A stretch of 64,000 nucleotides of DNA from Micromonospora cremea. Its GTDB lineage: Bacteria > Actinomycetota > Actinomycetes > Mycobacteriales > Micromonosporaceae. Shown piece after piece: positions 1-64,000 of this stretch; the stretch's first letter is position 1, and each line of letters starts with the position of its first letter. Below the pieces are notes generated by a model. The model saw nothing but the letters and a program-made list of their open reading frames with translations. It was not told the DNA's origin and searched no databases. The stretch is taken from contig NZ_FSQT01000002.1 in NCBI RefSeq assembly GCF_900143515.1, positions 3,659,501 to 3,723,500 on the forward strand, given 5' to 3'. Made by a program: the position numbers and the translations under genes.

Positions 1-447
1 GCCGTCGCCGTCGCTGACGCTGAAGAGCACCACGGCGACCAGCGCGGCGATCGCGCCGATCACGGCGAGCCGCGGGATGCGTTCACGCAGCAGCAGCATG
101 GCCATCAGCACGGTGATCGCGGGGGAGAGCGCGATCAACGGGAAGATGAGGTACGCCGGGCCGATGGTGAGCGCCTTGAACAGCAGGAGCTGGCCGCCGG
201 CGCCGGTCAGGCCGACGAGCAGCCCGTACACGGTCGCGACCGGGCGGCGATCGACCCGAGCGCCGCGCAGCGCCGCGATGGCGGGAATGATCATGGTGAT
301 CGACCAGACGACGTAAACCATGCCGTCGGGGTAGCCGTAGTCGCTGGTCGGGACGGCGGAGAAAGCTCCCCAGACGCCCCAGAACAGCACGAGCAGTCCC
401 GCGTACGGGATCCAGCTCCGGCCGATGCGGGAAATAGTCGTTGGCAT
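1..447 (-). CDS. DMT/EamA-family transporter, 5' part only (runs off left edge)
   Basis: These are the first 149 codons of a polytopic membrane protein cut by the window edge. The ATG at 447 has GAGGAGG six bases upstream and begins 11 bases after the kinase stop, so it is the last visible gene of the minus-strand sugar operon. Hydrophobic helices lie at about residues 12-31, 44-60, 72-90, 96-120 and 126-143. The pattern of a charged LRERIP turn before the last helix is typical of the first EamA half. A complete protein would have a second five-helix half beyond the edge. EamA proteins move small metabolites or sugars. The operon suggests uptake of the amino sugar handled by its neighbours, but that substrate is an inference. 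Confidence 0.8.
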   Translation of the reverse strand, partial: MPTTISRIGRSWIPYAGLLVLFWGVWGAFSAVPTSDYGYPDGMVYVVWSITMIIPAIAALRGARVDRRPVATVYGLLVGLTGAGGQLLLFKALTIGPAYLIFPLIALSPAITVLMAMLLLRERIPRLAVIGAIAALVAVVLFSVSDGDG

Positions 448-458
448 CTAGCGCCTCC

Positions 459-1436
459 TCAGGCAGCGGTGGCGGTGGGGGTGGTCCGGAGCCGCTCGAG
501 CGCGTCGGCGCCGAGCGGGCTGCGGGCCTGTTTCGCGGCATAGAGCGCCGCTCCGACGACCGGTGAATACAGGGGCTGACGAAGGTCGTACCGGTCGTGC
601 AGCTTGTGCAGATGCGCCCGGAACTCCTCGCGCACCTGTGTCGCGTTGAACGTGCCGCCGGAGTAGGAGACCAACACCTGCTCGTCGGCGCCGTAGCCGA
701 GCTGGCTACGAGTCGTGTCCACCAGAAGGGCGAGCTCCCGGGCGGCCTCGCGCAGGACCGCGGCCGCGGCCTCGTCGCCCCGGTCGGCGGCGGTGATGAC
801 CTGTGGGCACAGGCCCGCGATCTGGCCGCGGTCGCCCTGCCACCGGTTGAGCACCACGTCGATCAGGTCCAGGTCGGCAGACAGCTCCAGGTGCTCGCGC
901 AGGACGTCCAGGAGCGGGCCGGCCGGCGCGCGCCCGTCGCTCATGCGGGAGAACGCCTGCAGGCCGCGGGCCGCGATCCAGTACGCCGAGCCCTCGTCGC
1001 CGAACAGCTCGCTCCAGCCGCCGACGCGGTGGCCGCGACCGGCCCGCTCGCCGTACGTCATCGATCCGGTGCCGCTGATGACGTTGATCCCGTCCGCGGC
1101 ACCCAGCGATCCGGACCAGCCGCAGACCATGTCGTTGTCGACCCGGTACCGGTCATGGCCGAGGATTCCCCGCGGCGCCGCCTCGAGGGTCGCGACGTCG
1201 CCGCTGACCTCGCCGTAGGTCGGTATCCCGAAGAACGCGAAGTCGATGCCGGCGGGGGTGATGCCGGCCGTGGCGCAGACGGCGCCGATGCCCTCCTTGA
1301 GGACCCGGGTCACCAGGTCGATGCCTTCGCTGAAGTAGTAGCTGCTCGGGGCCGTGCTCTCAGCCGCGATCGAGCCGTCCGGCCGCAGCAGGCAGAAGGC
1401 GGTCTTGGTGCCGCCGCCGTCCACGCCGAGGAACAT
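459..1436 (-). CDS. BadF/BadG-family ATPase, N-acetylhexosamine kinase-like
   Basis: This 325-residue protein opens with GVDGGGTKTAF (about residues 4-14), the phosphate-1 loop of the ASKHA/BadF superfamily that includes N-acetylglucosamine kinase. It carries a second glycine-rich loop, SGTGSMTYG, near residue 125. The ATG at 1436 lies 5 bases after the SIS-gene stop, with GGAGGTGAG just upstream inside that gene's 3' end, so the two are translationally coupled. In context it would phosphorylate galactosamine, N-acetylgalactosamine or a related sugar in the cytoplasm before isomerisation by the upstream-encoded SIS protein. The exact sugar cannot be read from sequence. The assignment to the sugar-kinase branch rather than an activase is supported by size and neighbours. 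Confidence 0.82.
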   Translation of the reverse strand: MFLGVDGGGTKTAFCLLRPDGSIAAESTAPSSYYFSEGIDLVTRVLKEGIGAVCATAGITPAGIDFAFFGIPTYGEVSGDVATLEAAPRGILGHDRYRVDNDMVCGWSGSLGAADGINVISGTGSMTYGERAGRGHRVGGWSELFGDEGSAYWIAARGLQAFSRMSDGRAPAGPLLDVLREHLELSADLDLIDVVLNRWQGDRGQIAGLCPQVITAADRGDEAAAAVLREAARELALLVDTTRSQLGYGADEQVLVSYSGGTFNATQVREEFRAHLHKLHDRYDLRQPLYSPVVGAALYAAKQARSPLGADALERLRTTPTATAA

Positions 1437-1441
1437 GTCTC

Positions 1442-2605
1442 TCACCTCCGGTTCGCGTGCAGGGTGTGCAGCGGGTGCATGATCGCGCCCTGGACGACCC
1501 GGTTGACCTCGCCGCCGGGGAAGGGGTTGTCGGGTGTGCACCCGAGCGCCAGGGAAAAGTGCAGGCCGATCAGCTGGGCGCAGATCACGGCGGGCAGCGC
1601 CAGGGCGGCGTCGTCCACGTCGTCGATGCCGGGCAGCGTCCACGCGTCCGGCCGGCCGGCGTGGGCGGTGACGGTGACGAGGTTCCGCTCCGGGATGACC
1701 CGCAGCAGTTCGGCGACCATGTCGCGGTCGTACTGGCTGGTGTAGGGGTCGTTGGACTCGTAGCTGACGACCAGGGTCGCTTCGTTGAGCACGGATTTCG
1801 GGCCGTGCCGGAAGGCCAGCGCGGACTCGGACAGCGCCACCGCTCCGCCGGCAGTCAGCTCCAGCACCTTCAGGGCCGATTCCCGGGCTAGGCCCTGCAG
1901 GGTGCCGCTGCCGAGGTAGACGATCCGGTCGTAACCGCGGGCGGCGAGGTCGGCCGTCGCGGCCGGCCGGGTGGCCAGGACCTGCTCGGCCGCGGCGGCC
2001 AGGCGCTCCACCAGATCCTCGTCGGGGCTGCCGAGGGTCAGCAGGCCGGCCAGCACCATGCCGGTGAAGCTGGACGTCATCGCGAAGCCCCGGTCGTTGG
2101 CCGCCGCCGGCAGCAGCACCACCAACGAGCTGGACCGGTCGGCGTGCTGCCGCGCGAGCCGGCCCTGCGCGTTGCAGGTCACCACCAGGTGCCAGCAGTC
2201 GGTCAGCACCTCGGAGGCCAGCTCGGGCGCGGTGAGGCTTTCCGGGCTGTCGCCGGAGCGGGCGAACGAGACCAGCAGCGTCGGCACGTCCTCGGCGAAG
2301 CAGGCCAGCGGGTCGGCCACGATGTCGGTGGCGGCGAGGGCCTCCACCCGGCGGCCCAGCCGGCGGCGCAGCGACGGCGCCAACACCTCGCCGACGTACG
2401 CGGAGGTGCCCGCTCCGGTGAGGATGATGCGCAGGTCGGGCCGTTCGAGCAGCGGCTTGAGGAACGCGTCGGTCTCCGCGCCCGCCTCCGCCGTCATCCG
2501 GCCGATCTCGCGCCACACGGCCGGCTGTTGCGCGATCTCGCGGCTGGTGTCGATGGCGCCGAGCCGGCGCAGTTGGTCGGGGTCGTAACCGAGGAGGGTG
2601 CTCAT
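1442..2605 (-). CDS. AgaS-like double-SIS sugar-phosphate isomerase/deaminase
   Basis: A 387-residue protein with two sugar-isomerase (SIS) domains. The first shows the GAGTSAYVGE loop and, about 45 residues later, SFARSGDSPES, both contacts for the phosphosugar. The length fits AgaS, which converts galactosamine-6-phosphate to tagatose-6-phosphate, better than the longer GlmS. I chose the ATG at 2605 because it forms an ATGA overlap with the stop of the GatZ-like gene; an in-frame ATG at 2620 is the alternative, and neither has a strong Shine-Dalgarno. It lies between a KbaZ-type protein and a sugar kinase, the usual company of Aga-type amino-sugar operons. Acting on a galactosamine rather than a glucosamine phosphate is an inference from that company. 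Confidence 0.82.
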   Translation of the reverse strand: MSTLLGYDPDQLRRLGAIDTSREIAQQPAVWREIGRMTAEAGAETDAFLKPLLERPDLRIILTGAGTSAYVGEVLAPSLRRRLGRRVEALAATDIVADPLACFAEDVPTLLVSFARSGDSPESLTAPELASEVLTDCWHLVVTCNAQGRLARQHADRSSSLVVLLPAAANDRGFAMTSSFTGMVLAGLLTLGSPDEDLVERLAAAAEQVLATRPAATADLAARGYDRIVYLGSGTLQGLARESALKVLELTAGGAVALSESALAFRHGPKSVLNEATLVVSYESNDPYTSQYDRDMVAELLRVIPERNLVTVTAHAGRPDAWTLPGIDDVDDAALALPAVICAQLIGLHFSLALGCTPDNPFPGGEVNRVVQGAIMHPLHTLHANRR

Positions 2606-3903
2606 GCTGCCTGTCGCCATTCAGAAGGGGCGGTCGCCTGGCGGTAGCCGCGCAGGACGTCCCGGATGCGGTCGAGGACGAGGTCGACGGGGTGGGCGGC
2701 GAGGACGCCGGCGCGGACCCGCTGGTACTGGTCGGGCAGGTACTGGCTGAGCAGCGGCAGCGGGATCGTCCGGCCGGTCAGGTTGGCCAGCAGACGCCGC
2801 TCGGCGGCCTGGATCTCCGGGTCCGGCCAGTAGTAGCGCATCCGGTCGCTGTAGCTGAACCGCCGGGCGAGGCGCTGCTCGTCGGCGTCGCCGGTGTAGT
2901 ACTTCGCCCACTGCCCGGGCTCGGCGCGCATCCGCCGCTCGACCACCTCCGGCAGGCTCGAGCGGTCGTGGTCCGCGACGAGCTCGGCCTCGATCGCGGC
3001 CAGCGCGAACAGGGCCTCCCGCAGCGCGAACGTCAGGCCGGGCCCGACCTTGAGCATGGCCCAGTGGTCCTCGACCAGGGCGGCGAGCCGCGGGACGGTC
3101 TGGTAGTCCGTGGAGTGGGCCTCGAAGACCATCGCCAGCTCGTCGTCCAGCACCCGCTGCAGGTCCTTGGTGCGGTCCCGGTCGTAGTCGACGACTCGGA
3201 GGTGGTCGAACTCGACGCCCGGTTGCACGACCAGGGCCATCACCTGGGGCCAGACGTGCGCGAGGCCTTGGGCGGCGAAGGCCGCCCGGTGCCGGGCTAG
3301 GGTGCCGCGGGCCGACTCGGCGGTGGTGGGCCGGAGCTCCTCGATGGTCTCCTCGGCGCCGCCGGGGACCGGAACCTCGGTGCCGATGACGTACCGGAGC
3401 GTGCCGGCCCGCCCGGTCGCGGCGGCGGTCTTCTCGGCGACCGCGAGCATGCGGGCGGCGCGGGTGGCCATCACCTCGTCGGTCAACGGCGTCCGGTCGT
3501 CCGCGCACGGGTAGCTGCAGTCGAGGTGAAGCTTGGTGAAGCCGGCCTCGACGTAGGCGGCCACGAGCACGTCGACGTGCGCCATAGCCCGGTCGGCCGG
3601 CAGCGAGCGCCACCGGTTCGGGCCCAGGTGGTCGCCGCCGAGCACGACCCGTTCCCGCGGCAGGCCGGCGTCGTTGGCGGCCCGGTGCACGAGGTCGCGG
3701 AAGTCCGCCGGTCGCATACCGGTATAGCCGCCGGTTTGGTCGACTTGGTTCGAGGTCGCCTCGATCAACACGAGGTCGCCGTCTTCCCAGGCCTGGGCCA
3801 TCGCGGCCTGCAGGACCAACGGATGGGCGGAGCAGATCGACGTGATGCCGACCGGTTCCCCCCGTTTGTGCCGGGCGACCACGGAGTCGAGCGGGTTAGT
3901 CAC
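2602..3903 (-). CDS. GatZ/KbaZ/AgaZ-type tagatose-bisphosphate aldolase subunit
   Basis: A 433-residue TIM-barrel protein of the D-tagatose-1,6-bisphosphate aldolase non-catalytic subunit family. Family stretches visible are SICSAHPLVLQAA near residue 20, IEATSNQVDQTGGYTGM near 45 and VVLGGDHLGPNRW near 80. The GTG at 3903 is preceded by GAGGAGG nine bases upstream; an upstream extension in the same frame crosses the divergent promoter and is not credible. Members either stabilise the catalytic GatY/KbaY aldolase or, for AgaZ, have been proposed to act on tagatose-6-phosphate. No GatY partner is visible, so it may lie beyond the left edge or elsewhere. It is the first gene of the minus-strand operon, divergent from a GntR regulator. 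Confidence 0.85.
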   Translation of the reverse strand: MTNPLDSVVARHKRGEPVGITSICSAHPLVLQAAMAQAWEDGDLVLIEATSNQVDQTGGYTGMRPADFRDLVHRAANDAGLPRERVVLGGDHLGPNRWRSLPADRAMAHVDVLVAAYVEAGFTKLHLDCSYPCADDRTPLTDEVMATRAARMLAVAEKTAAATGRAGTLRYVIGTEVPVPGGAEETIEELRPTTAESARGTLARHRAAFAAQGLAHVWPQVMALVVQPGVEFDHLRVVDYDRDRTKDLQRVLDDELAMVFEAHSTDYQTVPRLAALVEDHWAMLKVGPGLTFALREALFALAAIEAELVADHDRSSLPEVVERRMRAEPGQWAKYYTGDADEQRLARRFSYSDRMRYYWPDPEIQAAERRLLANLTGRTIPLPLLSQYLPDQYQRVRAGVLAAHPVDLVLDRIRDVLRGYRQATAPSEWRQAA

Positions 3904-4006
3904 GGGGCGGTTCCTCCTCGCCGTACCCAAGGTGAAATGGACCCTACTGGTATTCGAACTGGCCGGCCACTGTCTAGATGGTATGTAATCCGGTATGGTT
4001 GCCGCC
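3904..4006. promoter_or_regulatory. Divergent promoter region with TGGTATG-type repeats
   Basis: This is a 103-bp space between the GatZ-like operon and a GntR/UTRA gene. It contains TGGTAT at 3948-3953, TGGTATG at 3979-3985 and CGGTATG at 3991-3997. The last two are 12 bp apart and the latter overlaps an upstream in-frame ATG. The same heptamers recur upstream of the second GntR gene (5598-5634), which makes them candidate operators for one or both regulators. GTCTAGA at 3972-3978 resembles the core of DasR-type sites but the flanks do not match. Function is inferred from position and recurrence. Confidence 0.45.
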
Positions 4007-4801
4007 ATGGCCGTTCCCCGTGAGCCCGTACTGCCCCAGGCCCTTCCCACCAGCTCGTCGGCACTGCTCTACGGACGCACCGCCACGCGACTGGTCGACG
4101 ACCTGGTCGCCGGCGGTTTCCGCCCAGGCGACCGGCTGCCGTCCGAACGCGTCCTGTCGGAGCACTACCGCGTCTCCCGGTCCACGCTGCGGGCGGCGCT
4201 GACCCAGCTCGCCGAGCAGGGCGTCATCACGCCCTCGCCGGCCCGCGGTTGGTTTCTCACCGACCTGACGGCCAGCGACGGCGGCACGCCGCAGCCCGGC
4301 GACGGCCGGCCGTCCGGGCACGTCGTGCAGGGCTTCGCCGACTACGCGGCGGCGCACGGCCTGACCACCCGCGCGGTGGTCCTGGAGTCCGGGGTGCGGC
4401 CCTGCACGGTCGCGGAGTCCGAGACGCTGCGCATCGCGCCCGGCGCCGACCTGTTCGAGATGCGGCGGCTGCGCTACCTCAACGACCTGATCGTGGTGCT
4501 GGAGTACAACCGGCTGCCGCTGGCCATCTGCCCGGCCCTGGCCACCACCGACTTCACCACCGCCTCGCTGTACGCGACCCTGCGCGCCGCGAAACCGCCA
4601 CAGCTGCCGCGCCTGGCGCAGTACACAGTGGAGGCGCGACAGCCGACCGATGAGGAGCAGCGCCTGCTGGAGGTCGACGGCACGGTGCCCATGCTGGTGG
4701 CGACCCAGCTGAGCTTCAACCAGGACGGCCAGCCGATCGAGCTGACTGTCCAGGTCTACCGCGGTGACCGGTACCGGTTCCGCGGATCGATCACCGACTG
4801 A
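4007..4801 (+). CDS. GntR-family (HutC/UTRA) transcriptional regulator 1
   Basis: A 264-residue regulator. The N-terminal winged helix covers about residues 15-85 with LPSERVLSEHYRVSRSTLRAAL, and the C-terminal effector-binding UTRA fold covers about 105-260, ending in VQVYRGDRYRFRG. I prefer the ATG at 4007 over 3995 because the repeat CCGGTATGG covers 3995; neither has a clear ribosome site. It is divergent from the amino-sugar operon and probably represses it until a phosphosugar binds UTRA. It is clearly paralogous to the regulator at 4803-5600, which is convergent with it across a 1-bp gap. Shared blocks include NRLPLA, SLYATLRAA and PPQLPR. Having two such similar regulators face each other is unusual. 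Confidence 0.88.
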   Translation: MAVPREPVLPQALPTSSSALLYGRTATRLVDDLVAGGFRPGDRLPSERVLSEHYRVSRSTLRAALTQLAEQGVITPSPARGWFLTDLTASDGGTPQPGDGRPSGHVVQGFADYAAAHGLTTRAVVLESGVRPCTVAESETLRIAPGADLFEMRRLRYLNDLIVVLEYNRLPLAICPALATTDFTTASLYATLRAAKPPQLPRLAQYTVEARQPTDEEQRLLEVDGTVPMLVATQLSFNQDGQPIELTVQVYRGDRYRFRGSITD

Positions 4802-4802
4802 C

Positions 4803-5600
4803 TCAGGGCCGGTTGGTGATGGTGGCCCGGAAGCGGTAGCGGTCGCCCCGATAGACCTGGACGGTCAGCTCGATCGGGCGGCCGGCCTGGTTGAACGTGA
4901 GCTGAGTGGCGACGAGCATCGGCATGGTGTCACCGATCCCGAACAGCTCGATCTCCCGCGGCGTCGGGTGCCGGGCCTCGACCGAGTAGTCCGCGACCCG
5001 GGGGAGCTGTGGCGGGTCCGCCGCGCGCAGGGTGGCGTACAGCGAAGCGCTGTTGAAGTCGGTCTCGGCCAGGGCCGGGCAGGCGGCCAGCGGCAGCCGG
5101 TTGTGTTCGAACGCGACGAGCAGATCGTCGAGGAAGCGCAACCGGTGCAGCTCGAAGAGATCGGCGCCCGGTGCGATACGCAGCTCCTCGGCCTCGGACA
5201 CCGTCGCCGGGCGGACCGCGGCGGAGAGCACGCGGCTGCTCGGCGTCAGACCGTTAACGCGGGCGAAGTCGGCGAGGCCCTGCACCTGCAGCTGGGGCGC
5301 GGCGGCGGTGGGCGCCGCCGGGGCCGGGGCCGGGTCAGGGTCGAGGTCGCCGACGAACCAGCCGCGTGAGGACGCCGGCCGCACGATGCCACGCGACTCC
5401 AGGTCGGCGAGGGCGGCGCGTAGCGTCACGCGGGATACGGCGTAGCGGGTCGCCAGGGCCCGCTCGGAGGGCAGCCGGTCGCCGACGCGGGCGGCGTTGG
5501 CGCGCAAATCGACGAGGAGCTGGGCTGCGGTGCGCTCGTAGAGCGGGAGCGCCTCGTCGGCGTACAGGCGACGCGGCGTGCGCGTCGTCGCAACGGTCAT
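4803..5600 (-). CDS. GntR-family (HutC/UTRA) transcriptional regulator 2
   Basis: A 265-residue paralogue of the neighbouring regulator. It has a winged helix at about residues 18-85 (RLPSERALATRYAVSRVTLR), an alanine/proline-rich linker near 92-103, and a UTRA domain to the C-terminus ending in VQVYRGDRYRFRA. The ATG at 5600 sits directly beside CCGGTATG, and two further CTGGTATGG copies lie upstream on the same strand, so autoregulation is likely. Because it is divergent from the GH36 alpha-galactosidase gene it may control that gene, while its twin controls the catabolic operon. A shared ligand is suggested by the similarity of the UTRA domains. This division of labour is inferred. Confidence 0.88.
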   Translation of the reverse strand: MTVATTRTPRRLYADEALPLYERTAAQLLVDLRANAARVGDRLPSERALATRYAVSRVTLRAALADLESRGIVRPASSRGWFVGDLDPDPAPAPAAPTAAAPQLQVQGLADFARVNGLTPSSRVLSAAVRPATVSEAEELRIAPGADLFELHRLRFLDDLLVAFEHNRLPLAACPALAETDFNSASLYATLRAADPPQLPRVADYSVEARHPTPREIELFGIGDTMPMLVATQLTFNQAGRPIELTVQVYRGDRYRFRATITNRP

Positions 5601-5786
5601 ACCGGTCGACCATACCAGTCAGCGGCCATACCAGAAAACAACCGGACACAGACCATTGACAAGCCATTAACATGCCACTTACGTTCGTCGAACAGACCAC
5701 CCCGCTTGATCTTGACAATTCACCGCGACGAGCAATGGCTGGCCTGGTCCTCAAAGCTGCGCAACGAACCCGAAAGGGAGTGCGAC
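5601..5786. promoter_or_regulatory. Divergent promoter/operator between GntR 2 and the GH36 gene
   Basis: CCATACCAG occurs twice, at 5610-5618 and 5626-5634 (16-bp period), and CATACCGG at 5598-5605 abuts the GntR 2 start codon. Read on the minus strand these are CTGGTATGG, CTGGTATGG and CCGGTATG, the same repeats found upstream of GntR 1. The rest of the 186 bp holds an AT-richer stretch around 5630-5720 that could contain the GH36 promoter, but I cannot assign a clear -35/-10 pair. GAAAGGGAG at 5772-5780 is the ribosome site of the GH36 gene. Confidence 0.5.
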
Positions 5787-7856
5787 ATGACCGACATGAA
5801 GCGGCGGACCGTACTGAAGTTGGCACTGGGGGGCGCCGGTTTGGCCGCCCTCCCCGCCGTGGGTGTGGGCGCCACGCCGGCGGCCGCGAAACCGAAGCAT
5901 GACCACGATGTCGTCGGGGTCGGCGACACCTCCATCACCGTGGAGTTCGACGACAAACTGCACACCCGGGTGGCCCTCAAGGGCGTCGACATCACCCGCT
6001 TCGACGCCAGCGAGGCACTGCTCCTGGGCGACACGACCGTCGGCGACTTCGCCTACCGCGGCCACGACACCCGCAAGACCAAGCATTCCCGGCACGGCGC
6101 GGGCGTCCAGGTGACCGTCTGGGGCGACTCCGCGAACGGCGTGCGGAAGACGGTGGAGCTGACCTCCTTCCAGCGCCTGACCGGCATGGTCGTCATGCAG
6201 GTGACCTACACCAACCGGTCCCGCGCCGACCTCAACGTCACGGGCTGGCGCAGCGGCGCGCACGAGGTCCTGGAGAAGTCCGACGGCTTCTACACCTTCT
6301 CGGGCACCACCTACCGGAACCGGCGCGACTGGGTGCGGCCGGTGACGGCCACGTTCGACCAAAAGAACTCGCTGGGCATGGACTCCTCCGACTACGGCGG
6401 TGGCACGCCGATGGCCTCCGTCTGGCGTCCGGACGGCGGCATCTCCGTCGGGCACGTCGAGCCCGTGGCGCGAATCCTGCGCCTGCCGGTGCGAAAGTCG
6501 GCCAACGGCGCGAGCATCGCCGTCGAGGGCGACGTCGTCCGCACCCTCAAGCCAGGCGAGCCGCTGACCACCGACACCACGTTCCTGACGGCCCACGCGG
6601 GCGACCACTTCGTGCCGCTCCAGCGCTACCGCGACTACATGAGCGACATCGGCCAGCGCGCGCCCAAGTCGCCGAAGTCGAGCTTCGAGACGATCTGGTG
6701 CGCCTGGGGTTACGAGCGCGACTTCACCGTCGAGCAGGTCGTCGCGACGCTGCCGAAGGTGCGCGAGGTCGGCCTCAAGTGGGCCGGGCTCGACGACGGC
6801 TGGCAGACCAACGAGGGCGACTGGGACATCAACCTGGCGAAGTTCCCGCGCGGTGAGGCCGACATGAAGGCCTTCACCAAGCAGATCCGGGACGCCGGCC
6901 TACGGCCGCGGCTGTGGTGGGCGCCGCTGGCGGCGGACCCGGAGAGCAACCTGTTCCAGAACCGCCCCGACATGCTCCTGCTGGACAGCAACGGCCAGAT
7001 GCAGCGGGTGACGTGGTGGAACGCCTGGACGCTGTGCCCGGCGTACCAGCCCGTCGTCGACTACTTCGCCGCGCAGGCCAGGAAGTTCATCGGTGAGTGG
7101 GGCTACGAGGGGCTCAAGATCGATGGCCAGCACCTCAACGGGGTCACGCCCTGCTACAACCCGGCGCACGGGCACGCCCGCCCCGAGGAGTCGACCGAGG
7201 GCCTGGCGCAGTTCTGGAAGGCGGTGTACGACGCCGCGCACAAGGCCAACCGCAACGCCGTCGTCGAGCTGTGCCCCTGCGGCACCGCCTTCGCCTTCCA
7301 CAACCTGCCCTACGTCGACCAATACCCGGGCTCGGACCCGACGTCGTCGTACCAGGTCCGGAGCAAGGGCAAGACCATGCACGCGATGATGGGCCACGGC
7401 GCCAGCTACGCCGGCGACCACGTCGAACTCAGCGACAACGGCGACGACTTCGCGTCCACGTACGGCGTCGGCGGCGTCCTGTCGACCAAGTTCACCTACC
7501 CGACGGGCCCGGACAACGACACCCTGCTCACGCCGGAAAAGGAGGTCCTCTGGCGCAAGTGGGTGCGGCTGTACGACAAGAACATGTTGCCCACCGGCGA
7601 GTACCGGGGCGAGCTCTACGACATCGGCTTCGACAAGCCCGAGGCCCATGTCGTAAGCAAGGAGCGGACCCTGCACTACGCCTTCTACGCCGACCAGTGG
7701 GACGGCACCGTCGAGCTGCGCGGCCTGGGCAAGGGCCGGTACCGCCTGACCGACCCGTTCAACGGCATCTCGCTGGGCACCGTCGACGCCCAGCACAACA
7801 CCGTCAAGGTGACCTTCGAGAAGTTCCAGCTGATCGTGGCCGAGCCCACGCACTGA
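5787..7856 (+). CDS. Secreted GH36 alpha-galactosidase / alpha-N-acetylgalactosaminidase
   Basis: A 689-residue glycoside hydrolase. The start ATG at 5787 follows AAGGGAG and opens a Tat signal: K5-R6-R7-T-V-L-K, a hydrophobic stretch and an Ala-rich cleavage site near residue 34. The N-terminal beta-sandwich spans about 40-290 and the (beta/alpha)8 barrel about 300-600. In the barrel, WAGLDDGWQ binds the sugar, LKID446G supplies the nucleophile Asp and YPGSD517P the likely acid/base Asp, as in clan GH-D. It should cleave terminal alpha-galactosides or alpha-GalNAc outside the cell. Its neighbours (AgaS-like isomerase, hexosamine kinase) make alpha-GalNAc attractive, but the family mostly contains alpha-galactosidases. 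It is divergent from GntR 2. Confidence 0.87.
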   Translation: MTDMKRRTVLKLALGGAGLAALPAVGVGATPAAAKPKHDHDVVGVGDTSITVEFDDKLHTRVALKGVDITRFDASEALLLGDTTVGDFAYRGHDTRKTKHSRHGAGVQVTVWGDSANGVRKTVELTSFQRLTGMVVMQVTYTNRSRADLNVTGWRSGAHEVLEKSDGFYTFSGTTYRNRRDWVRPVTATFDQKNSLGMDSSDYGGGTPMASVWRPDGGISVGHVEPVARILRLPVRKSANGASIAVEGDVVRTLKPGEPLTTDTTFLTAHAGDHFVPLQRYRDYMSDIGQRAPKSPKSSFETIWCAWGYERDFTVEQVVATLPKVREVGLKWAGLDDGWQTNEGDWDINLAKFPRGEADMKAFTKQIRDAGLRPRLWWAPLAADPESNLFQNRPDMLLLDSNGQMQRVTWWNAWTLCPAYQPVVDYFAAQARKFIGEWGYEGLKIDGQHLNGVTPCYNPAHGHARPEESTEGLAQFWKAVYDAAHKANRNAVVELCPCGTAFAFHNLPYVDQYPGSDPTSSYQVRSKGKTMHAMMGHGASYAGDHVELSDNGDDFASTYGVGGVLSTKFTYPTGPDNDTLLTPEKEVLWRKWVRLYDKNMLPTGEYRGELYDIGFDKPEAHVVSKERTLHYAFYADQWDGTVELRGLGKGRYRLTDPFNGISLGTVDAQHNTVKVTFEKFQLIVAEPTH

Positions 7857-7868
7857 CCGCGGTAGCGC

Positions 7869-7902
7869 CCGCGGGGTCTTCGGTGTTTCCGGGCCCCCGC
7901 GG
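7869..7902 (+). terminator. Hairpin after the GH36 gene
   Basis: CCGCGGGG at 7869-7876 pairs with CCCCGCGG at 7895-7902 around an 18-base loop, starting 13 bases after the GH36 stop. There is no T-run, which is common for terminators in GC-rich actinomycetes. Confidence 0.45.
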
Positions 7903-7920
7903 CGTTATCTGACCGGCTCG

Positions 7921-8616
7921 GTGCGCGACCTGGGCCTGGTGGTCGGTGCGCGATCGCTGACGAACGTGCTGTTCGTGCTCATCGGCGGGGTGGTGGCCGA
8001 CCGAATTACGCTCCGGCTGGTTCTGGTCGGCTCCAATGTGTTGGGTGCACTGACCCAGGCGGCGGTGGCCGCACTGGTGCTCACCGGCACGGCAACGATC
8101 CCGCTGCTGCTGGCGCTCGGTGCGGCCAACGGCATCGTGAGCGCCCTGTCCCAGCCAGCCTCAACCGCCGCGACGCCGCAGACCGTGCCGCCGGAGCTGA
8201 TCAAGCCGGCCAACGCGCTCATCCGGCTCGGCATCAACGCGGCCATGATCGGCGGGGCCGCGCTCGGCGGCCTCCTGGTGGCCGCCGTCGGCCCGGGGTG
8301 GGGCCTCGCCATCGACGCGCTCACCTTCGCTATCGCGGCTGTCGCGTTTACCGGAGTCCGGGTCGCTGCCTCGCCGGCGAAGAGCACCCGCACGAGCATC
8401 GTCGCCGACCTCCGGGAGGGCTGGACGGAATTCACCGCGCGGACCTGGGTCTGGGTGGTGCTCGGCTTCATGATCCTCAACGCGGCCCTCGCTGGCGGCG
8501 TGAACGTGCTCGGCCCGGCCGTCGCGGAGGAGACGATCGGCCGTAGCGCCTGGGGCGTCACCGCCTGCGCCAACCGCTCGACCGCCCGGAGCGCGCATCT
8601 CAGAACGCGCCCTTGA
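7921..8616 (+). pseudogene. Truncated MFS transporter remnant
   Basis: The reading frame keeps the core of an MFS-3-type permease: a helix at residues ~8-25 leading to GGVVADRI, then helices near 35-55, 55-70 and 95-130, and the family stretch GPAVAEETIGRSAWGV near 200. It lacks the first transmembrane helix; the open frame upstream reads RRYLTG then jumps directly into the second helix, as if about 35 codons were deleted. After AWGV it leaves the family pattern and stops, so the whole C-terminal six-helix half is gone. Its 3' end overlaps the convergent yraN remnant by 17 bases. It is probably non-functional debris at the island edge. Confidence 0.72.
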
Positions 8617-8958
8617 GGTGGTCGACCTGGGCCCGACCTGCGTCGGGCAACCGCACCGAGAGCACGTCGAACCGCACCTCCTCGGCGGTCGTCCCGGTCT
8701 CGGCCAGCCAGCGCGCGGCGAGCCCGCGCAGCCGCCGTGCCTTGGCGGGCACGACCGCCTCGGCCGGGGTGCCGAAGCTGTCGCCCCGGCGCGTCTTCAC
8801 CTCGCAGAAGGCGAGCACAGGCCCGTCCCAGGCGATGATGTCGATTTCCCCGTCCAGGCAGCGCCAGTTCCGGGCGACCGGGCGCAGCCCCGCCCCGATC
8901 AGGTGCCGGGTCGCACAGCGCTCGCCGTACGCGCCGGCTGCCTGGTTCCGCTTCTCAT
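8600..8958 (-). pseudogene. YraN/UPF0102 endonuclease-fold protein, start frameshifted
   Basis: The frame encodes a full YraN domain: KRNQAAGAYGERCA, then NWRCLDGEIDIIAWD, AFCEVKTRRG and a C-terminal VDHLKGAF, with the restriction-endonuclease-like D/E-x-K motif of the family intact. The expected start is out of frame: ATG at 8958 reads ATGAGAAG, whereas members usually begin M-T-(K/R)-(K/R)-N. One missing base after ATGA would restore this. In the current sequence the frame can only be entered from a GTG at 9127, through an unrelated 58-residue stretch. Its usual neighbours rnhB, comM and dprA are absent. It could still be expressed from the upstream GTG, or the missing base could be a sequencing error. 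Confidence 0.65.
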
Positions 8959-9101
8959 GGTCGGCACGGTGCCCGCCGAGGCCCGACCGCCGCGACCCCT
9001 GCGGCGGCCGGCTGTGGACGACGGGTGTCCTGTGGACGACCAAACGATCAACCCCGCCCTGTGCTAGGGCGGACCGCCCCTGCGGCTGCACCACAACGGC
9101 G

Positions 9102-9258
9102 ATGCTGGCGTCACTGACGCTGGGCACCGCCTGGTCGACCCGCGACCTCTACGTCACGCCGCAGCTTCGCCACAGCGGAATCGCGCACACCCTGCTTCAG
9201 CCCGTCACCGGACTGCAGATCCTCAACCTCACCCTCGACTCAGACAGCCGAGACCCAA
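9102..9258 (+). pseudogene. GNAT acetyltransferase fragment
   Basis: About 50 codons in one frame read STRDLYVTPQLRHSGIAHTLL, which matches the beta4-alpha3 acetyl-CoA-binding segment of GNAT enzymes (R-x-x-G-x-A). The frame then degenerates into Pro/Arg-rich sequence with no family character. No start, N-terminal half or C-terminal beta strands are recognisable. I read it as a decayed fragment at the border between the sugar island and the core genes. Confidence 0.4.
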
Positions 9259-9359
9259 CCCCCCACGCTCGCGCCCAACCCCGCCAGCCTCGCCAGGTCC
9301 ACGAGCGCCGTGTCGCTCCCGGTCGTTGCAGGCCCTCGCGGAGGGTATGGGGGTGAACC

Positions 9360-9401
9360 CGCTATACCTCAGAGTCATAGATATGACTCTGAGGTATAGC
9401 G
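9360..9401. repeat. Perfect 20-bp-arm palindrome (TATACCTCAGAG family)
   Basis: Arms at 9360-9379 and 9382-9401 are perfectly complementary around a 2-base centre (GA). Each arm carries TATACCTCAGAGTCATA. A diverged copy sits at 37421-37466, also followed by CTCACAA, so this is a dispersed element rather than a local hairpin. It could be a REP-like sequence or a protein-binding palindrome. Confidence 0.8.
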
Positions 9402-9711
9402 CTCACAATGGTGGATGCCGTCGTTCCCGCATCATGCGCCGGCGCCGGCGGGCGTCCTCGCTGCATCGAAAGGTCGGATCAGCGGGCTTCGTTGCCGTCG
9501 GTCGGGCGTGGTGGCCCGTTGTGCCGCACCCACTTGGATGAGGCGGGCGAGCGGCTCGGGAAAGCCGGGCCGGCGGATGATCTGCGGTACTCGCTGTCGC
9601 CAGCCCGGCGAGCCGGGCCCGCGCCGCCTGACCCGGGCGCGCGCCGCTTCCGCTTGAGGTCGGCCGTCCCCCGCCGGGCTGAAATGGCGCGGCGGGAGTC
9701 CGTCGCATACG
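9402..9711. other. Gene-free stretch, nothing recognised
   Basis: This 310-base stretch of very GC-rich sequence lies between the palindrome and the membrane protein gene. Short open frames here have no start context or protein-like composition. GGGAG at 9693-9697 could serve as a weak ribosome site for the GTG at 9712. I see no promoter pair. Confidence 0.4.
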
Positions 9712-10776
9712 GTGCCGGACGTGGACGGACGACGGAGCTTTCCGGAAGATCAGGAGTCGCGCTGGTACCCCGATGAGCGGGGTCGCGGCTACGGCGAGTC
9801 GGAGTGGCGTGGTGCGGGCGAACCGCGGTATCGGGACGACGAGGTCCAAATTCCCGATCAGCGCGGCGCCGACGAGGGCCGCTACGGCGAGGACACCGGC
9901 GCCGGTCGGCGCCGGGAGTCGGCCCGGCTCGACTCGACCGGGACCGACCTGACGCCGCCCGAGAGCGACTCCGGCCGGTTCGCCGCGGTGCCCGACCGGC
10001 TCGGGGAATCGGACTCCGGGCGCTTCGGCACCGTCGACGCCCAGGCTGGCCGCTTCGGTACGTCCGGGCCTGACTCCGGACGGTTCGGGGCGGTCGAGCC
10101 CGAGGCCGATGGCTACCGGGCTGCCCGCTCCCGGCGGGCGGAGGACCGGGACCCCTCGGAGGTCTCCGGTGAGCTGCCCGGTCGCCGGGCCGCCCGGGAT
10201 GCGGCGTCGACGGGCTCGCCGCTGACCGCCGCCCGGGAGCCGATGCCGTTGACCGGCGTCCGCGAGGCGACGTCCGCCGGAGATCCGCCGGCCGGTGTGC
10301 TCGCCGACCAGACTCGTCCCGCCCCGCTCAGCGGGTACCCGATCGTCGAACCGGCGCGTGGCGGCGACCAGCCGCACCCGCTGGAGATGCCGACCGGCCC
10401 GATGCCGTCCGTCGGTCCCCGGGGCGGTGAGCTGCCCGCGGGGGAGCCGTCGGTGTACCCGCCAGCGGCCGATGGCGTCTACCGCACCCGCCGGCCGGCG
10501 CTGGCGGTGCTCTTCGCCCTGCTGGTGCTGATCTTCGAGATCCCGGCGCTGCGGGTGCTGCTCGACGGGGTGACCAGCGATCCGCTGTCCGCCGGGAATG
10601 TGGTGGTGGGCATCTTCCTGGTCGCCGGGCTGCCGATCTTCGCAACGGGGTTGTATGGGCTACGAACCGGCGGGCTGGCCCTCTCCGATGGCGGTCGGGG
10701 TTGGCTGCGCCCTCCGACGGCCTACCTGACCGTCGGCCTGGTGCTCTTCGTCGCCGCCGCGCTCGCCGCCGGCTGA
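9712..10776 (+). CDS. Uncharacterised membrane protein with long disordered N-terminus
   Basis: A 354-residue protein of unknown function. Residues 1-260 are hydrophilic and disorder-prone, rich in Arg, Asp, Gly and Pro. They include a loose repeat DSGRF(A/G) four times between about residues 85 and 130 ([37 protein letters not shown]). The last 95 residues hold three hydrophobic helices, near 265-285, 295-320 and 335-354, so the long segment is probably cytoplasmic. The GTG at 9712 is the first plausible start; support for it is weak. It precedes rpsB on the same strand by 274 bp. It may be a cell-envelope or division scaffold, but nothing in the sequence proves that. Confidence 0.7.
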
Positions 10777-11050
10777 GCCGGGACCCAGGGCTGCCGCTCA
10801 CCGTCGGCTGAGCCGCCGAGGCGGGTGGCGGCGCGAACCCGGCAGCCCGGCGGGCGGACAGGGGCGTACACTGGCCAACTGGCGACCGCCTCGTGCGGTC
10901 GACCTCGCGCGCCCTCTCCACGAATCGTCGTGGGGCGACGGCCTCCCTGGTCCCGATCTTGGTCGGGAACACCATGGCCGGCGACCAGGCGCCAGGACGC
11001 CCGGCCACCGGCCGGGCGTGACAACCAGGGATCTTGAGGAGTACCCCACC
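10777..11050 (+). promoter_or_regulatory. rpsB leader region with hairpin next to the ribosome site
   Basis: This 274-bp leader includes a possible -10 TACACT at 10867-10872, though no good -35 stands 16-18 bp upstream. A perfect 10-bp stem with a 3-base loop lies at 10997-11019 (ACGCCCGGCC paired with GGCCGGGCGT), 17 bases before TTGAGGAG, the rpsB ribosome site. Ribosomal protein S2 is autoregulated through its leader in several bacteria; a similar role here is only an inference. Confidence 0.4.
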
Positions 11051-11941
11051 ATGGCCGTCGTGACCATGCGCCAGCTGTTGGAGAGCGGTGTCCACTTCGG
11101 GCACCAGACCCGGCGCTGGAACCCGAAGATGAAGCGCTTCATCATGACCGAGCGCAACGGCATCTACATCATTGACCTGCGCCAGACCCTCGACTACATC
11201 GAGAAGGCGTACGAGTTCGTGCGTGGCACCGTCGCCGAGGGTGGCAGCATCCTCTTCGTCGGCACCAAGAAGCAGGCTCAGGAGGCGATCTCCGAGCAGG
11301 CGACCCGCGTCGGCCAGCCGTACGTCAACCACCGCTGGCTCGGTGGCATGCTGACCAACTTCCAGACGGTGTACAAGCGCCTTCAGCGGATGAAGGAGCT
11401 GGAGGCCCTCGGTGACCTGAGCGGCACCGCCGCCGGGTACACCAAGAAGGAGACCCTGCAGCTCTCCCGCGAGAAGATCAAGCTGACCCGCACGCTGGGT
11501 GGTCTGCGGGACATGCAGAAGCTGCCGGCCGCAGTCTGGATCGTCGACACCAAGAAGGAGCACATCGCCGTCGACGAGGCCCGCAAGCTGGGCATCCCGG
11601 TGATCGCGGTGCTCGACACCAACTGCGACCCGGACGAGGTCGACTTCCCGATCCCGGGCAACGACGACGCGATCCGCTCGGCCGAGCTGCTGACCAGGGT
11701 CGTCGCCGCCGCCGTCGCGGACGGTCTCATCGCGCGTTCCGGCCGCCGCCGGGGCACCGACGAGAAGCCCGAGCCGGGTGTCGCCAGCGACGAGCCGCTG
11801 GCCGAGTGGGAGCGCGAGCTGCTCGAGCAGCCGAAGAAGGCCGACGAGTCGGCCGCTCCGGCCGAGCAGCCGGCGCAGGCCGCCGCTGAGCAGCCGGCAC
11901 CGGCCGCCACCGAGCAGCCGGCGACCGCCGCCGCGGAGTGA
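11051..11941 (+). CDS. rpsB: 30S ribosomal protein S2
   Basis: A 296-residue S2 protein. Hallmarks are [20 protein letters not shown] at the start, [10 protein letters not shown] near residue 75, [15 protein letters not shown] near 97 and [15 protein letters not shown] near 182. It binds 16S rRNA and is needed for late 30S assembly. GAGGAG lies 9 bases before the ATG at 11051. The C-terminal ~60 residues form an acidic, Ala/Pro-rich tail with four near-repeats of AEQPA, longer than in enterobacteria but usual in actinomycetes. It heads the conserved rpsB-tsf pair. Confidence 0.98.
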
Positions 11942-11957
11942 CCGCACCGTTGCTGCC

Positions 11958-11987
11958 CCGCCGTCCGTTTTTCCGGACGGACGGCGG
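11958..11987 (+). terminator. Hairpin between rpsB and tsf (attenuator or partial terminator)
   Basis: CCGCCGTCCG at 11958-11967 pairs with CGGACGGCGG at 11978-11987, with an alternative inner pairing using CGGACG around TTTTTC. It lies 16 bases after the rpsB stop. No T-run follows the stem, so it may reduce rather than end transcription into tsf. Confidence 0.45.
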
Positions 11988-12079
11988 GCGGCGACGGTAC
12001 GCCGGGCACGATCAGCCCGGATCCGGGTAACCGGCACCTCTGACCATCCACACGCCGTCTCAACACCGAAGAGAGAGCC

Positions 12080-12907
12080 ATGTCCCAATTCACCGCCGCG
12101 GACGTCAAGAAGCTCCGCGACCTCACCGGCGCCGGCATGATGGACAGCAAGAAGGCGCTGACCGAGGCCGAGGGCGACTTCGACAAGGCCATCGAGATCC
12201 TGCGCGTCAAGGGCGCCAAGGACGTCGGCAAGCGGGCCGGCCGGACGGCCGCCAACGGCCTGGTCGCCCACTCCGGCAGCGCGTTGCTCGAGCTCAACTG
12301 CGAGACCGACTTCGTGGCCAAGACCGATTCGTTCATCGCCCTGGCCCAGCAGCTCGTCGAGCACGGCGAGCGCTCCGGCGTGAACACCGCCGAGGAGCTG
12401 CTCGCCACCGAGCTGGACGGCAAGAGCGTCGCCGACCTGATCCAGGAGCAGTCCGCCAAGATCGGCGAGAAGCTGGTGCTCAACCGGTTCGCCAAGGTCG
12501 AGGGCACCACCGCGGTCTACCTGCACCGCAAGGCCCAGGACCTGCCGCCGGCCGTCGGTGTGCTGGTGTCGTACACCGGCAAGAGCGACGAGGCGGGCGA
12601 CGCCGACGCCCGTGGTGTCGCCATGCAGATCGCCGCGATGCGGCCGAAGTACCTCACCCGGGACGAGGTTCCGGCCGAGGTCGTCGAGTCCGAGCGGCGC
12701 ATCGCCGAGCAGACCGCCCGCGAGGAGAACAAGCCCGAGGCGGCCCTGCCGAAGATCGTCGAGGGTCGGGTGAACGCCTTCTTCAAGGACTACGTCCTGG
12801 TCGAGCAGGCGTCCGTGGCTGACAACAAGAAGTCGGTGAAGCAGATGCTGGCCGAGGCCGGCATCGAGGTCACCCGCTTCGTGCGGTTCGAGGTCGGCCA
12901 GGCCTGA
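12080..12907 (+). CDS. tsf: Elongation factor Ts
   Basis: A 275-residue EF-Ts. The N-terminal UBA-like domain reads [19 protein letters not shown], followed by [12 protein letters not shown] near residue 75, the core segment contacting EF-Tu, and the dimerisation domain with [10 protein letters not shown] near 178. It exchanges GDP for GTP on EF-Tu in the cytoplasm. GAGAGAG lies 4-10 bases upstream of the ATG at 12080. The position 138 bp after rpsB is the universal order. The length is intermediate and complete, with no oddities. Confidence 0.98.
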
Positions 12908-12915
12908 GCCGCCGC

Positions 12916-12993
12916 CGGGCGCCGTTGGCGCCCGTGGGCAGAGACGTCGAGGAGGAGGCCGCCGGTGTACGTGACAGGCACCGCGGCCTCCTC
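12916..12993 (+). terminator. Two hairpins after tsf
   Basis: The first stem, CGGGCGCC/GGCGCCCG at 12916-12934, has a 3-base loop, 8 bases after the tsf stop. The second pairs GAGGAGGCCGC (12952-12962) with GCGGCCTCCTC (12983-12993) around a 20-base loop. They probably separate the tsf transcript from pyrH, although neither has a T-run. Confidence 0.55.
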
Positions 12994-13067
12994 GTCACAT
13001 AAGGTCGGCAGCGGCAGGTTCGCGGTACGCGCCGCACGGGGCGTGCGCGTGGGGAAGGGCGGGGCGG

Positions 13068-13835
13068 ATGACGCAGGTTGTGAGTGACCGGACGCTGGCG
13101 GTGGAGGATCCGACGGCGCCGCCGCCCGGACGCGCCCGCCGGGTGGTGCTGAAGCTCTCCGGTGAGGTGTTCGGTGGCGGCGCGATCGGCGTCGACCCGG
13201 ACGTCGTCCAGGCCATCGCCCGGCAGATCGCCACCGTGGTCCGCCGCGGCGTGCAGGTCTCCGTGGTGGTGGGTGGCGGCAACTTCTTCCGCGGCGCGGA
13301 GCTGCAGAAGCGCGGGATGGACCGGGCCCGCGCCGACTACATGGGCATGCTGGGCACCGTGATGAACTGCCTCGCCCTGCAGGACTTCCTGGAGAAGGAA
13401 GGCATCGAGACCCGGGTGCAGAGCGCCATCACCATGGCACAGGTCGCCGAGCCGTACATCCCGTTGCGGGCGATCCGGCACCTGGAGAAGGGCCGCGTGG
13501 TCATCTTCGGTGCCGGCGCTGGGATGCCGTACTTCTCCACCGACACGGTGGCCGCCCAGCGGGCGCTGGAGATCCGTGCCGACGTGGTGCTGATGAGCAA
13601 GAACGGCGTGGACGGTGTCTACACCGCCGACCCCCGGATCGACCCCACCGCCAGCAAGCTCGACTCGATCACCTTCTCCGAGGCGTTGCGCCGCAACCTC
13701 CGGGTGGCGGACGCGGCGGCGTTCAGCCTCTGCATGGAGAACGGCCTGCCGATGCTGGTCTTCGGCGCGCAGGGTGACGACACCATCATCCGCGCGGTGG
13801 GTGGCGAAAAGATCGGCACCCTGATCACCGCCTGA
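13068..13835 (+). CDS. pyrH: UMP kinase
   Basis: A 255-residue member of the amino-acid-kinase-fold UMP kinases: [12 protein letters not shown] near residue 26, [11 protein letters not shown] near 65, [12 protein letters not shown] near 88 and [16 protein letters not shown] near 180. It phosphorylates UMP to UDP for RNA and sugar-nucleotide synthesis. The first 24 residues, before the kinase core, are Pro/Ala-rich and not conserved. The ATG at 13068 has a GGGAAGGG-type site 10 bases upstream. A 160-bp hairpin-containing gap separates it from tsf, and frr follows 86 bp later. Confidence 0.97.
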
Positions 13836-13921
13836 GCGCCACCGCCTCCGGCGACGGCGGCAGCGGTCCTGACGACTTTCAGCAGAGCCCACGACGAGCA
13901 CAGAAGGAGGCGAGGAGACCG

Positions 13922-14479
13922 GTGATCGACGACACCCTCCTCGAGGCCGAGGAAAAGATGGAGCGTGCGGTCGAGCACGCCAAGGAGGAGTTCGGGGCCA
14001 TCCGCACCGGTCGCGCGAACCCCGCCATGTTCTCCAAGGTCATCATCGACTACTACGGCACCCCCACGCCGCTGACCCAGATGGCGTCCGTCGCGATCCC
14101 CGAGCCGCGGATGGCGATCATCAAGCCGTACGACAACTCGCAGATCAACGCCATGGAGAAGGCGATCCGCGACTCGGACCTCGGCGTGAACCCGAACAAC
14201 GAGGGCAACCAGCTGCGCATCCTGCTCCCGCAGATGACCGAGGAGCGCCGCCGCGACATGATCAAGGTGGCCCGGCACAAGGGCGAGGAGGCCAAGGTGG
14301 CGATCCGCAACGTCCGCCGCCGTGGCAAGGAGGAGCTGGACCGCATCGTCAAGGACGGTGAGGCCGGTGAGGACGACGGTCGCCGCGCCGAGAAGGAGCT
14401 GGACGACCTGACCCAGCGCTACGTGGCCAGCATCGACGACCTGGTCAAGCACAAGGAGACCGAGCTGCTGGAGGTCTGA
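13922..14479 (+). CDS. frr: Ribosome recycling factor
   Basis: A complete 185-residue RRF. It has the long three-helix bundle with [13 protein letters not shown] near residue 27, [16 protein letters not shown] near 70, [19 protein letters not shown] near 93 and [13 protein letters not shown] near 125. With EF-G it splits post-termination ribosomes. The start is GTG at 13922, with AAGGAGG 13 bases upstream (AGAAGGAGGCGAGGAG), and it is the last gene of the rpsB-tsf-pyrH-frr block. A strong hairpin follows at 14513. Confidence 0.98.
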
Positions 14480-14512
14480 CCCCCGACCCGGCAACGCCCG
14501 GCGTGACGCCGT

Positions 14513-14549
14513 CACGAGGCCCGACCCCGATCCGGGGCCGGGCCTCGTG
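14513..14549. terminator. Bidirectional terminator hairpin after frr
   Basis: CACGAGGC (14513-14520) and its continuation pair with GGCCTCGTG (14541-14549), with an inner CCCCG/CGGGG stem, giving a nearly continuous 16-bp stem. It lies between the convergent frr and the minus-strand secreted-protein gene and can serve both. Confidence 0.7.
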
Positions 14550-14557
14550 CCGTCTGG

Positions 14558-15001
14558 TCAGCGCGGGATCCGCACCGTCCGGGTCGTCTCGGTCAGGGTC
14601 GTCCCCACGTACGCGTCGTGCAGTTCGAAGCGCACGGTGGCCCGACCGGAGTGCAGCACCGGGTCGGTCCGGTAGAAGCTCATCGAGAGGCTCTCGGTGC
14701 CGCCGTCGCAGGTGATCTCCCCGGCGCCGCGCCCGCTGGTGGCCCAGACGGTTGGCAGGCCGTCCTGGTGCAACGACGCGGACAGGTTGTAGACGCCGGC
14801 CGGGCAGCGCCGGAGCTCGCCCCAGACCCTCGTGGCCGGGTAGTCGGGACCCTCCTGCTCGTAGGTCGGGTCGTACGGGTACAACTCACTGGCGCGGTGC
14901 TCGATCGTGATGCGGGTGCTCGGCGTCGCGGCGGCGGCCGGTGGGGCCACCGACAGGACGATGGCGGCGATCGTCAGCATCGCCAGGCTGATTCTGCGCA
15001 C
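14558..15001 (-). CDS. Small secreted protein, probable beta-sandwich, unknown function
   Basis: A 147-residue exported protein. The GTG at 15001 is preceded by AAGGGAG and gives a clean Sec signal: VRRISLAMLTIAAIVL, then APPAAAAT with cleavage near residue 25. The mature part alternates hydrophobic and polar residues with two cysteines, near residues 54 and 80 (RRCPAG and EITCDGG), likely a disulphide. It ends in TLTETTRTVRIPR, an edge beta-strand look. No catalytic motif is visible. An upstream in-frame extension to 15328 lacks coding character and is not accepted. It is transcribed toward frr. Function unknown. Confidence 0.72.
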   Translation of the reverse strand: MRRISLAMLTIAAIVLSVAPPAAAATPSTRITIEHRASELYPYDPTYEQEGPDYPATRVWGELRRCPAGVYNLSASLHQDGLPTVWATSGRGAGEITCDGGTESLSMSFYRTDPVLHSGRATVRFELHDAYVGTTLTETTRTVRIPR

Positions 15002-15398
15002 GAAGCGCTCCCTTCCCCGTGGCGACGCCGGCGGGCACCGGCGCACTGACAGCCGACCACCGGTGGGCCGGGTCGGTCCCCCCCGTTCGCCCGGTGCCAC
15101 GGTCGGATAGGCGTCGGTGGATCGACGGCCGGCGCGGGTCGGGGGTCGACGGGCGAGGTCCGCAGCTGGTGCCGCCGTCGCCCCGCTCGTCGACCGCGCG
15201 AGTTCGCGCGGGCGCCATCGTCCGCCTCGCCCCGGCGGCGGGTGCAGTAGGCTCGGCAGGATTCCCGGCCACCGGGCGGTGAACACCGGGAATCGACCGA
15301 CCGCCGGGGCGGTCAACCAGAGGAACAAAGTCGCGCCTGTAGGGGATGCTTGTGGTCTTGCGTCATGTGGTGGTTCTCGTGCCGCGTCGCGGTGCGTG
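15002..15398. other. Intergenic region upstream of cdsA
   Basis: This is 397 bp between the divergent secreted-protein gene and cdsA. TAGGCT at 15248-15253 looks like an actinobacterial -10, but I see no matching -35. GAATTCCCGG-like inverted pieces near 15258-15292 (ATTCCCGG and CCGGGAAT) form a possible hairpin in the leader. Nothing else is assigned. Confidence 0.35.
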
Positions 15399-16799
15399 AT
15401 GACCCACCCCGACCCCTACAGTGGCGAGCCGCGCGGCTGGGACCGGCCGGAGCGGCCGGTGGCCCTGCCCTGGCCCGAGCAGGAGCTCGAAGCGGGCCAG
15501 TGGAGCAGTCGTCCGGCCGCGGGCCCTGAGCTGTACGCCGAGCCCCGCACCCGCCCGTACGCCGACCCGTACCCGCCGGACCCGTACGACGAGCGCGGCC
15601 GGACGGTCCGCCCGGATGACCGGGACCGTTTCGACGACCGGGACCGGCGCGACCGCTTCGACGATCGGGACCGGTACGAGGACGACCGGAACCAGCCCGA
15701 CCGGTACGACGACCGGGGCCGTGTCGGCCGGTACGGCGATCGCCCGCCCGTTGGCGGCGACGCCCCGACCCGGTACGACGGCCCGGAGCGCTTCGACGAC
15801 CGCAGTGGTCCGGTCGACTACGACGACGAATCCGGGTATCCGACCGCGCAGCTCGCGCCGATCCGGGCCGACCTCGCGCCGGACCAGGACGAAGTGACCT
15901 CGTCGGAACCGCCGTCCGGCCGGCGGCCGCGGGGCCGACGCCGGGCCAGTGCCGACCGACCGGCCACCCAGCAGGCGGGGACCGGGCGGGCCGGCCGCAA
16001 CCTGCCGGCGGCCATCGGGGTCGGGCTCGGCCTCGGCGCGCTGATCGTGGTGCCGCTGGTCTTCTACCCGTTGGCGTTCCTGCCGGTGATCGCCGCCGCC
16101 ATCGCCGTCGGCATCTGGGAGATGGCCCGGGCGGTCCGGCGCAGCGGCGCCCACCCGCCGCTGGTGCCGCTGATCGCCGGTGGCGTGCTGACCGTGGGCC
16201 TGGCCTGGTTCGCCGGCCCGGACGCGCTCAGCCTGGGCCTGCTGGTGACGGTTCTGGGCACCATGATCTGGCGGCTGGGCGACGGCCCGGGCGGTTTCCA
16301 GCGGGACCTGACCGCGGCCACCCTGATCGCCGTCTACGTGCCGTTCCTCGGCGGGTTCGCGGCGCTGCTGGCGGCGGCCCCCGACGACGGTCCGCTGCGC
16401 ATCCTGGCCACGTTGATCGCGGTGGTCCTCTCCGACACCGGCGGGTACGCGGCCGGCGTCTCCTTCGGTCGTCACCCGATGGCGCCGTCGGTGAGCCCGA
16501 AGAAGTCCTGGGAGGGCTTCGCCGGCTCGGTCACCGCAGCGGCGCTGGGCAGCGCCCTGCTGCTCTGGCTGATGTTCGACCTGGCCCCCTGGTGGGGTGC
16601 GCTGTTCGGGCTGGCGGTCTCCTGCGCGGCGGTCCTGGGCGATCTGGCCGAGTCGATGATCAAGAGGGATCTCGGGGTCAAGGACATGAGTAACCTGCTG
16701 CCGGGCCACGGCGGCCTGATGGACCGGCTGGACTCGATCCTGTTCGCGGTGCCGACGGCGTACCTGCTGCTGGCGATCTTCGTGCCGATGGTGAACTGA
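15399..16799 (+). CDS. cdsA: Phosphatidate cytidylyltransferase (CDP-diacylglycerol synthase)
   Basis: A 466-residue protein. Residues 1-195 are a disordered, Arg/Asp-rich extension with repeated DRDRFDDRDR-type tracts near 75-120. The membrane enzyme follows, with about eight hydrophobic helices from residue 200 on. The CdsA signature is at the end: SPKKSWEGFAGS near residue 367 and KRDLGVKDMSNLLPGHGGLMDRLDS near 425-449 (key residues K, D, P-G-H-G-G, D-R-x-D). It makes CDP-diacylglycerol for phospholipid synthesis in the plasma membrane. The ATG at 15399 is the best start, but its ribosome site is weak; upstream extension to 15117 is not credible. The charged N-terminal tail is far longer than in E. 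coli. Confidence 0.94.
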   Translation: MTHPDPYSGEPRGWDRPERPVALPWPEQELEAGQWSSRPAAGPELYAEPRTRPYADPYPPDPYDERGRTVRPDDRDRFDDRDRRDRFDDRDRYEDDRNQPDRYDDRGRVGRYGDRPPVGGDAPTRYDGPERFDDRSGPVDYDDESGYPTAQLAPIRADLAPDQDEVTSSEPPSGRRPRGRRRASADRPATQQAGTGRAGRNLPAAIGVGLGLGALIVVPLVFYPLAFLPVIAAAIAVGIWEMARAVRRSGAHPPLVPLIAGGVLTVGLAWFAGPDALSLGLLVTVLGTMIWRLGDGPGGFQRDLTAATLIAVYVPFLGGFAALLAAAPDDGPLRILATLIAVVLSDTGGYAAGVSFGRHPMAPSVSPKKSWEGFAGSVTAAALGSALLLWLMFDLAPWWGALFGLAVSCAAVLGDLAESMIKRDLGVKDMSNLLPGHGGLMDRLDSILFAVPTAYLLLAIFVPMVN

Positions 16800-16903
16800 G
16801 GCATGGATCACGGCGCCCCGGTCATCCCGACCCGGCGGTCGGGGCCGGTTCGACACCTCCGGACGGGTACGTGCCGCCGAAGGCGTGACACACTGGACCA
16901 GCC

Positions 16904-18061
16904 ATGACGAGCCTGCCGTTGATCCCCGCCACCTCGGACGCCCCCGCCGCACGCCGGGCCTCCATGCCACCGCAGCACCTCGCTGACCTCGACCTTGCCG
17001 GCCGCCAGGCGCTGGTCACCGGGTTGGGTGAGCCGGCGTTCCGCGCCAAGCAGGTCTCCACCCACTACTTCGGGCGGCTGGTCCGCGACCCGCAGGCGAT
17101 GACCGACCTGCCCGCGGCGACCCGTGACCGGCTGGCCGACCAGCTGCTGCCCACGCTGCTCACACCGGTCCGCGAGCTGGCCTGTGACGACGGCGCGACG
17201 CGCAAGGCGCTCTGGCGGCTGCACGACGGCGCGTTGGTGGAGAGCGTGCTGATGGGCTACCCGGACCGGGTCACCGTCTGCATCTCCAGCCAGGCGGGCT
17301 GCGGCATGGCCTGCCCGTTCTGCGCGACCGGCCAGGCCGGGCTGACCCGCAACCTGTCCACCGCCGAGATCGTCGACCAGGCGGTGTACCTGGCCGGGGT
17401 GGCGGCCTCCGGTGCGGTCGCCGGCTCCCCGCCGCGGCTGTCGCACGTCGTCTTCATGGGCATGGGCGAGCCACTGGCCAACTACTCTCGGGTGATCGCG
17501 GCGATCCGCCGCCTGGTCAGCCCGGCTCCGGAGGGGCTCGGCCTGTCGCAGCGGCACATCACCGTTTCCACGGTCGGCCTGGTTCCGGCCATCCGCCGAC
17601 TGGCCAGCGAAGACCTCTCAGTGACCCTTGCGTTGTCGTTGCACGCCCCCGATGATGATCTGCGCGACGAACTCGTGCCGGTAAACCAGCGCTGGAAGGT
17701 AGCCGAGGTGCTGGACGCAGCGTGGGACTACGCCGCCCGGACGGGCCGTCGCGTGTCGATCGAGTACGCGATGATCAAGGACGTGAACGACCAGCCGTGG
17801 CGAGCTGACCTGCTCGGGCGGCTGCTGGCCGGCAAGTTGGCCCACGTGAACCTCATCCCGCTCAATCCGACGCCGGGCAGCCGCTGGGACGCGAGCCCGA
17901 AGCCGGTTGAGCGGGAGTTCGTCCGGCGGTTGCGCGACGCCGGGGTGTCCACCACCGTTCGGGACACCCGAGGTCGCGAGATCGACGGCGCGTGTGGCCA
18001 GCTCGCCGCCGCCGAGGACAACGACACCAACACCGACCGCGCCGGAGAGGCACCGGCGTGA
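16904..18061 (+). CDS. rlmN: Dual-specificity 23S rRNA/tRNA adenine-C2 methyltransferase
   Basis: A 385-residue radical SAM enzyme. The iron-sulphur cluster cysteines are C133-x3-C137-x2-C140 in [24 protein letters not shown] near residue 190 binds SAM, and the C-terminal Cys in DGACGQL near 361 is the resolving residue. It methylates A2503 of 23S rRNA and A37 of some tRNAs. It follows cdsA by 104 bp, the usual actinobacterial order. The first ~25 residues are variable. The length and all key residues are intact. Confidence 0.97.
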
Positions 18062-18092
18062 CCGGGCGTGGCGAACGAGACCAGGAGACATA

Positions 18093-19259
18093 GTGGCGAG
18101 TCAGGGTCAGCGTTTCCGGCGCAAGGCGCTCCGCCGGGGATACAAGGTCGACGAGGTGGATGCCTTCCTCGACCGGGTCGAGGCGACGCTCGACGGCCGG
18201 CAGGTCGGCGCGCCGGTGGCCTCCCAGGAGGTCCACGACGTCGTCTTCCGGGTCCGGTTCAACGGCTACGACGAGTGGCAGGTCGACCTGCACCTCGACC
18301 GGGTCGAGCGGCAGCTGGCCGAGCTTGAGGAGCGCGGTGCCGCCGGGCGCGGCGGCGACCCCCGGATGGGTCCGCCGGACCGGATGGGCCCGCCGATGCG
18401 CGACGACCGGGGCATGGTCCCGCAGCCGATGCCGCCCCGGCCGATGCCGGCGCAGGCCGGCCCGCCCGACCGCTACGGCCGGTACGACGAGCCGACCGGC
18501 GCCTTCGCCGGCGGGTACGACGCCCCCCGCGGCGGTTACGACGCTCCGCGTGGTCCGGGCGGCCCGGCCGGTCCCGGCCCGATGGGTCCGGGTGGCCCGA
18601 TGGGCGGGCACGGTCTCCCGCCGCGCGGCCTGCCCGCCGGTCCCGGTGGCTACGGCCAGGACGACCAGCGGATGCCCGGCGGGTACGGCCCCGACGATCA
18701 GCGTGCGCCCGGCGGGTACGGTCCGGACGACCAGCGTGCGCCCGGCGGGTACGGCCCGGACGACCAGCGTGCGCCCGGTGGCTACCCGCCCGAGGAGCCG
18801 CGCTTCGACGGCTTCGAGGCCGGTCGGCACGGTCGTGCGGACATGACCGCCGAGATCCGGATGCCCGAGCGGGACCTGCGCGACATGCGCCGTGGTCCGG
18901 CCGGCCCGCCCCCGATGCCGCAGCAGGGCATGGGTGGCCCGCCGATGGCCGGTCCGCCCGCCGTGCCCGGCCCGCCGATGGGCGGTCCGCCGATGGCCGG
19001 CCCGCCCGGCAGCGACCTGTACCGGGTCGACCAGATCCGGCGTCGCTTCCAGGTGCGCCGGTTCGGCAGCGGGTACGACCCGGACCAGGTCGACCGGTTC
19101 TTCGACACCCTGCTCGGCGGCATGCAGGGCCGCAACCCGATGCCGGTCAACCCGAAGGACCTGGACACGCTCCGGTTCGGTCTGGTGCCGGGCGGCTACT
19201 TCGAGGCCGAGGTCGACGCCGCGCTCAAGGACGTGCAGGACATCCTCTTCGGGCGCTGA
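18093..19259 (+). CDS. DivIVA-domain protein with two DivIVA modules and a Gly/Pro-rich linker
   Basis: A 388-residue protein. The first DivIVA-like segment, FRRKALRRGYKVDEVDAFLDRVEATL, is at residues 6-31 with an attached VFRVRFNGYDEWQVD-LHLDRVERQLAEL module. The second, RRRFQVRRFGSGYDPDQVDRFFDTLL, is at about 315-340 near the C-terminus. Between them lie ~200 residues rich in Gly, Pro and Met. They include four 11-residue repeats YG(P/Q)DDQR(A/M)PGG (DNA 18651-18782) and several GGPPMAGPP units. DivIVA modules bind curved membrane and recruit polar or septal growth proteins. The GTG at 18093 has AGGAG 8 bases upstream. Having the modules at both ends suggests a tethering role, which is an inference. 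Confidence 0.85.
   Translation: MASQGQRFRRKALRRGYKVDEVDAFLDRVEATLDGRQVGAPVASQEVHDVVFRVRFNGYDEWQVDLHLDRVERQLAELEERGAAGRGGDPRMGPPDRMGPPMRDDRGMVPQPMPPRPMPAQAGPPDRYGRYDEPTGAFAGGYDAPRGGYDAPRGPGGPAGPGPMGPGGPMGGHGLPPRGLPAGPGGYGQDDQRMPGGYGPDDQRAPGGYGPDDQRAPGGYGPDDQRAPGGYPPEEPRFDGFEAGRHGRADMTAEIRMPERDLRDMRRGPAGPPPMPQQGMGGPPMAGPPAVPGPPMGGPPMAGPPGSDLYRVDQIRRRFQVRRFGSGYDPDQVDRFFDTLLGGMQGRNPMPVNPKDLDTLRFGLVPGGYFEAEVDAALKDVQDILFGR
18651..18782 (+). repeat. Four 33-bp tandem repeats inside the DivIVA-type gene
   Basis: Units start at 18651, 18684, 18717 and 18750. Each is exactly 33 bp and encodes YGxDDQRxPGG. The last three units are almost identical at DNA level, implying recent copy-number change without a frame change. 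Confidence 0.9.
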
Positions 19260-19275
19260 CCCCGACGCGTACGGA

Positions 19276-19309
19276 CGAGGGCCCGTCCCCGGGTGGGGGC
19301 GGGCCCTCG
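19276..19309 (+). terminator. Terminator hairpin after the DivIVA-type gene
   Basis: CGAGGGCCCG (19276-19285) pairs with CGGGCCCTCG (19300-19309), with additional CCCC/GGGG pairing inside, 16 bases past the stop. It also faces the convergent DUF2631 gene. Confidence 0.75.
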
Positions 19310-19338
19310 GCGTCGTCGGCCGGTCGTCCGGTGGTCGG

Positions 19339-19560
19339 TCAGGAGCGCAGACCGTTGCGCCGCAGCACGGCGTCGCCGATCACGATGACCAGCAGCAGCA
19401 CGGCCAGGCCGGCCAGCCAGATGTCCTCGACCCTGCCCTCGTGGTTGCCGCAGATCATCGCCAGCAGCGCCAGCGCGGTGAGGACCGCGCCGATCCGCCC
19501 GGACTTACGGTGCCCGGGCTTGTGCTGGTCTGGCGACGTTACCGGCTCGCTTCCTGCCAC
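19339..19560 (-). CDS. DUF2631-type small membrane protein
   Basis: A 73-residue protein with two hydrophobic helices, at about residues 23-38 (IGAVLTALALLAMICG) and 47-63 (IWLAGLAVLLLVIVIG), joined by a short NHEGRVED loop. The N-terminus is polar (GSEPVTSPDQHKPGHRK). This layout and wording match the actinobacterial DUF2631 family, whose role is unknown. The GTG at 19560 has GGGAAGG about 7 bases upstream. It is convergent with the DivIVA-type gene and divergent from the Rieske gene. I recognise the family from memory only. Confidence 0.75.
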   Translation of the reverse strand: MAGSEPVTSPDQHKPGHRKSGRIGAVLTALALLAMICGNHEGRVEDIWLAGLAVLLLVIVIGDAVLRRNGLRS

Positions 19561-19758
19561 TGTCGGTCCTTCCCTCGCGATCGGATCTCCGGTTAGTCTG
19601 GCACGCCTGCTGCCCGGGGCGGCGCGGTGGGTGTTTCCCGGTCACCGGGCCCTGCCCACCCGGGTCGAATGGCACTACGGGCGTCGCGAGGCGGCGGTCA
19701 GACTCCCTCCGGTAGCGTTTGGCGTACACCTGATTGTCTGTTTGAGGGGGACTGTGCG

Positions 19759-21339
19759 GTGCGAGTGACCGGAACCGGGCACGCCAGCATGCGGATCGAC
19801 ACGGCCGCGGGCAGCATCCTGTGCGACCCGTGGGTCAATCCGGCCTACTTCGCATCCTGGTTTCCGTTCCCCGACAATTCCCTGCTCGACTGGGAGACCC
19901 TGGGCCAGGTCGACTACCTGTACGTCTCGCACCTGCACCGGGACCACTTCGACGCAAAGCACCTGCGGGACTTCGTCTCCAAGGACGCCACCGTCCTGCT
20001 CCCCGAATTCCCCACCTCGGAGATGGAGGACGAGTTCCGGGCGCTGGGCTTCACCAAATTCCTGAAGGCGCCCAACGAGCAGGTGGTGGAGCTGCCCGGT
20101 GGGCTCAAGGTCATGATTCAGGCGTTGACCAGCCCCACCGACGGCCCGATCGGCGACTCCTCGCTGTGGGTGGAGTACGACGGGGTGCGACTGCTCAACC
20201 AGAACGACGCCCGCCCCACCGACCTGAGCGTCTTCGCCGAGCTGGGGCACGTGCACGCGCACCTGATGCAGTTCTCCGGCGCGATCTGGTATCCGATGGT
20301 CTACGAGCTGCCGCAGGCGGCGAAGACCGCGTTCGGCAAGCAGAAGCGCGACCGGCAGTTCGACCGGACCTGGCGCTACATCGACGACCTGAAGGCGTCG
20401 CACGTCTTCCCGAGCGCCGGTCCGCCGTGTTTCCTCGACGACGCGCTGTGGCAGTTCAACGACATCCACGGCGACGAGGGCAACATCTTCCCCGACCAGT
20501 CTGTCTTCCTGTCGGAGTACGCCAAGGTCGGCGGCACCAACGGGATCGTGCTGCTGCCGGGCAGCGTCGCCGAGGTGACCACCGAGGGCGCGACGACGAC
20601 GCACCCGGTGCCGGTCGACGAGTTCTTCGCGAACAAGGTCGCCCACCTGGAGGAGATGCGGGAGCGCAAGCGGCCCATCATCGAGGCGGAGAAGGCGTCC
20701 TGGCGGCACCCCGAGGTGGATGTGCTCGGGCAGATGAAGAGCCGCATCGAGCCGCTGCTCGACGAGTCGATCTACCTGGCCAAGGGCGTCGGCGGGCCGG
20801 TCCGCTTCGACCTGGTGGGGTACGACGGTGAGAGCGTCGAGTCGATCGTGGTGGACTTCCCGGGCAAGGAGGTCCGGCCGTATGCCGACGAGAAGGTCCG
20901 CTACCGGTTCCGTACCGAGCGGGCGCTGATCGAGCATCTGCTCTTCATCGACGAGGTGGACTGGGTCAACTCGCTCTTCCTCTCCTGCCGGTTCTCGGCG
21001 GCCCGGATCGGCCAGTACAACGAGTTCGTCTACGCGTTCTTCAAGTGCCTCTCCGAGGAGCGGCTCCAGTACGCCGAGGGCTGGTACGACGAGCACGAGC
21101 GCACCACCGACGCGGAGGACATCACCCTGGGCGACTGGGTGGTGCAGCGGCGCTGCCCGCACCTGAAGGCCGACCTGACCCGGTTCGGCATCGTCGAGGG
21201 CGACCAGCTCACCTGCCAGCTGCACGGCTGGCGGTTCGACCTGGCCACCGGCCGCTGCCTGACGAGCGTCGGCCACAAGGTCCGCGCCCACCGCGTCGAC
21301 GCCGACACCCCGGCCCCCGCGGGCGAGGCGCTGAGCTGA
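19759..21339 (+). CDS. Metallo-beta-lactamase-fold protein with C-terminal Rieske domain (CMAH-like)
   Basis: A 526-residue protein combining two modules. Residues 1-260 form an MBL-like fold with the metal motif HLHRDH at 58-63 and further His/Asp pairs such as HVHAH. Residues about 440-520 hold a Rieske iron-sulphur site: C466-P-H468 and C486-x2-H489, 17 residues apart. This architecture resembles vertebrate-type CMP-N-acetylneuraminate hydroxylase and related bacterial UlaG/Rieske proteins. The true substrate here is unknown; hydroxylation or N-oxygenation of a sugar-type compound is possible. The GTG at 19759 follows GAGGGGG. The gene stands alone and is closed by a strong hairpin. Confidence 0.8.
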   Translation: MRVTGTGHASMRIDTAAGSILCDPWVNPAYFASWFPFPDNSLLDWETLGQVDYLYVSHLHRDHFDAKHLRDFVSKDATVLLPEFPTSEMEDEFRALGFTKFLKAPNEQVVELPGGLKVMIQALTSPTDGPIGDSSLWVEYDGVRLLNQNDARPTDLSVFAELGHVHAHLMQFSGAIWYPMVYELPQAAKTAFGKQKRDRQFDRTWRYIDDLKASHVFPSAGPPCFLDDALWQFNDIHGDEGNIFPDQSVFLSEYAKVGGTNGIVLLPGSVAEVTTEGATTTHPVPVDEFFANKVAHLEEMRERKRPIIEAEKASWRHPEVDVLGQMKSRIEPLLDESIYLAKGVGGPVRFDLVGYDGESVESIVVDFPGKEVRPYADEKVRYRFRTERALIEHLLFIDEVDWVNSLFLSCRFSAARIGQYNEFVYAFFKCLSEERLQYAEGWYDEHERTTDAEDITLGDWVVQRRCPHLKADLTRFGIVEGDQLTCQLHGWRFDLATGRCLTSVGHKVRAHRVDADTPAPAGEALS

Positions 21340-21344
21340 CCGGC

Positions 21345-21376
21345 CGGCCGGGGCACCCGACGTGGTGCCCCGGCCG
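21345..21376 (+). terminator. Terminator hairpin after the Rieske gene
   Basis: A perfect 12-bp stem pairs CGGCCGGGGCAC (21345-21356) with GTGCCCCGGCCG (21365-21376) around an 8-base loop, beginning 6 bases after the stop. Confidence 0.75.
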
Positions 21377-21401
21377 CAGCCCCGATCCGCGTCCGCGCGG
21401 C

Positions 21402-21430
21402 CTCTCCATGCACCACGATGCAATGGAGAG
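21402..21430 (+). promoter_or_regulatory. Inverted repeat overlapping candidate start codons
   Basis: CTCTCCAT (21402-21409) pairs with ATGGAGAG (21423-21430), extended by GCA/TGC with one bulge. It contains or touches both in-frame ATG candidates (21408, 21423) of the TMEM175 gene. It could be an operator, or could hide the ribosome site. If translation really begins at GTG 21483 it would be an untranslated leader element. Confidence 0.4.
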
Positions 21431-22181
21431 CGGCGAAAGCCGCAGTCCGGCGCCAACCGGACACACCGAGAGTGGGGCGGGCGTGGCGGGGGCGGACGCG
21501 CAGAAGGGTGCGTACCGGTACGGGCGTGGCCGGGAGATGACCCGGGACGCGGCGCGGGTGGAGACGTTCAGCGACGGGGTCTTCGGGGTCGTGCTGACGG
21601 TGATGGCCGTCGAGCTGCTCCAGACCGGCCCGGCCCGGGAGAGCGGGCGGGAGCTTCCGGACGCCCTCGCCCACGCCTGGCCGTCCTACCTGGCGTACCT
21701 GATCACCTTCGCGCTCGCCGGGCAGGTCTGGCTCGCCCACCACAACCTGTGGCGGTACATCATCCGGGTCGACCAGATGCTGCTGGTCCTCAACCTGCTC
21801 GTGCTGCTCTTCATCGCCACGATCCCGTTCACCGCCGACCTGCTGTCGGACAACCTGCGCGGTAGTGCCACCGAGCAGCGGCTGACCGCCGCCCTCTACC
21901 TCGGCACCGTGCTCGGTGAGGCGCTCTTCGTCAACCTGAGCTGGTGGTGGGCCCGCCGGCGCGGGCTTCTTCACCCCGACATGGATCCCGGGCTGGCCCG
22001 GGCGGTCGCACGGCGGATCCTGCTGAAGCCCCTGCTCTACCTGGTCGCCTTCGCCGTCGTCTTCGTCGACCCCATCCTCAGCCTCTGCGCGTACCTCCTG
22101 CTGGTCGCCTTCTACCTGATCGGCGGCCCCGGGGACCTCCGACCGTCCGCCAACCGGGCGAAGGGCGGGTCAGCGGCCTAG
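21423..22181 (+). CDS. TMEM175 (DUF1211)-type potassium channel protein
   Basis: About 252 residues with six hydrophobic helices. The family signature is ARVETFSDGVFGVVLTVMAVEL near the first helix, where the F-S-D motif lines the selectivity filter of bacterial TMEM175 tetramers. TFALAGQVWLAHHNLWRYI follows near the third helix. The protein should conduct K+ across the plasma membrane. The start is uncertain: ATG at 21408 or 21423 lie in an inverted repeat, while GTG at 21483 has a GGGGCGGG-type site. The 3' end overlaps the convergent oxidoreductase gene by 12 bp (22170-22181). Confidence 0.82.
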   Translation: MESGESRSPAPTGHTESGAGVAGADAQKGAYRYGRGREMTRDAARVETFSDGVFGVVLTVMAVELLQTGPARESGRELPDALAHAWPSYLAYLITFALAGQVWLAHHNLWRYIIRVDQMLLVLNLLVLLFIATIPFTADLLSDNLRGSATEQRLTAALYLGTVLGEALFVNLSWWWARRRGLLHPDMDPGLARAVARRILLKPLLYLVAFAVVFVDPILSLCAYLLLVAFYLIGGPGDLRPSANRAKGGSAA

Positions 22182-23765
22182 GTCGGCGAGGATGCGGCGG
22201 GCGGCGTTGTGGCCGGCGGCACCGATCACGCTGCCGGCCGGGTGGCAGCCGGCGCTGCCGGCGTACACGCCGTCGACCCCGGTGGCGTAGGGCATCCGGT
22301 CGGCGAACGAGACGGTGTTGTCGACGTGGTGGATGTGCCCGCCGGTGATGCCGAAGTGGGCCTCGATGCCCGGTGGGGGCAACGGCACCGCGTCGGCGAT
22401 CAGGTCGGCGGTGCCGGGGGCGTACCGCTCGACGATCCCGATCAACCGGTCGACGTAGCCGGGCAGTGCCGCATCCCAGGTGGTGCCGGTCAGCTCGTAG
22501 GGGACCGACTGGACGAAGAGCGCCGACGAGTGGTGCCCCGCGGCGTCGGAGAGCGACGGGTCGACGGTGGTGTGCAGGTACCACTCGATGGTCGGCTCCG
22601 CCGGCAGATGCCCGGCCTGCACGTCCGCCCACATGGAGCGCAGCGCGGCCATCGGCGAGGTGGCATCGCCGCCGACCAGCGACGCCGAGCCGGGCAGCAG
22701 GTGGATGGTCGAGCCGAACGGGCTCGGCGTGCCGGCCGGCAGGCAGGAGAAGCGGGGCAGCCCGGTCAGCGCCAGATTGAGCTTGAGGGTGGTGCCGGGG
22801 CGGCGGACCGCCGCCATCCGCTCGCCGAGCGGCGCCGGGAGCGCCCCGTCGGGCAACAGGTCCATCAGCCGGTACGGGTCACACGCGCCGAGCACCACCC
22901 GGGCGGCGACCTGCCGGCCGTCGGCGAGCACGACACCGCTCGCCGCGCCGCCGTCCAGGGTCACCGCGGTCACCGGCGCACCGGTCAGGATGGTCGCGCC
23001 GGCGGCGCGGGCGGCGTCGGCGAAGGTGCGCGACACGGTGCCCATCCCGCCCTCGGCGATCATCCACGTGCCACCCGAGCCGGGCAGCCGGCACATGTTG
23101 TGCACCAGGAAGTTATGGCCCGTTCCAGGGTCGTCCGGGCCGGCGTTGAGCCCGGAGAGCCCGTCGGTGACCGCGTACATGCTGACCAGCAGCTCGGAGC
23201 GGAACTCGAACCGGGCCAGGTAGTCCGCGACCGAGCCCTGCACCAGGTCGACGAAGACCTGCCGCAGCGCCGGACGGACGTGCCGGTCGGCGGTCTCCTG
23301 AGCGGTCAGCGGCTCGGCGAGCCAGGCCGGGGCGAGGTCCTCGCGCAGCGCGGCCAGCTCGGCCTGCATGGCGTCGTCGGCGGCCACGTCGGCGGGGGAG
23401 AAGAACTCGGCGAGCTGTGCCCGGGTGGCCGCGGTGTCACTGCCGAAGAGCAGGTACGGCGAGCCGAGACCGCCCGGCGTGGGCAGGAAGTAGTGCGGGT
23501 CGCGGCGCAGCACCGGGATCCGTACGTCGAGCGTGGCGAGCAGCTCCGGCGGCATCAGCCCGAGCAGGTACGAGCCGGTGGAGTGGCGCAGCCCCGGCAC
23601 CTTCGGGAACGGGTTTTCGGTGCGGGTCGCGCCGCCGATCACGTCGGCGGCCTCCAGCACCAGGACGTCGAGGCCCGCGCGGGCCAGCAGGATGGCGGAG
23701 ACCAGACCGTTGTGCCCCGCACCGACGATCACGACGTCGGCGCGGCCGGGAAGTTCGCTGCTCAT
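22170..23765 (-). CDS. Phytoene-desaturase/PYROXD2-like FAD oxidoreductase
   Basis: A 531-residue flavoprotein. The N-terminal dinucleotide fold reads VVIVGAGHNGLVSAILLARAG at 10-30, followed by VLEAADVIGGATRTE. The C-terminal FAD motif is GVDGVYAGSAGCHPAGSVIGAAGHNAA near 500-525. It belongs to the CrtI/PYROXD2 group of FAD-dependent amine oxidase-fold proteins. No carotenoid genes are nearby, so desaturation of a carotene is not supported. The ATG at 23765 is the natural start. It is convergent with and overlaps the TMEM175 gene by 12 bp. The substrate is unknown. Confidence 0.85.
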   Translation of the reverse strand: MSSELPGRADVVIVGAGHNGLVSAILLARAGLDVLVLEAADVIGGATRTENPFPKVPGLRHSTGSYLLGLMPPELLATLDVRIPVLRRDPHYFLPTPGGLGSPYLLFGSDTAATRAQLAEFFSPADVAADDAMQAELAALREDLAPAWLAEPLTAQETADRHVRPALRQVFVDLVQGSVADYLARFEFRSELLVSMYAVTDGLSGLNAGPDDPGTGHNFLVHNMCRLPGSGGTWMIAEGGMGTVSRTFADAARAAGATILTGAPVTAVTLDGGAASGVVLADGRQVAARVVLGACDPYRLMDLLPDGALPAPLGERMAAVRRPGTTLKLNLALTGLPRFSCLPAGTPSPFGSTIHLLPGSASLVGGDATSPMAALRSMWADVQAGHLPAEPTIEWYLHTTVDPSLSDAAGHHSSALFVQSVPYELTGTTWDAALPGYVDRLIGIVERYAPGTADLIADAVPLPPPGIEAHFGITGGHIHHVDNTVSFADRMPYATGVDGVYAGSAGCHPAGSVIGAAGHNAARRILADLGR

Positions 23766-23844
23766 GCCGCGGCAGCCTAGTCGGCACCGCCCGCCGGGTC
23801 AGCCTCTTCGCCCGGTCCCGCAACCCTGGGCGGACGACCCGTCA

Positions 23845-24723
23845 TCAGCCGCTCATCAGCCGACCGGCGCGCTGGCCCCGCCAGCGGGAGAGGGCCAGGG
23901 TGGCCGAGTAGCCGGCCAGGACGATCACGTGGAACAGGTAGAGCCAGAGGAGGACGGCGACGCCCGCGCCGATCTCGTCGAAGCCGCCGAACGGTACGCC
24001 CAGATCCAGCGGGAGTGAGGCGAAGAGCACGAAGCCGTGCATGAAGCCGGAAAGGTTCGCCGCGGTGAACGACCCCATCCCGAGCGTGGAGAGCCAGTCC
24101 GGCGACGCCGGCCCGACCACCCGGAACACCCACATCAGCACCGGCGTGAGCACCAGCCAGACCGCCAGGAACGACAGCACCACACCCAGCGCCCCGACCC
24201 AGCCGCCCCGCCGGACCAGGCCGGTGGTGAGCGGCAGCGCCAGCAGGATCGACAGCAGCAGCGCGGGGGCCGGTGCGAGCAGCGGCAGCAGCAGCAACCG
24301 GCCACGCCAGCCGACCAGGTGCTCGTCGGTGCGGGGCGCGGCCACCGAGACGAACGCCCGGCGCAGACCTTCGCCGTACAGCGATGCGGGCAGCAGCGAG
24401 GCCAGAGCCAGCAGCGGGGTCAACTCCGCCCCGGCGTCGACCAGCGCGGCCACCGCGCGGGGCGCGCCGATCGCGGTGGGCAGCGCCTCCACGGCGTACG
24501 AGGTGAGCCGGCGTACCCGGTCGGCCCCGGCGATCAGGGAGGTGAGCCAGAGCGCCAGCAGGGCCACCGGCACCACGGCGATCGCCCCGTAGAACGTGAT
24601 CGCGGCGGCGTGCAGTGACAGGTCCCGGCCGCGCACGGGGCGGAACGCGGCATTGATGATCCGCTTCGTCCGCCGCCATCCGCTGCCCACCACGATCTCT
24701 TTCCCTGTCGACGGGTCCGCCAC
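23845..24723 (-). CDS. YihY/BrkB-family inner-membrane protein
   Basis: A 292-residue membrane protein with six hydrophobic helices: about 38-62, 95-115, 145-170, 180-205, 225-245 and 250-275. The family motif LHAAAITFYGAIAVVPVALLAL lies in the first helix. YihY/BrkB proteins have no settled activity (the older RNase BN label is wrong). The GTG at 24723 gives the family-like N-terminus; an ATG at 24727 opens a different, non-coding frame. It is divergent from the GNAT gene with only 18 bp between start codons. Confidence 0.83.
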   Translation of the reverse strand: MADPSTGKEIVVGSGWRRTKRIINAAFRPVRGRDLSLHAAAITFYGAIAVVPVALLALWLTSLIAGADRVRRLTSYAVEALPTAIGAPRAVAALVDAGAELTPLLALASLLPASLYGEGLRRAFVSVAAPRTDEHLVGWRGRLLLLPLLAPAPALLLSILLALPLTTGLVRRGGWVGALGVVLSFLAVWLVLTPVLMWVFRVVGPASPDWLSTLGMGSFTAANLSGFMHGFVLFASLPLDLGVPFGGFDEIGAGVAVLLWLYLFHVIVLAGYSATLALSRWRGQRAGRLMSG

Positions 24724-24741
24724 TCATTAAGATCGCCCGCC

Positions 24742-25293
24742 ATGACCGTTCTCACCACCGACCGCCTGATCCTGCGTGACTGGACCGACGATCCGGCCGA
24801 CCTGACCCGGATCTACGACATCTACTCCCGCTCCGAGATCACCCGCTGGCTGGCTGTGTCTCCGGGGTTGCCGATGACCGACCCGGCGCAGGCCGCTGAA
24901 CGGCTGCAGATCTGGCGGGACCGGCACGCCGAGGACCACGGCCGGTACGGCACCTGGGCGATCGAGGTGCGGGACACCGGCCCCGTGGCGGGCACCGTGC
25001 TGCTCAAGCCGATGCCGGGGCGGGACGAGACACGGCTTACCGAGAACATCGAGGTGGGCTGGCACCTGCACCCGGACTCGTGGGGTCACGGCTACGCCAC
25101 CGAGGCGGCTCGTGCGGTCATGTCGCGGGAGTTCGCGGCCGGCACGCCGGAGATCTACGCGGTGGTCTCGCCGGGCAACGACCCGTCGATGGCGGTGTGC
25201 CGGCGACTCGGGATGGCCCACGTGGGCCGGCGCACCGACTGGTACGGCGGCGAGGAGTTGGAGACGTTCGTTCTGACCGCCCCAACCAGCTGA
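24742..25293 (+). CDS. GNAT acetyltransferase (RimJ/RimL-like)
   Basis: A 183-residue N-acetyltransferase. It begins with LTTDRLILRDW, typical of the RimJ/RimL group, and has the acetyl-CoA loop HPDSWGHGYATEAARAVM near residue 112 (Q/R-x-x-G-x-G/A as W-G-H-G-Y-A). SPGNDPSMAVCRRLGMAHVGRR follows near 150. It likely acetylates a protein N-terminus or a small amine; the target is unknown. The ATG at 24742 begins 18 bp from the divergent BrkB-type start, so the promoters must overlap the coding starts or the mRNA is nearly leaderless. The gene is followed after 2 bases by a very large inverted repeat. Confidence 0.85.
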   Translation: MTVLTTDRLILRDWTDDPADLTRIYDIYSRSEITRWLAVSPGLPMTDPAQAAERLQIWRDRHAEDHGRYGTWAIEVRDTGPVAGTVLLKPMPGRDETRLTENIEVGWHLHPDSWGHGYATEAARAVMSREFAAGTPEIYAVVSPGNDPSMAVCRRLGMAHVGRRTDWYGGEELETFVLTAPTS

Positions 25294-25295
25294 GG

Positions 25296-25350
25296 TGAAT
25301 GGAAGGGCCCCTTGTTAACGCCAGGCGTTAACAAGGGGCCCTTCCATTCA
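25296..25350. repeat. Perfect 27-bp-arm inverted repeat (GGCGTTAACAAGGGGCCCTTCC family), likely terminator
   Basis: Arms 25296-25322 and 25324-25350 are fully complementary around a single A. It starts 2 bases after the GNAT stop. The core GGCGTTAA-AAGG-GCCCTTCC recurs twice at 44264-44313, again directly after a gene. It is thus a dispersed element that serves as a transcription terminator at gene ends. Its perfection implies recent spread or strong conservation. Confidence 0.85.
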
Positions 25351-25427
25351 TACGTGGCGTGCTCGTGGGGCGGGGCTCCGCAGAGCGAGTGAACCGACAG
25401 CCGTCAATAGTCACGGCGGTCGAAGTG

Positions 25428-25457
25428 TTGACGTCCCTTGTAGCACGTCAGTAACAT
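25428..25457 (+). promoter_or_regulatory. Promoter of the GH87 gene
   Basis: TTGACG at 25428-25433 and TAACAT at 25452-25457 are separated by 18 bp, a good housekeeping-type promoter in an AT-richer patch. Flanking GTTGAC and GTCAAC (25427-25432 and 25468-25473 area) could form an operator. The start codon is ~240 bp downstream, leaving a long leader. Confidence 0.6.
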
Positions 25458-25529
25458 CTGGTCAACGTCATGCAAAATCTCGACAAAGGTGTGCTTGATT
25501 TCTCGCACGGCGTCGCAAGTTCTCGCGAG

Positions 25530-25549
25530 CCGCCTCTTTGGCGGTTTTT
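25530..25549 (+). terminator. Intrinsic terminator inside the GH87 leader (candidate attenuator)
   Basis: CCGCC (25530-25534) pairs with GGCGG (25540-25544) around TCTTT, immediately followed by TTTTT, a textbook Rho-independent terminator that is rare in this GC-rich DNA. It lies ~75 bases downstream of the promoter and ~150 bases before the start codon. Full-length transcription therefore needs readthrough or antitermination. Confidence 0.6.
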
Positions 25550-25698
25550 CTCCCCCGAACCCGCCACCACCACCTCGCCTCTTCGGGCACCTCCCACACC
25601 GGCCGGCGCGCCCCCGCGCGTCGGCCGACGACGCGCCGAATCACGCCCCACGCCGTGGTCAGCCCGCCGCGGCACCGTCCCCCAACGACAGGACAGTG

Positions 25699-28600
25699 AT
25701 GAGACGAACGAATCTGTTCAGGATGGTGGCGGCGACAGTCGCGGCCACGGTGATCGCCACCGTCGGGTCGGCGGCCGTCGCGAACCCGGCCGGCGCCGCC
25801 CGCCCAGCCGACACGACAGCCGCGTCGAGCGCCGCCTTCGCCCCGGCAGCCACCAACCTCGCCCAGGGGCGACCGACCCAGGAGAGCGGCCACGCCGACG
25901 TCTACGACTCGTCGAAGGTCGTCGACGGCAACGCGGGCAGCTACTGGGAGAGCGTCAACAATTCCTTCCCCGAGTGGGTGCAGGTCGATCTCGGCTCGTC
26001 GCAGGCCGTCAACCAGGTCGTGCTGAAGCTGCCGACCTCCGGCTGGGCGACCCGCACGCAGACTCTGAGCGTGCAGGGCAGCGCCACCGGTTCGTCGTTC
26101 ACTGACCTGGTCGCCTCGCAGACCTACACCTTCAACCCGGCGAGCGGCAGCACGGTCACGATCAACTTCAGCCAGGCCGCCACCCGGTACGTGCGGATCA
26201 CCATCACGGGCAACAGCGGCTGGCCGGCCGGGCAGTTGTCCGAGCTCGAGGTGTACGGCAGTGGCGGCACCACCCCGGACACCACCGCACCGAGCGTGCC
26301 GGGCAACCTCTCGTACACCCAGTCGGGCAGCACGATCACCCTCAACTGGGGCGCCTCCACCGACTCCGGTGGCAGCGGTCTGGCCGGCTACAACGTCTAC
26401 CGCGGCGGCAGCCTGATCGCGACGCTGAGCACCGTCCTCACCTACCAGGACACCCAGCCAGCGACGGCGACCGTGTCCTACTACGTCCGTGCCCGGGACG
26501 GTGCGGGCAACCTGTCCGGCAACAGCAACACGGTCACCCGGACCGGCACGGTGCCCCCTGCCTGCACGAACGTGGCGCAGGGCAAGACCATGACCGCGAG
26601 CGGCTCCACCTTCACCTTCACCCCTGAGAAGGCGAACGACGGGCAGCTCGCGACGTACTGGGAGGGCGCGGCGAGCTATCCGCAGAACCTGACCGTGGCG
26701 CTGGGCGCCAACCACTCCGTCTCGGCCGTCACCGTCAAGCTGAACCCGGACCCGGCCTGGGGCACCCGTACGCAGACCATCCAGGTCCTTGGTCGCGACC
26801 AGGCCTCGTCGACGTACACCAACCTGGTGTCGGCGGCGAGCTACCAGTTCGTCCAGGGCAACAACGTGGTGCGGATCCCGGTCACCGCGACCACCGCCGA
26901 CGTGCAGCTGCGGTTCACGGCCAACAGCGGAGCCCCGTCGGGTCAGGTGGCCGAGCTTGAGGTGTGCGGCACGCCGGCACCCAACCCCGACCTGGTCATC
27001 AGCTCGGCGACCTGGTCGCCCGCGTCGCCGAGCGAGGCAACTCCGGTCACCCTCTCGGCCGTGGTCCAGAACGTGGGGTCGGCGGCCGCCGGAGCCACCA
27101 CGGTCAACTTCAGCCTGGCCGGCGCGGTCGTCGGCAGCGCCGCGGTGGGCGCGCTCAGCGCCGGGGGCTCGACCACGGTCTCGTTCAACGCCGGAACCCG
27201 TCCGATGGGCAGCTACAGCGTCTCGGCCGTGGTCGACCCGACGAACACGATCGTCGAGCAGAACAACGGCAACAACAGCTACACCACACCCTCGCCGCTG
27301 GTGGTCGTGCAGGCTCCGGGTCCCGACCTGCAGGTCCTCAGCATCGCCTCCAACCCGCCGAACCCGGCCGTCGGGGCGTCCGTCACGTTCACCGTGGCGG
27401 TACGCAACCGCGGCACCACCGCGACCGGCGCCACCACGGTCACCCGCCTGGCGGTGGGCAGCACCACGCTCAACACCAGTACCGGCTCGATCGCCGCCGG
27501 CGCGACGGTCAACGTGGCTGTCGCCGGAAGCTGGACCGCCACCAGCGGCGGCGCCACCATCACCGCCACCGCCGACGCGACCAACACGGTCGCCGAGACC
27601 AACGAGACCAACAACGCGCTCTCCCAGTCGATCGTGGTCGGGCGTGGGGCTGCCGTCCCGTACGTTTCCTACGAGGCCGAGGCCGCCCAGTACCAGGGCA
27701 CGCTGCTGGAGGCCGACCCGCTGCGCACCTTCGGCCACACCAACTTCGCGACCGAGTCCTCCGGCCGCAAGTCGGTACGGCTGAACAGCACCGGGCAGTT
27801 CGTCCAGTTCACCTCGACCAACCCCGCCAACGCCATCGTGGTGCGCAACTCCATCCCGGACGCCCCCGGTGGCGGCGGCATCGAGGCGACGATCAGCCTC
27901 TACGTCAACGACGTCTTCTCCCGGAAGCTGACACTCTCGTCGCGGCACAGCTGGCTCTACGGCAACACCGACGGGCCGGAGGCGCTGACCAACACCCCGC
28001 AGGCCGACGCCCGACGGTTGTTCGACGAGTCGAACGCGCTGCTGTCGCAGTCGTACCCGGCCGGTACCCGATTCAAGTTGCAGCGCGACGCCGGTGACTC
28101 GGCCTCGTTCTACGTCATCGACATGATCGACCTGGAGCAGGTGGCGCCGGCGGCGAGCCAGCCGGCCGGGTGCACCTCGATCACGTCGTACGGTGCCGTC
28201 CCGAACGACGGGTTGGACGACACCGCCGCCATCCAGCGGGCGGTGACCGACGACCAGAACGGGGTCATCGGCTGCGTCTGGATTCCGGCGGGGCAGTGGC
28301 GGCAGGAGCAGAAGATCCTGACCGACGACCCGCTGAACCGGGGTACGCACAACCAGGTCGGCATCAGCAACGTCACGATCCGGGGCGCCGGGATGTGGCA
28401 CTCGCAGCTCTACACACTGACCGAGCCGCAGAACGTGGTGGGCGGCATCAACCACCCGCACGAGGGCAACTTCGGGTTCGACATCGACAAGAACACCCAG
28501 ATCTCGGACATTGCCATCTTCGGCTCGGGCCGGATCCGTGGTGGTGACGGCAACGCTGAGGGTGGCGTGGGTCTGAACGGCCGGTTCGGCACGGGCACCA

Positions 28601-29391
28601 GGATCAGCAACGTCTGGATCGAGCACGCCAACGTGGGTGTCTGGGTGGGTCGGGACTACGACAACATCCCCGACCTGTGGGGCCCGGCCGACGGGCTGGA
28701 GTTCAGCGGGATGCGGATCCGCAACACCTACGCCGACGGCATCAACTTCAGCAACGGCACGCGAAACTCGCGGGTGTTCAACTCGTCCTTCCGCACCACC
28801 GGCGACGACGCGCTGGCCGTCTGGGCCAACCCGTACGTCAAGGACCGGAACGTGGACATCGCCCACGACAACCGCTTCGTCAACAACACCATCCAACTGC
28901 CCTGGCGGGCGAACGGCATCGCCATCTACGGCGGCTACGACAACTCGATCGAGAACAACCTGATCTACGACACCGCGAACTACCCGGGCATCATGCTGGC
29001 GACCGACCACGACCCGCTGCCCTTCTCTGGGACGACGCTGATCGCCAACAACGGGCTCTACCGGACCGGTGGCGCGTTCTGGAACGAGGACCAGGAGTTC
29101 GGCGCCATCACCCTCTTCCCCGCCACGAGAGACATCACGGGGGTCACGATCCGGGACACCGACATCTACGACTCCACCTACGACGGCATCCAGTTCAAGA
29201 ACGGCGGCGGCAACATGCCGAACGTCGCGATCACCAACGTGCGGATCGACAAGTCGAACAACGGCGCCGGCATCCTCGCGATGAGCGGTGCCCGCGGAAA
29301 CGCGACGCTGACCAACGTGACCATCACCAACTCGGCCGACGGCAACATCGTCATCCAGCCGGGGTCGCAGTTCGTCATCAACGGCGGCTAG
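25699..29391 (+). CDS. Secreted multidomain GH87 alpha-1,3-glucanase/mycodextranase-like enzyme
   Basis: A 1230-residue secreted protein. It has a Sec signal (about 1-33), an F5/8 type C (discoidin) domain at ~50-187, fibronectin type III at ~195-283, a second discoidin-like domain at ~288-423 and two CARDB-like domains at ~430-535 and ~543-645. A CBM35-like module follows at ~653-815, then a right-handed beta-helix at ~825-1230. The helix carries YAD1013GINF and TTGD1036D1037AL; their 23-residue spacing equals that of the three catalytic Asp of characterised GH87 glucanases (from memory). It should hydrolyse alpha-1,3-glucan of fungal walls or biofilm. The ATG at 25699 follows AGGACAGTG. Regulation probably involves the leader terminator. 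Confidence 0.82.
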   Translation: MRRTNLFRMVAATVAATVIATVGSAAVANPAGAARPADTTAASSAAFAPAATNLAQGRPTQESGHADVYDSSKVVDGNAGSYWESVNNSFPEWVQVDLGSSQAVNQVVLKLPTSGWATRTQTLSVQGSATGSSFTDLVASQTYTFNPASGSTVTINFSQAATRYVRITITGNSGWPAGQLSELEVYGSGGTTPDTTAPSVPGNLSYTQSGSTITLNWGASTDSGGSGLAGYNVYRGGSLIATLSTVLTYQDTQPATATVSYYVRARDGAGNLSGNSNTVTRTGTVPPACTNVAQGKTMTASGSTFTFTPEKANDGQLATYWEGAASYPQNLTVALGANHSVSAVTVKLNPDPAWGTRTQTIQVLGRDQASSTYTNLVSAASYQFVQGNNVVRIPVTATTADVQLRFTANSGAPSGQVAELEVCGTPAPNPDLVISSATWSPASPSEATPVTLSAVVQNVGSAAAGATTVNFSLAGAVVGSAAVGALSAGGSTTVSFNAGTRPMGSYSVSAVVDPTNTIVEQNNGNNSYTTPSPLVVVQAPGPDLQVLSIASNPPNPAVGASVTFTVAVRNRGTTATGATTVTRLAVGSTTLNTSTGSIAAGATVNVAVAGSWTATSGGATITATADATNTVAETNETNNALSQSIVVGRGAAVPYVSYEAEAAQYQGTLLEADPLRTFGHTNFATESSGRKSVRLNSTGQFVQFTSTNPANAIVVRNSIPDAPGGGGIEATISLYVNDVFSRKLTLSSRHSWLYGNTDGPEALTNTPQADARRLFDESNALLSQSYPAGTRFKLQRDAGDSASFYVIDMIDLEQVAPAASQPAGCTSITSYGAVPNDGLDDTAAIQRAVTDDQNGVIGCVWIPAGQWRQEQKILTDDPLNRGTHNQVGISNVTIRGAGMWHSQLYTLTEPQNVVGGINHPHEGNFGFDIDKNTQISDIAIFGSGRIRGGDGNAEGGVGLNGRFGTGTRISNVWIEHANVGVWVGRDYDNIPDLWGPADGLEFSGMRIRNTYADGINFSNGTRNSRVFNSSFRTTGDDALAVWANPYVKDRNVDIAHDNRFVNNTIQLPWRANGIAIYGGYDNSIENNLIYDTANYPGIMLATDHDPLPFSGTTLIANNGLYRTGGAFWNEDQEFGAITLFPATRDITGVTIRDTDIYDSTYDGIQFKNGGGNMPNVAITNVRIDKSNNGAGILAMSGARGNATLTNVTITNSADGNIVIQPGSQFVINGG

Positions 29392-29394
29392 TCC

Positions 29395-29426
29395 CGGCCG
29401 AGGGTCGCTCCGGCGGCCCTCGGCCG
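29395..29426 (+). terminator. Terminator hairpin after the GH87 gene
   Basis: CGGCCGAGGG (29395-29404) pairs perfectly with CCCTCGGCCG (29417-29426) around a 12-base loop, 3 bases after the stop. Confidence 0.75.
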
Positions 29427-29557
29427 CCCGGCCGGCAGCTTGATCGACCTGGAGTCGATCATCGGGAAAGGCGCCGAGGAAGCCGTCGATCCGCAGGTGG
29501 GTGGCGACGGCTGAGGCTCCCAGCGGGCGTACAGCGGCCGTGGGGAAGAATGGCCGG

Positions 29558-30769
29558 GTGACTTCCCCCCGCGACCTCGTCCTGCTCGGGTCCACCGGCT
29601 CGATCGGCACACAGGCCATCGACATCGTCCGGCGCAACCCGGACCGGTTCCGGGTGGTCGCCCTGGGCGCGGGCGGCGGCAACGTCCAACTGCTCGCCGC
29701 ACAGGCCCTCGAACTCGGCGTCGACGCGGTCGGGGTTGCCAAGGCGTCCGCCGCGCAGGACCTCCAGCTGGCGTTCTACGCCGAGGCGAGCCGGCGCGGC
29801 TGGGCCACCGGCGACTTCAAGCTTCCCAAGATCGTGGCCGGGCCGGATGCGATGACCGAGCTGGCGCAGTGGCCGTGCGACATCGTGCTCAACGGGGTGG
29901 TCGGATCGCTCGGGCTCGCGCCGACGCTGGCCGCGCTGCGCGGTGGTCGCACCCTCGCCCTGGCCAACAAGGAATCGCTCGTCGCCGGCGGCCCGCTGGT
30001 CAAGGCCGCGGTGACGCGGCCGGGGCAGATCGTCCCGGTCGACTCGGAGCACACCGCGTTGGCCCAGTGCCTGCGCTCCGGCTCGCGCGGCGAGGTACGC
30101 CGGCTGATCGTCACCGCCAGCGGAGGGCCCTTCCGGGGCCGCAGTCGCGACGAGTTGGCGCAGGTCACGCCCGAGCAGGCGCTCGCACACCCCACGTGGA
30201 ACATGGGCAAGGTCATCACGATCAACTCCGCCACGATGGTCAACAAGGCGCTGGAAGTGATCGAGGCACACGAGCTCTTCGACGTGCCCTACGCCGACAT
30301 CACCGTGATGGTGCACCCGACGTCAGTGATCCACTCCATGGTCGAGTTCGTCGACGGCTCGACGATCGCCCAGGCCAGCCCACCGGACATGCGGCTGCCG
30401 ATCGCGGTCGCCCTGGGCTGGCCGGACCGGGTCCCGGGGGCCGCCTCCGCGGTCGACTGGACGGCCGCGCACACCTGGGAGTTCGCGCCGCTCGACGACA
30501 CGGCGTTCCCGGCCGTCGCGCTGGCCAAGGCCGCCGGGGAGGCCGGCCGCTGCCGCCCGGCGATCTACAACGCGGCGAACGAGGAGTGCGTCGAGGCGTT
30601 CGTGGCCGGTCGGCTGCCGTTCCTGGGGATCGTCGACACCCTCGAACGGGTGTTGGAGGAGGCTCCGGACTTCAGCGAACCGGGTACCGTCGAGGACGTG
30701 CTCGCGGCGGAGTCGTGGGCGCGTGCGCACGCGCAGGAGATCATCGCGGGTTCGGTGGAAGGAGCTTGA
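29558..30769 (+). CDS. dxr: 1-deoxy-D-xylulose 5-phosphate reductoisomerase
   Basis: A 403-residue DXR of the MEP isoprenoid pathway, converting DXP to MEP with NADPH. Visible motifs are [16 protein letters not shown] near residue 8 (NADPH), [12 protein letters not shown] near 140, PVDSEHTAL near 160, TASGGPFRG near 185 and [20 protein letters not shown] near 208-230. Metal ligands (the Asp and Glu of PVDSEH, and a later Glu) are present. The GTG at 29558 (preceded by GGGGAAG) gives the standard N-terminus. The stop overlaps the next start by one base (TGATG), and the order dxr-S2P-ispG is typical. Confidence 0.97.
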
Positions 30770-32019
30770 TGGCAAACCTGCTCGGGGTGGCGCTCTTCGC
30801 CCTGGCCATCCTCGTCTCGGTGAGCCTGCACGAGGCGGGTCACATGCTGACCGCCAAGGCGTTCGGGATGAAGGTCACGAAGTACTTCGTCGGTTTCGGC
30901 CCCACCCTCTGGTCGTTCAAGCGGGGTGAGACGGAGTACGGCATCAAGGGCATTCCGCTCGGCGGCTTCTGCAAGATCGTCGGGATGACCGCCCAGGACG
31001 ACGACGTCGACCCGGCCGACGAGCCGCGGGCCATGTGGCGCTACCCGGTCTGGAAGCGGACGATCGTCATGTCCGCGGGCTCGATCACCCACTTCGCGCT
31101 GGCACTGATCGCCATCTGGATCGCCGCCGTCTCGCTCGGCCTGCCCAACCGCGACTTCCCCTCCACCGAGGCGGAGATCCGCCAGGAGCCGGCGGTGATT
31201 GCGCTGTCCGACTGTGTGGTCCCGGACAACGCCGCCCGAGCCTGCGCCCCGGGTGACGTCGCCAGCCCCGCGGCCCAGGCCCAACTGCGCGACGGTGACC
31301 GGATCACCTCGGTCAACGGCCGGCCGATCAACAACTACGGCGAACTGCTCGTCGCCCTGCGCGGGCTCAAGCCCGGCGACACCGCCCAGATCGACTACGT
31401 CCGCGACGGCCAGCCGGGGAAGACGAGCACCGTGCTCGCGCAGACCCAGCGCCCGCCGCTCGACGACGCGAAGGGCACCGTCGCCCCGGTCGCCGCACTC
31501 GGCGTCGGCCTCGTGCCCACCACGCCGACCCGGGTGACCTACGGTCCGGTCGCGGCGTTCGGCGCCACGGCCGACTTCACCCGCGAACTGGCCGTCGGCA
31601 CGGTCCAGGCGTTGCAGCGGCTGCCGCAGAAGGTCCCCGCCCTGTGGACCGCCATCACCGGCGGCGAGCGTGACGTGGACACCCCGATCAGCGTGGTCGG
31701 CGCCAGCCGGCTCGGCGGCGAGGCGTTCGCCAACAAGGCCTGGCTGCTGTTCGTGACGCTGTTCATCTCGTTGAACTTCTTCATCGGAGTGTTCAACCTG
31801 CTGCCGCTGCTCCCGCTGGACGGCGGCCACATCGCCATCGCCTGGTTCGAACGGGCCAGGTCCTGGATCTACGCGCGGATCGGCCGTGCCGACCCCGGAC
31901 GGGTCGACTACCTCAAGCTGATGCCCTTCACGTACGTGGTGATCCTGATCGGTGGCGTGTTCACGCTGCTGACCATCACCGCCGACGTCGTCAACCCGAT
32001 CACGCTCTTCCCAAGGTGA
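30769..32019 (+). CDS. rseP: Site-2 membrane metalloprotease (M50B, Rip1/RseP-like)
   Basis: A 416-residue intramembrane protease. The zinc motif is H21-E-A-G-H25 in the first helix, and the third ligand is in [12 protein letters not shown] near residue 347. A PDZ-like domain lies at about 150-240 ([20 protein letters not shown]), and four hydrophobic helices are present. It cleaves anti-sigma factors or other membrane substrates within the bilayer. The ATG at 30769 is preceded by GGAAGGAG and overlaps the dxr stop by one base, so it is translationally coupled. The neighbouring ispG is expected from synteny and need not be functionally linked. Confidence 0.94.
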
Positions 32020-32027
32020 GTGCTGAA

Positions 32028-33200
32028 GTGACCGCTGTCAGTCTCGGTATGCCCGCCGTACCGCCCCCGCCGCTCGCTCCCCGCCGGGCCAGCCGCCAGA
32101 TCATGGTCGGCTCGGTGCCGGTCGGCGGCGGCGCGCCGGTGTCCGTGCAGTCGATGACCACCACCCTCACCTCCGACGTCAACGCCACCCTCCAGCAGAT
32201 CGCCGAGCTGACCGCGTCGGGCTGCCAGATCGTCCGGGTGGCCGTGCCGTCCCAGGACGACGTCGAGGCGCTGCCGGCAATCGCCAAGAAGTCGCAGATT
32301 CCGGTGATCGCCGACATCCACTTCCAGCCCAAGTACGTCTTCGCCGCGATCGACGCGGGCTGCGCGGCGGTCCGGGTCAACCCGGGCAACATTCGCCAGT
32401 TCGACGACAAGGTCCGGGAGATCGCCAAGGCCGCCGGCGACGCCGGGGTGCCGATCCGGATCGGCGTCAACGCGGGCTCGCTGGACAAGCGGCTGCTCAG
32501 CAAGTACGGCAAGGCCACCGCCGAGGCGCTGGTCGAGTCGGCGCTGTGGGAGTGCTCGCTGTTCGAGGAGCACGGCTTCCGGGACATCAAGATCTCGGTC
32601 AAGCACAACGACCCGGTGGTGATGATCCGGGCGTACCGGCAGCTGGCCGAGCAGTGCGACTACCCGCTGCACCTGGGCGTCACCGAGGCTGGCCCGGCCT
32701 TCCAGGGCACGATCAAGTCGGCGGTCGCCTTCGGCGCCCTGCTCGCCGAGGGGATCGGTGACACCATCCGGGTGTCGCTGTCCGCCCCGCCGGTGGAGGA
32801 GATCAAGGTCGGCAACCAGATCCTGGAGTCGCTGGGGCTGCGCGAGCGGGGCCTGGAGATCGTCTCCTGCCCGTCCTGCGGCCGGGCCCAGGTGGACGTC
32901 TACAAGCTCGCCGAGGAGGTCACCGCCGGTCTGGAAGGGCTGCCGGTGCCACTGCGGGTGGCCGTGATGGGCTGCGTCGTCAACGGGCCGGGCGAGGCCC
33001 GCGAGGCCGACCTCGGCGTCGCCTCCGGCAACGGCAAGGGCCAGATCTTCGTCAAGGGGAAGGTCGTCAAGACGGTGCCCGAGGCGCAGATCGTGGAGAC
33101 GCTGATCGAGGAGGCGCTGCGGATCGCCGACGAGATGGGCGCCGAGCTTCCCGAGGAACTGCGCGGGCTGGTCACCGGCCCGACCGTCACCGTCCACTGA
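32028..33200 (+). CDS. ispG: 4-hydroxy-3-methylbut-2-en-1-yl diphosphate synthase
   Basis: A ~390-residue iron-sulphur enzyme of the MEP pathway, converting MEcPP to HMBPP. Landmarks are [15 protein letters not shown] near residue 38, [12 protein letters not shown] near 90, VRVNPGNI near 112, and cluster cysteines in SCPSCGR near 280 and [10 protein letters not shown] near 320. I prefer GTG 32028, which has AAGGTGAG seven bases upstream, over GTG 32016, which overlaps the protease stop (GTGA). It completes the dxr-protease-ispG transcript, closed by a perfect hairpin at 33234. Confidence 0.96.
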
Positions 33201-33233
33201 TCCGCCCGCCGGCGCGTCGGCGACCTGTTACGT

Positions 33234-33272
33234 AGCGAGCGGCCGTTCCCACTGAGGGAACGGCCGCTCGCT
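33234..33272. terminator. Bidirectional terminator after ispG
   Basis: A perfect 17-bp stem (33234-33250 with 33256-33272) around ACTGA, 33 bases after the ispG stop and between convergent ispG and padR. Confidence 0.85.
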
Positions 33273-33325
33273 GTCTGTAGCGGGTGCCGGATCTGCCCGT
33301 CTCGGGCGGGTGGCACTTCTCGGTG

Positions 33326-33898
33326 TCACTCCGATTCGGCGAGGATGGCGTACAGCTTGCGCCGGGTCTCGTCGAGCACCTGGGCGGCCCGCTCCCGCTG
33401 GTCGTCGGTGCCGTTCATCATCACCTGGCGGAGTGCGTTCATCGCCTGCGCGCCAGAGTCCCGGATGTCGTGCCAACTGCTCACCGTGCCCTGGGCGACG
33501 TCCGCCCACGGTGGGGTCTGCGCGGCCTCGGTGGCCTCGGCCTGACCGGCCTCGGTGACCGTGAAACGCTTCCGCCCGCCGCCGGACTCCTCCGTGCTGG
33601 CGACGATCACTCCCTCGTCCTCCAGCAGTTGGAGGGTGGGGTAGATCGAGCCCGGGCTCGGACGCCAGGCACCGCCGGTACGGGAGTCGATCTCCTGGAT
33701 CATCTCGTAGCCGTGCATCGGCCGCTCGGTGAGCAGGGCCAGCACGGCGCCCCGGACGTTGGGGCGTCGACCCCGGCCTCGTCCGCGGCCCCGGCCGCCC
33801 CACGGGCCGCCGTGCTCGTGGCCGTGCGGGCCGGGCGGGAAGCCGAAGCCGCGCATCCGGGCCTCGTGCAGCGGGTGCTGCTGTCGATGGAACCTCAT
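33326..33898 (-). CDS. PadR-family transcriptional regulator
   Basis: A 190-residue regulator. After an unusual His/Gly/Arg-rich N-terminus (residues 1-46, with a GRGRGRGRR run) comes the PadR winged helix: VLALLTERPMHGYEMIQEID at about 51-70, then PSPGSIYPTLQLLEDEGVI and GGRKRFTVTEAG. The C-terminal helices that pair subunits follow. The ATG at 33898 is preceded by GAGGAAG. It is divergent from an MFS exporter, with a three-part palindrome between them, the classical arrangement of a drug-sensing repressor and its pump. The His-rich head might bind metal; that is speculative. Confidence 0.88.
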   Translation of the reverse strand: MRFHRQQHPLHEARMRGFGFPPGPHGHEHGGPWGGRGRGRGRGRRPNVRGAVLALLTERPMHGYEMIQEIDSRTGGAWRPSPGSIYPTLQLLEDEGVIVASTEESGGGRKRFTVTEAGQAEATEAAQTPPWADVAQGTVSSWHDIRDSGAQAMNALRQVMMNGTDDQRERAAQVLDETRRKLYAILAESE

Positions 33899-33926
33899 TC
33901 GTTCTTCCTCTCTACGTACTGTCGCT

Positions 33927-33955
33927 GATGCATCAACGATATATCGGCAATGCAT
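33927..33955. promoter_or_regulatory. Three-part palindromic operator between padR and the MFS gene
   Basis: The palindrome CGATATATCG (33937-33946) is flanked by ATGCAT at 33928-33933 and 33950-33955, each centred exactly 11 bp from its middle, one helical turn. The symmetry and position suggest the PadR binding site controlling both directions. Confidence 0.6.
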
Positions 33956-33972
33956 CGCCGACAAGGGGAACG

Positions 33973-34002
33973 TTACAAACCGTACGTACGTCTTGCTAGG
34001 GT
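33973..34002 (+). promoter_or_regulatory. Promoter of the MFS gene, probably leaderless mRNA
   Basis: TTACAA (33973-33978), an 18-bp spacer and TAGGGT (33997-34002) end only 7 bases before the ATG at 34010. Transcription should begin at or next to the start codon, explaining the absence of a ribosome site. Confidence 0.5.
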
Positions 34003-34009
34003 GTCGGGC

Positions 34010-35233
34010 ATGCGCCTGCTTCCACCACCCGGCCCCGCCCGGGTCCTCACCCTCGGCACCCTGGTCAAGACCGTCGGGCGGGGCCTCTGGCTGGTGGCCA
34101 GCGCGCTCTTCCTCACCCGGTCCGTCGGCCTCTCACCAACGCAGGTCGGGATCGGGCTCACCATCTCGGCGCTGGCCGGCGTGCTGGCCAGCGCCCCGAG
34201 CGGCTACCTCGCCGACCGCGTCGGGCCGCGCGGCGCGCAGGTCGGCGGCCTGATCGTCGCCGGCACCCTCACCGCCGGCCTCATCACCGTCCGTTCCTTC
34301 GCCGCCTTCCTGGTGGTGGGCGCCGCCACGGCGCTCGCCGACGCGGTCGAGCGCGGCGCCCGGGGCGCGCTGATCGCCGGCGCGATCCCCGCCGACCAGC
34401 GGGTGCACACCCGCGCCTACCTGCGGGCCACCACCAACGTCGGCATCTCCGTCGGTGCCGTCCTCGGCGGCTTCGCCATCGCCGCCGACACCCGCGCCGG
34501 GTACGTCGCGCTGATCCTGACCGCGGCGGCCGCGTCGCTGGCCGCTGCGGCGGTCTTCCTCCGTTTGCCCACCGTCGCGCCGGTCGCCGCCCCGACGCAC
34601 GGACCCCGGCTCATCGCCCTGCGGGACCGCCCGTTCCTCGCCTTCACCCTGCTCGACGGCCTGATGTCCATGCACTTCAGCCTGCTCACCATCGCCCTGC
34701 CGCTGTGGATCGCCGGGCACACCGCCGCGCCCGCCTGGATGATCTCCGCGTTGACGCTGATCAACACCGTGCTGGTGGTGCTCCTTCAGGTACGCGCCGC
34801 GCGCAGCGCGGTCACCCTGCCGGGGGCCGCCCGCGCCGCCCGGCGGGCCGGGGTGGCCATCGCGCTGGCCTGCGTACTCTTCGCCGCGAGCGGTGCGCTC
34901 CCCACGGCGGGCGCTGTCGGCCTGCTCGGCTGCGGGGCGCTCGTGCACGTGATCGGGGAACTGTGGCACTCCGCCGCCGGATGGGGGATCTCCTTCGGGC
35001 TGGCGCCCGCGGACGCGCAGGGGCAGTACCAGGGCGCGTACGGCATGGGCTACGAGCTGGGCAAGATGCTCGCGCCGGTGGTGGTGACCACTCTCGCGCT
35101 CGGCTGGGGTGTGCCCGGCTGGTTGGTGCTGGGTGGGCTGTTCCTCCTGCTCGGTGCCCTGGTGCCCCCGGTCGTCCGGTGGGCCGGCCGGACCAGGTCG
35201 ACCAGCCCGGCGGACGAGCCGGTGACTGTCTGA
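34010..35233 (+). CDS. MFS exporter
   Basis: A 407-residue protein with 12 hydrophobic helices. The MFS loop 2-3 motif GYLADRVGPRGAQ is near residue 65, and the family-like LGKMLAPVVVTTLALGWGVPGW is in the last helices. It most resembles drug or metabolite efflux permeases. The ATG at 34010 is preceded by a promoter-like -10, so the transcript is probably leaderless. Divergence from a PadR regulator across a symmetric operator suggests induction by the exported compound. The substrate is unknown. Confidence 0.86.
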   Translation: MRLLPPPGPARVLTLGTLVKTVGRGLWLVASALFLTRSVGLSPTQVGIGLTISALAGVLASAPSGYLADRVGPRGAQVGGLIVAGTLTAGLITVRSFAAFLVVGAATALADAVERGARGALIAGAIPADQRVHTRAYLRATTNVGISVGAVLGGFAIAADTRAGYVALILTAAAASLAAAAVFLRLPTVAPVAAPTHGPRLIALRDRPFLAFTLLDGLMSMHFSLLTIALPLWIAGHTAAPAWMISALTLINTVLVVLLQVRAARSAVTLPGAARAARRAGVAIALACVLFAASGALPTAGAVGLLGCGALVHVIGELWHSAAGWGISFGLAPADAQGQYQGAYGMGYELGKMLAPVVVTTLALGWGVPGWLVLGGLFLLLGALVPPVVRWAGRTRSTSPADEPVTV

Positions 35234-35290
35234 GACCGGCCTCGGCACTCGGCCGGCGGGCCGGGGGTGCGATCTGGCAGGCTGGTAGAC

Positions 35291-36130
35291 GTGCTGACGG
35301 TGCCGGTACGGCAACTGGGGGAATCGGAGCGCCGCGCGGTCGAGCGACTGCTCGACCTGGACCCGTTCGCGGGCGCGCAGGTCGCCGAGCGCGTCGCCGC
35401 GCGCGGGCTCGCCTGGTGGCGGGCCGAGGGCCGGATCCTGGGGTACGGCCCACGGCGCAACCTGGAATCGCTCTGCTGGATCGGCGGCAACCTCACCCCG
35501 GTGCTCGCCACCGACGCCGCGGTGGCCGCCTTCGCCGACCTGCTCGCCGGCGAGGAGCGGCTCTGCTCCTCCATCGTCGGCCGGGCTGACGCCGTCCTCG
35601 GGTTGTGGGATCGTCTCTCCGACACCTGGGGTCCGGCCCGGGACGTCCGCCCCAACCAGCCGCTGCTGGCCACCGACGCGCTGCCGGCCGTACCGGTCGA
35701 CCCGGAGGTGCGCCAGGTCCGCACCGGTGAGGTCGACCGACTCTTTCCGGCGGCGGTGGCCATGTACACCGAGGAGGTCGGCGTCTCCCCGCTGGCCGAG
35801 GACGCCGGGCGCAGCTACCGCCGGCGGGTCAACGACCTGGTCCGCGCCGGCCGGGCGTACGCCCGCTTCGTCGACGGCAAGGTCGTCTTCAAGGCCGAAC
35901 TGGCCGTGGTGACCAAGCGGACCGCGCAGGTCCAGGGCGTCTGGGTGGCGCCGGAGTGGCGGGGCCGCGGGATCGCCACCGCCGCGATGGCGGCGGTGGT
36001 GCGCGACGCGCTGCTGCGGGTCGCCCCGACAGTCAGCCTGTACGTCAACGACTTCAACGTGCCGGCCCGCCGGGTCTACGAGCGCTGCGGCTTCCAGCCG
36101 GTCGGCACCCTCGCCACGGTCCTCTTCTGA
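35291..36130 (+). CDS. DUF4081-GNAT fusion acetyltransferase
   Basis: A 279-residue protein. Residues ~1-110 match the actinobacterial DUF4081 module (LLDLDPFAGAQVAERVAARG, then GGNLTPV). Residues ~135-279 form a GNAT domain with VQGVWVAPEWRGRGIATAAM near 218 (R-G-R-G-I-A binds acetyl-CoA) and NDFNVPARRVYERCGFQPVG at the end. It usually sits downstream of ispG in this group. The GTG at 35291 is the best start, but no ribosome site is obvious, so it may be leaderless. The acceptor is unknown. A perfect terminator follows. Confidence 0.85.
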   Translation: MLTVPVRQLGESERRAVERLLDLDPFAGAQVAERVAARGLAWWRAEGRILGYGPRRNLESLCWIGGNLTPVLATDAAVAAFADLLAGEERLCSSIVGRADAVLGLWDRLSDTWGPARDVRPNQPLLATDALPAVPVDPEVRQVRTGEVDRLFPAAVAMYTEEVGVSPLAEDAGRSYRRRVNDLVRAGRAYARFVDGKVVFKAELAVVTKRTAQVQGVWVAPEWRGRGIATAAMAAVVRDALLRVAPTVSLYVNDFNVPARRVYERCGFQPVGTLATVLF

Positions 36131-36167
36131 CCGCCCGTCGTCGACGCTCTCGTCGGTCGTGGATGTG

Positions 36168-36207
36168 CCGCTGGCCGGCACCCCGGGTTCGGGGTGCCGG
36201 CCAGCGG
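36168..36207. terminator. Bidirectional terminator between the DUF4081-GNAT and lysozyme-fold genes
   Basis: A perfect 18-bp stem (36168-36185 with 36190-36207) with a GGTT loop, centred between two convergent genes. Confidence 0.85.
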
Positions 36208-36225
36208 TCGGTGTCATGCGGTGGG

Positions 36226-36780
36226 TCAGTTGTTCCAGTGCTGGGCGACCAGGTCGGTGGCCTGCTGCTCCCACTGGGCGTAGGCATCGGGGTAGGCCGA
36301 GACCTGCACGGTCTGCGCGGCGTCGGTCAACGCCATGTCCTGCCACCCGTCAACCTGCTTGAGACCCTTGAGGAACGCGGTCGTCGAGTAGGCGGGGTCG
36401 GTGATCTGCTCCGGCGTACCCCAACCCGAGCTGGGGCGCTGCTGGAACAGGCCCAGCGAGTCGTGGTCGTTCTTGTCGCCGAGGTGACCCAGGTTCTCCA
36501 GCTTCGACTCCTGCAGGCTGGTGGCGATCGAGATGACCGCGGCCCGCTCAGGCAGATCGGCCTTCTTCGTCGCGGCGATGATCGCCTTGACGTTCGCAAT
36601 CTGCTCGTCGTTGAGGTCGATGTGCGACTGCGCGCCCTGCGCCTTGACCGTCTGCACCGCCACGGCGGCGGGCTTGCCGTCGACGGGGGCGGCGTGGGCG
36701 GCGATCGGGCCGGCGAAGACACCACCGGCGAACGCGAGACCAGCAACGGACAGCATGCTCTTACGAATGATCGTGTTCAT
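36226..36780 (-). CDS. Secreted lysozyme-fold protein (transglycosylase-like)
   Basis: A 184-residue exported protein. A Sec signal covers residues 1-31 (KSMLSVAGLAFAGGVFAGPIAAHAA, cleavage after AHA). The mature domain shows VISIATSLQESKLENLGHLG, where the Glu of QES is placed like the catalytic Glu of lytic transglycosylases. SLGLFQQRPSSGWGTPEQI follows, a segment common to actinobacterial peptidoglycan-active proteins. The ATG at 36780 has GAAGGAG nine bases upstream. It probably trims the cell wall. A resuscitation factor is an alternative, but the rest of the Rpf core is not evident. Confidence 0.75.
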   Translation of the reverse strand: MNTIIRKSMLSVAGLAFAGGVFAGPIAAHAAPVDGKPAAVAVQTVKAQGAQSHIDLNDEQIANVKAIIAATKKADLPERAAVISIATSLQESKLENLGHLGDKNDHDSLGLFQQRPSSGWGTPEQITDPAYSTTAFLKGLKQVDGWQDMALTDAAQTVQVSAYPDAYAQWEQQATDLVAQHWNN

Positions 36781-36923
36781 GGGGGTGAGCTCCTTCAGGG
36801 GGTAGACACCCACCGCCCAGTTCGGGGGAACGGCGTGTGGGTGCAAGCACCTCGTCCGGCGCTTTCAACACGGGGGAAAGTCTTTCGGCGGCCTACGGGC
36901 GGGGGCCTCGTGGCGCCGGGACC

Positions 36924-37124
36924 GTGTGTAACGACCGGCGGGCCGGGGTCATTCCGGGGCTGGCCCATCCGTCGACACCCGGTAGATCAGGTGCTGGTGC
37001 GGTCGTTCAGGGAGTCTGCAACGACCGCGCACCCGCGGGCATTCCAACCCGCCTGGCTGCCATCCCAACCCCGAGGCGGGGTGGCGGGCCGGTGGTGCTG
37101 CGATCGTCAGGGTGTGTAACGACC
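36924..37124. repeat. Three interspersed direct repeats GTGTGTAACGACC
   Basis: The core GTGTGTAACGACC is at 36924-36936 and 37112-37124, with a diverged copy GTCTGCAACGACC at 37014-37026 (spacing 90 and 98 bp). The second and third copies share upstream GGTG-TG-TGCG-TCGT-CAGGG, and all share a downstream ATTCC. GGTCGTT before and AACGACC after the second core form a hairpin. Confidence 0.7.
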
Positions 37125-37305
37125 CCGGGCCGGCCACGATTCCAGCCCACGGGTGCGGCCGGTCACAGGCCAGACACCCCCGATACCGGACATCCGGCAC
37201 GAGATCGGCGAGCCGTTTCCATCAGGCCGTCCGCCCGAGGGCTCGGCTCGATCCGGAGGGGCTGTCCAATCGGCTGCCCGGCATCGGATGGGCCTGTTGG
37301 GGGTT

Positions 37306-37381
37306 GATCGACTCGATATCGCCGATGTCGGGGTATCCGGTGGCCGTGGATACCGCAATATCGGCGAGGTCGAAGTCGATC
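37306..37381. repeat. 76-nt imperfect inverted repeat
   Basis: Outer arms GATCGACT (37306-37313) and AGTCGATC (37374-37381) are perfect. Inside, CGCCGAT pairs with ATCGGCG and GGTATCC with GGATACC, separated by small bulges, giving a long cruciform or RNA hairpin. Confidence 0.65.
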
Positions 37382-37420
37382 ATCCCGGGCGAAGGCGATC
37401 CGGGGGCGAGGTGGCCAGCG

Positions 37421-37466
37421 AGCGGTATACCTCAGAGGCATATGTATGACTCACAGGTATACCGCT
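37421..37466. repeat. Second copy of the TATACCTCAGAG palindrome family
   Basis: Arms at 37421-37442 and 37445-37466 match at 19 of 22 positions around TG. The arm core GGTATACCTCAGAGGCATA and the trailing CTCACAAC correspond to the element at 9360-9401. Confidence 0.75.
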
Positions 37467-37617
37467 CACAACACCGACCGTCCCGAGGCGGTGGCCTGGC
37501 CACATTCACCGCATGGGCCGGGCCGGCGGCCGTCGGCGGGATGCGTTAAGGGCGCAGGGCTCAGCGCGAACTACGAACCCGACGGGATGGGACTCACCGC
37601 ACTTGGCGCAAGAATCG

Positions 37618-37776
37618 GGACGGATCACGATCGCCGTCCGATCCGGGCCTGCCGGAAACAGCGCAGGGTCGGACGGATCATGATCGCCGGTCGACCCGGG
37701 CTTGCCGGACACAGCGCAGGGGCCGGACGAGCCCATGATTGCCGCCGATCGGGGCTTGCCGTACCCAGCGCGGGAT
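37618..37776. repeat. Three tandem ~53-bp repeats
   Basis: Units begin at 37618, 37671 and 37725. Each reads roughly GGACGGATCA-GATCGCCG, then CCGGGCTTGCCGGA, then CAGCGCAGGG. The third is most diverged. They have no spacers, no shared reading frame and no CRISPR-like regularity. Confidence 0.75.
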
Positions 37777-38045
37777 CACTGCGGACGGGGACCACCGACG
37801 GGTTGGGGACCGCAGCGCCCACCGTCCCCTCGGCGCTGTCCGGGGAGGGTCCGGTGGTGGCCGTGACCGGCTGGTCCTTCGACCCGACCGGCCCGATCGA
37901 CGACGTGCGGGAGGCGCTGCTCGGTATCGTCCGTCGGGTTGCCCGGGCCTGACCGGAAGCCCTGCTCAGAGCGGGTAAATCGGTTGAGGGGGAGGGGCGC
38001 AACAGGCACGCTGGATTCTCCGCCACCCACGTCCGGAGGACACCG

Positions 38046-41000
38046 ATGCGCCTGCTCCGTGATCTGTGGGGCACTTCACCACGTCGCCTGACGATCGTCG
38101 CCGTCCTGATCGTGCTCGGCGCCGCCGGCCAGGCGGGCGCGTCGGCGCTGGCGGGGGCGGTGCTGGTGCATCGCTCGGCCGGCTTCTTCGCCGTACTGGC
38201 CGCGGCGCTGGTCGCCGTGGTGCTCACCGATCTGGCGGTGAGCCTGCTGATGGCCGGCCTGACCGCCGACTGGTCCGCCGACGTGCGTCGGCGGCTCTGC
38301 CGGGTCGCGCTCGGGCAGGACCTGCCCACCCTGGAGACCACCCCCGTGGGTGAGCTGCTCGACCGCATCGACGGGGACGTCTACCAGGTGGCGTCGGCGG
38401 TCCGCAACCAGGGCACCCGGCTCGCCCAGGGCCTCTGCGTCGGCCTGCTGTCGATGGTCGTCGCGCTGGCCGTGTGGTGGCCGGCCGGGATCGCGATGCT
38501 GCTGCTCACGGTGGTGCTCGCCGTCGGCCTGCGCCGGCCCACGGCGCGGATCGGTCCGGCCCGGATGGCCGAGGAGGAGGCATGGTCGGACCTGGCCGCG
38601 GTGATGGAGGAGGCGGTGCACGGCCAGGACGACGTACGCACCAGTCTGGCCCGGCCGTACGTGCTGCGGCTGTACGCCCGGCGGGCCGCCGCCGTGCTGT
38701 CCCGGGGGCGTCTGGTCTGGGTGTTGTCCGCCCGGGTGGCTGCGGCCGCCACCGCGACGATCCGGGGCGGCATCGGGGTGGTCGTGCTCGGCGGTGCCTG
38801 GGCGTTGGCCACCGACCGGATCGACGCTGCCCGCCTCACCGCCATCTGGCTGCTCGCCCTCGCCTTCGGTGCCACCGCGGAACACGTCAGCCGGATGGTG
38901 CCGGAGCTCCAGGAGGCCCTCGGCGCGTGGGCCCGGGTGCAACTGCTCCAGAAGGCCCGGCAGGAGCCCCTCGGCGGGGCCAGCCCGACCGACGGTGACC
39001 TGCGCATCCGCGACCTGACGTTCGGGTACCAGGTGAGTGGGCCGGAGAGCGGCCGGGGGGCCGCGCTGCGCGGGGTCAGCCTCACCTTCGCGCGTGGCCG
39101 CTCGTACGCGCTGATCGGGCGGACCGGCTCGGGCAAGTCGACCCTGGCGAAGGTGCTCACCAGGGCCGTCGACGTGCCGCCGGGAACGGTCTTCCTCGGC
39201 GGCACCGACCTGTGCGACCTCGACGTCGAGCAGCTGCGCCGCTGGGTGGCGCTGGTGCCGCAGCGCACCGAGATCCTGGCCGGCACGCTCGCCGAGAACG
39301 TCGCGCTCTTCGACCCGGAACTGCTCGACGCCGCAGCCCGAGCGCTCGACGAGCTGGGCCTGGCCGGCTGGATCGCCGAACTGCCGGACGGGCTGGCGAC
39401 CCGGCTGGGAGAGGGCGGGCACGTGCTCTCCGCCGGTCAGGAGCAGCTGGTGGCGTTCGCCCGGATCCTGGTCCGCGACCCGCACGTGGTGATCCTCGAC
39501 GAGGCCACCGCACGGTTGGACCCGGTCACCGAGGCACGGGTGCAGCGGGCCACCGAGCGGCTGCTGCGCGACCGGATCGGCATCGTCATCGCGCACCGGC
39601 TCTCCTCCGTGCGCCGCTGCGACGAGGTGGTGGTGCTGGCCGACGGCGCGGTGGTCGAGGCCGGGCCGCTGGAAACGTCGACGCGCTTCGCCGAGCTGCT
39701 CGCGACCAGCCACGCCGCCGCGTACGCCGCAGTGGTGCCGGCCGGCCGCAGCGGCGCCGGCACCGACCTGCTGGTCGGCCCCGACCCGGCCGATGCCTGG
39801 CCGAGCGGGCCGGTGACCGCGCCGGTCGGGCCGGTCGAGCCGGTCGAGCCGAAACGTGCCGACCCGCCGCCACTGCCGCCCGTTCCGCCGGCCCGGACGC
39901 TGCGGGAGATCGTCCGACTCTGCACCAACGACCCCCGGTACGGGCTGGCCGCGATCGCGCTGTTCCTCGGGCTCTCCCTGCTCGGGCTGGATGGCCCGGT
40001 GCTGCCCTGGCTCTGGGCCGACCTGGTCGACGGGACCGGCAACCCGTACCTGCCGGCCCTGGGGATCGTGGCCGGGCTGCTGGTCACCCTGCCGCTGCCG
40101 TTCTACACCCACGTCTGGTTCCCGCAGTGGTGGGTACGGCAGATGCTGCGGATCGGCCTGCGCCTGGTGCACGGCCAGACCGGGCCGCGCCGGGTCAGCT
40201 CGCACACCCCGGCCGAGGTGGTGGCGCAGGGCGGTGACACCGAGCGGGTGGTCCAGCTCGCCGACAACGTGCTGGACCAGGCCGTCGCGCTGGTCCTGGT
40301 GGTCGCCATGACGGCGGTCACCGGCAGCGTCGTACCGGCGCTGTTCTTCCTCGGCACGATGGTCGTCTCCGGGCTGGCCGCGACGCTGTTCGGGCCGAAG
40401 CTCGAACGGGCGGCCCGGGCGACGGTGGCGGCGCGGGCCGCCTTCGCCACCGCGCTGGTCTCCGCGCTCTCCGCGGCGCGGACGGTGAAGCTCGCCGGCG
40501 CGACCGCGGCGGTGCTACGCCACCTCGCCGATCTGGACGTGCTGCGCAGCGACCGGCAGCGGCGGGAGATCTCGGTGCAGGTGTGGTCGCGTTCCACGCC
40601 GTCGGTGGCCAGCGGCCTGCTACCGATCGGCGCGTGGGCGCTCTACCTGACCGGTGAGCTCTCCGCCGGGGCGGTGCTCGTGGCCGTCTCCACCCTCGGC
40701 GCGGCCCGCTGGTTCGCCTGGACCACCGCGTCGTTGATCTCCCAGCTGCCCTCCGCGCGGGTCTGGACCCGGCGCACGGTGGCGATGACCGGGGTGGGCG
40801 GGTACTCGGCGGGGGTGCCCGCGGTCGACCTGGCCGCCGGGACGGCGCCCGCGCCGACCCCGCCGCCCCGGCACCCGCTACGCCGGCTGGAGCTGCGCGG
40901 TTTCGGCGTGGTGCACTCCGACGGCACGGTGGCCGTCCGGGACGTGGACCTGACCGTGCAACGCGGGCAGCTCGTTCTGGTCGTCGGGCCGGTCGGCTCG

Positions 41001-41561
41001 GGCAAGTCGTCGCTGCTGCGGGCGTTGGCCGGGATCGTGCACCACACCGGGGAGCTGTCCTGGAACGGTGACCCGGTCACCGAGCCGGAGCTGTTCCTGC
41101 GCCCCAACCAGGTCGGCTACGTCGGCCAGTTGCCCCGGGTGCTCTCCGGCACGGTGGCCGACAACATCGCGCTCGGCCACCAGGTGGACGCGGCCGGGGC
41201 GGTCAGCACCGCCCAGCTCGACCACGACCTCGCCGCCGCAGGCGGCGGGCTGGGCCTGCTCATCGGGCACAAGGGCACCCGGCTCTCCGGAGGCCAGCTG
41301 CAGCGGCTGGCGCTGGCCCGGGCGCTGGCGCCGCGTACCGAACTGCTGGTCGCCGACGACGTGTCGTCGGCGCTGGACGTCACCACCGAGCTGGCGCTGT
41401 GGCAGGCGCTGCGCGCCCACGGGGTGACGGTGGTCGGCTCGACCGCGAAGCGCGCCGCGCTGGTCCGCGCCGACCACGTGGTGGTGCTGCTCGGCGGCAC
41501 GGTGGCCGCCCAGGGTGCCTGGCGGGACCTCGAGGGCGACTGGTCGCACCTGGCCGGCTGA
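38046..41561 (+). CDS. Fused ABC exporter (TMD-NBD-TMD-NBD) with asymmetric second ATPase
   Basis: An 1171-residue single-chain exporter. The first half has six helices (residues ~15-300) and NBD1 at ~315-575: Walker A GRTGSGK364ST, signature LSAGQ, Walker B VVILDE486AT and switch IAH. A Pro-rich linker (~580-625) leads to the second six helices (~640-900) and NBD2 at ~945-1165. NBD2 has Walker A GPVGSGK987SS and a perfect LSGGQ, but its Walker B reads VADD1105VSS with Asp for Glu. Its switch region reads VVGSTAKR without the usual His. It should export a lipid or secondary metabolite using one competent and one degenerate site. GGAGG lies 6 bases before the ATG. Confidence 0.9.
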   Translation: MRLLRDLWGTSPRRLTIVAVLIVLGAAGQAGASALAGAVLVHRSAGFFAVLAAALVAVVLTDLAVSLLMAGLTADWSADVRRRLCRVALGQDLPTLETTPVGELLDRIDGDVYQVASAVRNQGTRLAQGLCVGLLSMVVALAVWWPAGIAMLLLTVVLAVGLRRPTARIGPARMAEEEAWSDLAAVMEEAVHGQDDVRTSLARPYVLRLYARRAAAVLSRGRLVWVLSARVAAAATATIRGGIGVVVLGGAWALATDRIDAARLTAIWLLALAFGATAEHVSRMVPELQEALGAWARVQLLQKARQEPLGGASPTDGDLRIRDLTFGYQVSGPESGRGAALRGVSLTFARGRSYALIGRTGSGKSTLAKVLTRAVDVPPGTVFLGGTDLCDLDVEQLRRWVALVPQRTEILAGTLAENVALFDPELLDAAARALDELGLAGWIAELPDGLATRLGEGGHVLSAGQEQLVAFARILVRDPHVVILDEATARLDPVTEARVQRATERLLRDRIGIVIAHRLSSVRRCDEVVVLADGAVVEAGPLETSTRFAELLATSHAAAYAAVVPAGRSGAGTDLLVGPDPADAWPSGPVTAPVGPVEPVEPKRADPPPLPPVPPARTLREIVRLCTNDPRYGLAAIALFLGLSLLGLDGPVLPWLWADLVDGTGNPYLPALGIVAGLLVTLPLPFYTHVWFPQWWVRQMLRIGLRLVHGQTGPRRVSSHTPAEVVAQGGDTERVVQLADNVLDQAVALVLVVAMTAVTGSVVPALFFLGTMVVSGLAATLFGPKLERAARATVAARAAFATALVSALSAARTVKLAGATAAVLRHLADLDVLRSDRQRREISVQVWSRSTPSVASGLLPIGAWALYLTGELSAGAVLVAVSTLGAARWFAWTTASLISQLPSARVWTRRTVAMTGVGGYSAGVPAVDLAAGTAPAPTPPPRHPLRRLELRGFGVVHSDGTVAVRDVDLTVQRGQLVLVVGPVGSGKSSLLRALAGIVHHTGELSWNGDPVTEPELFLRPNQVGYVGQLPRVLSGTVADNIALGHQVDAAGAVSTAQLDHDLAAAGGGLGLLIGHKGTRLSGGQLQRLALARALAPRTELLVADDVSSALDVTTELALWQALRAHGVTVVGSTAKRAALVRADHVVVLLGGTVAAQGAWRDLEGDWSHLAG

Positions 41562-41599
41562 CGTTCGGGCGGCTGCCCTGCCAGGCAGCCGCCCGAACG
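41562..41599. terminator. Terminator directly at the ABC exporter stop
   Basis: A perfect 16-bp stem (41562-41577 with 41584-41599) around CTGCCA begins immediately after the TGA and faces the convergent flavoenzyme gene. Confidence 0.85.
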
Positions 41600-41606
41600 G
41601 CGGGGA

Positions 41607-42674
41607 TCAGTTGGCGCGGGCGTACTGGGCGGGCCCGGTGTACGCGACGCCGAGCTTCGCGGCTGCCCGGCGCGGCCAGTACGGGTCGCGCAGCAACTCC
41701 CGGCCGAGCAGCACCAGGTCGGCCTCGCCGCCGGCGACGATCTGCTCGGCCTGCTCCGGCTCGACGATCAGGCCGACCGCGCCGGTCGGCACGCCGGCCT
41801 CGCGGCGGATCCGGGCGGCCAGCGGCACCTGGTAGCCGGGGCCGAGCGGGATGCGGGCGTCCGGGCGTACGCCTCCGGAAGAGGCGTCGACCAGGTCCAC
41901 GCCGACACCGGCCAGCTCGCCGGCGAGCACCACGCTGTCCTCGATCGTCCAGCCACCCTCGACCCAGTCGGTGGCGGAGATCCGGGTGAGCACCGGGACG
42001 TTCTCGCCGACCGCGGCGCGCACCGCGCGGGCCACCTCCAGGGTGAGCCGCATCCGGGCGGCCCGGTCGCCGCCGTAGGAGTCGGTGCGGTGGTTGGTCA
42101 GCGGCGAGAGGAACTCGTGCAGCAGGTAGCCGTGCGCGGCGTGGATCTCCACGGCCGCGAAGCCCGCGGCCAGGGCGCGTTCGGCGGCGGTGGCGAACGC
42201 CTCGACCACACCGTCGATGCCGGCCGCGTCGAGGGCGGTCGGCACCCGGTAGTCGGCGACGAACGGCTCGGACCCGGGGCCGACCGGCCTCCAGCCGCCC
42301 TCGGCGTCCGGCACGCCGCCGCGGCTCGGGGCCCACGGCCGGTACGTGGAGGCCTTGAACCCGGCGTGCGCGAGCTGGACCGCGGGCACCGCGCCGTGAC
42401 CGGCGACGAACGCGGTCACCGGACGCCACGCGTCCACGTGTGCGCCGGACCACAGCCCGGTGTCCTGCGGGCTGATCCGGCCCTCCGGCAGCACGGCGGT
42501 CGCCTCGGTCAGCACCAGCCCGACCCCGCCGACCGCCCGGCTGCCGAGGTGGATCAGGTGCCAGTCGGTGGGCAGACCGTCCGGACCGGCGGTGTACTGG
42601 CACATCGGCGCCATGGCGATCCGGTTGGGCAGGGTGACCGCGCGCAGGGCGAGCGGCGTGAACAGGGAGCTCAT
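41607..42674 (-). CDS. Old-yellow-enzyme family NADH:flavin oxidoreductase (YqjM-like)
   Basis: A 355-residue FMN ene-reductase. It begins LFTPLALRAVTLPNRIAMAPMCQYTA, where the Cys is the YqjM-class redox-sensing residue near FMN. HAAHGYLLHEFLSPLTNHRTDSYGG near 175-199 contains the substrate-binding His pair (as H-A-A-H) and the FMN site. It would reduce activated C=C bonds with NAD(P)H. The ATG at 42674 has GAGAGGA about 8 bases upstream. It follows the dicarboxylate symporter gene on the same strand, separated by a hairpin. The substrate is unknown. Confidence 0.92.
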   Translation of the reverse strand: MSSLFTPLALRAVTLPNRIAMAPMCQYTAGPDGLPTDWHLIHLGSRAVGGVGLVLTEATAVLPEGRISPQDTGLWSGAHVDAWRPVTAFVAGHGAVPAVQLAHAGFKASTYRPWAPSRGGVPDAEGGWRPVGPGSEPFVADYRVPTALDAAGIDGVVEAFATAAERALAAGFAAVEIHAAHGYLLHEFLSPLTNHRTDSYGGDRAARMRLTLEVARAVRAAVGENVPVLTRISATDWVEGGWTIEDSVVLAGELAGVGVDLVDASSGGVRPDARIPLGPGYQVPLAARIRREAGVPTGAVGLIVEPEQAEQIVAGGEADLVLLGRELLRDPYWPRRAAAKLGVAYTGPAQYARAN

Positions 42675-42696
42675 TCAGTCATCCTCTCGGAAACGG

Positions 42697-42724
42697 CGAC
42701 GGGCCCCCGCGGAGGGGCCCGTCG
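42697..42724 (-). terminator. Hairpin between the symporter and flavoenzyme genes
   Basis: CGACGGGCCCC (42697-42707) pairs with GGGGCCCGTCG (42714-42724), 17 bases after the symporter stop on the minus strand. Confidence 0.65.
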
Positions 42725-42741
42725 TCGTCGGTGAGAACTGG

Positions 42742-44058
42742 TCAGGCGGGGAGGGGGGTCAGCTCGTCCCGCCGCTCGGGCCGGCTGTCCGTGACCGGCT
42801 CCGGGTCGGTCAGGTCCCGCCGGCCGGCCGCCTCGTACGCGGCCCGGTCGAGGGTGCCCTCGCGGGCGGCGACCACGGTCGGCACCAGCGCCTGCCCGGC
42901 CACGTTGGTGGCGGTGCGGACCATGTCCAGGATCGGGTCGATGGCCAGCAGCAGGCCGGCGCCGGCCAGCGGCAGGCCCAGCGTGCTCAGGGTGAGGGTG
43001 AGCATCACGATCGCGCCGGTCAGGCCGGCGGTGGCTGCCGAGCCGACCACCGAGACGAAGGCGATCAGCAGGTAGTCGGTGATGCCGAGGTGCACGCCGA
43101 ACACCTGCGCCACGAAGATCGCGGCCAGTGCCGGGTAGATCGCGGCGCAGCCGTCCATCTTCGTGGTGGCGCCGAACGGCACCGCGAACGAGGCGTACTC
43201 GCGGGGCACGCCGAGCCGCTCGACCGAGCGCTGGGTCACCGGCATGGTGCCCACCGAGGAGCGGGACACGAAGGCCAGCTCGATCGCCGGCCAGGCGCCG
43301 GCGAAGAAGCGCAGCGGGTTGAGCCGGCCGGCGGTGATCAGCACCAGCGGGTAGACCACGAACAGCACGATGGCGCAGCCGACGTAGACGGCGGTGGTGA
43401 ACTTGGCCAGCGGGGCCAGCAGGTCCCAGCCGTACGAGGCGACGGCATTGCCGATCAGGCCGAGCGTGCCGATCGGGGCGAGCCGGATGACCCACCAGAG
43501 CGCCTTCTGGACGATCTCCAGCAGCGAGCGGTTCAGCGCCACGAACGGCTCGGCGGCGTCACCCACCAGCAGTGCCGCGGCGCCGACCACGAGGGCGAGG
43601 AAGACGATCTGGAGCACGTTGCCCTCGACGAACGCCCCGACCGGGTTGGTGGGCACGATGCCGGTGAGGAAGTCCGTCCACGAGCCGGTGTTCTTCGGCG
43701 GTGCCGCACCGCCCAGGTCGAGGGTCACGCCCTTGCCCGGGTTGGTGAGCAGGCCGAGGCCGATGCCGATGGCGACCGAGATCAGTGCGGTGATGCCGAA
43801 CCACAGCAGGGTCTTCAGCGCGAGCCGGGCGGCGTTGGCCACGCCGCGCAGGCTGACCACGCTGACCACGATGGCGGTGAAGACCAGGGGCGGCACGGCC
43901 AGCTTGAGCAGCTGGATGAAGAGGCCGCCGACGGTGTGCAGGGTGCTGGTCAGCCAGCTCAGGTCGTTGGTGCGGGCCAGGAAGCCGAGCGCCACGCCGA
44001 GCACGAGGCCGAGCAGGATCTGCACGGAGAAGGGAATCTTGCGCAGGCCGAAAGGCAT
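42742..44058 (-). CDS. Sodium/proton:dicarboxylate (glutamate) symporter, DAACS family
   Basis: A 438-residue transporter with the DAACS fold: about eight helices plus two re-entrant loops. SRSSVGTMPVT near residue 268 is the HP1 serine-rich tip, ATTKMDG near 298 is the family N-M-D-G motif of helix 7, and IDPILDMVRTATNVAGQAL near 382 lies in helix 8, which binds the substrate carboxylates. It should import C4-dicarboxylates, aspartate or glutamate. The C-terminal 35 residues are polar. The ATG at 44058 has only a weak ribosome site. Confidence 0.9.
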   Translation of the reverse strand: MPFGLRKIPFSVQILLGLVLGVALGFLARTNDLSWLTSTLHTVGGLFIQLLKLAVPPLVFTAIVVSVVSLRGVANAARLALKTLLWFGITALISVAIGIGLGLLTNPGKGVTLDLGGAAPPKNTGSWTDFLTGIVPTNPVGAFVEGNVLQIVFLALVVGAAALLVGDAAEPFVALNRSLLEIVQKALWWVIRLAPIGTLGLIGNAVASYGWDLLAPLAKFTTAVYVGCAIVLFVVYPLVLITAGRLNPLRFFAGAWPAIELAFVSRSSVGTMPVTQRSVERLGVPREYASFAVPFGATTKMDGCAAIYPALAAIFVAQVFGVHLGITDYLLIAFVSVVGSAATAGLTGAIVMLTLTLSTLGLPLAGAGLLLAIDPILDMVRTATNVAGQALVPTVVAAREGTLDRAAYEAAGRRDLTDPEPVTDSRPERRDELTPLPA

Positions 44059-44263
44059 GAGGGTCTATCCAATGGTCTGGTCTGAACGGGGTAGGCGAAG
44101 GAGCGCAGCTACGCCGGACAGATGCCGCTGGCCTGCAGTCGAAGATCGACATACAGGCGAACGGTGAGGTCCCAGACATTGGTCATCGCCAGCCGACGAT
44201 ACGCCGATGGCTGGCCGTCGCAAGGAACGATCCACGTGACGCTCCTTACATGCCCGCTGATCA

Positions 44264-44313
44264 GCCGTTGAAAGGGGCCCTTCCTATACACGAGGCGTTA
44301 AAGGTGCCCTTCC
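44264..44313 (-). repeat. Two direct copies of the GGCGTTAA-AAGG-GCCCTTCC element
   Basis: Copies at 44264-44284 and 44294-44313 lie directly after the DUF998 stop codon (44314-44316, minus strand). They match the arm of the 25296-25350 inverted repeat but are arranged as direct repeats, probably a decayed terminator of the same family. Confidence 0.65.
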
Positions 44314-44962
44314 TTACCGGCGGGTGAGGGCGAGCGCGATGGCGGTGGTGAGACCCCACAGGATCGCCAGCGCGAGGATCAGGCGCTCCAGCACGCCCAC
44401 CACGGCGCCCCGGCCGATCACGAGCATGGCCAGCCCCACCGAGGCGCACAGCGGGAGGCTCAGCGCCCCGGCCCCGCCGGCCAGCCGGCGTACCGTCCGG
44501 CCGGCCGGGCCGGACACGGCGAGCGCGACCATCGCGAAGACCACCGACGCGGTCGCCGCGATGCTCGCGCCGCCGTGCACGAGGTCCGCCGCCGTGGCCC
44601 GCTCGAACGGCGGCAGCGGGCAGCCGGCGGAGCAGGTCACCGCCCCGGACGCGGCGGTGAACAGGGCACCGGCGGCGAGCAGCGCCGGCGCCGCCCGCAC
44701 CCCGGGGGGCAGGGCCGCGGCGAGCAGCAGCAGCGAGCCGGCCAGTGCGAGGATCCCGATCCGGTACGTCGCGGCGTGGCCGCCGTCGGCGGTGCCCGCC
44801 TCGCTGACGTACCCGGTGAGCCACGGCCCGGAACCGGAGAGCACCGCGACCACCACCGCGACCGCACCGGCCAGCCCCGACCCGGCGGAGGCCCACCCGG
44901 CGGCCCGGCGCGCGACGTCCGCCCGGGCTGCCGGTGCGGTCGTGGTGCCGGACCGGCCCGGC

Positions 44963-44970
<8 letters not shown>
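44314..44970 (-). CDS. DUF998 family membrane protein
   Basis: A 218-residue protein with six hydrophobic helices: about 30-47, 70-86, 91-108, 130-150, 160-178 and 190-213. The N-terminus is polar Ala/Arg-rich. The DUF998-like layout includes an extracytoplasmic loop with CSAGCP, a potential disulphide, near residue 112, and the HGGAS segment before the fourth helix. The function of the family is unknown. The GTG at 44970 overlaps the end of the upstream glutathione-transferase-type gene by 8 bp, so the two are co-transcribed. It is closed by the repeat element at 44264. Confidence 0.7.
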
Positions 44971-45928
<958 letters not shown>

Positions 45929-46003
45929 GCCGTCAACCTATCCGCTGTGGGCGCGGATATCCTGGCGGCTGGTAGCCCGCACGACCCCGGTGGGCGCCTC
46001 CAC

Positions 46004-46012
46004 CCCCCCCCG
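46004..46012. repeat. Run of nine C residues in the thiolase leader
   Basis: C9 at 46004-46012, 26 bases before the thiolase start. Such homopolymers can slip in replication and are also prone to sequencing error. Confidence 0.8.
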
Positions 46013-46037
46013 CCGTCTCCACCCCGAAGGACTCGCG

Positions 46038-47243
<1,206 letters not shown>

Positions 47244-47266
47244 GCGCTAAAAGGGCGTGAAGGGAT

Positions 47267-47282
47267 CTCCCGGACGCGGGAG
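47267..47282 (+). terminator. Short hairpin after the thiolase gene
   Basis: CTCCCG (47267-47272) pairs with CGGGAG (47277-47282) around GACG, 23 bases after the stop. It is followed by TTAGAGT, a possible -10 for the next gene. Confidence 0.4.
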
Positions 47283-47395
47283 TCGGCGGCTTAGAGTGGT
47301 CGACACCACACGACCCGCGGGTCGACCGGTGGTCGCGCGTGTCCGCCGACGCCGGTGCCGTCCCGCGCCGCGGCGATGAACTGGGGAGCACGCTG

Positions 47396-48208
47396 ATGCC
47401 GGACGGACTGCCGACCGAGATCGATCTGACCAGGCCGAGCGCGGCCCGGGTGTACGACTACTTCCTGGGCGGGGCGCACAACTTCGAGATCGACCGTCGG
47501 CTGGCCGAGCAGATCGCCAGCATGACCCCGAATCTCGCCGCCACCATGCGCTCCGGTCGGGATTTCCTCCGCCGGGCCGTCCGGGCTCTGCTCGACGCCG
47601 GTATCGAGCAGTTCCTCGACATCGGCTCCGGAATTCCCACCGTGGGCAACGTGCACGAGGTGGCTCAGGGGGCGAACCCCAAGGCCCGGGTGGTCTACGT
47701 CGACATCGATCCGGTTGCCGTCGCGCACAGCCGGGAACTGCTCGCCGGCAACGATCTGACCGGGGTGATCCACGCCGACCTGCGCGACCCGGAGCGGATC
47801 CTGGCCGAGACCCGCCAGCTGGGGCTGATCGACTTCAGCCGGCCGATGGGCATCCTGCTGGCCGGTGTCGTGCACTTCATCCCGGACGCCGACCGGCCCG
47901 AGGACATCCTGGCCACCCTGCGGGCCGCCGCCGCGCCCGGCAGCTTCCTGGTCATCTCCCACTCCACCTTCGAGGACCAGCCGCAGGAGATGCTGGACGC
48001 CCAGCGGCTCTCCTCGCGGACGGACACCGAGATCACCCTACGTTCCCGCGCGCAGGTCACCGGCTTCTTCGGCGACTGGACCGTCCTCGAACCGGGCGTG
48101 GTGCACATGCCGCTCTGGCGTCCGGACTCACCGTCCGATGTGGATGAGCACCCGGAGCGGTTCGGCGCCTTCGGAGGCGTCGCCCGGTACGACCAGCCCG
48201 CCGGCTGA
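47396..48208 (+). CDS. DUF574-family SAM-dependent methyltransferase
   Basis: A 270-residue methyltransferase. It starts with IDLTRPSAARVYDYFLGGAHNFEIDR, the hallmark of the large actinobacterial DUF574 family. FLDIGSGIPTVGNVHEVAQ near residue 72 binds SAM and VVYVDIDPVAVAHS near 100 has the acidic ribose contact. ATG 47396, with GGGGAG upstream, is preferred; GTG 47339 would add 19 unconserved residues. Only 4 bp separate it from the diguanylate cyclase/phosphodiesterase gene, so they share an mRNA. The methyl acceptor is unknown, as for the family generally. Confidence 0.9.
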   Translation: MPDGLPTEIDLTRPSAARVYDYFLGGAHNFEIDRRLAEQIASMTPNLAATMRSGRDFLRRAVRALLDAGIEQFLDIGSGIPTVGNVHEVAQGANPKARVVYVDIDPVAVAHSRELLAGNDLTGVIHADLRDPERILAETRQLGLIDFSRPMGILLAGVVHFIPDADRPEDILATLRAAAAPGSFLVISHSTFEDQPQEMLDAQRLSSRTDTEITLRSRAQVTGFFGDWTVLEPGVVHMPLWRPDSPSDVDEHPERFGAFGGVARYDQPAG

Positions 48209-48212
48209 TCCC

Positions 48213-50378
48213 GTGGCCGCCGTCCCGGATCCGACCGGGGTCGACGCCGGCCGGGGTGACGCCCAGGGCTACGCCGCCGACTGGGCCCGCGCGGTACGCC
48301 GCCTCGGTTTCGTGCCGCTCAGCGCGCCCGAGACCGAGCGGCTGCTGCTGGTGCACACCGTCCGGCTGGCTCAGGCGGTACGGGCCGAGCCGTTCTCCGC
48401 CCGCCCCGCCGAGGAGGTCGGGCGGGCACTGGTGGAGGCGCACCTCACCGAGCCTCGGGCGCTCGAGTGGTCGCTGCGCGCCCTCGGTGAGGAATTCCCC
48501 CGGCGGGTGCTGGCCGCTGACGACGGGCCGGCGGACCTGACCGAGCGGATCGCGGCGGCGCAGGGCGGCCTGGCCGCCGGGTTCGCCCGTGCGCTGCGCG
48601 ACCGCACCTTCAGTCAGCAGGAGCGGATCGCCCGGTCGGCATGGCAGGCGCGGGACGAGGTCGAGCAGGCGCTGCGCGACAGCGAGGCGCGGTTCCGGGC
48701 GGTCTTCACCGGCGCCGCCATCGGGATCGGCATCGCCGGCGTGGACGGCCGGATCATCGACGCCAACCAGGCGTTCGCCGACATGCTCGGCTACTCGATC
48801 GGCGAGCTGTGTGAGACCAACGTGTCGGCGTTGTTCCACGCCGACGACGCCGCCGGCATGTGGGAGCTGTACCAGGAGCTGATCGAGGGCAAGCAGGACT
48901 CGGTCCGGGTGGAGAAGCGCTACCACCGCAAGGACGGCAGCGTGGTCTGGACGGATCTGGCGGTCTCGTTGATCCGGCACGACGACGGCCGGCCCCGGTT
49001 CACCGTCGCGATGATCGAGGACATCACCGAGCGGTACGAGCTCCAGCAGCGGCTGCGCTTCCAGGCGCTGCACGACCCGCTGACCGGGCTGCCCAACCGC
49101 ACGCTGTTCTTCGAGACGCTGGGCCGGGTCCTCGACACCGCCGGGCCCGAGCGGCGGGTCGGGGTGTGCTTCCTCGACCTGGACGGCTTCAAGGCGATCA
49201 ACGACAGCCTCGGTCACGACCTCGGCGACCGGCTGTTGGTGATCATCGGCCGGCGGCTGGCCGAGTGCGTGGCCGACCATGGCCACCTGGTGGCCCGGAT
49301 GGGTGGCGACGAGTTCGTCATCCTGGTCGACGGCGGGGACGACCTCGACGACGCGGTGGCCGTGGCGGAGGCCGCGTTGGCCGCCGTCGCCGCCCCGGTG
49401 CACGTGGGTGACCAGCAACTGGCCGTCTCGGCCAGCGTGGGCATCGTGGACTGCCCCGCCGCCGCGACCACCGCCTCGGAGTTGATGAAGGCCGCGGACA
49501 CCACGCTCTACTGGGCCAAGGCCGCGGGCCGGGGCCGGTGGGCGGTCTACGACCCGGAGCGCAGCGCCCGGGACATCGCCCGGTCGGCGCTGGTCGCCGG
49601 GCTGCCGGCGGCGCTGGACCGGGGCGAGTTCGTGCTGCACTACCAGCCGATCGTGTCGCTGCTGGAGGGCACCATGCTCGCGGTGGAGGCGCTGGTCCGT
49701 TGGGAGCACCCGGAGCTGGGCCTGATCGGGCCGGACCGGTTCATCGGCCTGGCCGAGGAGACCGGCCTGATCGTCCGGCTCGGTGAGTGGGTGCTGCGGC
49801 GGGCCTGCCGCGACGCCGAGCGGTGGTGGCGGGAGTTCCCCGACGCCCGGTTGGTGGTCAGCGTCAACCTGGCCGCCCGGCAGGCCGACGACCCGGCGAT
49901 CGTGGAGACGGTGGCCGACGCGCTGGCCACCAGCGGGCTGCCGGCGGAGCTGCTGCAACTGGAGCTGACCGAGAGCGCCGTGATGGGTAGCGCGGGCGAG
50001 CCGCTGCGCAGCCTGCACCGGCTCGCCGCGCTCGGCGTTCGGCTGGCGGTGGACGACTTCGGCACCGGGTACTCCAACCTGGCATACCTGCGGCGGCTGC
50101 CGATCCACTGCCTGAAGCTGGCCGGCCCGTTCGTCGAGGGCATCCGCGCCGACGGGACGGACGCCGTCGCCGACCACCGCGACGAGCGGATCGTCGACGC
50201 GCTGGTCCGGCTGGCGCACGCGCTGGAGCTGTGGGTCACCGCCGAGGCCGTGGAGACCGGTGTGCAGGCCGAGCGGCTGCGAGCGCTGCGCTGCGACACC
50301 GGGCAGGGGCGGTACTTCGGCGCTCCGGCGCCAGCCGAAGTGATCACTTCCCGGCTGCGTGGCGGGGCGGCAGCGTGA
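48213..50378 (+). CDS. PAS-GGDEF-EAL cyclic-di-GMP enzyme
   Basis: A 721-residue soluble protein. An uncharacterised N-terminal helical region spans ~1-150, a PAS domain ~155-275 (FRAVFTGAAIGIGIAGVDGRI), GGDEF ~280-445 and EAL ~460-715. The active-site loop is G364-G-D-E-F, and I see no RxxD inhibitory site before it. In the EAL domain E492-A-L, the Asn of SVNLAARQ, ELTES, VDDFGTGYSNL and GQGRYFGAP are all present, so both synthesis and hydrolysis of c-di-GMP appear possible. No membrane segment is seen. The GTG at 48213 starts 4 bp after the methyltransferase stop. The same layout occurs in S. coelicolor developmental regulators. Confidence 0.92.
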   Translation: MAAVPDPTGVDAGRGDAQGYAADWARAVRRLGFVPLSAPETERLLLVHTVRLAQAVRAEPFSARPAEEVGRALVEAHLTEPRALEWSLRALGEEFPRRVLAADDGPADLTERIAAAQGGLAAGFARALRDRTFSQQERIARSAWQARDEVEQALRDSEARFRAVFTGAAIGIGIAGVDGRIIDANQAFADMLGYSIGELCETNVSALFHADDAAGMWELYQELIEGKQDSVRVEKRYHRKDGSVVWTDLAVSLIRHDDGRPRFTVAMIEDITERYELQQRLRFQALHDPLTGLPNRTLFFETLGRVLDTAGPERRVGVCFLDLDGFKAINDSLGHDLGDRLLVIIGRRLAECVADHGHLVARMGGDEFVILVDGGDDLDDAVAVAEAALAAVAAPVHVGDQQLAVSASVGIVDCPAAATTASELMKAADTTLYWAKAAGRGRWAVYDPERSARDIARSALVAGLPAALDRGEFVLHYQPIVSLLEGTMLAVEALVRWEHPELGLIGPDRFIGLAEETGLIVRLGEWVLRRACRDAERWWREFPDARLVVSVNLAARQADDPAIVETVADALATSGLPAELLQLELTESAVMGSAGEPLRSLHRLAALGVRLAVDDFGTGYSNLAYLRRLPIHCLKLAGPFVEGIRADGTDAVADHRDERIVDALVRLAHALELWVTAEAVETGVQAERLRALRCDTGQGRYFGAPAPAEVITSRLRGGAAA

Positions 50379-50433
50379 GCCCGGGATTTCGCCGGCCTGG
50401 CCGGGCCCGAGGGCGGCTACGGAAGGTGACAGC

Positions 50434-50934
50434 GTGAGCGTGACCGACTCGCAGACGGCGGTGACGGTGGTGGCCGCGTTGGCCATCCTGGCGGGGCTGG
50501 CCGGCGTGGTGGTGCCCGGCCTGCCGGCGCTGCCGCTGTGCTGGGGCGGGGTGCTGGTCTGGGCGATCTTCGGCGGCGCCGGCCCGGGTGGCTGGGCGGT
50601 GTTCGCCGCCGCGACGCTGGTCGCCGCCGGCGGCACCGTCATCAAGTACGCCTGGCCCGGGCGGAACCTGAAACGCACCGGAGTGCCGACGTCCACGCTG
50701 CTCGCCGGCGGGGTGCTCGCGATCGTCGGGTTCTTCGTGGTGCCGGTGGTGGGGCTGGTGCTCGGTTTCGTCGGTGGGGTCTGGGCGGCGGAGCGGCTGC
50801 GACTCGGCAGCAACCGGCTCGCCTGGCCGTCCACGAAGCAGGCGGTCAAGGCCGCCGGCCTGTCGATGCTGGTCGAGTTCGCCGCGGGCGTCGTCATCGC
50901 CGCGCTCTGGCTGGCCGGCCTGCTGCTGACGTGA
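50434..50934 (+). CDS. DUF456 membrane protein
   Basis: A 166-residue protein with hydrophobic segments at about 9-30, 33-60, 85-120 and 140-165. LAGLAGVVVPGLPALPLCWGGVLVWA near the start and GLVLGFVGGVWAAERLR near 103 match DUF456 (glycine-zipper-like) proteins, of unknown role. The GTG at 50434 has GGAAGG seven bases upstream. A second in-frame GTG at 50440 is possible. It lies 55 bp after the c-di-GMP gene and may be co-transcribed. Confidence 0.75.
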   Translation: MSVTDSQTAVTVVAALAILAGLAGVVVPGLPALPLCWGGVLVWAIFGGAGPGGWAVFAAATLVAAGGTVIKYAWPGRNLKRTGVPTSTLLAGGVLAIVGFFVVPVVGLVLGFVGGVWAAERLRLGSNRLAWPSTKQAVKAAGLSMLVEFAAGVVIAALWLAGLLLT

Positions 50935-51151
50935 TCCGTCCCTGCTCATCTCAGCGGTGGGGGCGGCGGCGCGGGGCGGGTGTCGGGGCACGGCGGAGCC
51001 CGCCGTACCGGTGCGAGAGAGGTGACGTGCCCCGCGCCGCCGCGGTGCCGGGCGGTCCGAGCGCCCGGGGGTCGGCCCGTCGCGATCGGGCCTGGTCACG
51101 AGGTCAAGGATGCGGGCGGCCCGGCCACACGGCAACGTAATTAGCCGCGAC

Positions 51152-51172
51152 GACGGTGAGATTCCCACCGTC
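51152..51172. promoter_or_regulatory. Inverted repeat upstream of the permease promoter
   Basis: GACGGTG (51152-51158) and CACCGTC (51166-51172) form a 7-bp-arm palindrome with a 7-base centre, ending 6 bases before the -35 box. It is a plausible operator for the permease gene. Confidence 0.4.
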
Positions 51173-51178
51173 ATCGTA

Positions 51179-51207
51179 TTGACCACCTTGATCGGCGGGA
51201 CGACACT
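51179..51207 (+). promoter_or_regulatory. Promoter of the amino-acid/amine permease gene
   Basis: TTGACC (51179-51184), a 17-bp spacer and GACACT (51202-51207) lie 41 bases before the GTG at 51248. The rest of 50935-51178 shows nothing I can assign. Confidence 0.5.
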
Positions 51208-51247
51208 TTGCGCACTCGTACGCGGAATCACCTCAGGGAGGTGTGCA

Positions 51248-52834
51248 GTGGCCACGACGCCTGTGCCGACCGCCGAGCACCCGATGGACGACGACGCCCG
51301 CCGGCTCGCCGAACTCGGCTACAAACAGGAGCTGCGCCGCAAGTGGAGCGGCTTCTCCAACTTCGCCATCTCGTTCTCCATCATCTCGATCCTGGCCGGC
51401 TGTTTCACCACCTTCGGTCAGGCGTGGAACAACGGGGGACCGGTCGCCATCTCCTGGGGCTGGCCGCTGATCTCGCTGTTCATCCTGATCATCGGCTTCT
51501 GCATGGCCGAGCTGGTATCCGCGTACCCGACCGCCGGCGGGATCTACTGGTGGGCCGCGACCATGGGCCGCCCGGTGCACGGCTGGTTCACCGGCTGGTT
51601 GAACCTGATCGGCCTGGTCGCGGTCACCGCGTCGGTCGACTACGGCTGCGCGACCTTCCTCAACCTCACCCTGTCGGCGCTCTTCGACGGCTGGGCCGGC
51701 ACGCTGCGCCAGGCGTTCGTCCTCTTCGTGATCATCCTGGTCCTGCACGGGCTGATCAACATCTTCGGGCACCGGATCATCGACGTGCTGCAGAACGTCT
51801 CCGTCTGGTGGCACGTGGCCGGGGCGGCAGCCGTGGTGGCCATCCTGGTCCTCGTTCCGGACAACCACCAGAGCTTCCAGTTCGTGTTCACCGAGCGGTT
51901 CAACAACTCCGGCTTCGGCGACGGGGACACCGCTGGGCTGACCTTCTGGTTCTACGTGCTGCCGTTGGGCTTCCTGCTCACCCAGTACACGATCACCGGC
52001 TTCGACGCCTGCGCGCACGTCTCGGAGGAGACGCGCGGCGCCTCGCAGGCGGCCGCCCGCGGGCTCTGGCAGTCGATCTTCTACTCGGCGGTCGGCGGCT
52101 GGATCCTGCTGCTGGCGTTCCTCTTCGCGGCCACCGACGTCGAGGCGATCAACGCGGCCGGCGGCTTCTCCGGCGCCATCTTCGAGTCCGCGCTCACCCC
52201 GGTCTTCTTCAAGGTCGTCATCATCATCTCCACCATCGGGCAGTTCTTCTGCGGGATGAGCTGCGTGACCTCGATGAGCCGGATGGCGTACGCGTTCAGC
52301 CGCGACCGCGCCGTGCCGGGCTGGCGACTCTGGTCCCGGGTGGACCGCAACGGCACCCCGGTCAACGCGATCATCGGCGCCACGCTGGCCGGCCTGGTGC
52401 TCACCCTGCCGGCGCTCTACGAGAGCTCCGCCGGCATCCCGATCGCCTTCTACGCCGTGGTCTCCGTCGCGGTGCTCGGGCTCTACCTGTCCTTCCTCAT
52501 CCCGATCGCGCTGCGCCTGCGGATGGGCGACCGGTTCGTCCCCGGGCCGTGGACGCTCGGGCGGAAGTACAAGCTGCTCGGCTGGATCGCGGTGATCGAG
52601 ATCGCGGTCATCGCGATCTACTTCGTGCTGCCGATCGTGCCCGCCGGGGTGCCCGGCAACGACGGGTTCACCTGGTCGGCGGTGAACTACGCGCCGCTGG
52701 CCGTGGGCGGGGTGCTGCTGGTCGTCGCCGTCTGGTGGTACGCCTCGGCCCGGAAGTGGTTCGCCGGCCCGGTGCGTACCGTCGACGACCCGGCGCCCGC
52801 ACCCGACCCGGCGCCGGTCGACGGGCCGGGCTGA
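51248..52834 (+). CDS. APC-family amino acid/amine permease
   Basis: A 528-residue permease with 12 hydrophobic helices. The conserved APC start is LGYKQELRRKWSGFSNFAISFSIISILAGCFTTF (residues ~23-56), then SAYPTAGGIYWWAA near 95. GFDACAHVSEETRGASQAAARGLW near 256 is the cytoplasmic loop typical of GABA/ethanolamine/choline-type members. The GTG at 51248 follows AGGGAGGTG. It is the likely importer for the downstream gamma-glutamylation pathway (ligase at 54087, aldehyde dehydrogenase at 55560), suggesting an amine or polyamine substrate; that is inferred from context. Confidence 0.88.
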   Translation: MATTPVPTAEHPMDDDARRLAELGYKQELRRKWSGFSNFAISFSIISILAGCFTTFGQAWNNGGPVAISWGWPLISLFILIIGFCMAELVSAYPTAGGIYWWAATMGRPVHGWFTGWLNLIGLVAVTASVDYGCATFLNLTLSALFDGWAGTLRQAFVLFVIILVLHGLINIFGHRIIDVLQNVSVWWHVAGAAAVVAILVLVPDNHQSFQFVFTERFNNSGFGDGDTAGLTFWFYVLPLGFLLTQYTITGFDACAHVSEETRGASQAAARGLWQSIFYSAVGGWILLLAFLFAATDVEAINAAGGFSGAIFESALTPVFFKVVIIISTIGQFFCGMSCVTSMSRMAYAFSRDRAVPGWRLWSRVDRNGTPVNAIIGATLAGLVLTLPALYESSAGIPIAFYAVVSVAVLGLYLSFLIPIALRLRMGDRFVPGPWTLGRKYKLLGWIAVIEIAVIAIYFVLPIVPAGVPGNDGFTWSAVNYAPLAVGGVLLVVAVWWYASARKWFAGPVRTVDDPAPAPDPAPVDGPG

Positions 52835-52852
52835 CCCGCGCCCACCGGCGGA

Positions 52853-53920
52853 TCAGGGCCGCGCAGAATCGGCGTGGAATCCGACGCGACCGGCGGGCGG
52901 TGGTTGCCGCTCGCCGGTCGTGAAGCGGAGGCCGCGGTCGTCGGCCGCCGTCGGCGTGCCGCGGCCGTCGCGGTTGCTGGTGGCCACCCAGAGCGAGCCG
53001 TCCGGCGCCCTCTCGACGGTACGGAGACGGCCGTAGGCCCCCACGAGCTCGGCGGACGGCGTGCCGACCTGACCGGCGGCGCTCACGGGCACGGCCCACA
53101 GCCGGGCCCCACGCAGCGCCGCGACGAACAGGGTGCCGTTGGCGAACGCGGCGCCGCTCGGGGACGCCTGAGCGGGGGTCCAGACGACGACCGGAGCACG
53201 GAACCGGGGGTCCGTGCTCGGACCCTCCACGACCGGCCAGCCGTAGTTGCCGCCCGGCACGATGAGGTTCACCTCGTCCCACGTGTTCTGGCCGAACTCG
53301 GTGGCGAACAGCCGGCCCCGCGTGTCCCAGGTCAGGCCCTGCACGTTGCGGTGGCCGTAGCTGTACACCGGCGATCCGGGAAACAGGTTGTCGGCCGGAA
53401 CGCCGCCGCCCGGCCGGATCCGCAGGATCTTGCCGTTGCGGCTGGCCAGGTTCTGCGCGCTGGCGGGAACGCCGGCGTCGCCGATGCCGGCGTAGAGCAT
53501 CCCGTCCGGGCCGAACGCGATCCAGCCACCGTCGTGGACGGACGCCCGCGCGAGGCCGCTGAGGATCACCTGCTGGGACTGCGGCGCGCCCAGCCGGAAC
53601 CGCACGATTTGGATGTCCGAGGCGGTGGTGAAGCAGACGTAGACCCACCGGTCCAGCAGGTACCAGGGTGATACGGCCAGGCCGAGCAGCCCCGCCTCGC
53701 CGCCGGCGACCACCCCTGCGATCCGGGCGACCTGCACGGTTGGGCGGCCCGGTCGCAGCCGCAGCACGGTGCCCTGGTCGCGTTGGGCGACGAGGGCGCT
53801 GCCGTCGGTCAGGAAGTCGAGCCCCCAGGGAGCTTCGAGCCCGGTCGCGACAACCTGCGGCTCGGCGAAGTCGACATCGCCCGCGCCCAGCCCGGCGGCC
53901 GATCCGTGCTCCGGCCGCAC
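52853..53920 (-). CDS. PQQ-type soluble aldose sugar dehydrogenase-like beta-propeller, signal peptide out of frame
   Basis: 355 residues from the GTG at 53920 encode a six-bladed glucose/sorbosone dehydrogenase propeller. Motifs are VATGLEAPWGLDFLTDGSALVAQRDQG near residue 24-50, LLGLAVSPWY, DGGWIAFGPDGMLYAGIGDAG near 130, and YSYGHRNVQGLTWDTRGRLFATEFG near 188-212 with GGNYGWP after it. Such enzymes are exported, but the signal peptide (ATG at 53996) is in another frame. Removing one C from a CCC run (plus-strand GGG at 53940-53942) would join LITP to ASAGAGVRPEH and restore a normal precursor. It is either a real frameshift or a sequence error. The gene lies reversed inside the amine cluster. 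Confidence 0.8.
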   Translation of the reverse strand: MRPEHGSAAGLGAGDVDFAEPQVVATGLEAPWGLDFLTDGSALVAQRDQGTVLRLRPGRPTVQVARIAGVVAGGEAGLLGLAVSPWYLLDRWVYVCFTTASDIQIVRFRLGAPQSQQVILSGLARASVHDGGWIAFGPDGMLYAGIGDAGVPASAQNLASRNGKILRIRPGGGVPADNLFPGSPVYSYGHRNVQGLTWDTRGRLFATEFGQNTWDEVNLIVPGGNYGWPVVEGPSTDPRFRAPVVVWTPAQASPSGAAFANGTLFVAALRGARLWAVPVSAAGQVGTPSAELVGAYGRLRTVERAPDGSLWVATSNRDGRGTPTAADDRGLRFTTGERQPPPAGRVGFHADSARP

Positions 53921-53942
53921 GCCCGCCCCGGCGCTCGCCGGG

Positions 53943-53996
53943 TGTGATCAGCCCCACGGCGAGGACGGCGACGGCCAGGATGACCCGAAGACGCAT
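53943..53996 (-). other. Detached Sec signal peptide of the PQQ-type dehydrogenase
   Basis: From ATG 53996 the frame reads MRLRVILAVAVLAVGLITP, a canonical signal peptide. It then continues into Arg/Gly-rich nonsense because of the +1 shift at 53940-53942. The dehydrogenase frame in this interval contains a stop (TGA), so no continuous precursor exists as written. Confidence 0.7.
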
Positions 53997-54086
53997 GAGA
54001 GCTTCTCGCGTGGTTTGCCGCCGATCGCGCCGGGGGCATTGACGGTGATCCGGATTGCCAGTAGACCTTGTGATGGAGGCCCGCTG

Positions 54087-55451
54087 ATGAGCAGAACGCC
54101 GTTCACGCTGGAAGAGTTGCGGGTCGCGGTCCAGGCCGGTGAGATCGACACCGTCGTGCTGGCCCTGGTCGACATGCAGGGCCGCTTGCAGGGCAAACGG
54201 TTCCACGCACCCTTCTTCCTCGATCAGGTTGTCGAGCATGGCAGCGAGGGGTGCAACTACCTGCTCGCCGTGGACGTGGACATGAACACCGTCGGCGGGT
54301 ACGCGATGTCGAGCTGGGAGCGCGGCTACGGCGACTTCGCGATGGTGCCGGATCTCAACACGCTGCGAAGGATGCCGTGGCAGCCGGGCTCCGCGCTGCT
54401 GCTGGCCGACCTGACCTGGCTGGACGGCTCCGGTGACGTGGTCGCCTCGCCCCGGCAGATCCTGCGCCGGCAGCTGGGGCGGCTGGCCGAGCACGGGCTG
54501 ACCGCGTACGCCGGCACCGAGCTGGAGTTCGTGCTGTTCCGCGACTCGTACGAGGACGCCTGGCGGCGCGGCTACCGCGACCTCACCCCGGCCAACCAGT
54601 ACAACGTGGACTACTCGCTGCTCGGCACCGCCCGGGTGGAGCCGCTGCTGCGCCGGATCCGCACCGAGATGGCCGGCGCCGGGCTGACCCCGGAGAGCGC
54701 CAAGGGTGAGTGCAACCTCGGCCAGCACGAGATCGCCTTCCGGTACGACGAGGCGGTGGCCTGCGCCGACCACCACGTGATCTACAAGAACGGGGTGAAG
54801 GAGATCGCCGCCCAGGAGGGCATGGCCATCACCTTCATGGCCAAGCCGAACGCGCGGGAGGGCAACTCCTGCCACATCCACTTCTCGCTGCGCGACACCA
54901 CCGGCGCCTCGGCGATGCTCGGCGACGGGCCCGCGCACCTGTCGGAGACCGGGCAGCGGGTGCTCGCCGGGCTGCTGGCCACGATGCGGGAGTTCAGCCT
55001 GCTCTTCGCCCCGAACATCAACTCCTACAAGCGCTACCAGCCGGGGTCGTTCGCCCCGACGGCGCTGCGCTGGGGGGTGGACAACCGCACCTGCGCGCTG
55101 CGGGTGGTCGGGCACGGGCAGGGCATGCGGGTGGAGAACCGCGTGCCCGGCGCCGACGTCAACCCGTACCTGGCGATCGCCGGGCTGGTCGCCGGCGCGC
55201 TGCACGGCATCCAGCGGGAGCTGGAGCTGGGGCCGGAGTGCACCGGCAACGCGTACGACGACCCGGAGGCCGAGCGGGTGCCCGGCACCCTGCGCGACGC
55301 CCTGACCCTCTGGGAGTCCTCCAGCGCCGCCGCGGACGCCTTCGGCCCCGAGGTGGTCGCCCACTACGCCAACCAGGCCCGGGTGGAGATCGCCGCCTTC
55401 GACGCCGCCGTCACCGACTGGGAGCTGACCCGTGGCTTCGAACGCCTGTGA
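54087..55451 (+). CDS. Glutamine-synthetase-like gamma-glutamyl (poly)amine/ethanolamine ligase
   Basis: A 454-residue GS-fold ligase. The N-terminal beta-grasp begins TLEELRVAVQAGEIDTVVLALVDMQGRLQGKR. The catalytic domain shows YAGTELEFVLF near residue 147 (Glu metal ligands), GECNLGQHEIAF near 207, NSCHIHFSL near 262 and PTALRWGVDNRTCALRVVG near 325. It resembles GlnA3/GlnA4-type enzymes that glutamylate polyamines or ethanolamine rather than ammonia-assimilating GlnA. Linkage to a permease, aldehyde dehydrogenase and class I amidotransferase strongly supports a PuuA-like role. The ATG at 54087 has GGAGG seven bases upstream. Confidence 0.88.
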   Translation: MSRTPFTLEELRVAVQAGEIDTVVLALVDMQGRLQGKRFHAPFFLDQVVEHGSEGCNYLLAVDVDMNTVGGYAMSSWERGYGDFAMVPDLNTLRRMPWQPGSALLLADLTWLDGSGDVVASPRQILRRQLGRLAEHGLTAYAGTELEFVLFRDSYEDAWRRGYRDLTPANQYNVDYSLLGTARVEPLLRRIRTEMAGAGLTPESAKGECNLGQHEIAFRYDEAVACADHHVIYKNGVKEIAAQEGMAITFMAKPNAREGNSCHIHFSLRDTTGASAMLGDGPAHLSETGQRVLAGLLATMREFSLLFAPNINSYKRYQPGSFAPTALRWGVDNRTCALRVVGHGQGMRVENRVPGADVNPYLAIAGLVAGALHGIQRELELGPECTGNAYDDPEAERVPGTLRDALTLWESSSAAADAFGPEVVAHYANQARVEIAAFDAAVTDWELTRGFERL

Positions 55452-55464
55452 CCCCATCCACTGC

Positions 55465-55539
55465 GTCGATCATGGACGTGTGGTGGGCGGAACGCGCGTG
55501 ATCGCGGCTTCCGTGCGGCACCACAACTCCATGATCGAC
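55465..55539. repeat. Nested inverted repeat between the ligase and aldehyde dehydrogenase genes
   Basis: GTCGATCATGGA (55465-55476) is perfectly complementary to TCCATGATCGAC (55528-55539), with inner GTGGTG/CACCAC pairing. The arms are unrelated to the terminators elsewhere in the window, so this may be another dispersed element or an intra-operon processing hairpin. Confidence 0.75.
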
Positions 55540-55559
55540 CAGGGCGGGGGGTGGGACAC

Positions 55560-56915
55560 GTGACTCTGGTGGTGGATCCGGCTTCCGGGGAGGCGTTTCG
55601 GGACGTGCCGGGGGCCTCGGTGGCGGAGGTCGACGCGGCGATCTCGCGGGCCGCGATCGCGTTCGAGGCGTGGCGGGCGGTGGCACCGGGGGATCGGGCC
55701 CGGATGCTGCGGCGGTTCGCCGCCGTGGTCGACGCGCACCTGGACGAGCTGGCCACGCTGGAGGTCCGCAACTCCGGGCACACCATCGGCAACGCCCGCT
55801 GGGAGGCCGGCAACGTCCGGGACGTGCTGGACTACTACGCGGGCGCGCCGGAGCGGCTGACCGGGCGGCAGATCCCGGTGCCCGGCGGGCTGAACGTCAC
55901 CTTCCACGAGCCGCTCGGCGTGGTCGGGGTGATCGTGCCGTGGAACTTCCCGATGCCGATCGCCGCCTGGGGGTTCGTCCCGGCCCTCGCCGCCGGCAAC
56001 ACCGTGGTGCTCAAACCCGCCGAACTGACCCCGCTCACCGCGCTGCGCCTGGCCGAGCTGGCCCGCGAGTCCGGCCTGCCCGACGACGTGTTCACGGTCG
56101 TCCCGGGCGAGGGTGCGGTGGTGGGGGAGCGGTTCGTCAGCCACCCGGCGGTCCGCAAGATCTGCTTCACCGGCTCCACGGAGGTCGGCACCCGGATCAT
56201 GGCCGGCTGCGCGGCCCAGGTGAAGCGGCTGACCCTGGAACTGGGCGGCAAGAGCGCCAACATCGTGTTCGCCGACGCCGACCTTGAACGCGCCGCCGCG
56301 ACCGCGCCCGGCGCGGTGTTCGACAACGCCGGCCAGGACTGCTGCGCCCGGTCCCGGATCCTGGTCCAGCGCCCGGTGTACGACCGTTTCCTGGAACTGC
56401 TCGAACCGGCGGTACGCGCCGTGCGGGTGGAGGATCCGGCCCGGGACACCGCCGAGATGGGCCCACTGATCTCCGCCGGCCAGCGGGACCGGGTCGCCGG
56501 CTACGTGGCCGGGTCCCGGGTCGCGTTCACCGGTTCCTGCCCCGACGGTCCCGGCTTCTGGCACGCCCCGACGGTGCTGCTGGCCGACTCGCCGGCCGAC
56601 CGGCACTGGCGGGAGGAGATCTTCGGCCCGGTGGTGTCGGTGCTCCCGTTCGACGACGAGGCCGACGCGATCCGGCTCGCCAACGACACCGAGTACGGCC
56701 TCTCCGGCTCCATCTGGACCCGGGACGTGGGCCGCGCGCTCCGGCTCGCCCGCGCCGTCGACTCGGGCAACCTCAGCGTCAACTCGCACTCCTCGGTGCG
56801 TTACTGGACCCCGTTCGGCGGCATGAAGCGCTCCGGGCTGGGCCGGGAGCTGGGTCCGGACGCGCTGCACGCCTTCACCGATGTCAAGAACCTGTTCATC
56901 GCGACAGAGGAGTGA
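55560..56915 (+). CDS. NAD(P)-dependent aldehyde dehydrogenase
   Basis: A 451-residue ALDH. PWNFPMPIAAWGFVPALAAGNTVVLKPAE near residue 125 binds NAD(P). FTGSTEVGTRI near 203, E227 in LELGGKS and C261 in DNAGQDCCARS are the nucleotide and catalytic residues. KRSGLGRELG near the C-terminus is canonical. It probably oxidises gamma-glutamyl aminoaldehyde made in this cluster. GTG 55560 (MTLVVDP) is preferred over 55551 for spacing from the GGGGGG-type site. The IS607-type remnant begins immediately after its stop, so the operon was cut here. Confidence 0.92.
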   Translation: MTLVVDPASGEAFRDVPGASVAEVDAAISRAAIAFEAWRAVAPGDRARMLRRFAAVVDAHLDELATLEVRNSGHTIGNARWEAGNVRDVLDYYAGAPERLTGRQIPVPGGLNVTFHEPLGVVGVIVPWNFPMPIAAWGFVPALAAGNTVVLKPAELTPLTALRLAELARESGLPDDVFTVVPGEGAVVGERFVSHPAVRKICFTGSTEVGTRIMAGCAAQVKRLTLELGGKSANIVFADADLERAAATAPGAVFDNAGQDCCARSRILVQRPVYDRFLELLEPAVRAVRVEDPARDTAEMGPLISAGQRDRVAGYVAGSRVAFTGSCPDGPGFWHAPTVLLADSPADRHWREEIFGPVVSVLPFDDEADAIRLANDTEYGLSGSIWTRDVGRALRLARAVDSGNLSVNSHSSVRYWTPFGGMKRSGLGRELGPDALHAFTDVKNLFIATEE

Positions 56916-57226
56916 CTCTAGGCTTGCTTGCTTATCGAAGTTGTCTATGGTTTTCAACCGTGGGCAACGTCAAAGTCGGGCGAGTGGCAACTGTGGTCAT
57001 CGCCCACAAGGACCGGCTGGCCCGGTTCGGCTATGACGACCTTGCGCACGAGGCTGAGACCGCTGGCTGCGAAATTCTCGTTGCTAACCAGGAGTCACTG
57101 TCGCCGCGAGAGGAGATGATGCAGGACCTGTTGGCGATCGTGGATACCTTCTCCGGCCGCCTTCACGGCCAGCGTCGTTACGAGAAGCAGCTGAACGCTG
57201 CAGACTTGACCGAGGTGTCGTCGTGA
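56916..57226 (+). pseudogene. IS607-type TnpA serine recombinase, N-terminally truncated
   Basis: The frame from about 56960 encodes the C-terminal half of an IS607 resolvase: VVIAHKDRLARFGYDDL, then CEILVANQESLSPREEMMQDLLAIVDTFSGRLHGQRRYEKQ. The DNA-binding helix-turn-helix and the catalytic Ser segment that should precede it are missing. The upstream sequence runs into the aldehyde dehydrogenase stop, so the element is not autonomous. Its stop overlaps the tnpB start (GTGA at 57223-57226), preserving the original gene coupling. Confidence 0.8.
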
Positions 57227-58629
57227 GGACGACCCGGATCGCCTACTCACACCGCCTCAACGCGGGGAAGTACCACTCGTTGACCGAGCAGGCGCGCCGG
57301 TTGGGTCGGGTCCGCAGTGAGGTGTGGCAGCGGTACGGCTCGGCGGGCGGTGCTGGGCTGACCGACCGGGAGGTTCGCGACCGGTGGCTTGCTGAGGGCA
57401 TCCACCACCGGTTCGGGGTGTTGGCGAACGCGTGGAAGGAAACCGTCCGTGACGCGATGGCCGACATCGCCGCGGCCCGCGAGTCGGCCAAGACGCAGGT
57501 GCGCCGGGCTATTCGGCGCCGCACCGGCGATCAGGCAGAGCAGAGGCGGCTGTTCGGGCTGCTCAAGGCTGACCGGTGGGTCGACGATCCGTACCTGTCG
57601 CGGCAGATGCGCTCACATTGGCGGCGCGGGCACAACCGCACCCATAACCAGATCGTGGTGCGTGCCGATCAGCATCACACCCGGGCTGACGAGGGTGGAC
57701 GGCTGTGGCTGGCCGTTCCCGGCCTGGTGCGGCGCCAGATGGTCCGCATCCCGTTGAACACCACCGTCGCTCCGACGGGCACGCTGCGGCTGATCCTGCG
57801 CGGCGACCGCGTGGAGATCCACTACCAAATCGACGCCGCCACCATGAAAACCTCACAGCGTCCGTGTGGCACCGCGACGCTGGGGGTGGACAAGGGTTAC
57901 ACCGAGGCGCTGACCGATTCCGATGGCAACCACCACGGCGATCGCCTCGGTCAGTTGTTGACCGCCGAGTCTGATCGGATCAAGGAACGCAACCGCCGCC
58001 GGGCGAAACTGCGTTCGATCGCCAACACCGCAGCCCGGCGCGGCGACCAGGCGAAGGCTGAGCGGATCGCCACGATCAACCTCGGCACGATCAAGCGAAA
58101 CCGGCAGGCCGCCCGCCACCGCGGGCGGGTGCGCACGGAGATCTTCACCGCCGTGCATCAGGTAGTGGACAAGGCCGCCGTCGTGGTCGCCGAAGACCTG
58201 ACCAAGACGTTCACCGGGCGCAAGCAGTTCGGCAGGAACACCAACCGGCGTCTCGCCGCGTGGACCAAGGGGGTCACCGCGCAGGCGCTGAAGGATGTGT
58301 CGGAGCGCAGAGGTTCTGCGCTCGTGCACGTCAACGCCGCCTACACCTCACAAGTCTGTCACCGCTGCGGCTGCTTTGGCCGCCGCGCCGGGGATCGGCT
58401 TCACTGCACGCTGTGCGGGGTGGTGTGGCAGGCCGACGTGAACGCCGCGATCAACGTCCTGCGACGACATGGTGACCCCGACATCACCCTGCGCACCCCG
58501 CATCGCGCGGTGAGGCAGATCGTGCAGGCACGGGCCGATCGCCACCGGAGCAGACTGCCGCTCCCGGACTCCAGCCCGGTACAGCGGGCGGAGAGCGAAT
58601 CATCCGACGTGCTCAGCAATGAGCAATAA
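57223..58629 (+). CDS. tnpB: TnpB RNA-guided endonuclease (IS607/IS200-type OrfB)
   Basis: A 468-residue TnpB. The RuvC catalytic triad is complete: D223 in LGVDKGYTEAL, E324 in VVAEDLTKTF and D405 in ADVNAAINVL. The zinc ribbon C379-x2-C382 ... C395-x2-C398 sits before the last Asp. The N-terminal WED/REC-like part covers ~1-215. TnpB proteins cut DNA guided by a right-end (omega/re) RNA overlapping their own 3' end. The GTG at 57223 overlaps the tnpA stop. The stop at 58627 overlaps the SDR ATG. The ~50-residue C-terminal tail is Arg/Ser-rich. All catalytic residues survive although tnpA is broken, so nuclease function may be retained. Confidence 0.9.
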   Translation: MRTTRIAYSHRLNAGKYHSLTEQARRLGRVRSEVWQRYGSAGGAGLTDREVRDRWLAEGIHHRFGVLANAWKETVRDAMADIAAARESAKTQVRRAIRRRTGDQAEQRRLFGLLKADRWVDDPYLSRQMRSHWRRGHNRTHNQIVVRADQHHTRADEGGRLWLAVPGLVRRQMVRIPLNTTVAPTGTLRLILRGDRVEIHYQIDAATMKTSQRPCGTATLGVDKGYTEALTDSDGNHHGDRLGQLLTAESDRIKERNRRRAKLRSIANTAARRGDQAKAERIATINLGTIKRNRQAARHRGRVRTEIFTAVHQVVDKAAVVVAEDLTKTFTGRKQFGRNTNRRLAAWTKGVTAQALKDVSERRGSALVHVNAAYTSQVCHRCGCFGRRAGDRLHCTLCGVVWQADVNAAINVLRRHGDPDITLRTPHRAVRQIVQARADRHRSRLPLPDSSPVQRAESESSDVLSNEQ

Positions 58630-58640
58630 CAAGGAAGCAG
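58450..58640 (+). ncRNA. Candidate right-end guide RNA (omega/reRNA) locus of tnpB
   Basis: This is a positional inference only. In characterised TnpB elements the guide RNA scaffold is encoded by the last ~100-200 bases of tnpB and ends at the element's right boundary, with the guide read from flanking DNA, here the SDR gene start. I can see GC-rich self-complementary stretches around 58500-58600 but have not established a fold or the exact right end. Confidence 0.25.
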
Positions 58641-59416
58641 TGACGCCTGTGCAGGGTCGGTTGCAGGACCGGGTGGCCGTGATCACCGGAGCGGGCAGCG
58701 GGATCGGGTTGGCCACCGTCCGGCGGTTCGCCGCCGAGGGGGCCCGGGTGGTCTGCGTCGACATCGACGCGACGGCCGGCGAGCGGGCCGCCGAGGAGTG
58801 CGGCGGCGAGTTCGTGGCCACCGACGTCGCCGACGAGTCGGCGGTGCGTGACCTCTTCGACGGGGTGGCCGACCGGCACGGGCGGGTCGACATCGCGTTC
58901 AACAACGCCGGCGTCTCCCCGCCGGACGACGACTCCATTCTGGACACGGGCCTGGACGCCTGGGAGCGGGTGCTGCGGGTCAACACCACGAGCGTCTACC
59001 TCTGCTGCAAGTACGCCATCCCGCACATGCGCCGCCAGGGCAGGGGCTCGATCATCAACACGGCTTCGTTCGTGGCGCTGATGGGCGCGGCGACGTCGCA
59101 GATCGCGTACACCGCGAGCAAGGGCGGGGTGCTGGCGATGACCCGTGAGTTGGGCGTGCAGTTCGCCCGCGAGGGCATCCGGGTCAACGCGCTCTGCCCC
59201 GGCCCGGTGGCCACCCCGCTGTTGCTGGAACTCTTCGCCGCCGACCCGGAGCGGGCGGCCCGCCGGCTGGTGCACGTGCCGATGGGCCGGTTCGGGCAAC
59301 CGGAGGAGATCGCCGCCGCGGTGGCGTTCCTGGCCAGCGACGACGCCTCGTTCATGACCGCCGCGCAGTTCGTGGTCGACGGCGGCATCACCGGCGCGTA
59401 CGTCACACCTCTATGA
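58619..59416 (+). CDS. SDR-family NAD(P) oxidoreductase
   Basis: A 265-residue classical SDR. VITGAGSGIGLAT near residue 21 binds the cofactor and VCVDID near 44 suggests NAD preference. FNNAGVSPPDD near 98, the Ser of TASFVALMG, and Y-T-A-S-K near 163 form the catalytic set. It ends with FVVDGGITGAYVTPL. As written, ATG 58619 overlaps the tnpB stop by 11 bases; GTG 58640 or 58649, after AAGGAAG, are alternatives. The insertion has therefore replaced the original translation start region. It belongs to the amine-utilisation operon and overlaps the amidotransferase gene by ATGA. Confidence 0.92.
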   Translation: MSNNKEAVTPVQGRLQDRVAVITGAGSGIGLATVRRFAAEGARVVCVDIDATAGERAAEECGGEFVATDVADESAVRDLFDGVADRHGRVDIAFNNAGVSPPDDDSILDTGLDAWERVLRVNTTSVYLCCKYAIPHMRRQGRGSIINTASFVALMGAATSQIAYTASKGGVLAMTRELGVQFAREGIRVNALCPGPVATPLLLELFAADPERAARRLVHVPMGRFGQPEEIAAAVAFLASDDASFMTAAQFVVDGGITGAYVTPL

Positions 59417-60168
59417 AGAGGCCGCTGATCGGGATCAGTGCGTACGTCGAGCCTGCCGACTGGGCGGTCTGGCGGGGCGTGCGGGCCGTGCTGGTGCCCG
59501 AGGCGTACGTGCGGGCGGTGACCGTCGCCGGCGGTCGGGCGGTGGTGCTGCCGCCGGACGACGAGGACGGCGACGTGCTGGCCGTCCTGGACGGGCTGCT
59601 GCTGGCCGGTGGTGCGGATGTCGGCCCGGGGCGGTACGGCCAGCCGCCCGACCCCAGGACCGAGGACCGGCCGGACCGGGACGACGGCGAGCTGACCCTG
59701 TTGGCCGCGGCGCTCGCCGCGGAGCTGCCGGTGCTGGGCGTCTGCCGGGGGATGCAGCTGCTCGCCGTCGCCTACGGCGGCACCCTGCACCAGCACCTGC
59801 CCGACGTGGTCGGTCACGAGGCGCACCGTCCGGCGCCGGGCGTCTACGGCGCGCATCCGGTGCGGTTCGCGCCGGGCAGCCTGGCCGCCACGGTGTTGGC
59901 CGGGGTGGACCGGGTCAACTCGTACCACCACCAGGGGGTTGCCGACCCCGGGCGGCTCGCCGTCAGCGGCTGGGCGGAAGACGGTGTGATCGAGGTGGTC
60001 GAGGATCCGGAGCGGCCGTTCGTGCTCGGTGTGCAGTGGCATCCGGAGAACGAACCGGATCCCCGCCCGGTCGCCGCGCTGGTCCGGGCCGCCGGCCAGC
60101 GACCGTCCAGCCCGCCCGTCACCGCGCCCGACGAGGCCGTGCGATCGGTGCGACCCCGGGCGACGTGA
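59413..60168 (+). CDS. Class I glutamine amidotransferase-like gamma-glutamyl hydrolase (PuuD-like)
   Basis: A 251-residue class I GATase-fold hydrolase. The nucleophile is C111 in LGVCRGMQLL and H210-P-E212 in VQWHPENE completes the triad. IGISAYVE at the start and YHHQGV near 171 are typical of gamma-glutamyl-GABA hydrolase PuuD. It would release glutamate from the gamma-glutamylated product of the preceding enzymes. The ATG overlaps the SDR stop (ATGA), so translation is coupled. The last ~25 residues are a polar tail. Confidence 0.9.
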   Translation: MKRPLIGISAYVEPADWAVWRGVRAVLVPEAYVRAVTVAGGRAVVLPPDDEDGDVLAVLDGLLLAGGADVGPGRYGQPPDPRTEDRPDRDDGELTLLAAALAAELPVLGVCRGMQLLAVAYGGTLHQHLPDVVGHEAHRPAPGVYGAHPVRFAPGSLAATVLAGVDRVNSYHHQGVADPGRLAVSGWAEDGVIEVVEDPERPFVLGVQWHPENEPDPRPVAALVRAAGQRPSSPPVTAPDEAVRSVRPRAT

Positions 60169-60216
60169 CGTTACGTCGCACCCACCGGGCGTGGTGGCCG
60201 GTGGGAGGATCGGCAC

Positions 60217-60768
60217 ATGGGCAAGGTCTATCCGGAGATCGACGGTCGGCTGCGCGACTTCATCGCGGCCCAGCCGGTCTTCTTCGTGGCCACCGCGCCG
60301 TCGGGTGCCGAGGGGCACGTCAACGTCTCGCCGAAGGGCATACGGGGCACCTTCGTGATCCTCGGTCCGCACCGGGTGTCCTACCTGGACTACCACGGCA
60401 GCGGCGCGGAGACCATCGCCCACCTGCGGGACAATGGCCGGATCACGCTGATGTTCTGCGCCTTCGACGGGCCGCCGAAGATCGTCCGGTTGCACAGCCG
60501 GGGCACCAGCGTCGCGGTCACCGAGGAGGCGTTCGCCGACCGGCTCGCCGAGTTCCCCGAGCCGCCGGACGTGCACGCCGTGCGGGCCGTGATCACCGTC
60601 GAGGTGGACCGGGTCAGCGACTCCTGCGGGTACGCGGTGCCGCTGATGGACTACCGCGCGGAACGCGACCTGTTGCTCAGCTCACACGCGCGCCGTACCG
60701 CCGACGACCTGGTGGCCTACCGGACCACCAGGAACGCGGCGAGCATCGACGGGCTGCCCGTCTTCTGA
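60217..60768 (+). CDS. Pyridoxamine 5'-phosphate oxidase-fold flavoprotein
   Basis: A 183-residue split-barrel protein. VFFVATAPSGAEGHVNVSPKG near residue 21-41 is the FMN-binding entry of PNPOx-like families, followed by RVSYLDYHGSGAETIAHLRDNGRITLMFCAF near 70. The likely cofactor is FMN or F420; the biological substrate is unknown. The ATG at 60217 has GGAGG about 8 bases upstream. It lies 48 bp after the PuuD-like gene and may be co-transcribed, but a role in amine use is not evident. Confidence 0.85.
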   Translation: MGKVYPEIDGRLRDFIAAQPVFFVATAPSGAEGHVNVSPKGIRGTFVILGPHRVSYLDYHGSGAETIAHLRDNGRITLMFCAFDGPPKIVRLHSRGTSVAVTEEAFADRLAEFPEPPDVHAVRAVITVEVDRVSDSCGYAVPLMDYRAERDLLLSSHARRTADDLVAYRTTRNAASIDGLPVF

Positions 60769-60958
60769 GCCGTTAGGTCGCTCCGCCGAAGGTCGCCCCG
60801 GCGCTGCCTCCGCCCCACTGTCGGGTGGCTGACGGGTCCGGCGCAGGTAACCAGCGTCCGAGCGGCGTCATGCGTTACGCGGCGCGTCCGCCGGGGTACA
60901 GGTCGGGACACGACAGGCGGAGATCAACGGCTGGGGCACGGCCGGAGCGGGAGGCTGT
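60769..60958. other. Intergenic region before the sensor kinase gene
   Basis: This 190-bp stretch separates the flavoprotein and hybrid kinase genes. I see no clear promoter boxes or hairpin beyond the ribosome site of the kinase at 60946-60955. Confidence 0.35.

Positions 60959-64000
<3,042 letters not shown>

Follow-up and report, generated by a model that had tools for sequence, protein, structure and literature searches.

The locus and its insertion

In the 64,000-nucleotide stretch of Micromonospora cremea DNA analysed here (the window), an IS607-type element lies in an operon between an aldehyde dehydrogenase gene and an SDR gene (Table 1). The earlier note on this DNA had proposed that the element splits genes that normally adjoin, and this is borne out by the relatives: in all 29 with a readable junction (L040-L068) the neighbouring genes are contiguous, with GAGGAG immediately before the stop and the SDR start a few nt further on. 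Compared with these empty sites, the window element is placed exactly 3' of GAGGAG, the Shine-Dalgarno (SD) site of the SDR gene. The same comparison, which the note had called for, together with the ends of other copies, upheld the insertion and corrected its edges from 56916 and 58660 to 56913 and 58640. Since 6 bp (AGTGAC) are present at both junctions, the window alone leaves the ends ambiguous by these bases, and it is the other copies that fix them. Among the relatives compared, the insertion was observed in the M. cremea genome only, and no similar DNA was found in the plasmid collection.

The tnpB stop was also said to overlap the SDR start codon, which did not hold. Judging from the relatives, the overlapping start codon is an artefact of ORF calling: ATG 58619 is merely the start of the longest ORF, and was rejected as SDR start as its sequence is absent from the relatives, where SDR begins at the codon matching GTG 58649, 19 nt past the tnpB stop.

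Table 1. Genes and predicted features at the insertion site.
Feature	Position	Strand	Basis
Aldehyde dehydrogenase gene, upstream operon neighbour	55551..56915	+	PF00171, 519.5 bits; top NCBIfam model aminobutyraldehyde dehydrogenase, under its cut-off
GAGGAG, host SD that first belonged to the SDR gene; would serve as target-adjacent motif (TAM)	56907..56912	+	Empty relatives
IS607-type element from end to end, 1728 bp	56913..58640	+	Empty-site comparison and ends of other copies
Promoter-like pair TTGCTT-16-TATGGT in left end, candidate only	56924..56951	+	Motif fits window and 7/28 other left ends, 0/84 control segments
tnpA remnant of a serine recombinase, lacking the DNA-binding part and the region of the catalytic serine; its stop overlaps the start of tnpB	56960..57226	+	PF00239; alignment with intact TnpA
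tnpB, 468 aa from a GTG start, predicted to encode an RNA-guided endonuclease	57223..58629	+	ORF, Pfam, NCBIfam; predicted fold weakly resembles Cas12f and TnpB structures
Predicted scaffold of the guide RNA (omega/reRNA) with four helices; overlaps tnpB 3' end	58537..58640	+	Covariation
AAGGA, SD-like sequence within element end	58631..58635	+	Sequence; anti-SD duplex energy
GGAAGCAG right terminus	58633..58640	+	Identical 8 letters in 96/98 copies, nearly fixed by the collection pattern
Predicted guide: the ~20 nt of host DNA immediately past the element	58641..58660	+	Position relative to scaffold
SDR gene, native GTG start	58649..59416	+	Relatives; PF13561; NF004713, 477.5 bits (cut-off 404)
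PuuD-like class-I glutamine amidotransferase (Peptidase_C26)	59413..60168	+	Profile matches; NCBIfam match under its cut-off

TnpB and the tnpA remnant

TnpB matches Pfam PF07282 and NCBIfam guided_TnpB (113.7 bits, cut-off 100). Its ORF is intact and, as the earlier note had read from the sequence, retains the complete RuvC triad (D223, E324, D405) and the four zinc ribbon cysteines (Cys379/382/395/398). Among 74 family members with intact tnpB, the window copy included, D223 and E324 are each found in 73 and D405 in all 74. The zinc ribbon varies more, with Cys379 present in 49, Cys382 in 64, Cys395 in 74, and Cys398 in 73. The structure model reached a mean pLDDT of 77.8 but a pTM of 0.46. 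Foldseek matched it best to Cas12f entries (E 2.7e-9) and, at rank 38, to the ISDra2 TnpB (8exa, E 1.6e-4), with TM-scores of only ~0.3; given the low pTM, these matches are supportive only.

TnpA is indeed broken, since only positions 59-139 of the 145 in the PF00239 resolvase domain are matched and the frame from GTG 56960 codes for 88 residues, compared with ~203 in intact copies. The first codons of the remnant (GTGGGCAACGTC) look like the start of intact tnpA genes (by eye; the aligner placed them elsewhere), and the truncation is thus read as an in-frame internal deletion of ~115 codons. The element is assigned to the IS607 type because TnpA is a serine recombinase; the corresponding trait, a serine-recombinase TnpA with an N-terminal DNA-binding domain, is present at full length in 19 of 98 family copies. 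In the host's own genome no cognate TnpA with an active site was detected elsewhere, the best full-coverage match being 33% identical.

A covarying scaffold and its predicted guide

The right-end scaffold comprises 20 pairs, with 95.3% of cells paired, and has a covariation score of 0.226 versus 0.065 for shuffled alignments, none of 500 shuffles reaching the observed value. As this covarying structure terminates at the element edge, the guide would derive from the SDR 5' region, in agreement with what the earlier note had predicted. Consistently, GAGGAG in relative L042 is followed by 20 nt identical to the predicted guide. In the suggested comparison of this fold with known reRNA scaffolds, likeness to RAGATH-18 was not found. 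The scaffold has no Rfam match at the gathering threshold and none to RAGATH-18 even at E up to 5, so that RAGATH-18 identity is rejected.

In empty sites GGAG directly precedes the guide-matching sequence and may act as a TAM of the AGGAG type; at the element's own site this GGAG reads GCAG. When the host's own genome was searched for GGAG followed by the initial 16 nt of the guide, no match with fewer than three mismatches was found besides the element's own site.

The element ends and expression of the downstream gene

AGGA occurs in 91 of 98 right ends, and none of the 98 terminates in GGAG. The anti-SD duplex energy is -5.6 kcal/mol in the window versus -9.1 in an empty relative. Before the start in 82 copies it averages -5.9, a value between those of random 22-mers (-4.5) and a native-like model (-10.3). 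The replacement SD falls far short of the native one in strength, is also farther from the start, and may therefore matter little. In 58 of 64 cases, the tnpB stop and the next start are separated by -4 to 30 nt. A generic promoter scan found none, and a terminator scan found minus-strand sites only. The element had been suspected of providing a promoter or start codon to the downstream genes. It does appear to play a part in expressing the next gene, by way of its SD-like end and not through a start codon, whereas a promoter is possible on the weak evidence of the left-end motif.

Target sites across the family

The family sample consisted of 98 copies, 60 loci from named records and 38 from further genomes, collected by a right-end pattern; copies with altered ends (e.g. 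L136) were consequently dropped, and the sameness of the ends is partly by construction. Merging of similar flanks left 82 distinct sites. A gene start lies no more than 20 nt from the right end in 82 of the 98 copies and at 67 of the 82 distinct sites (binomial probability about 1e-25), compared with 817 of 3130 control GGAGs (26%). The 16 copies lacking a gene start are so classed by a test that overlooks low-GC3 genes such as L200. For eight other insertions, 39 of 44 empty sites have GGAG precisely where the junction lies, the five misses being L230 (GGGG) and L216, L245, L246, and L247 (GGAG 1-2 nt off). For this count matches beginning beyond base 14 of the flank were not read and L204, the inserted copy itself, was excluded, while two of the 44 (L220, L237) are uninserted sites in the element's own genome. 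Where the tnpA start could be located, GGAG was found at the left end in 23 of 28 copies versus 14 of 112 control segments. Apart from bases common to both element and target, no target duplication is seen. GG is present in the target, but judging by the element ends the crossover dinucleotide may be AG. On these comparisons, insertion at the SD is a rule of this family and not only a property of the window copy.

This pattern might arise by survivorship only, if the recombinase entered any GGAG, copies at SD sites were the least damaging, and AGGA were a recombination site with no translational role. The short target motif, the weak replacement SD, and the resemblance of the right end to the target, as expected of an attachment site, all fit this explanation. 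Moreover, copies with full-length tnpA are rarer at gene starts (13/19 versus 69/79 without), which would suggest filtering after insertion, although the difference is not significant (Fisher p 0.077). However, the excess at gene starts over the control GGAGs is much for filtering alone. Insertions have also split ruvA, a gene found a single time per genome in three genomes, and likewise priA-like and fabI-like genes, from their SD, and some means of keeping translation would be needed there. (Enolase was rejected as proof from a single essential gene, because that genome has two enolase loci.) Furthermore, the AGGAG TAM measured in relatives (PMC11061315) makes the SD a natural target of the nuclease too. 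Survivorship as the whole explanation is therefore rather unlikely, although it fares best among the alternatives considered.

Persistence of tnpB without tnpA

Full-length tnpA (a single tblastn match of at least 180 residues) occurs in 19 of 98 copies, or in 19 of the 88 with enough upstream DNA; in these 88, tnpA is partial in 21 and absent in 48. The other ten copies, which have less than 2100 nt upstream and in part lie at contig ends, were counted as being without full-length tnpA. An intact tnpB (here, a frame of 430 aa or more) was found in 58 of the 79 copies without full-length tnpA, and 17 pairs of such copies at shared sites have tnpB dN/dS values of 0.15-0.35. The view that tnpB outlives its transposase is thereby supported at the family level. 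For the window copy versus five relatives, dN/dS is 0.21-0.28, a measure that cannot tell selection before the loss of tnpA from selection after it in this copy. In the tree, copies from the same site are in some cases spread over more than one clade, and several copies have a closer relative at another site. As tnpB dS is mostly close to host dS, the data are compatible with plain inheritance as well as with homing.

The window copy could also be an ordinary dead IS607 insertion whose tnpB is intact only through youth. Its occurrence in only one of the genomes compared and the missing cognate TnpA would fit such a recent, degraded copy; the frequent retention of tnpB in copies devoid of full-length tnpA, and the low dN/dS at shared sites and between the window copy and its relatives, speak against it. 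We consider this explanation improbable, and slightly more so than survivorship.

A proposed exchange of Shine-Dalgarno sequences

The reading that we regard as probable is an "SD swap" by an element with deleted TnpA from an actinobacterial IS607 clade, in which the host SD would serve as target, the right end as substitute SD, and the gene start would set the guide. Because insertion occurs exactly behind GGAG, the host SD comes to lie before the element's genes, and the right end (AAGGAAGCAG) before the host gene start. TnpB would then be produced from the transcript and the translation signals of the host operon, while the right end would supply the host gene with a weaker substitute SD; the tnpB stop, 19 nt upstream, may aid SDR translation by coupling. 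The right end of the same transcript would be cut into the guide RNA, with the initial ~20 nt of the SDR gene region as guide. TnpB and this guide would cut alleles that still carry GGAG and the guide sequence, meaning empty sites on a sister chromosome or on incoming DNA, and repair of a cut empty allele is proposed to copy the element in. The own chromosome would be spared, since GGAG next to the target has become GCAG.

That TnpB and its guide are instead a domesticated regulator, binding the host operon or its relatives and tuning expression like TldR proteins, would agree with a guide at a gene start and a tnpB co-directional with the operon, but is very improbable given the kept RuvC triad, which TldRs (nuclease-dead TnpB regulators) have lost through inactivation of the domain (PMC13418256), and a host genome in which no GGAG-flanked match to the first 16 guide nt has fewer than three mismatches.

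The proposed SD exchange shares features with several known systems. The IS607 TnpBs with RAGATH-18 reRNA (ISFba1 and kin, PMC11061315) need the RuvC triad, have the guide RNA downstream of tnpB, as predicted here, and use an AG-rich TAM, measured as 5'-AGGAG in 18 of 22 strains and as 5'-GAGGG in the other four. However, 97.8% of the RAGATH-18 strains are Firmicutes (PMC11061315), whereas the hosts here are high-GC actinobacteria and the scaffold has no RAGATH-18 match. The main text of that study does not mention Shine-Dalgarno, ribosome, start codon, or operon, and thus does not draw the link to the SD in those words. As described for the serine transposons IS607 and IS1535 (PMC6188088), the family has a serine-recombinase TnpA, GG in the target, and no target duplication apart from the shared bases. 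IS607 is reported to show only a (G)GG preference (PMC6188088). Here the target is GGAG, usually at a gene start, the crossover would be at AG, and full-length TnpA is missing from most copies. Group B IStrons (PMC4227781) are also of the IS607 type, with TnpB, often without complete TnpA, and with a built-in means of sparing the host gene; they are spliced from RNA, whereas no intron is proposed here and the end supplies an SD-like sequence. Finally, the TnpB gene drive of IS200/605 (PMC11870625) resembles our proposal in that the site of insertion would reprogram TnpB to cut empty copies. That drive was demonstrated for IS200/605 in plasmids and not for the present family.

Implications for the family

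Whether the SD exchange extends to widespread actinobacterial RNA-guided elements, which would use the SD as landing site and TAM, take it for their nuclease, and return an uncuttable substitute, is a more tentative proposal, to which we give slightly less than an even chance. If it is true, each insertion would do almost no harm, would draw its expression from the host operon, and would be equipped to attack empty alleles, and the element could therefore persist by RNA-guided homing after loss of its transposase. This would account for the need of some TnpBs for AGGAG, so that the TAM of the published IS607 TnpBs would receive the same explanation, as well as for the persistence of tnpB without tnpA and the survival of compact elements in operons of important genes. 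The simple rule offered is that the TAM would be the Shine-Dalgarno sequence and that self-protection would come from the change from GGAG to GCAG. The family would also be a source of TnpBs with gene-start targets in GC-rich bacteria.

Element boundaries and empty sites

In 29/29 related loci without the insertion (L040-L068), the end of the aldehyde dehydrogenase gene and the beginning of the SDR gene are joined uninterrupted by GAGGAG, stop and start, which bears out the claim of the earlier note that the element splits genes contiguous elsewhere. In the window, host sequence TGACGCCTGTG resumes after the element's GGAAGCAG. Because six bases, AGTGAC, are common to both junctions, the ends were set from other copies of the family. 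The empty-site comparison proposed in that note thus did bound the insertion, but with its edges corrected to 56913 and 58640, and the supposed overlap of the tnpB stop with the SDR start codon was not upheld, as relatives point to a GTG at 58649. The SDR-PuuD stretch found some match in 151/151 genomes. A match from query base 1 would be expected if the right end were shared, and among the matches listed none besides the window's own begins there. The surrounding genes (glutamine-synthetase-like, aldehyde dehydrogenase, SDR and PuuD-like) resemble an operon for polyamine/GABA use; among these four, SDR alone passes NCBIfam cut-offs.

Features of the window and the second family copy
Feature	Position	Remark
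Polyamine/GABA-like operon	54060-60168
Host GAGGAG	56907-56912	Element directly 3'
TnpB	57223-58629	Intact, frame unbroken
L069, second copy of the family, same genome	G000:C2:377010-378368	TnpB 90% identical

Distribution and target site

AGGAG is the textbook core of the Shine-Dalgarno (SD) sequence. The right-end pattern occurs 62 times in 25/160 genomes of the genus and, read backwards, 0 times in the same 160 genomes. A protein search of named genomes yielded 68 loci; those outside Micromonospora lie in Catellatospora, Streptomyces, Glycomyces, Saccharopolyspora, Kibdelosporangium, Actinoplanes, Asanoa, Rugosimonospora, Saccharothrix and Actinophytocola. Family counts are based on 98 distinct right ends. 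The terminus is GGAAGCAG in 96/98 and GGAG in 0/98, and AGGA lies within the last 10 bases of 91/98. A gene start, defined as a start codon within 20 nt whose frame is GC3-rich and runs for 60 codons or more, follows the right end in 82/98 copies (80 of them at 2-12 nt) or, per distinct site, in 67/82, compared with 817/3130 for other GGAGs in the same loci. The empty sites of eight further insertions, taken from uninserted genomes, have GGAG precisely at the junction in 39/44 and 1-2 nt off in four of the remaining five. GGAG is found at the left end of 23/28 copies with a known tnpA start vs 14/112 control segments. Judged from these sequences, the insertion site is a ribosome-binding site, for the window element and across the family.

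Ten of the next genes were scanned with NCBIfam. Enolase, an isoprenyl transferase, FabI, YbaB/EbfC, RuvA and an acyl-CoA synthetase scored above the cut-offs, PriA-like, SbcC-like and LysM-like genes below them, and one had no NCBIfam match. RuvA_N has a single match in each of three genomes with the element before ruvA, and two enolase copies are present in the genome with the element before enolase.

A second TnpB family occurs in the same genome outside the window (L001-L007; frames of 371-410 aa, left end TTGACATCC, right end near CCACGCCGCGA). Its copies sit directly before (A/G)TG codons, and by eye a gene follows at least 5/7 of them. Of the relatives read at the glnB-like site (L001), 15/15 are empty, and their comparison places the insertion directly before ATG, with host GGAGG remaining upstream.

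Translation signals

In the copies before ruvA (L142, L145, L078), tnpB appears to use the host SD, since its start sits just behind a GAGGA-type host sequence. Before the host gene start, predicted anti-SD pairing averages -5.9 kcal/mol (82 copies), with random 22-mers of the same loci at -4.5 and a GAGGAG-plus-flank model at -10.3 kcal/mol; the window has -5.6 vs -9.1 kcal/mol in an empty relative. By sequence and these predicted energies, the element end does hold a replacement SD, but a weak one. The distance from the tnpB stop to the next start is -4 to 30 nt in 58/64 copies, which would allow translational coupling. A scan around the window element found no plus-strand terminator.

Predicted guide RNA

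The right end holds a covarying scaffold of a predicted guide RNA. An alignment of 53 right ends gave 18 pairs, with double changes in 8. For 20 named pairs, 95.3% of cells are paired, and double changes number 82 vs 24.3 in shuffles. Slid versions of this structure are all far worse, a control biased in its favour because this alignment was also the source of the structure. The firm part of the evidence is the double changes of helices 2, 3 and 4, helix 1 having 0; the scaffold region is partly overlapped by tnpB coding sequence. Folded alone, the window right end has z = -2.41, with 5/200 shuffles equal or better.

As the predicted scaffold terminates at GGAAGCAG, host DNA following the element would serve as the guide. 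In the genome itself, the first 16 nt of this guide stand behind GCAG at the element; when up to 3 mismatches are allowed, there is a single further match, which has GGAG and differs at 3 positions. The relative L042 carries GAGGAG and then the identical 20 nt, and may represent a ready target for the predicted guide. In two copies (L119, L126), most of tnpB is deleted while the guide-RNA end still lies beside a gene start; these are possible orphan guide RNAs.

Loss of tnpA and probable selection on tnpB

TnpB proved intact and TnpA broken, as had been noted from the sequence, in a host genome of 2 contigs (7.76 Mb). The serine-recombinase type TnpA remnant (PF00239 match) lies upstream of tnpB, overlaps its start with its own stop, and has 88 residues vs about 203 in intact copies. 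Because its first codons resemble, by eye, the start of the intact gene, it is read as the product of an in-frame internal deletion. Other matches to intact TnpA in this genome are the similar, likewise truncated remnant of L069, one relative that aligns over almost the full query with 33% identity, and three weaker matches. In L069, GTG/ATG codons 2-5 nt past the right end open frames of about 72 codons. The structure model of TnpB (mean pLDDT 77.8, pTM 0.46) matches Cas12f entries best (E 2.7e-9), ISDra2 TnpB comes at rank 38, and the TM-scores are about 0.3; the model is consistent with a TnpB and nothing beyond.

Of the 98 copies, 19 have a full-length tnpA, 22 a partial one and 57 none; the tnpB frame is intact in 16/19 with and 58/79 without full-length tnpA. 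When the count is confined to the 88 copies that have 2100 nt or more of upstream sequence, these become 19, 21 and 48 for tnpA, and 16/19 and 55/69 for intact tnpB. Selection on tnpB after tnpA loss, as earlier proposed, is in agreement with dN/dS of 0.15-0.35 over 17 same-site family pairs, none with full-length tnpA; the value for the window copy (0.21-0.28 against five relatives) speaks for the lineage, not for the window insertion itself. In same-site pairs, tnpB dS is mostly near that of the next host gene. The clearest exception is the pair L141 and L117, where tnpB dS of 0.30 vs host dS of 0.09 suggests that one copy was replaced or that the two inserted separately. For several same-site copies, a nearer relative lies at another site, and six same-site sets require 7 changes on the tnpB tree (minimum 5, shuffle mean 11.4). 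At the sbcC-like site (L027, L196, L141, L117), host-like bases, GTCGAC or GTG, remain at the left junction ahead of the element's TAGTTG, which looks like joining via short homology and not by the recombinase.

Interpretation

PMC11061315 gives the measured target-adjacent motif (TAM) of IS607 TnpBs as AGGAG in 18/22 strains and GAGGG in 4/22, and reports that single TAM changes abolish ISFba1 cleavage; its main text has zero matches for Shine, ribosom, start codon or operon. PMC6188088 describes GG targets and no duplication. Among the titles and abstract beginnings listed by searches of open-licence papers, none reports SD-targeted TnpB elements, an absence that is not proof of novelty.

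The observation behind the earlier note is real. The best reading, and a probable one, is an exchange of SD sequences, in which TnpB would take the host SD, the element end would return a weaker one and the guide would be set to the gene start. The main rival to this exchange is survivorship of GGAG insertions. The element is ordinary in kind, and unusual in its location and in how its end reads.
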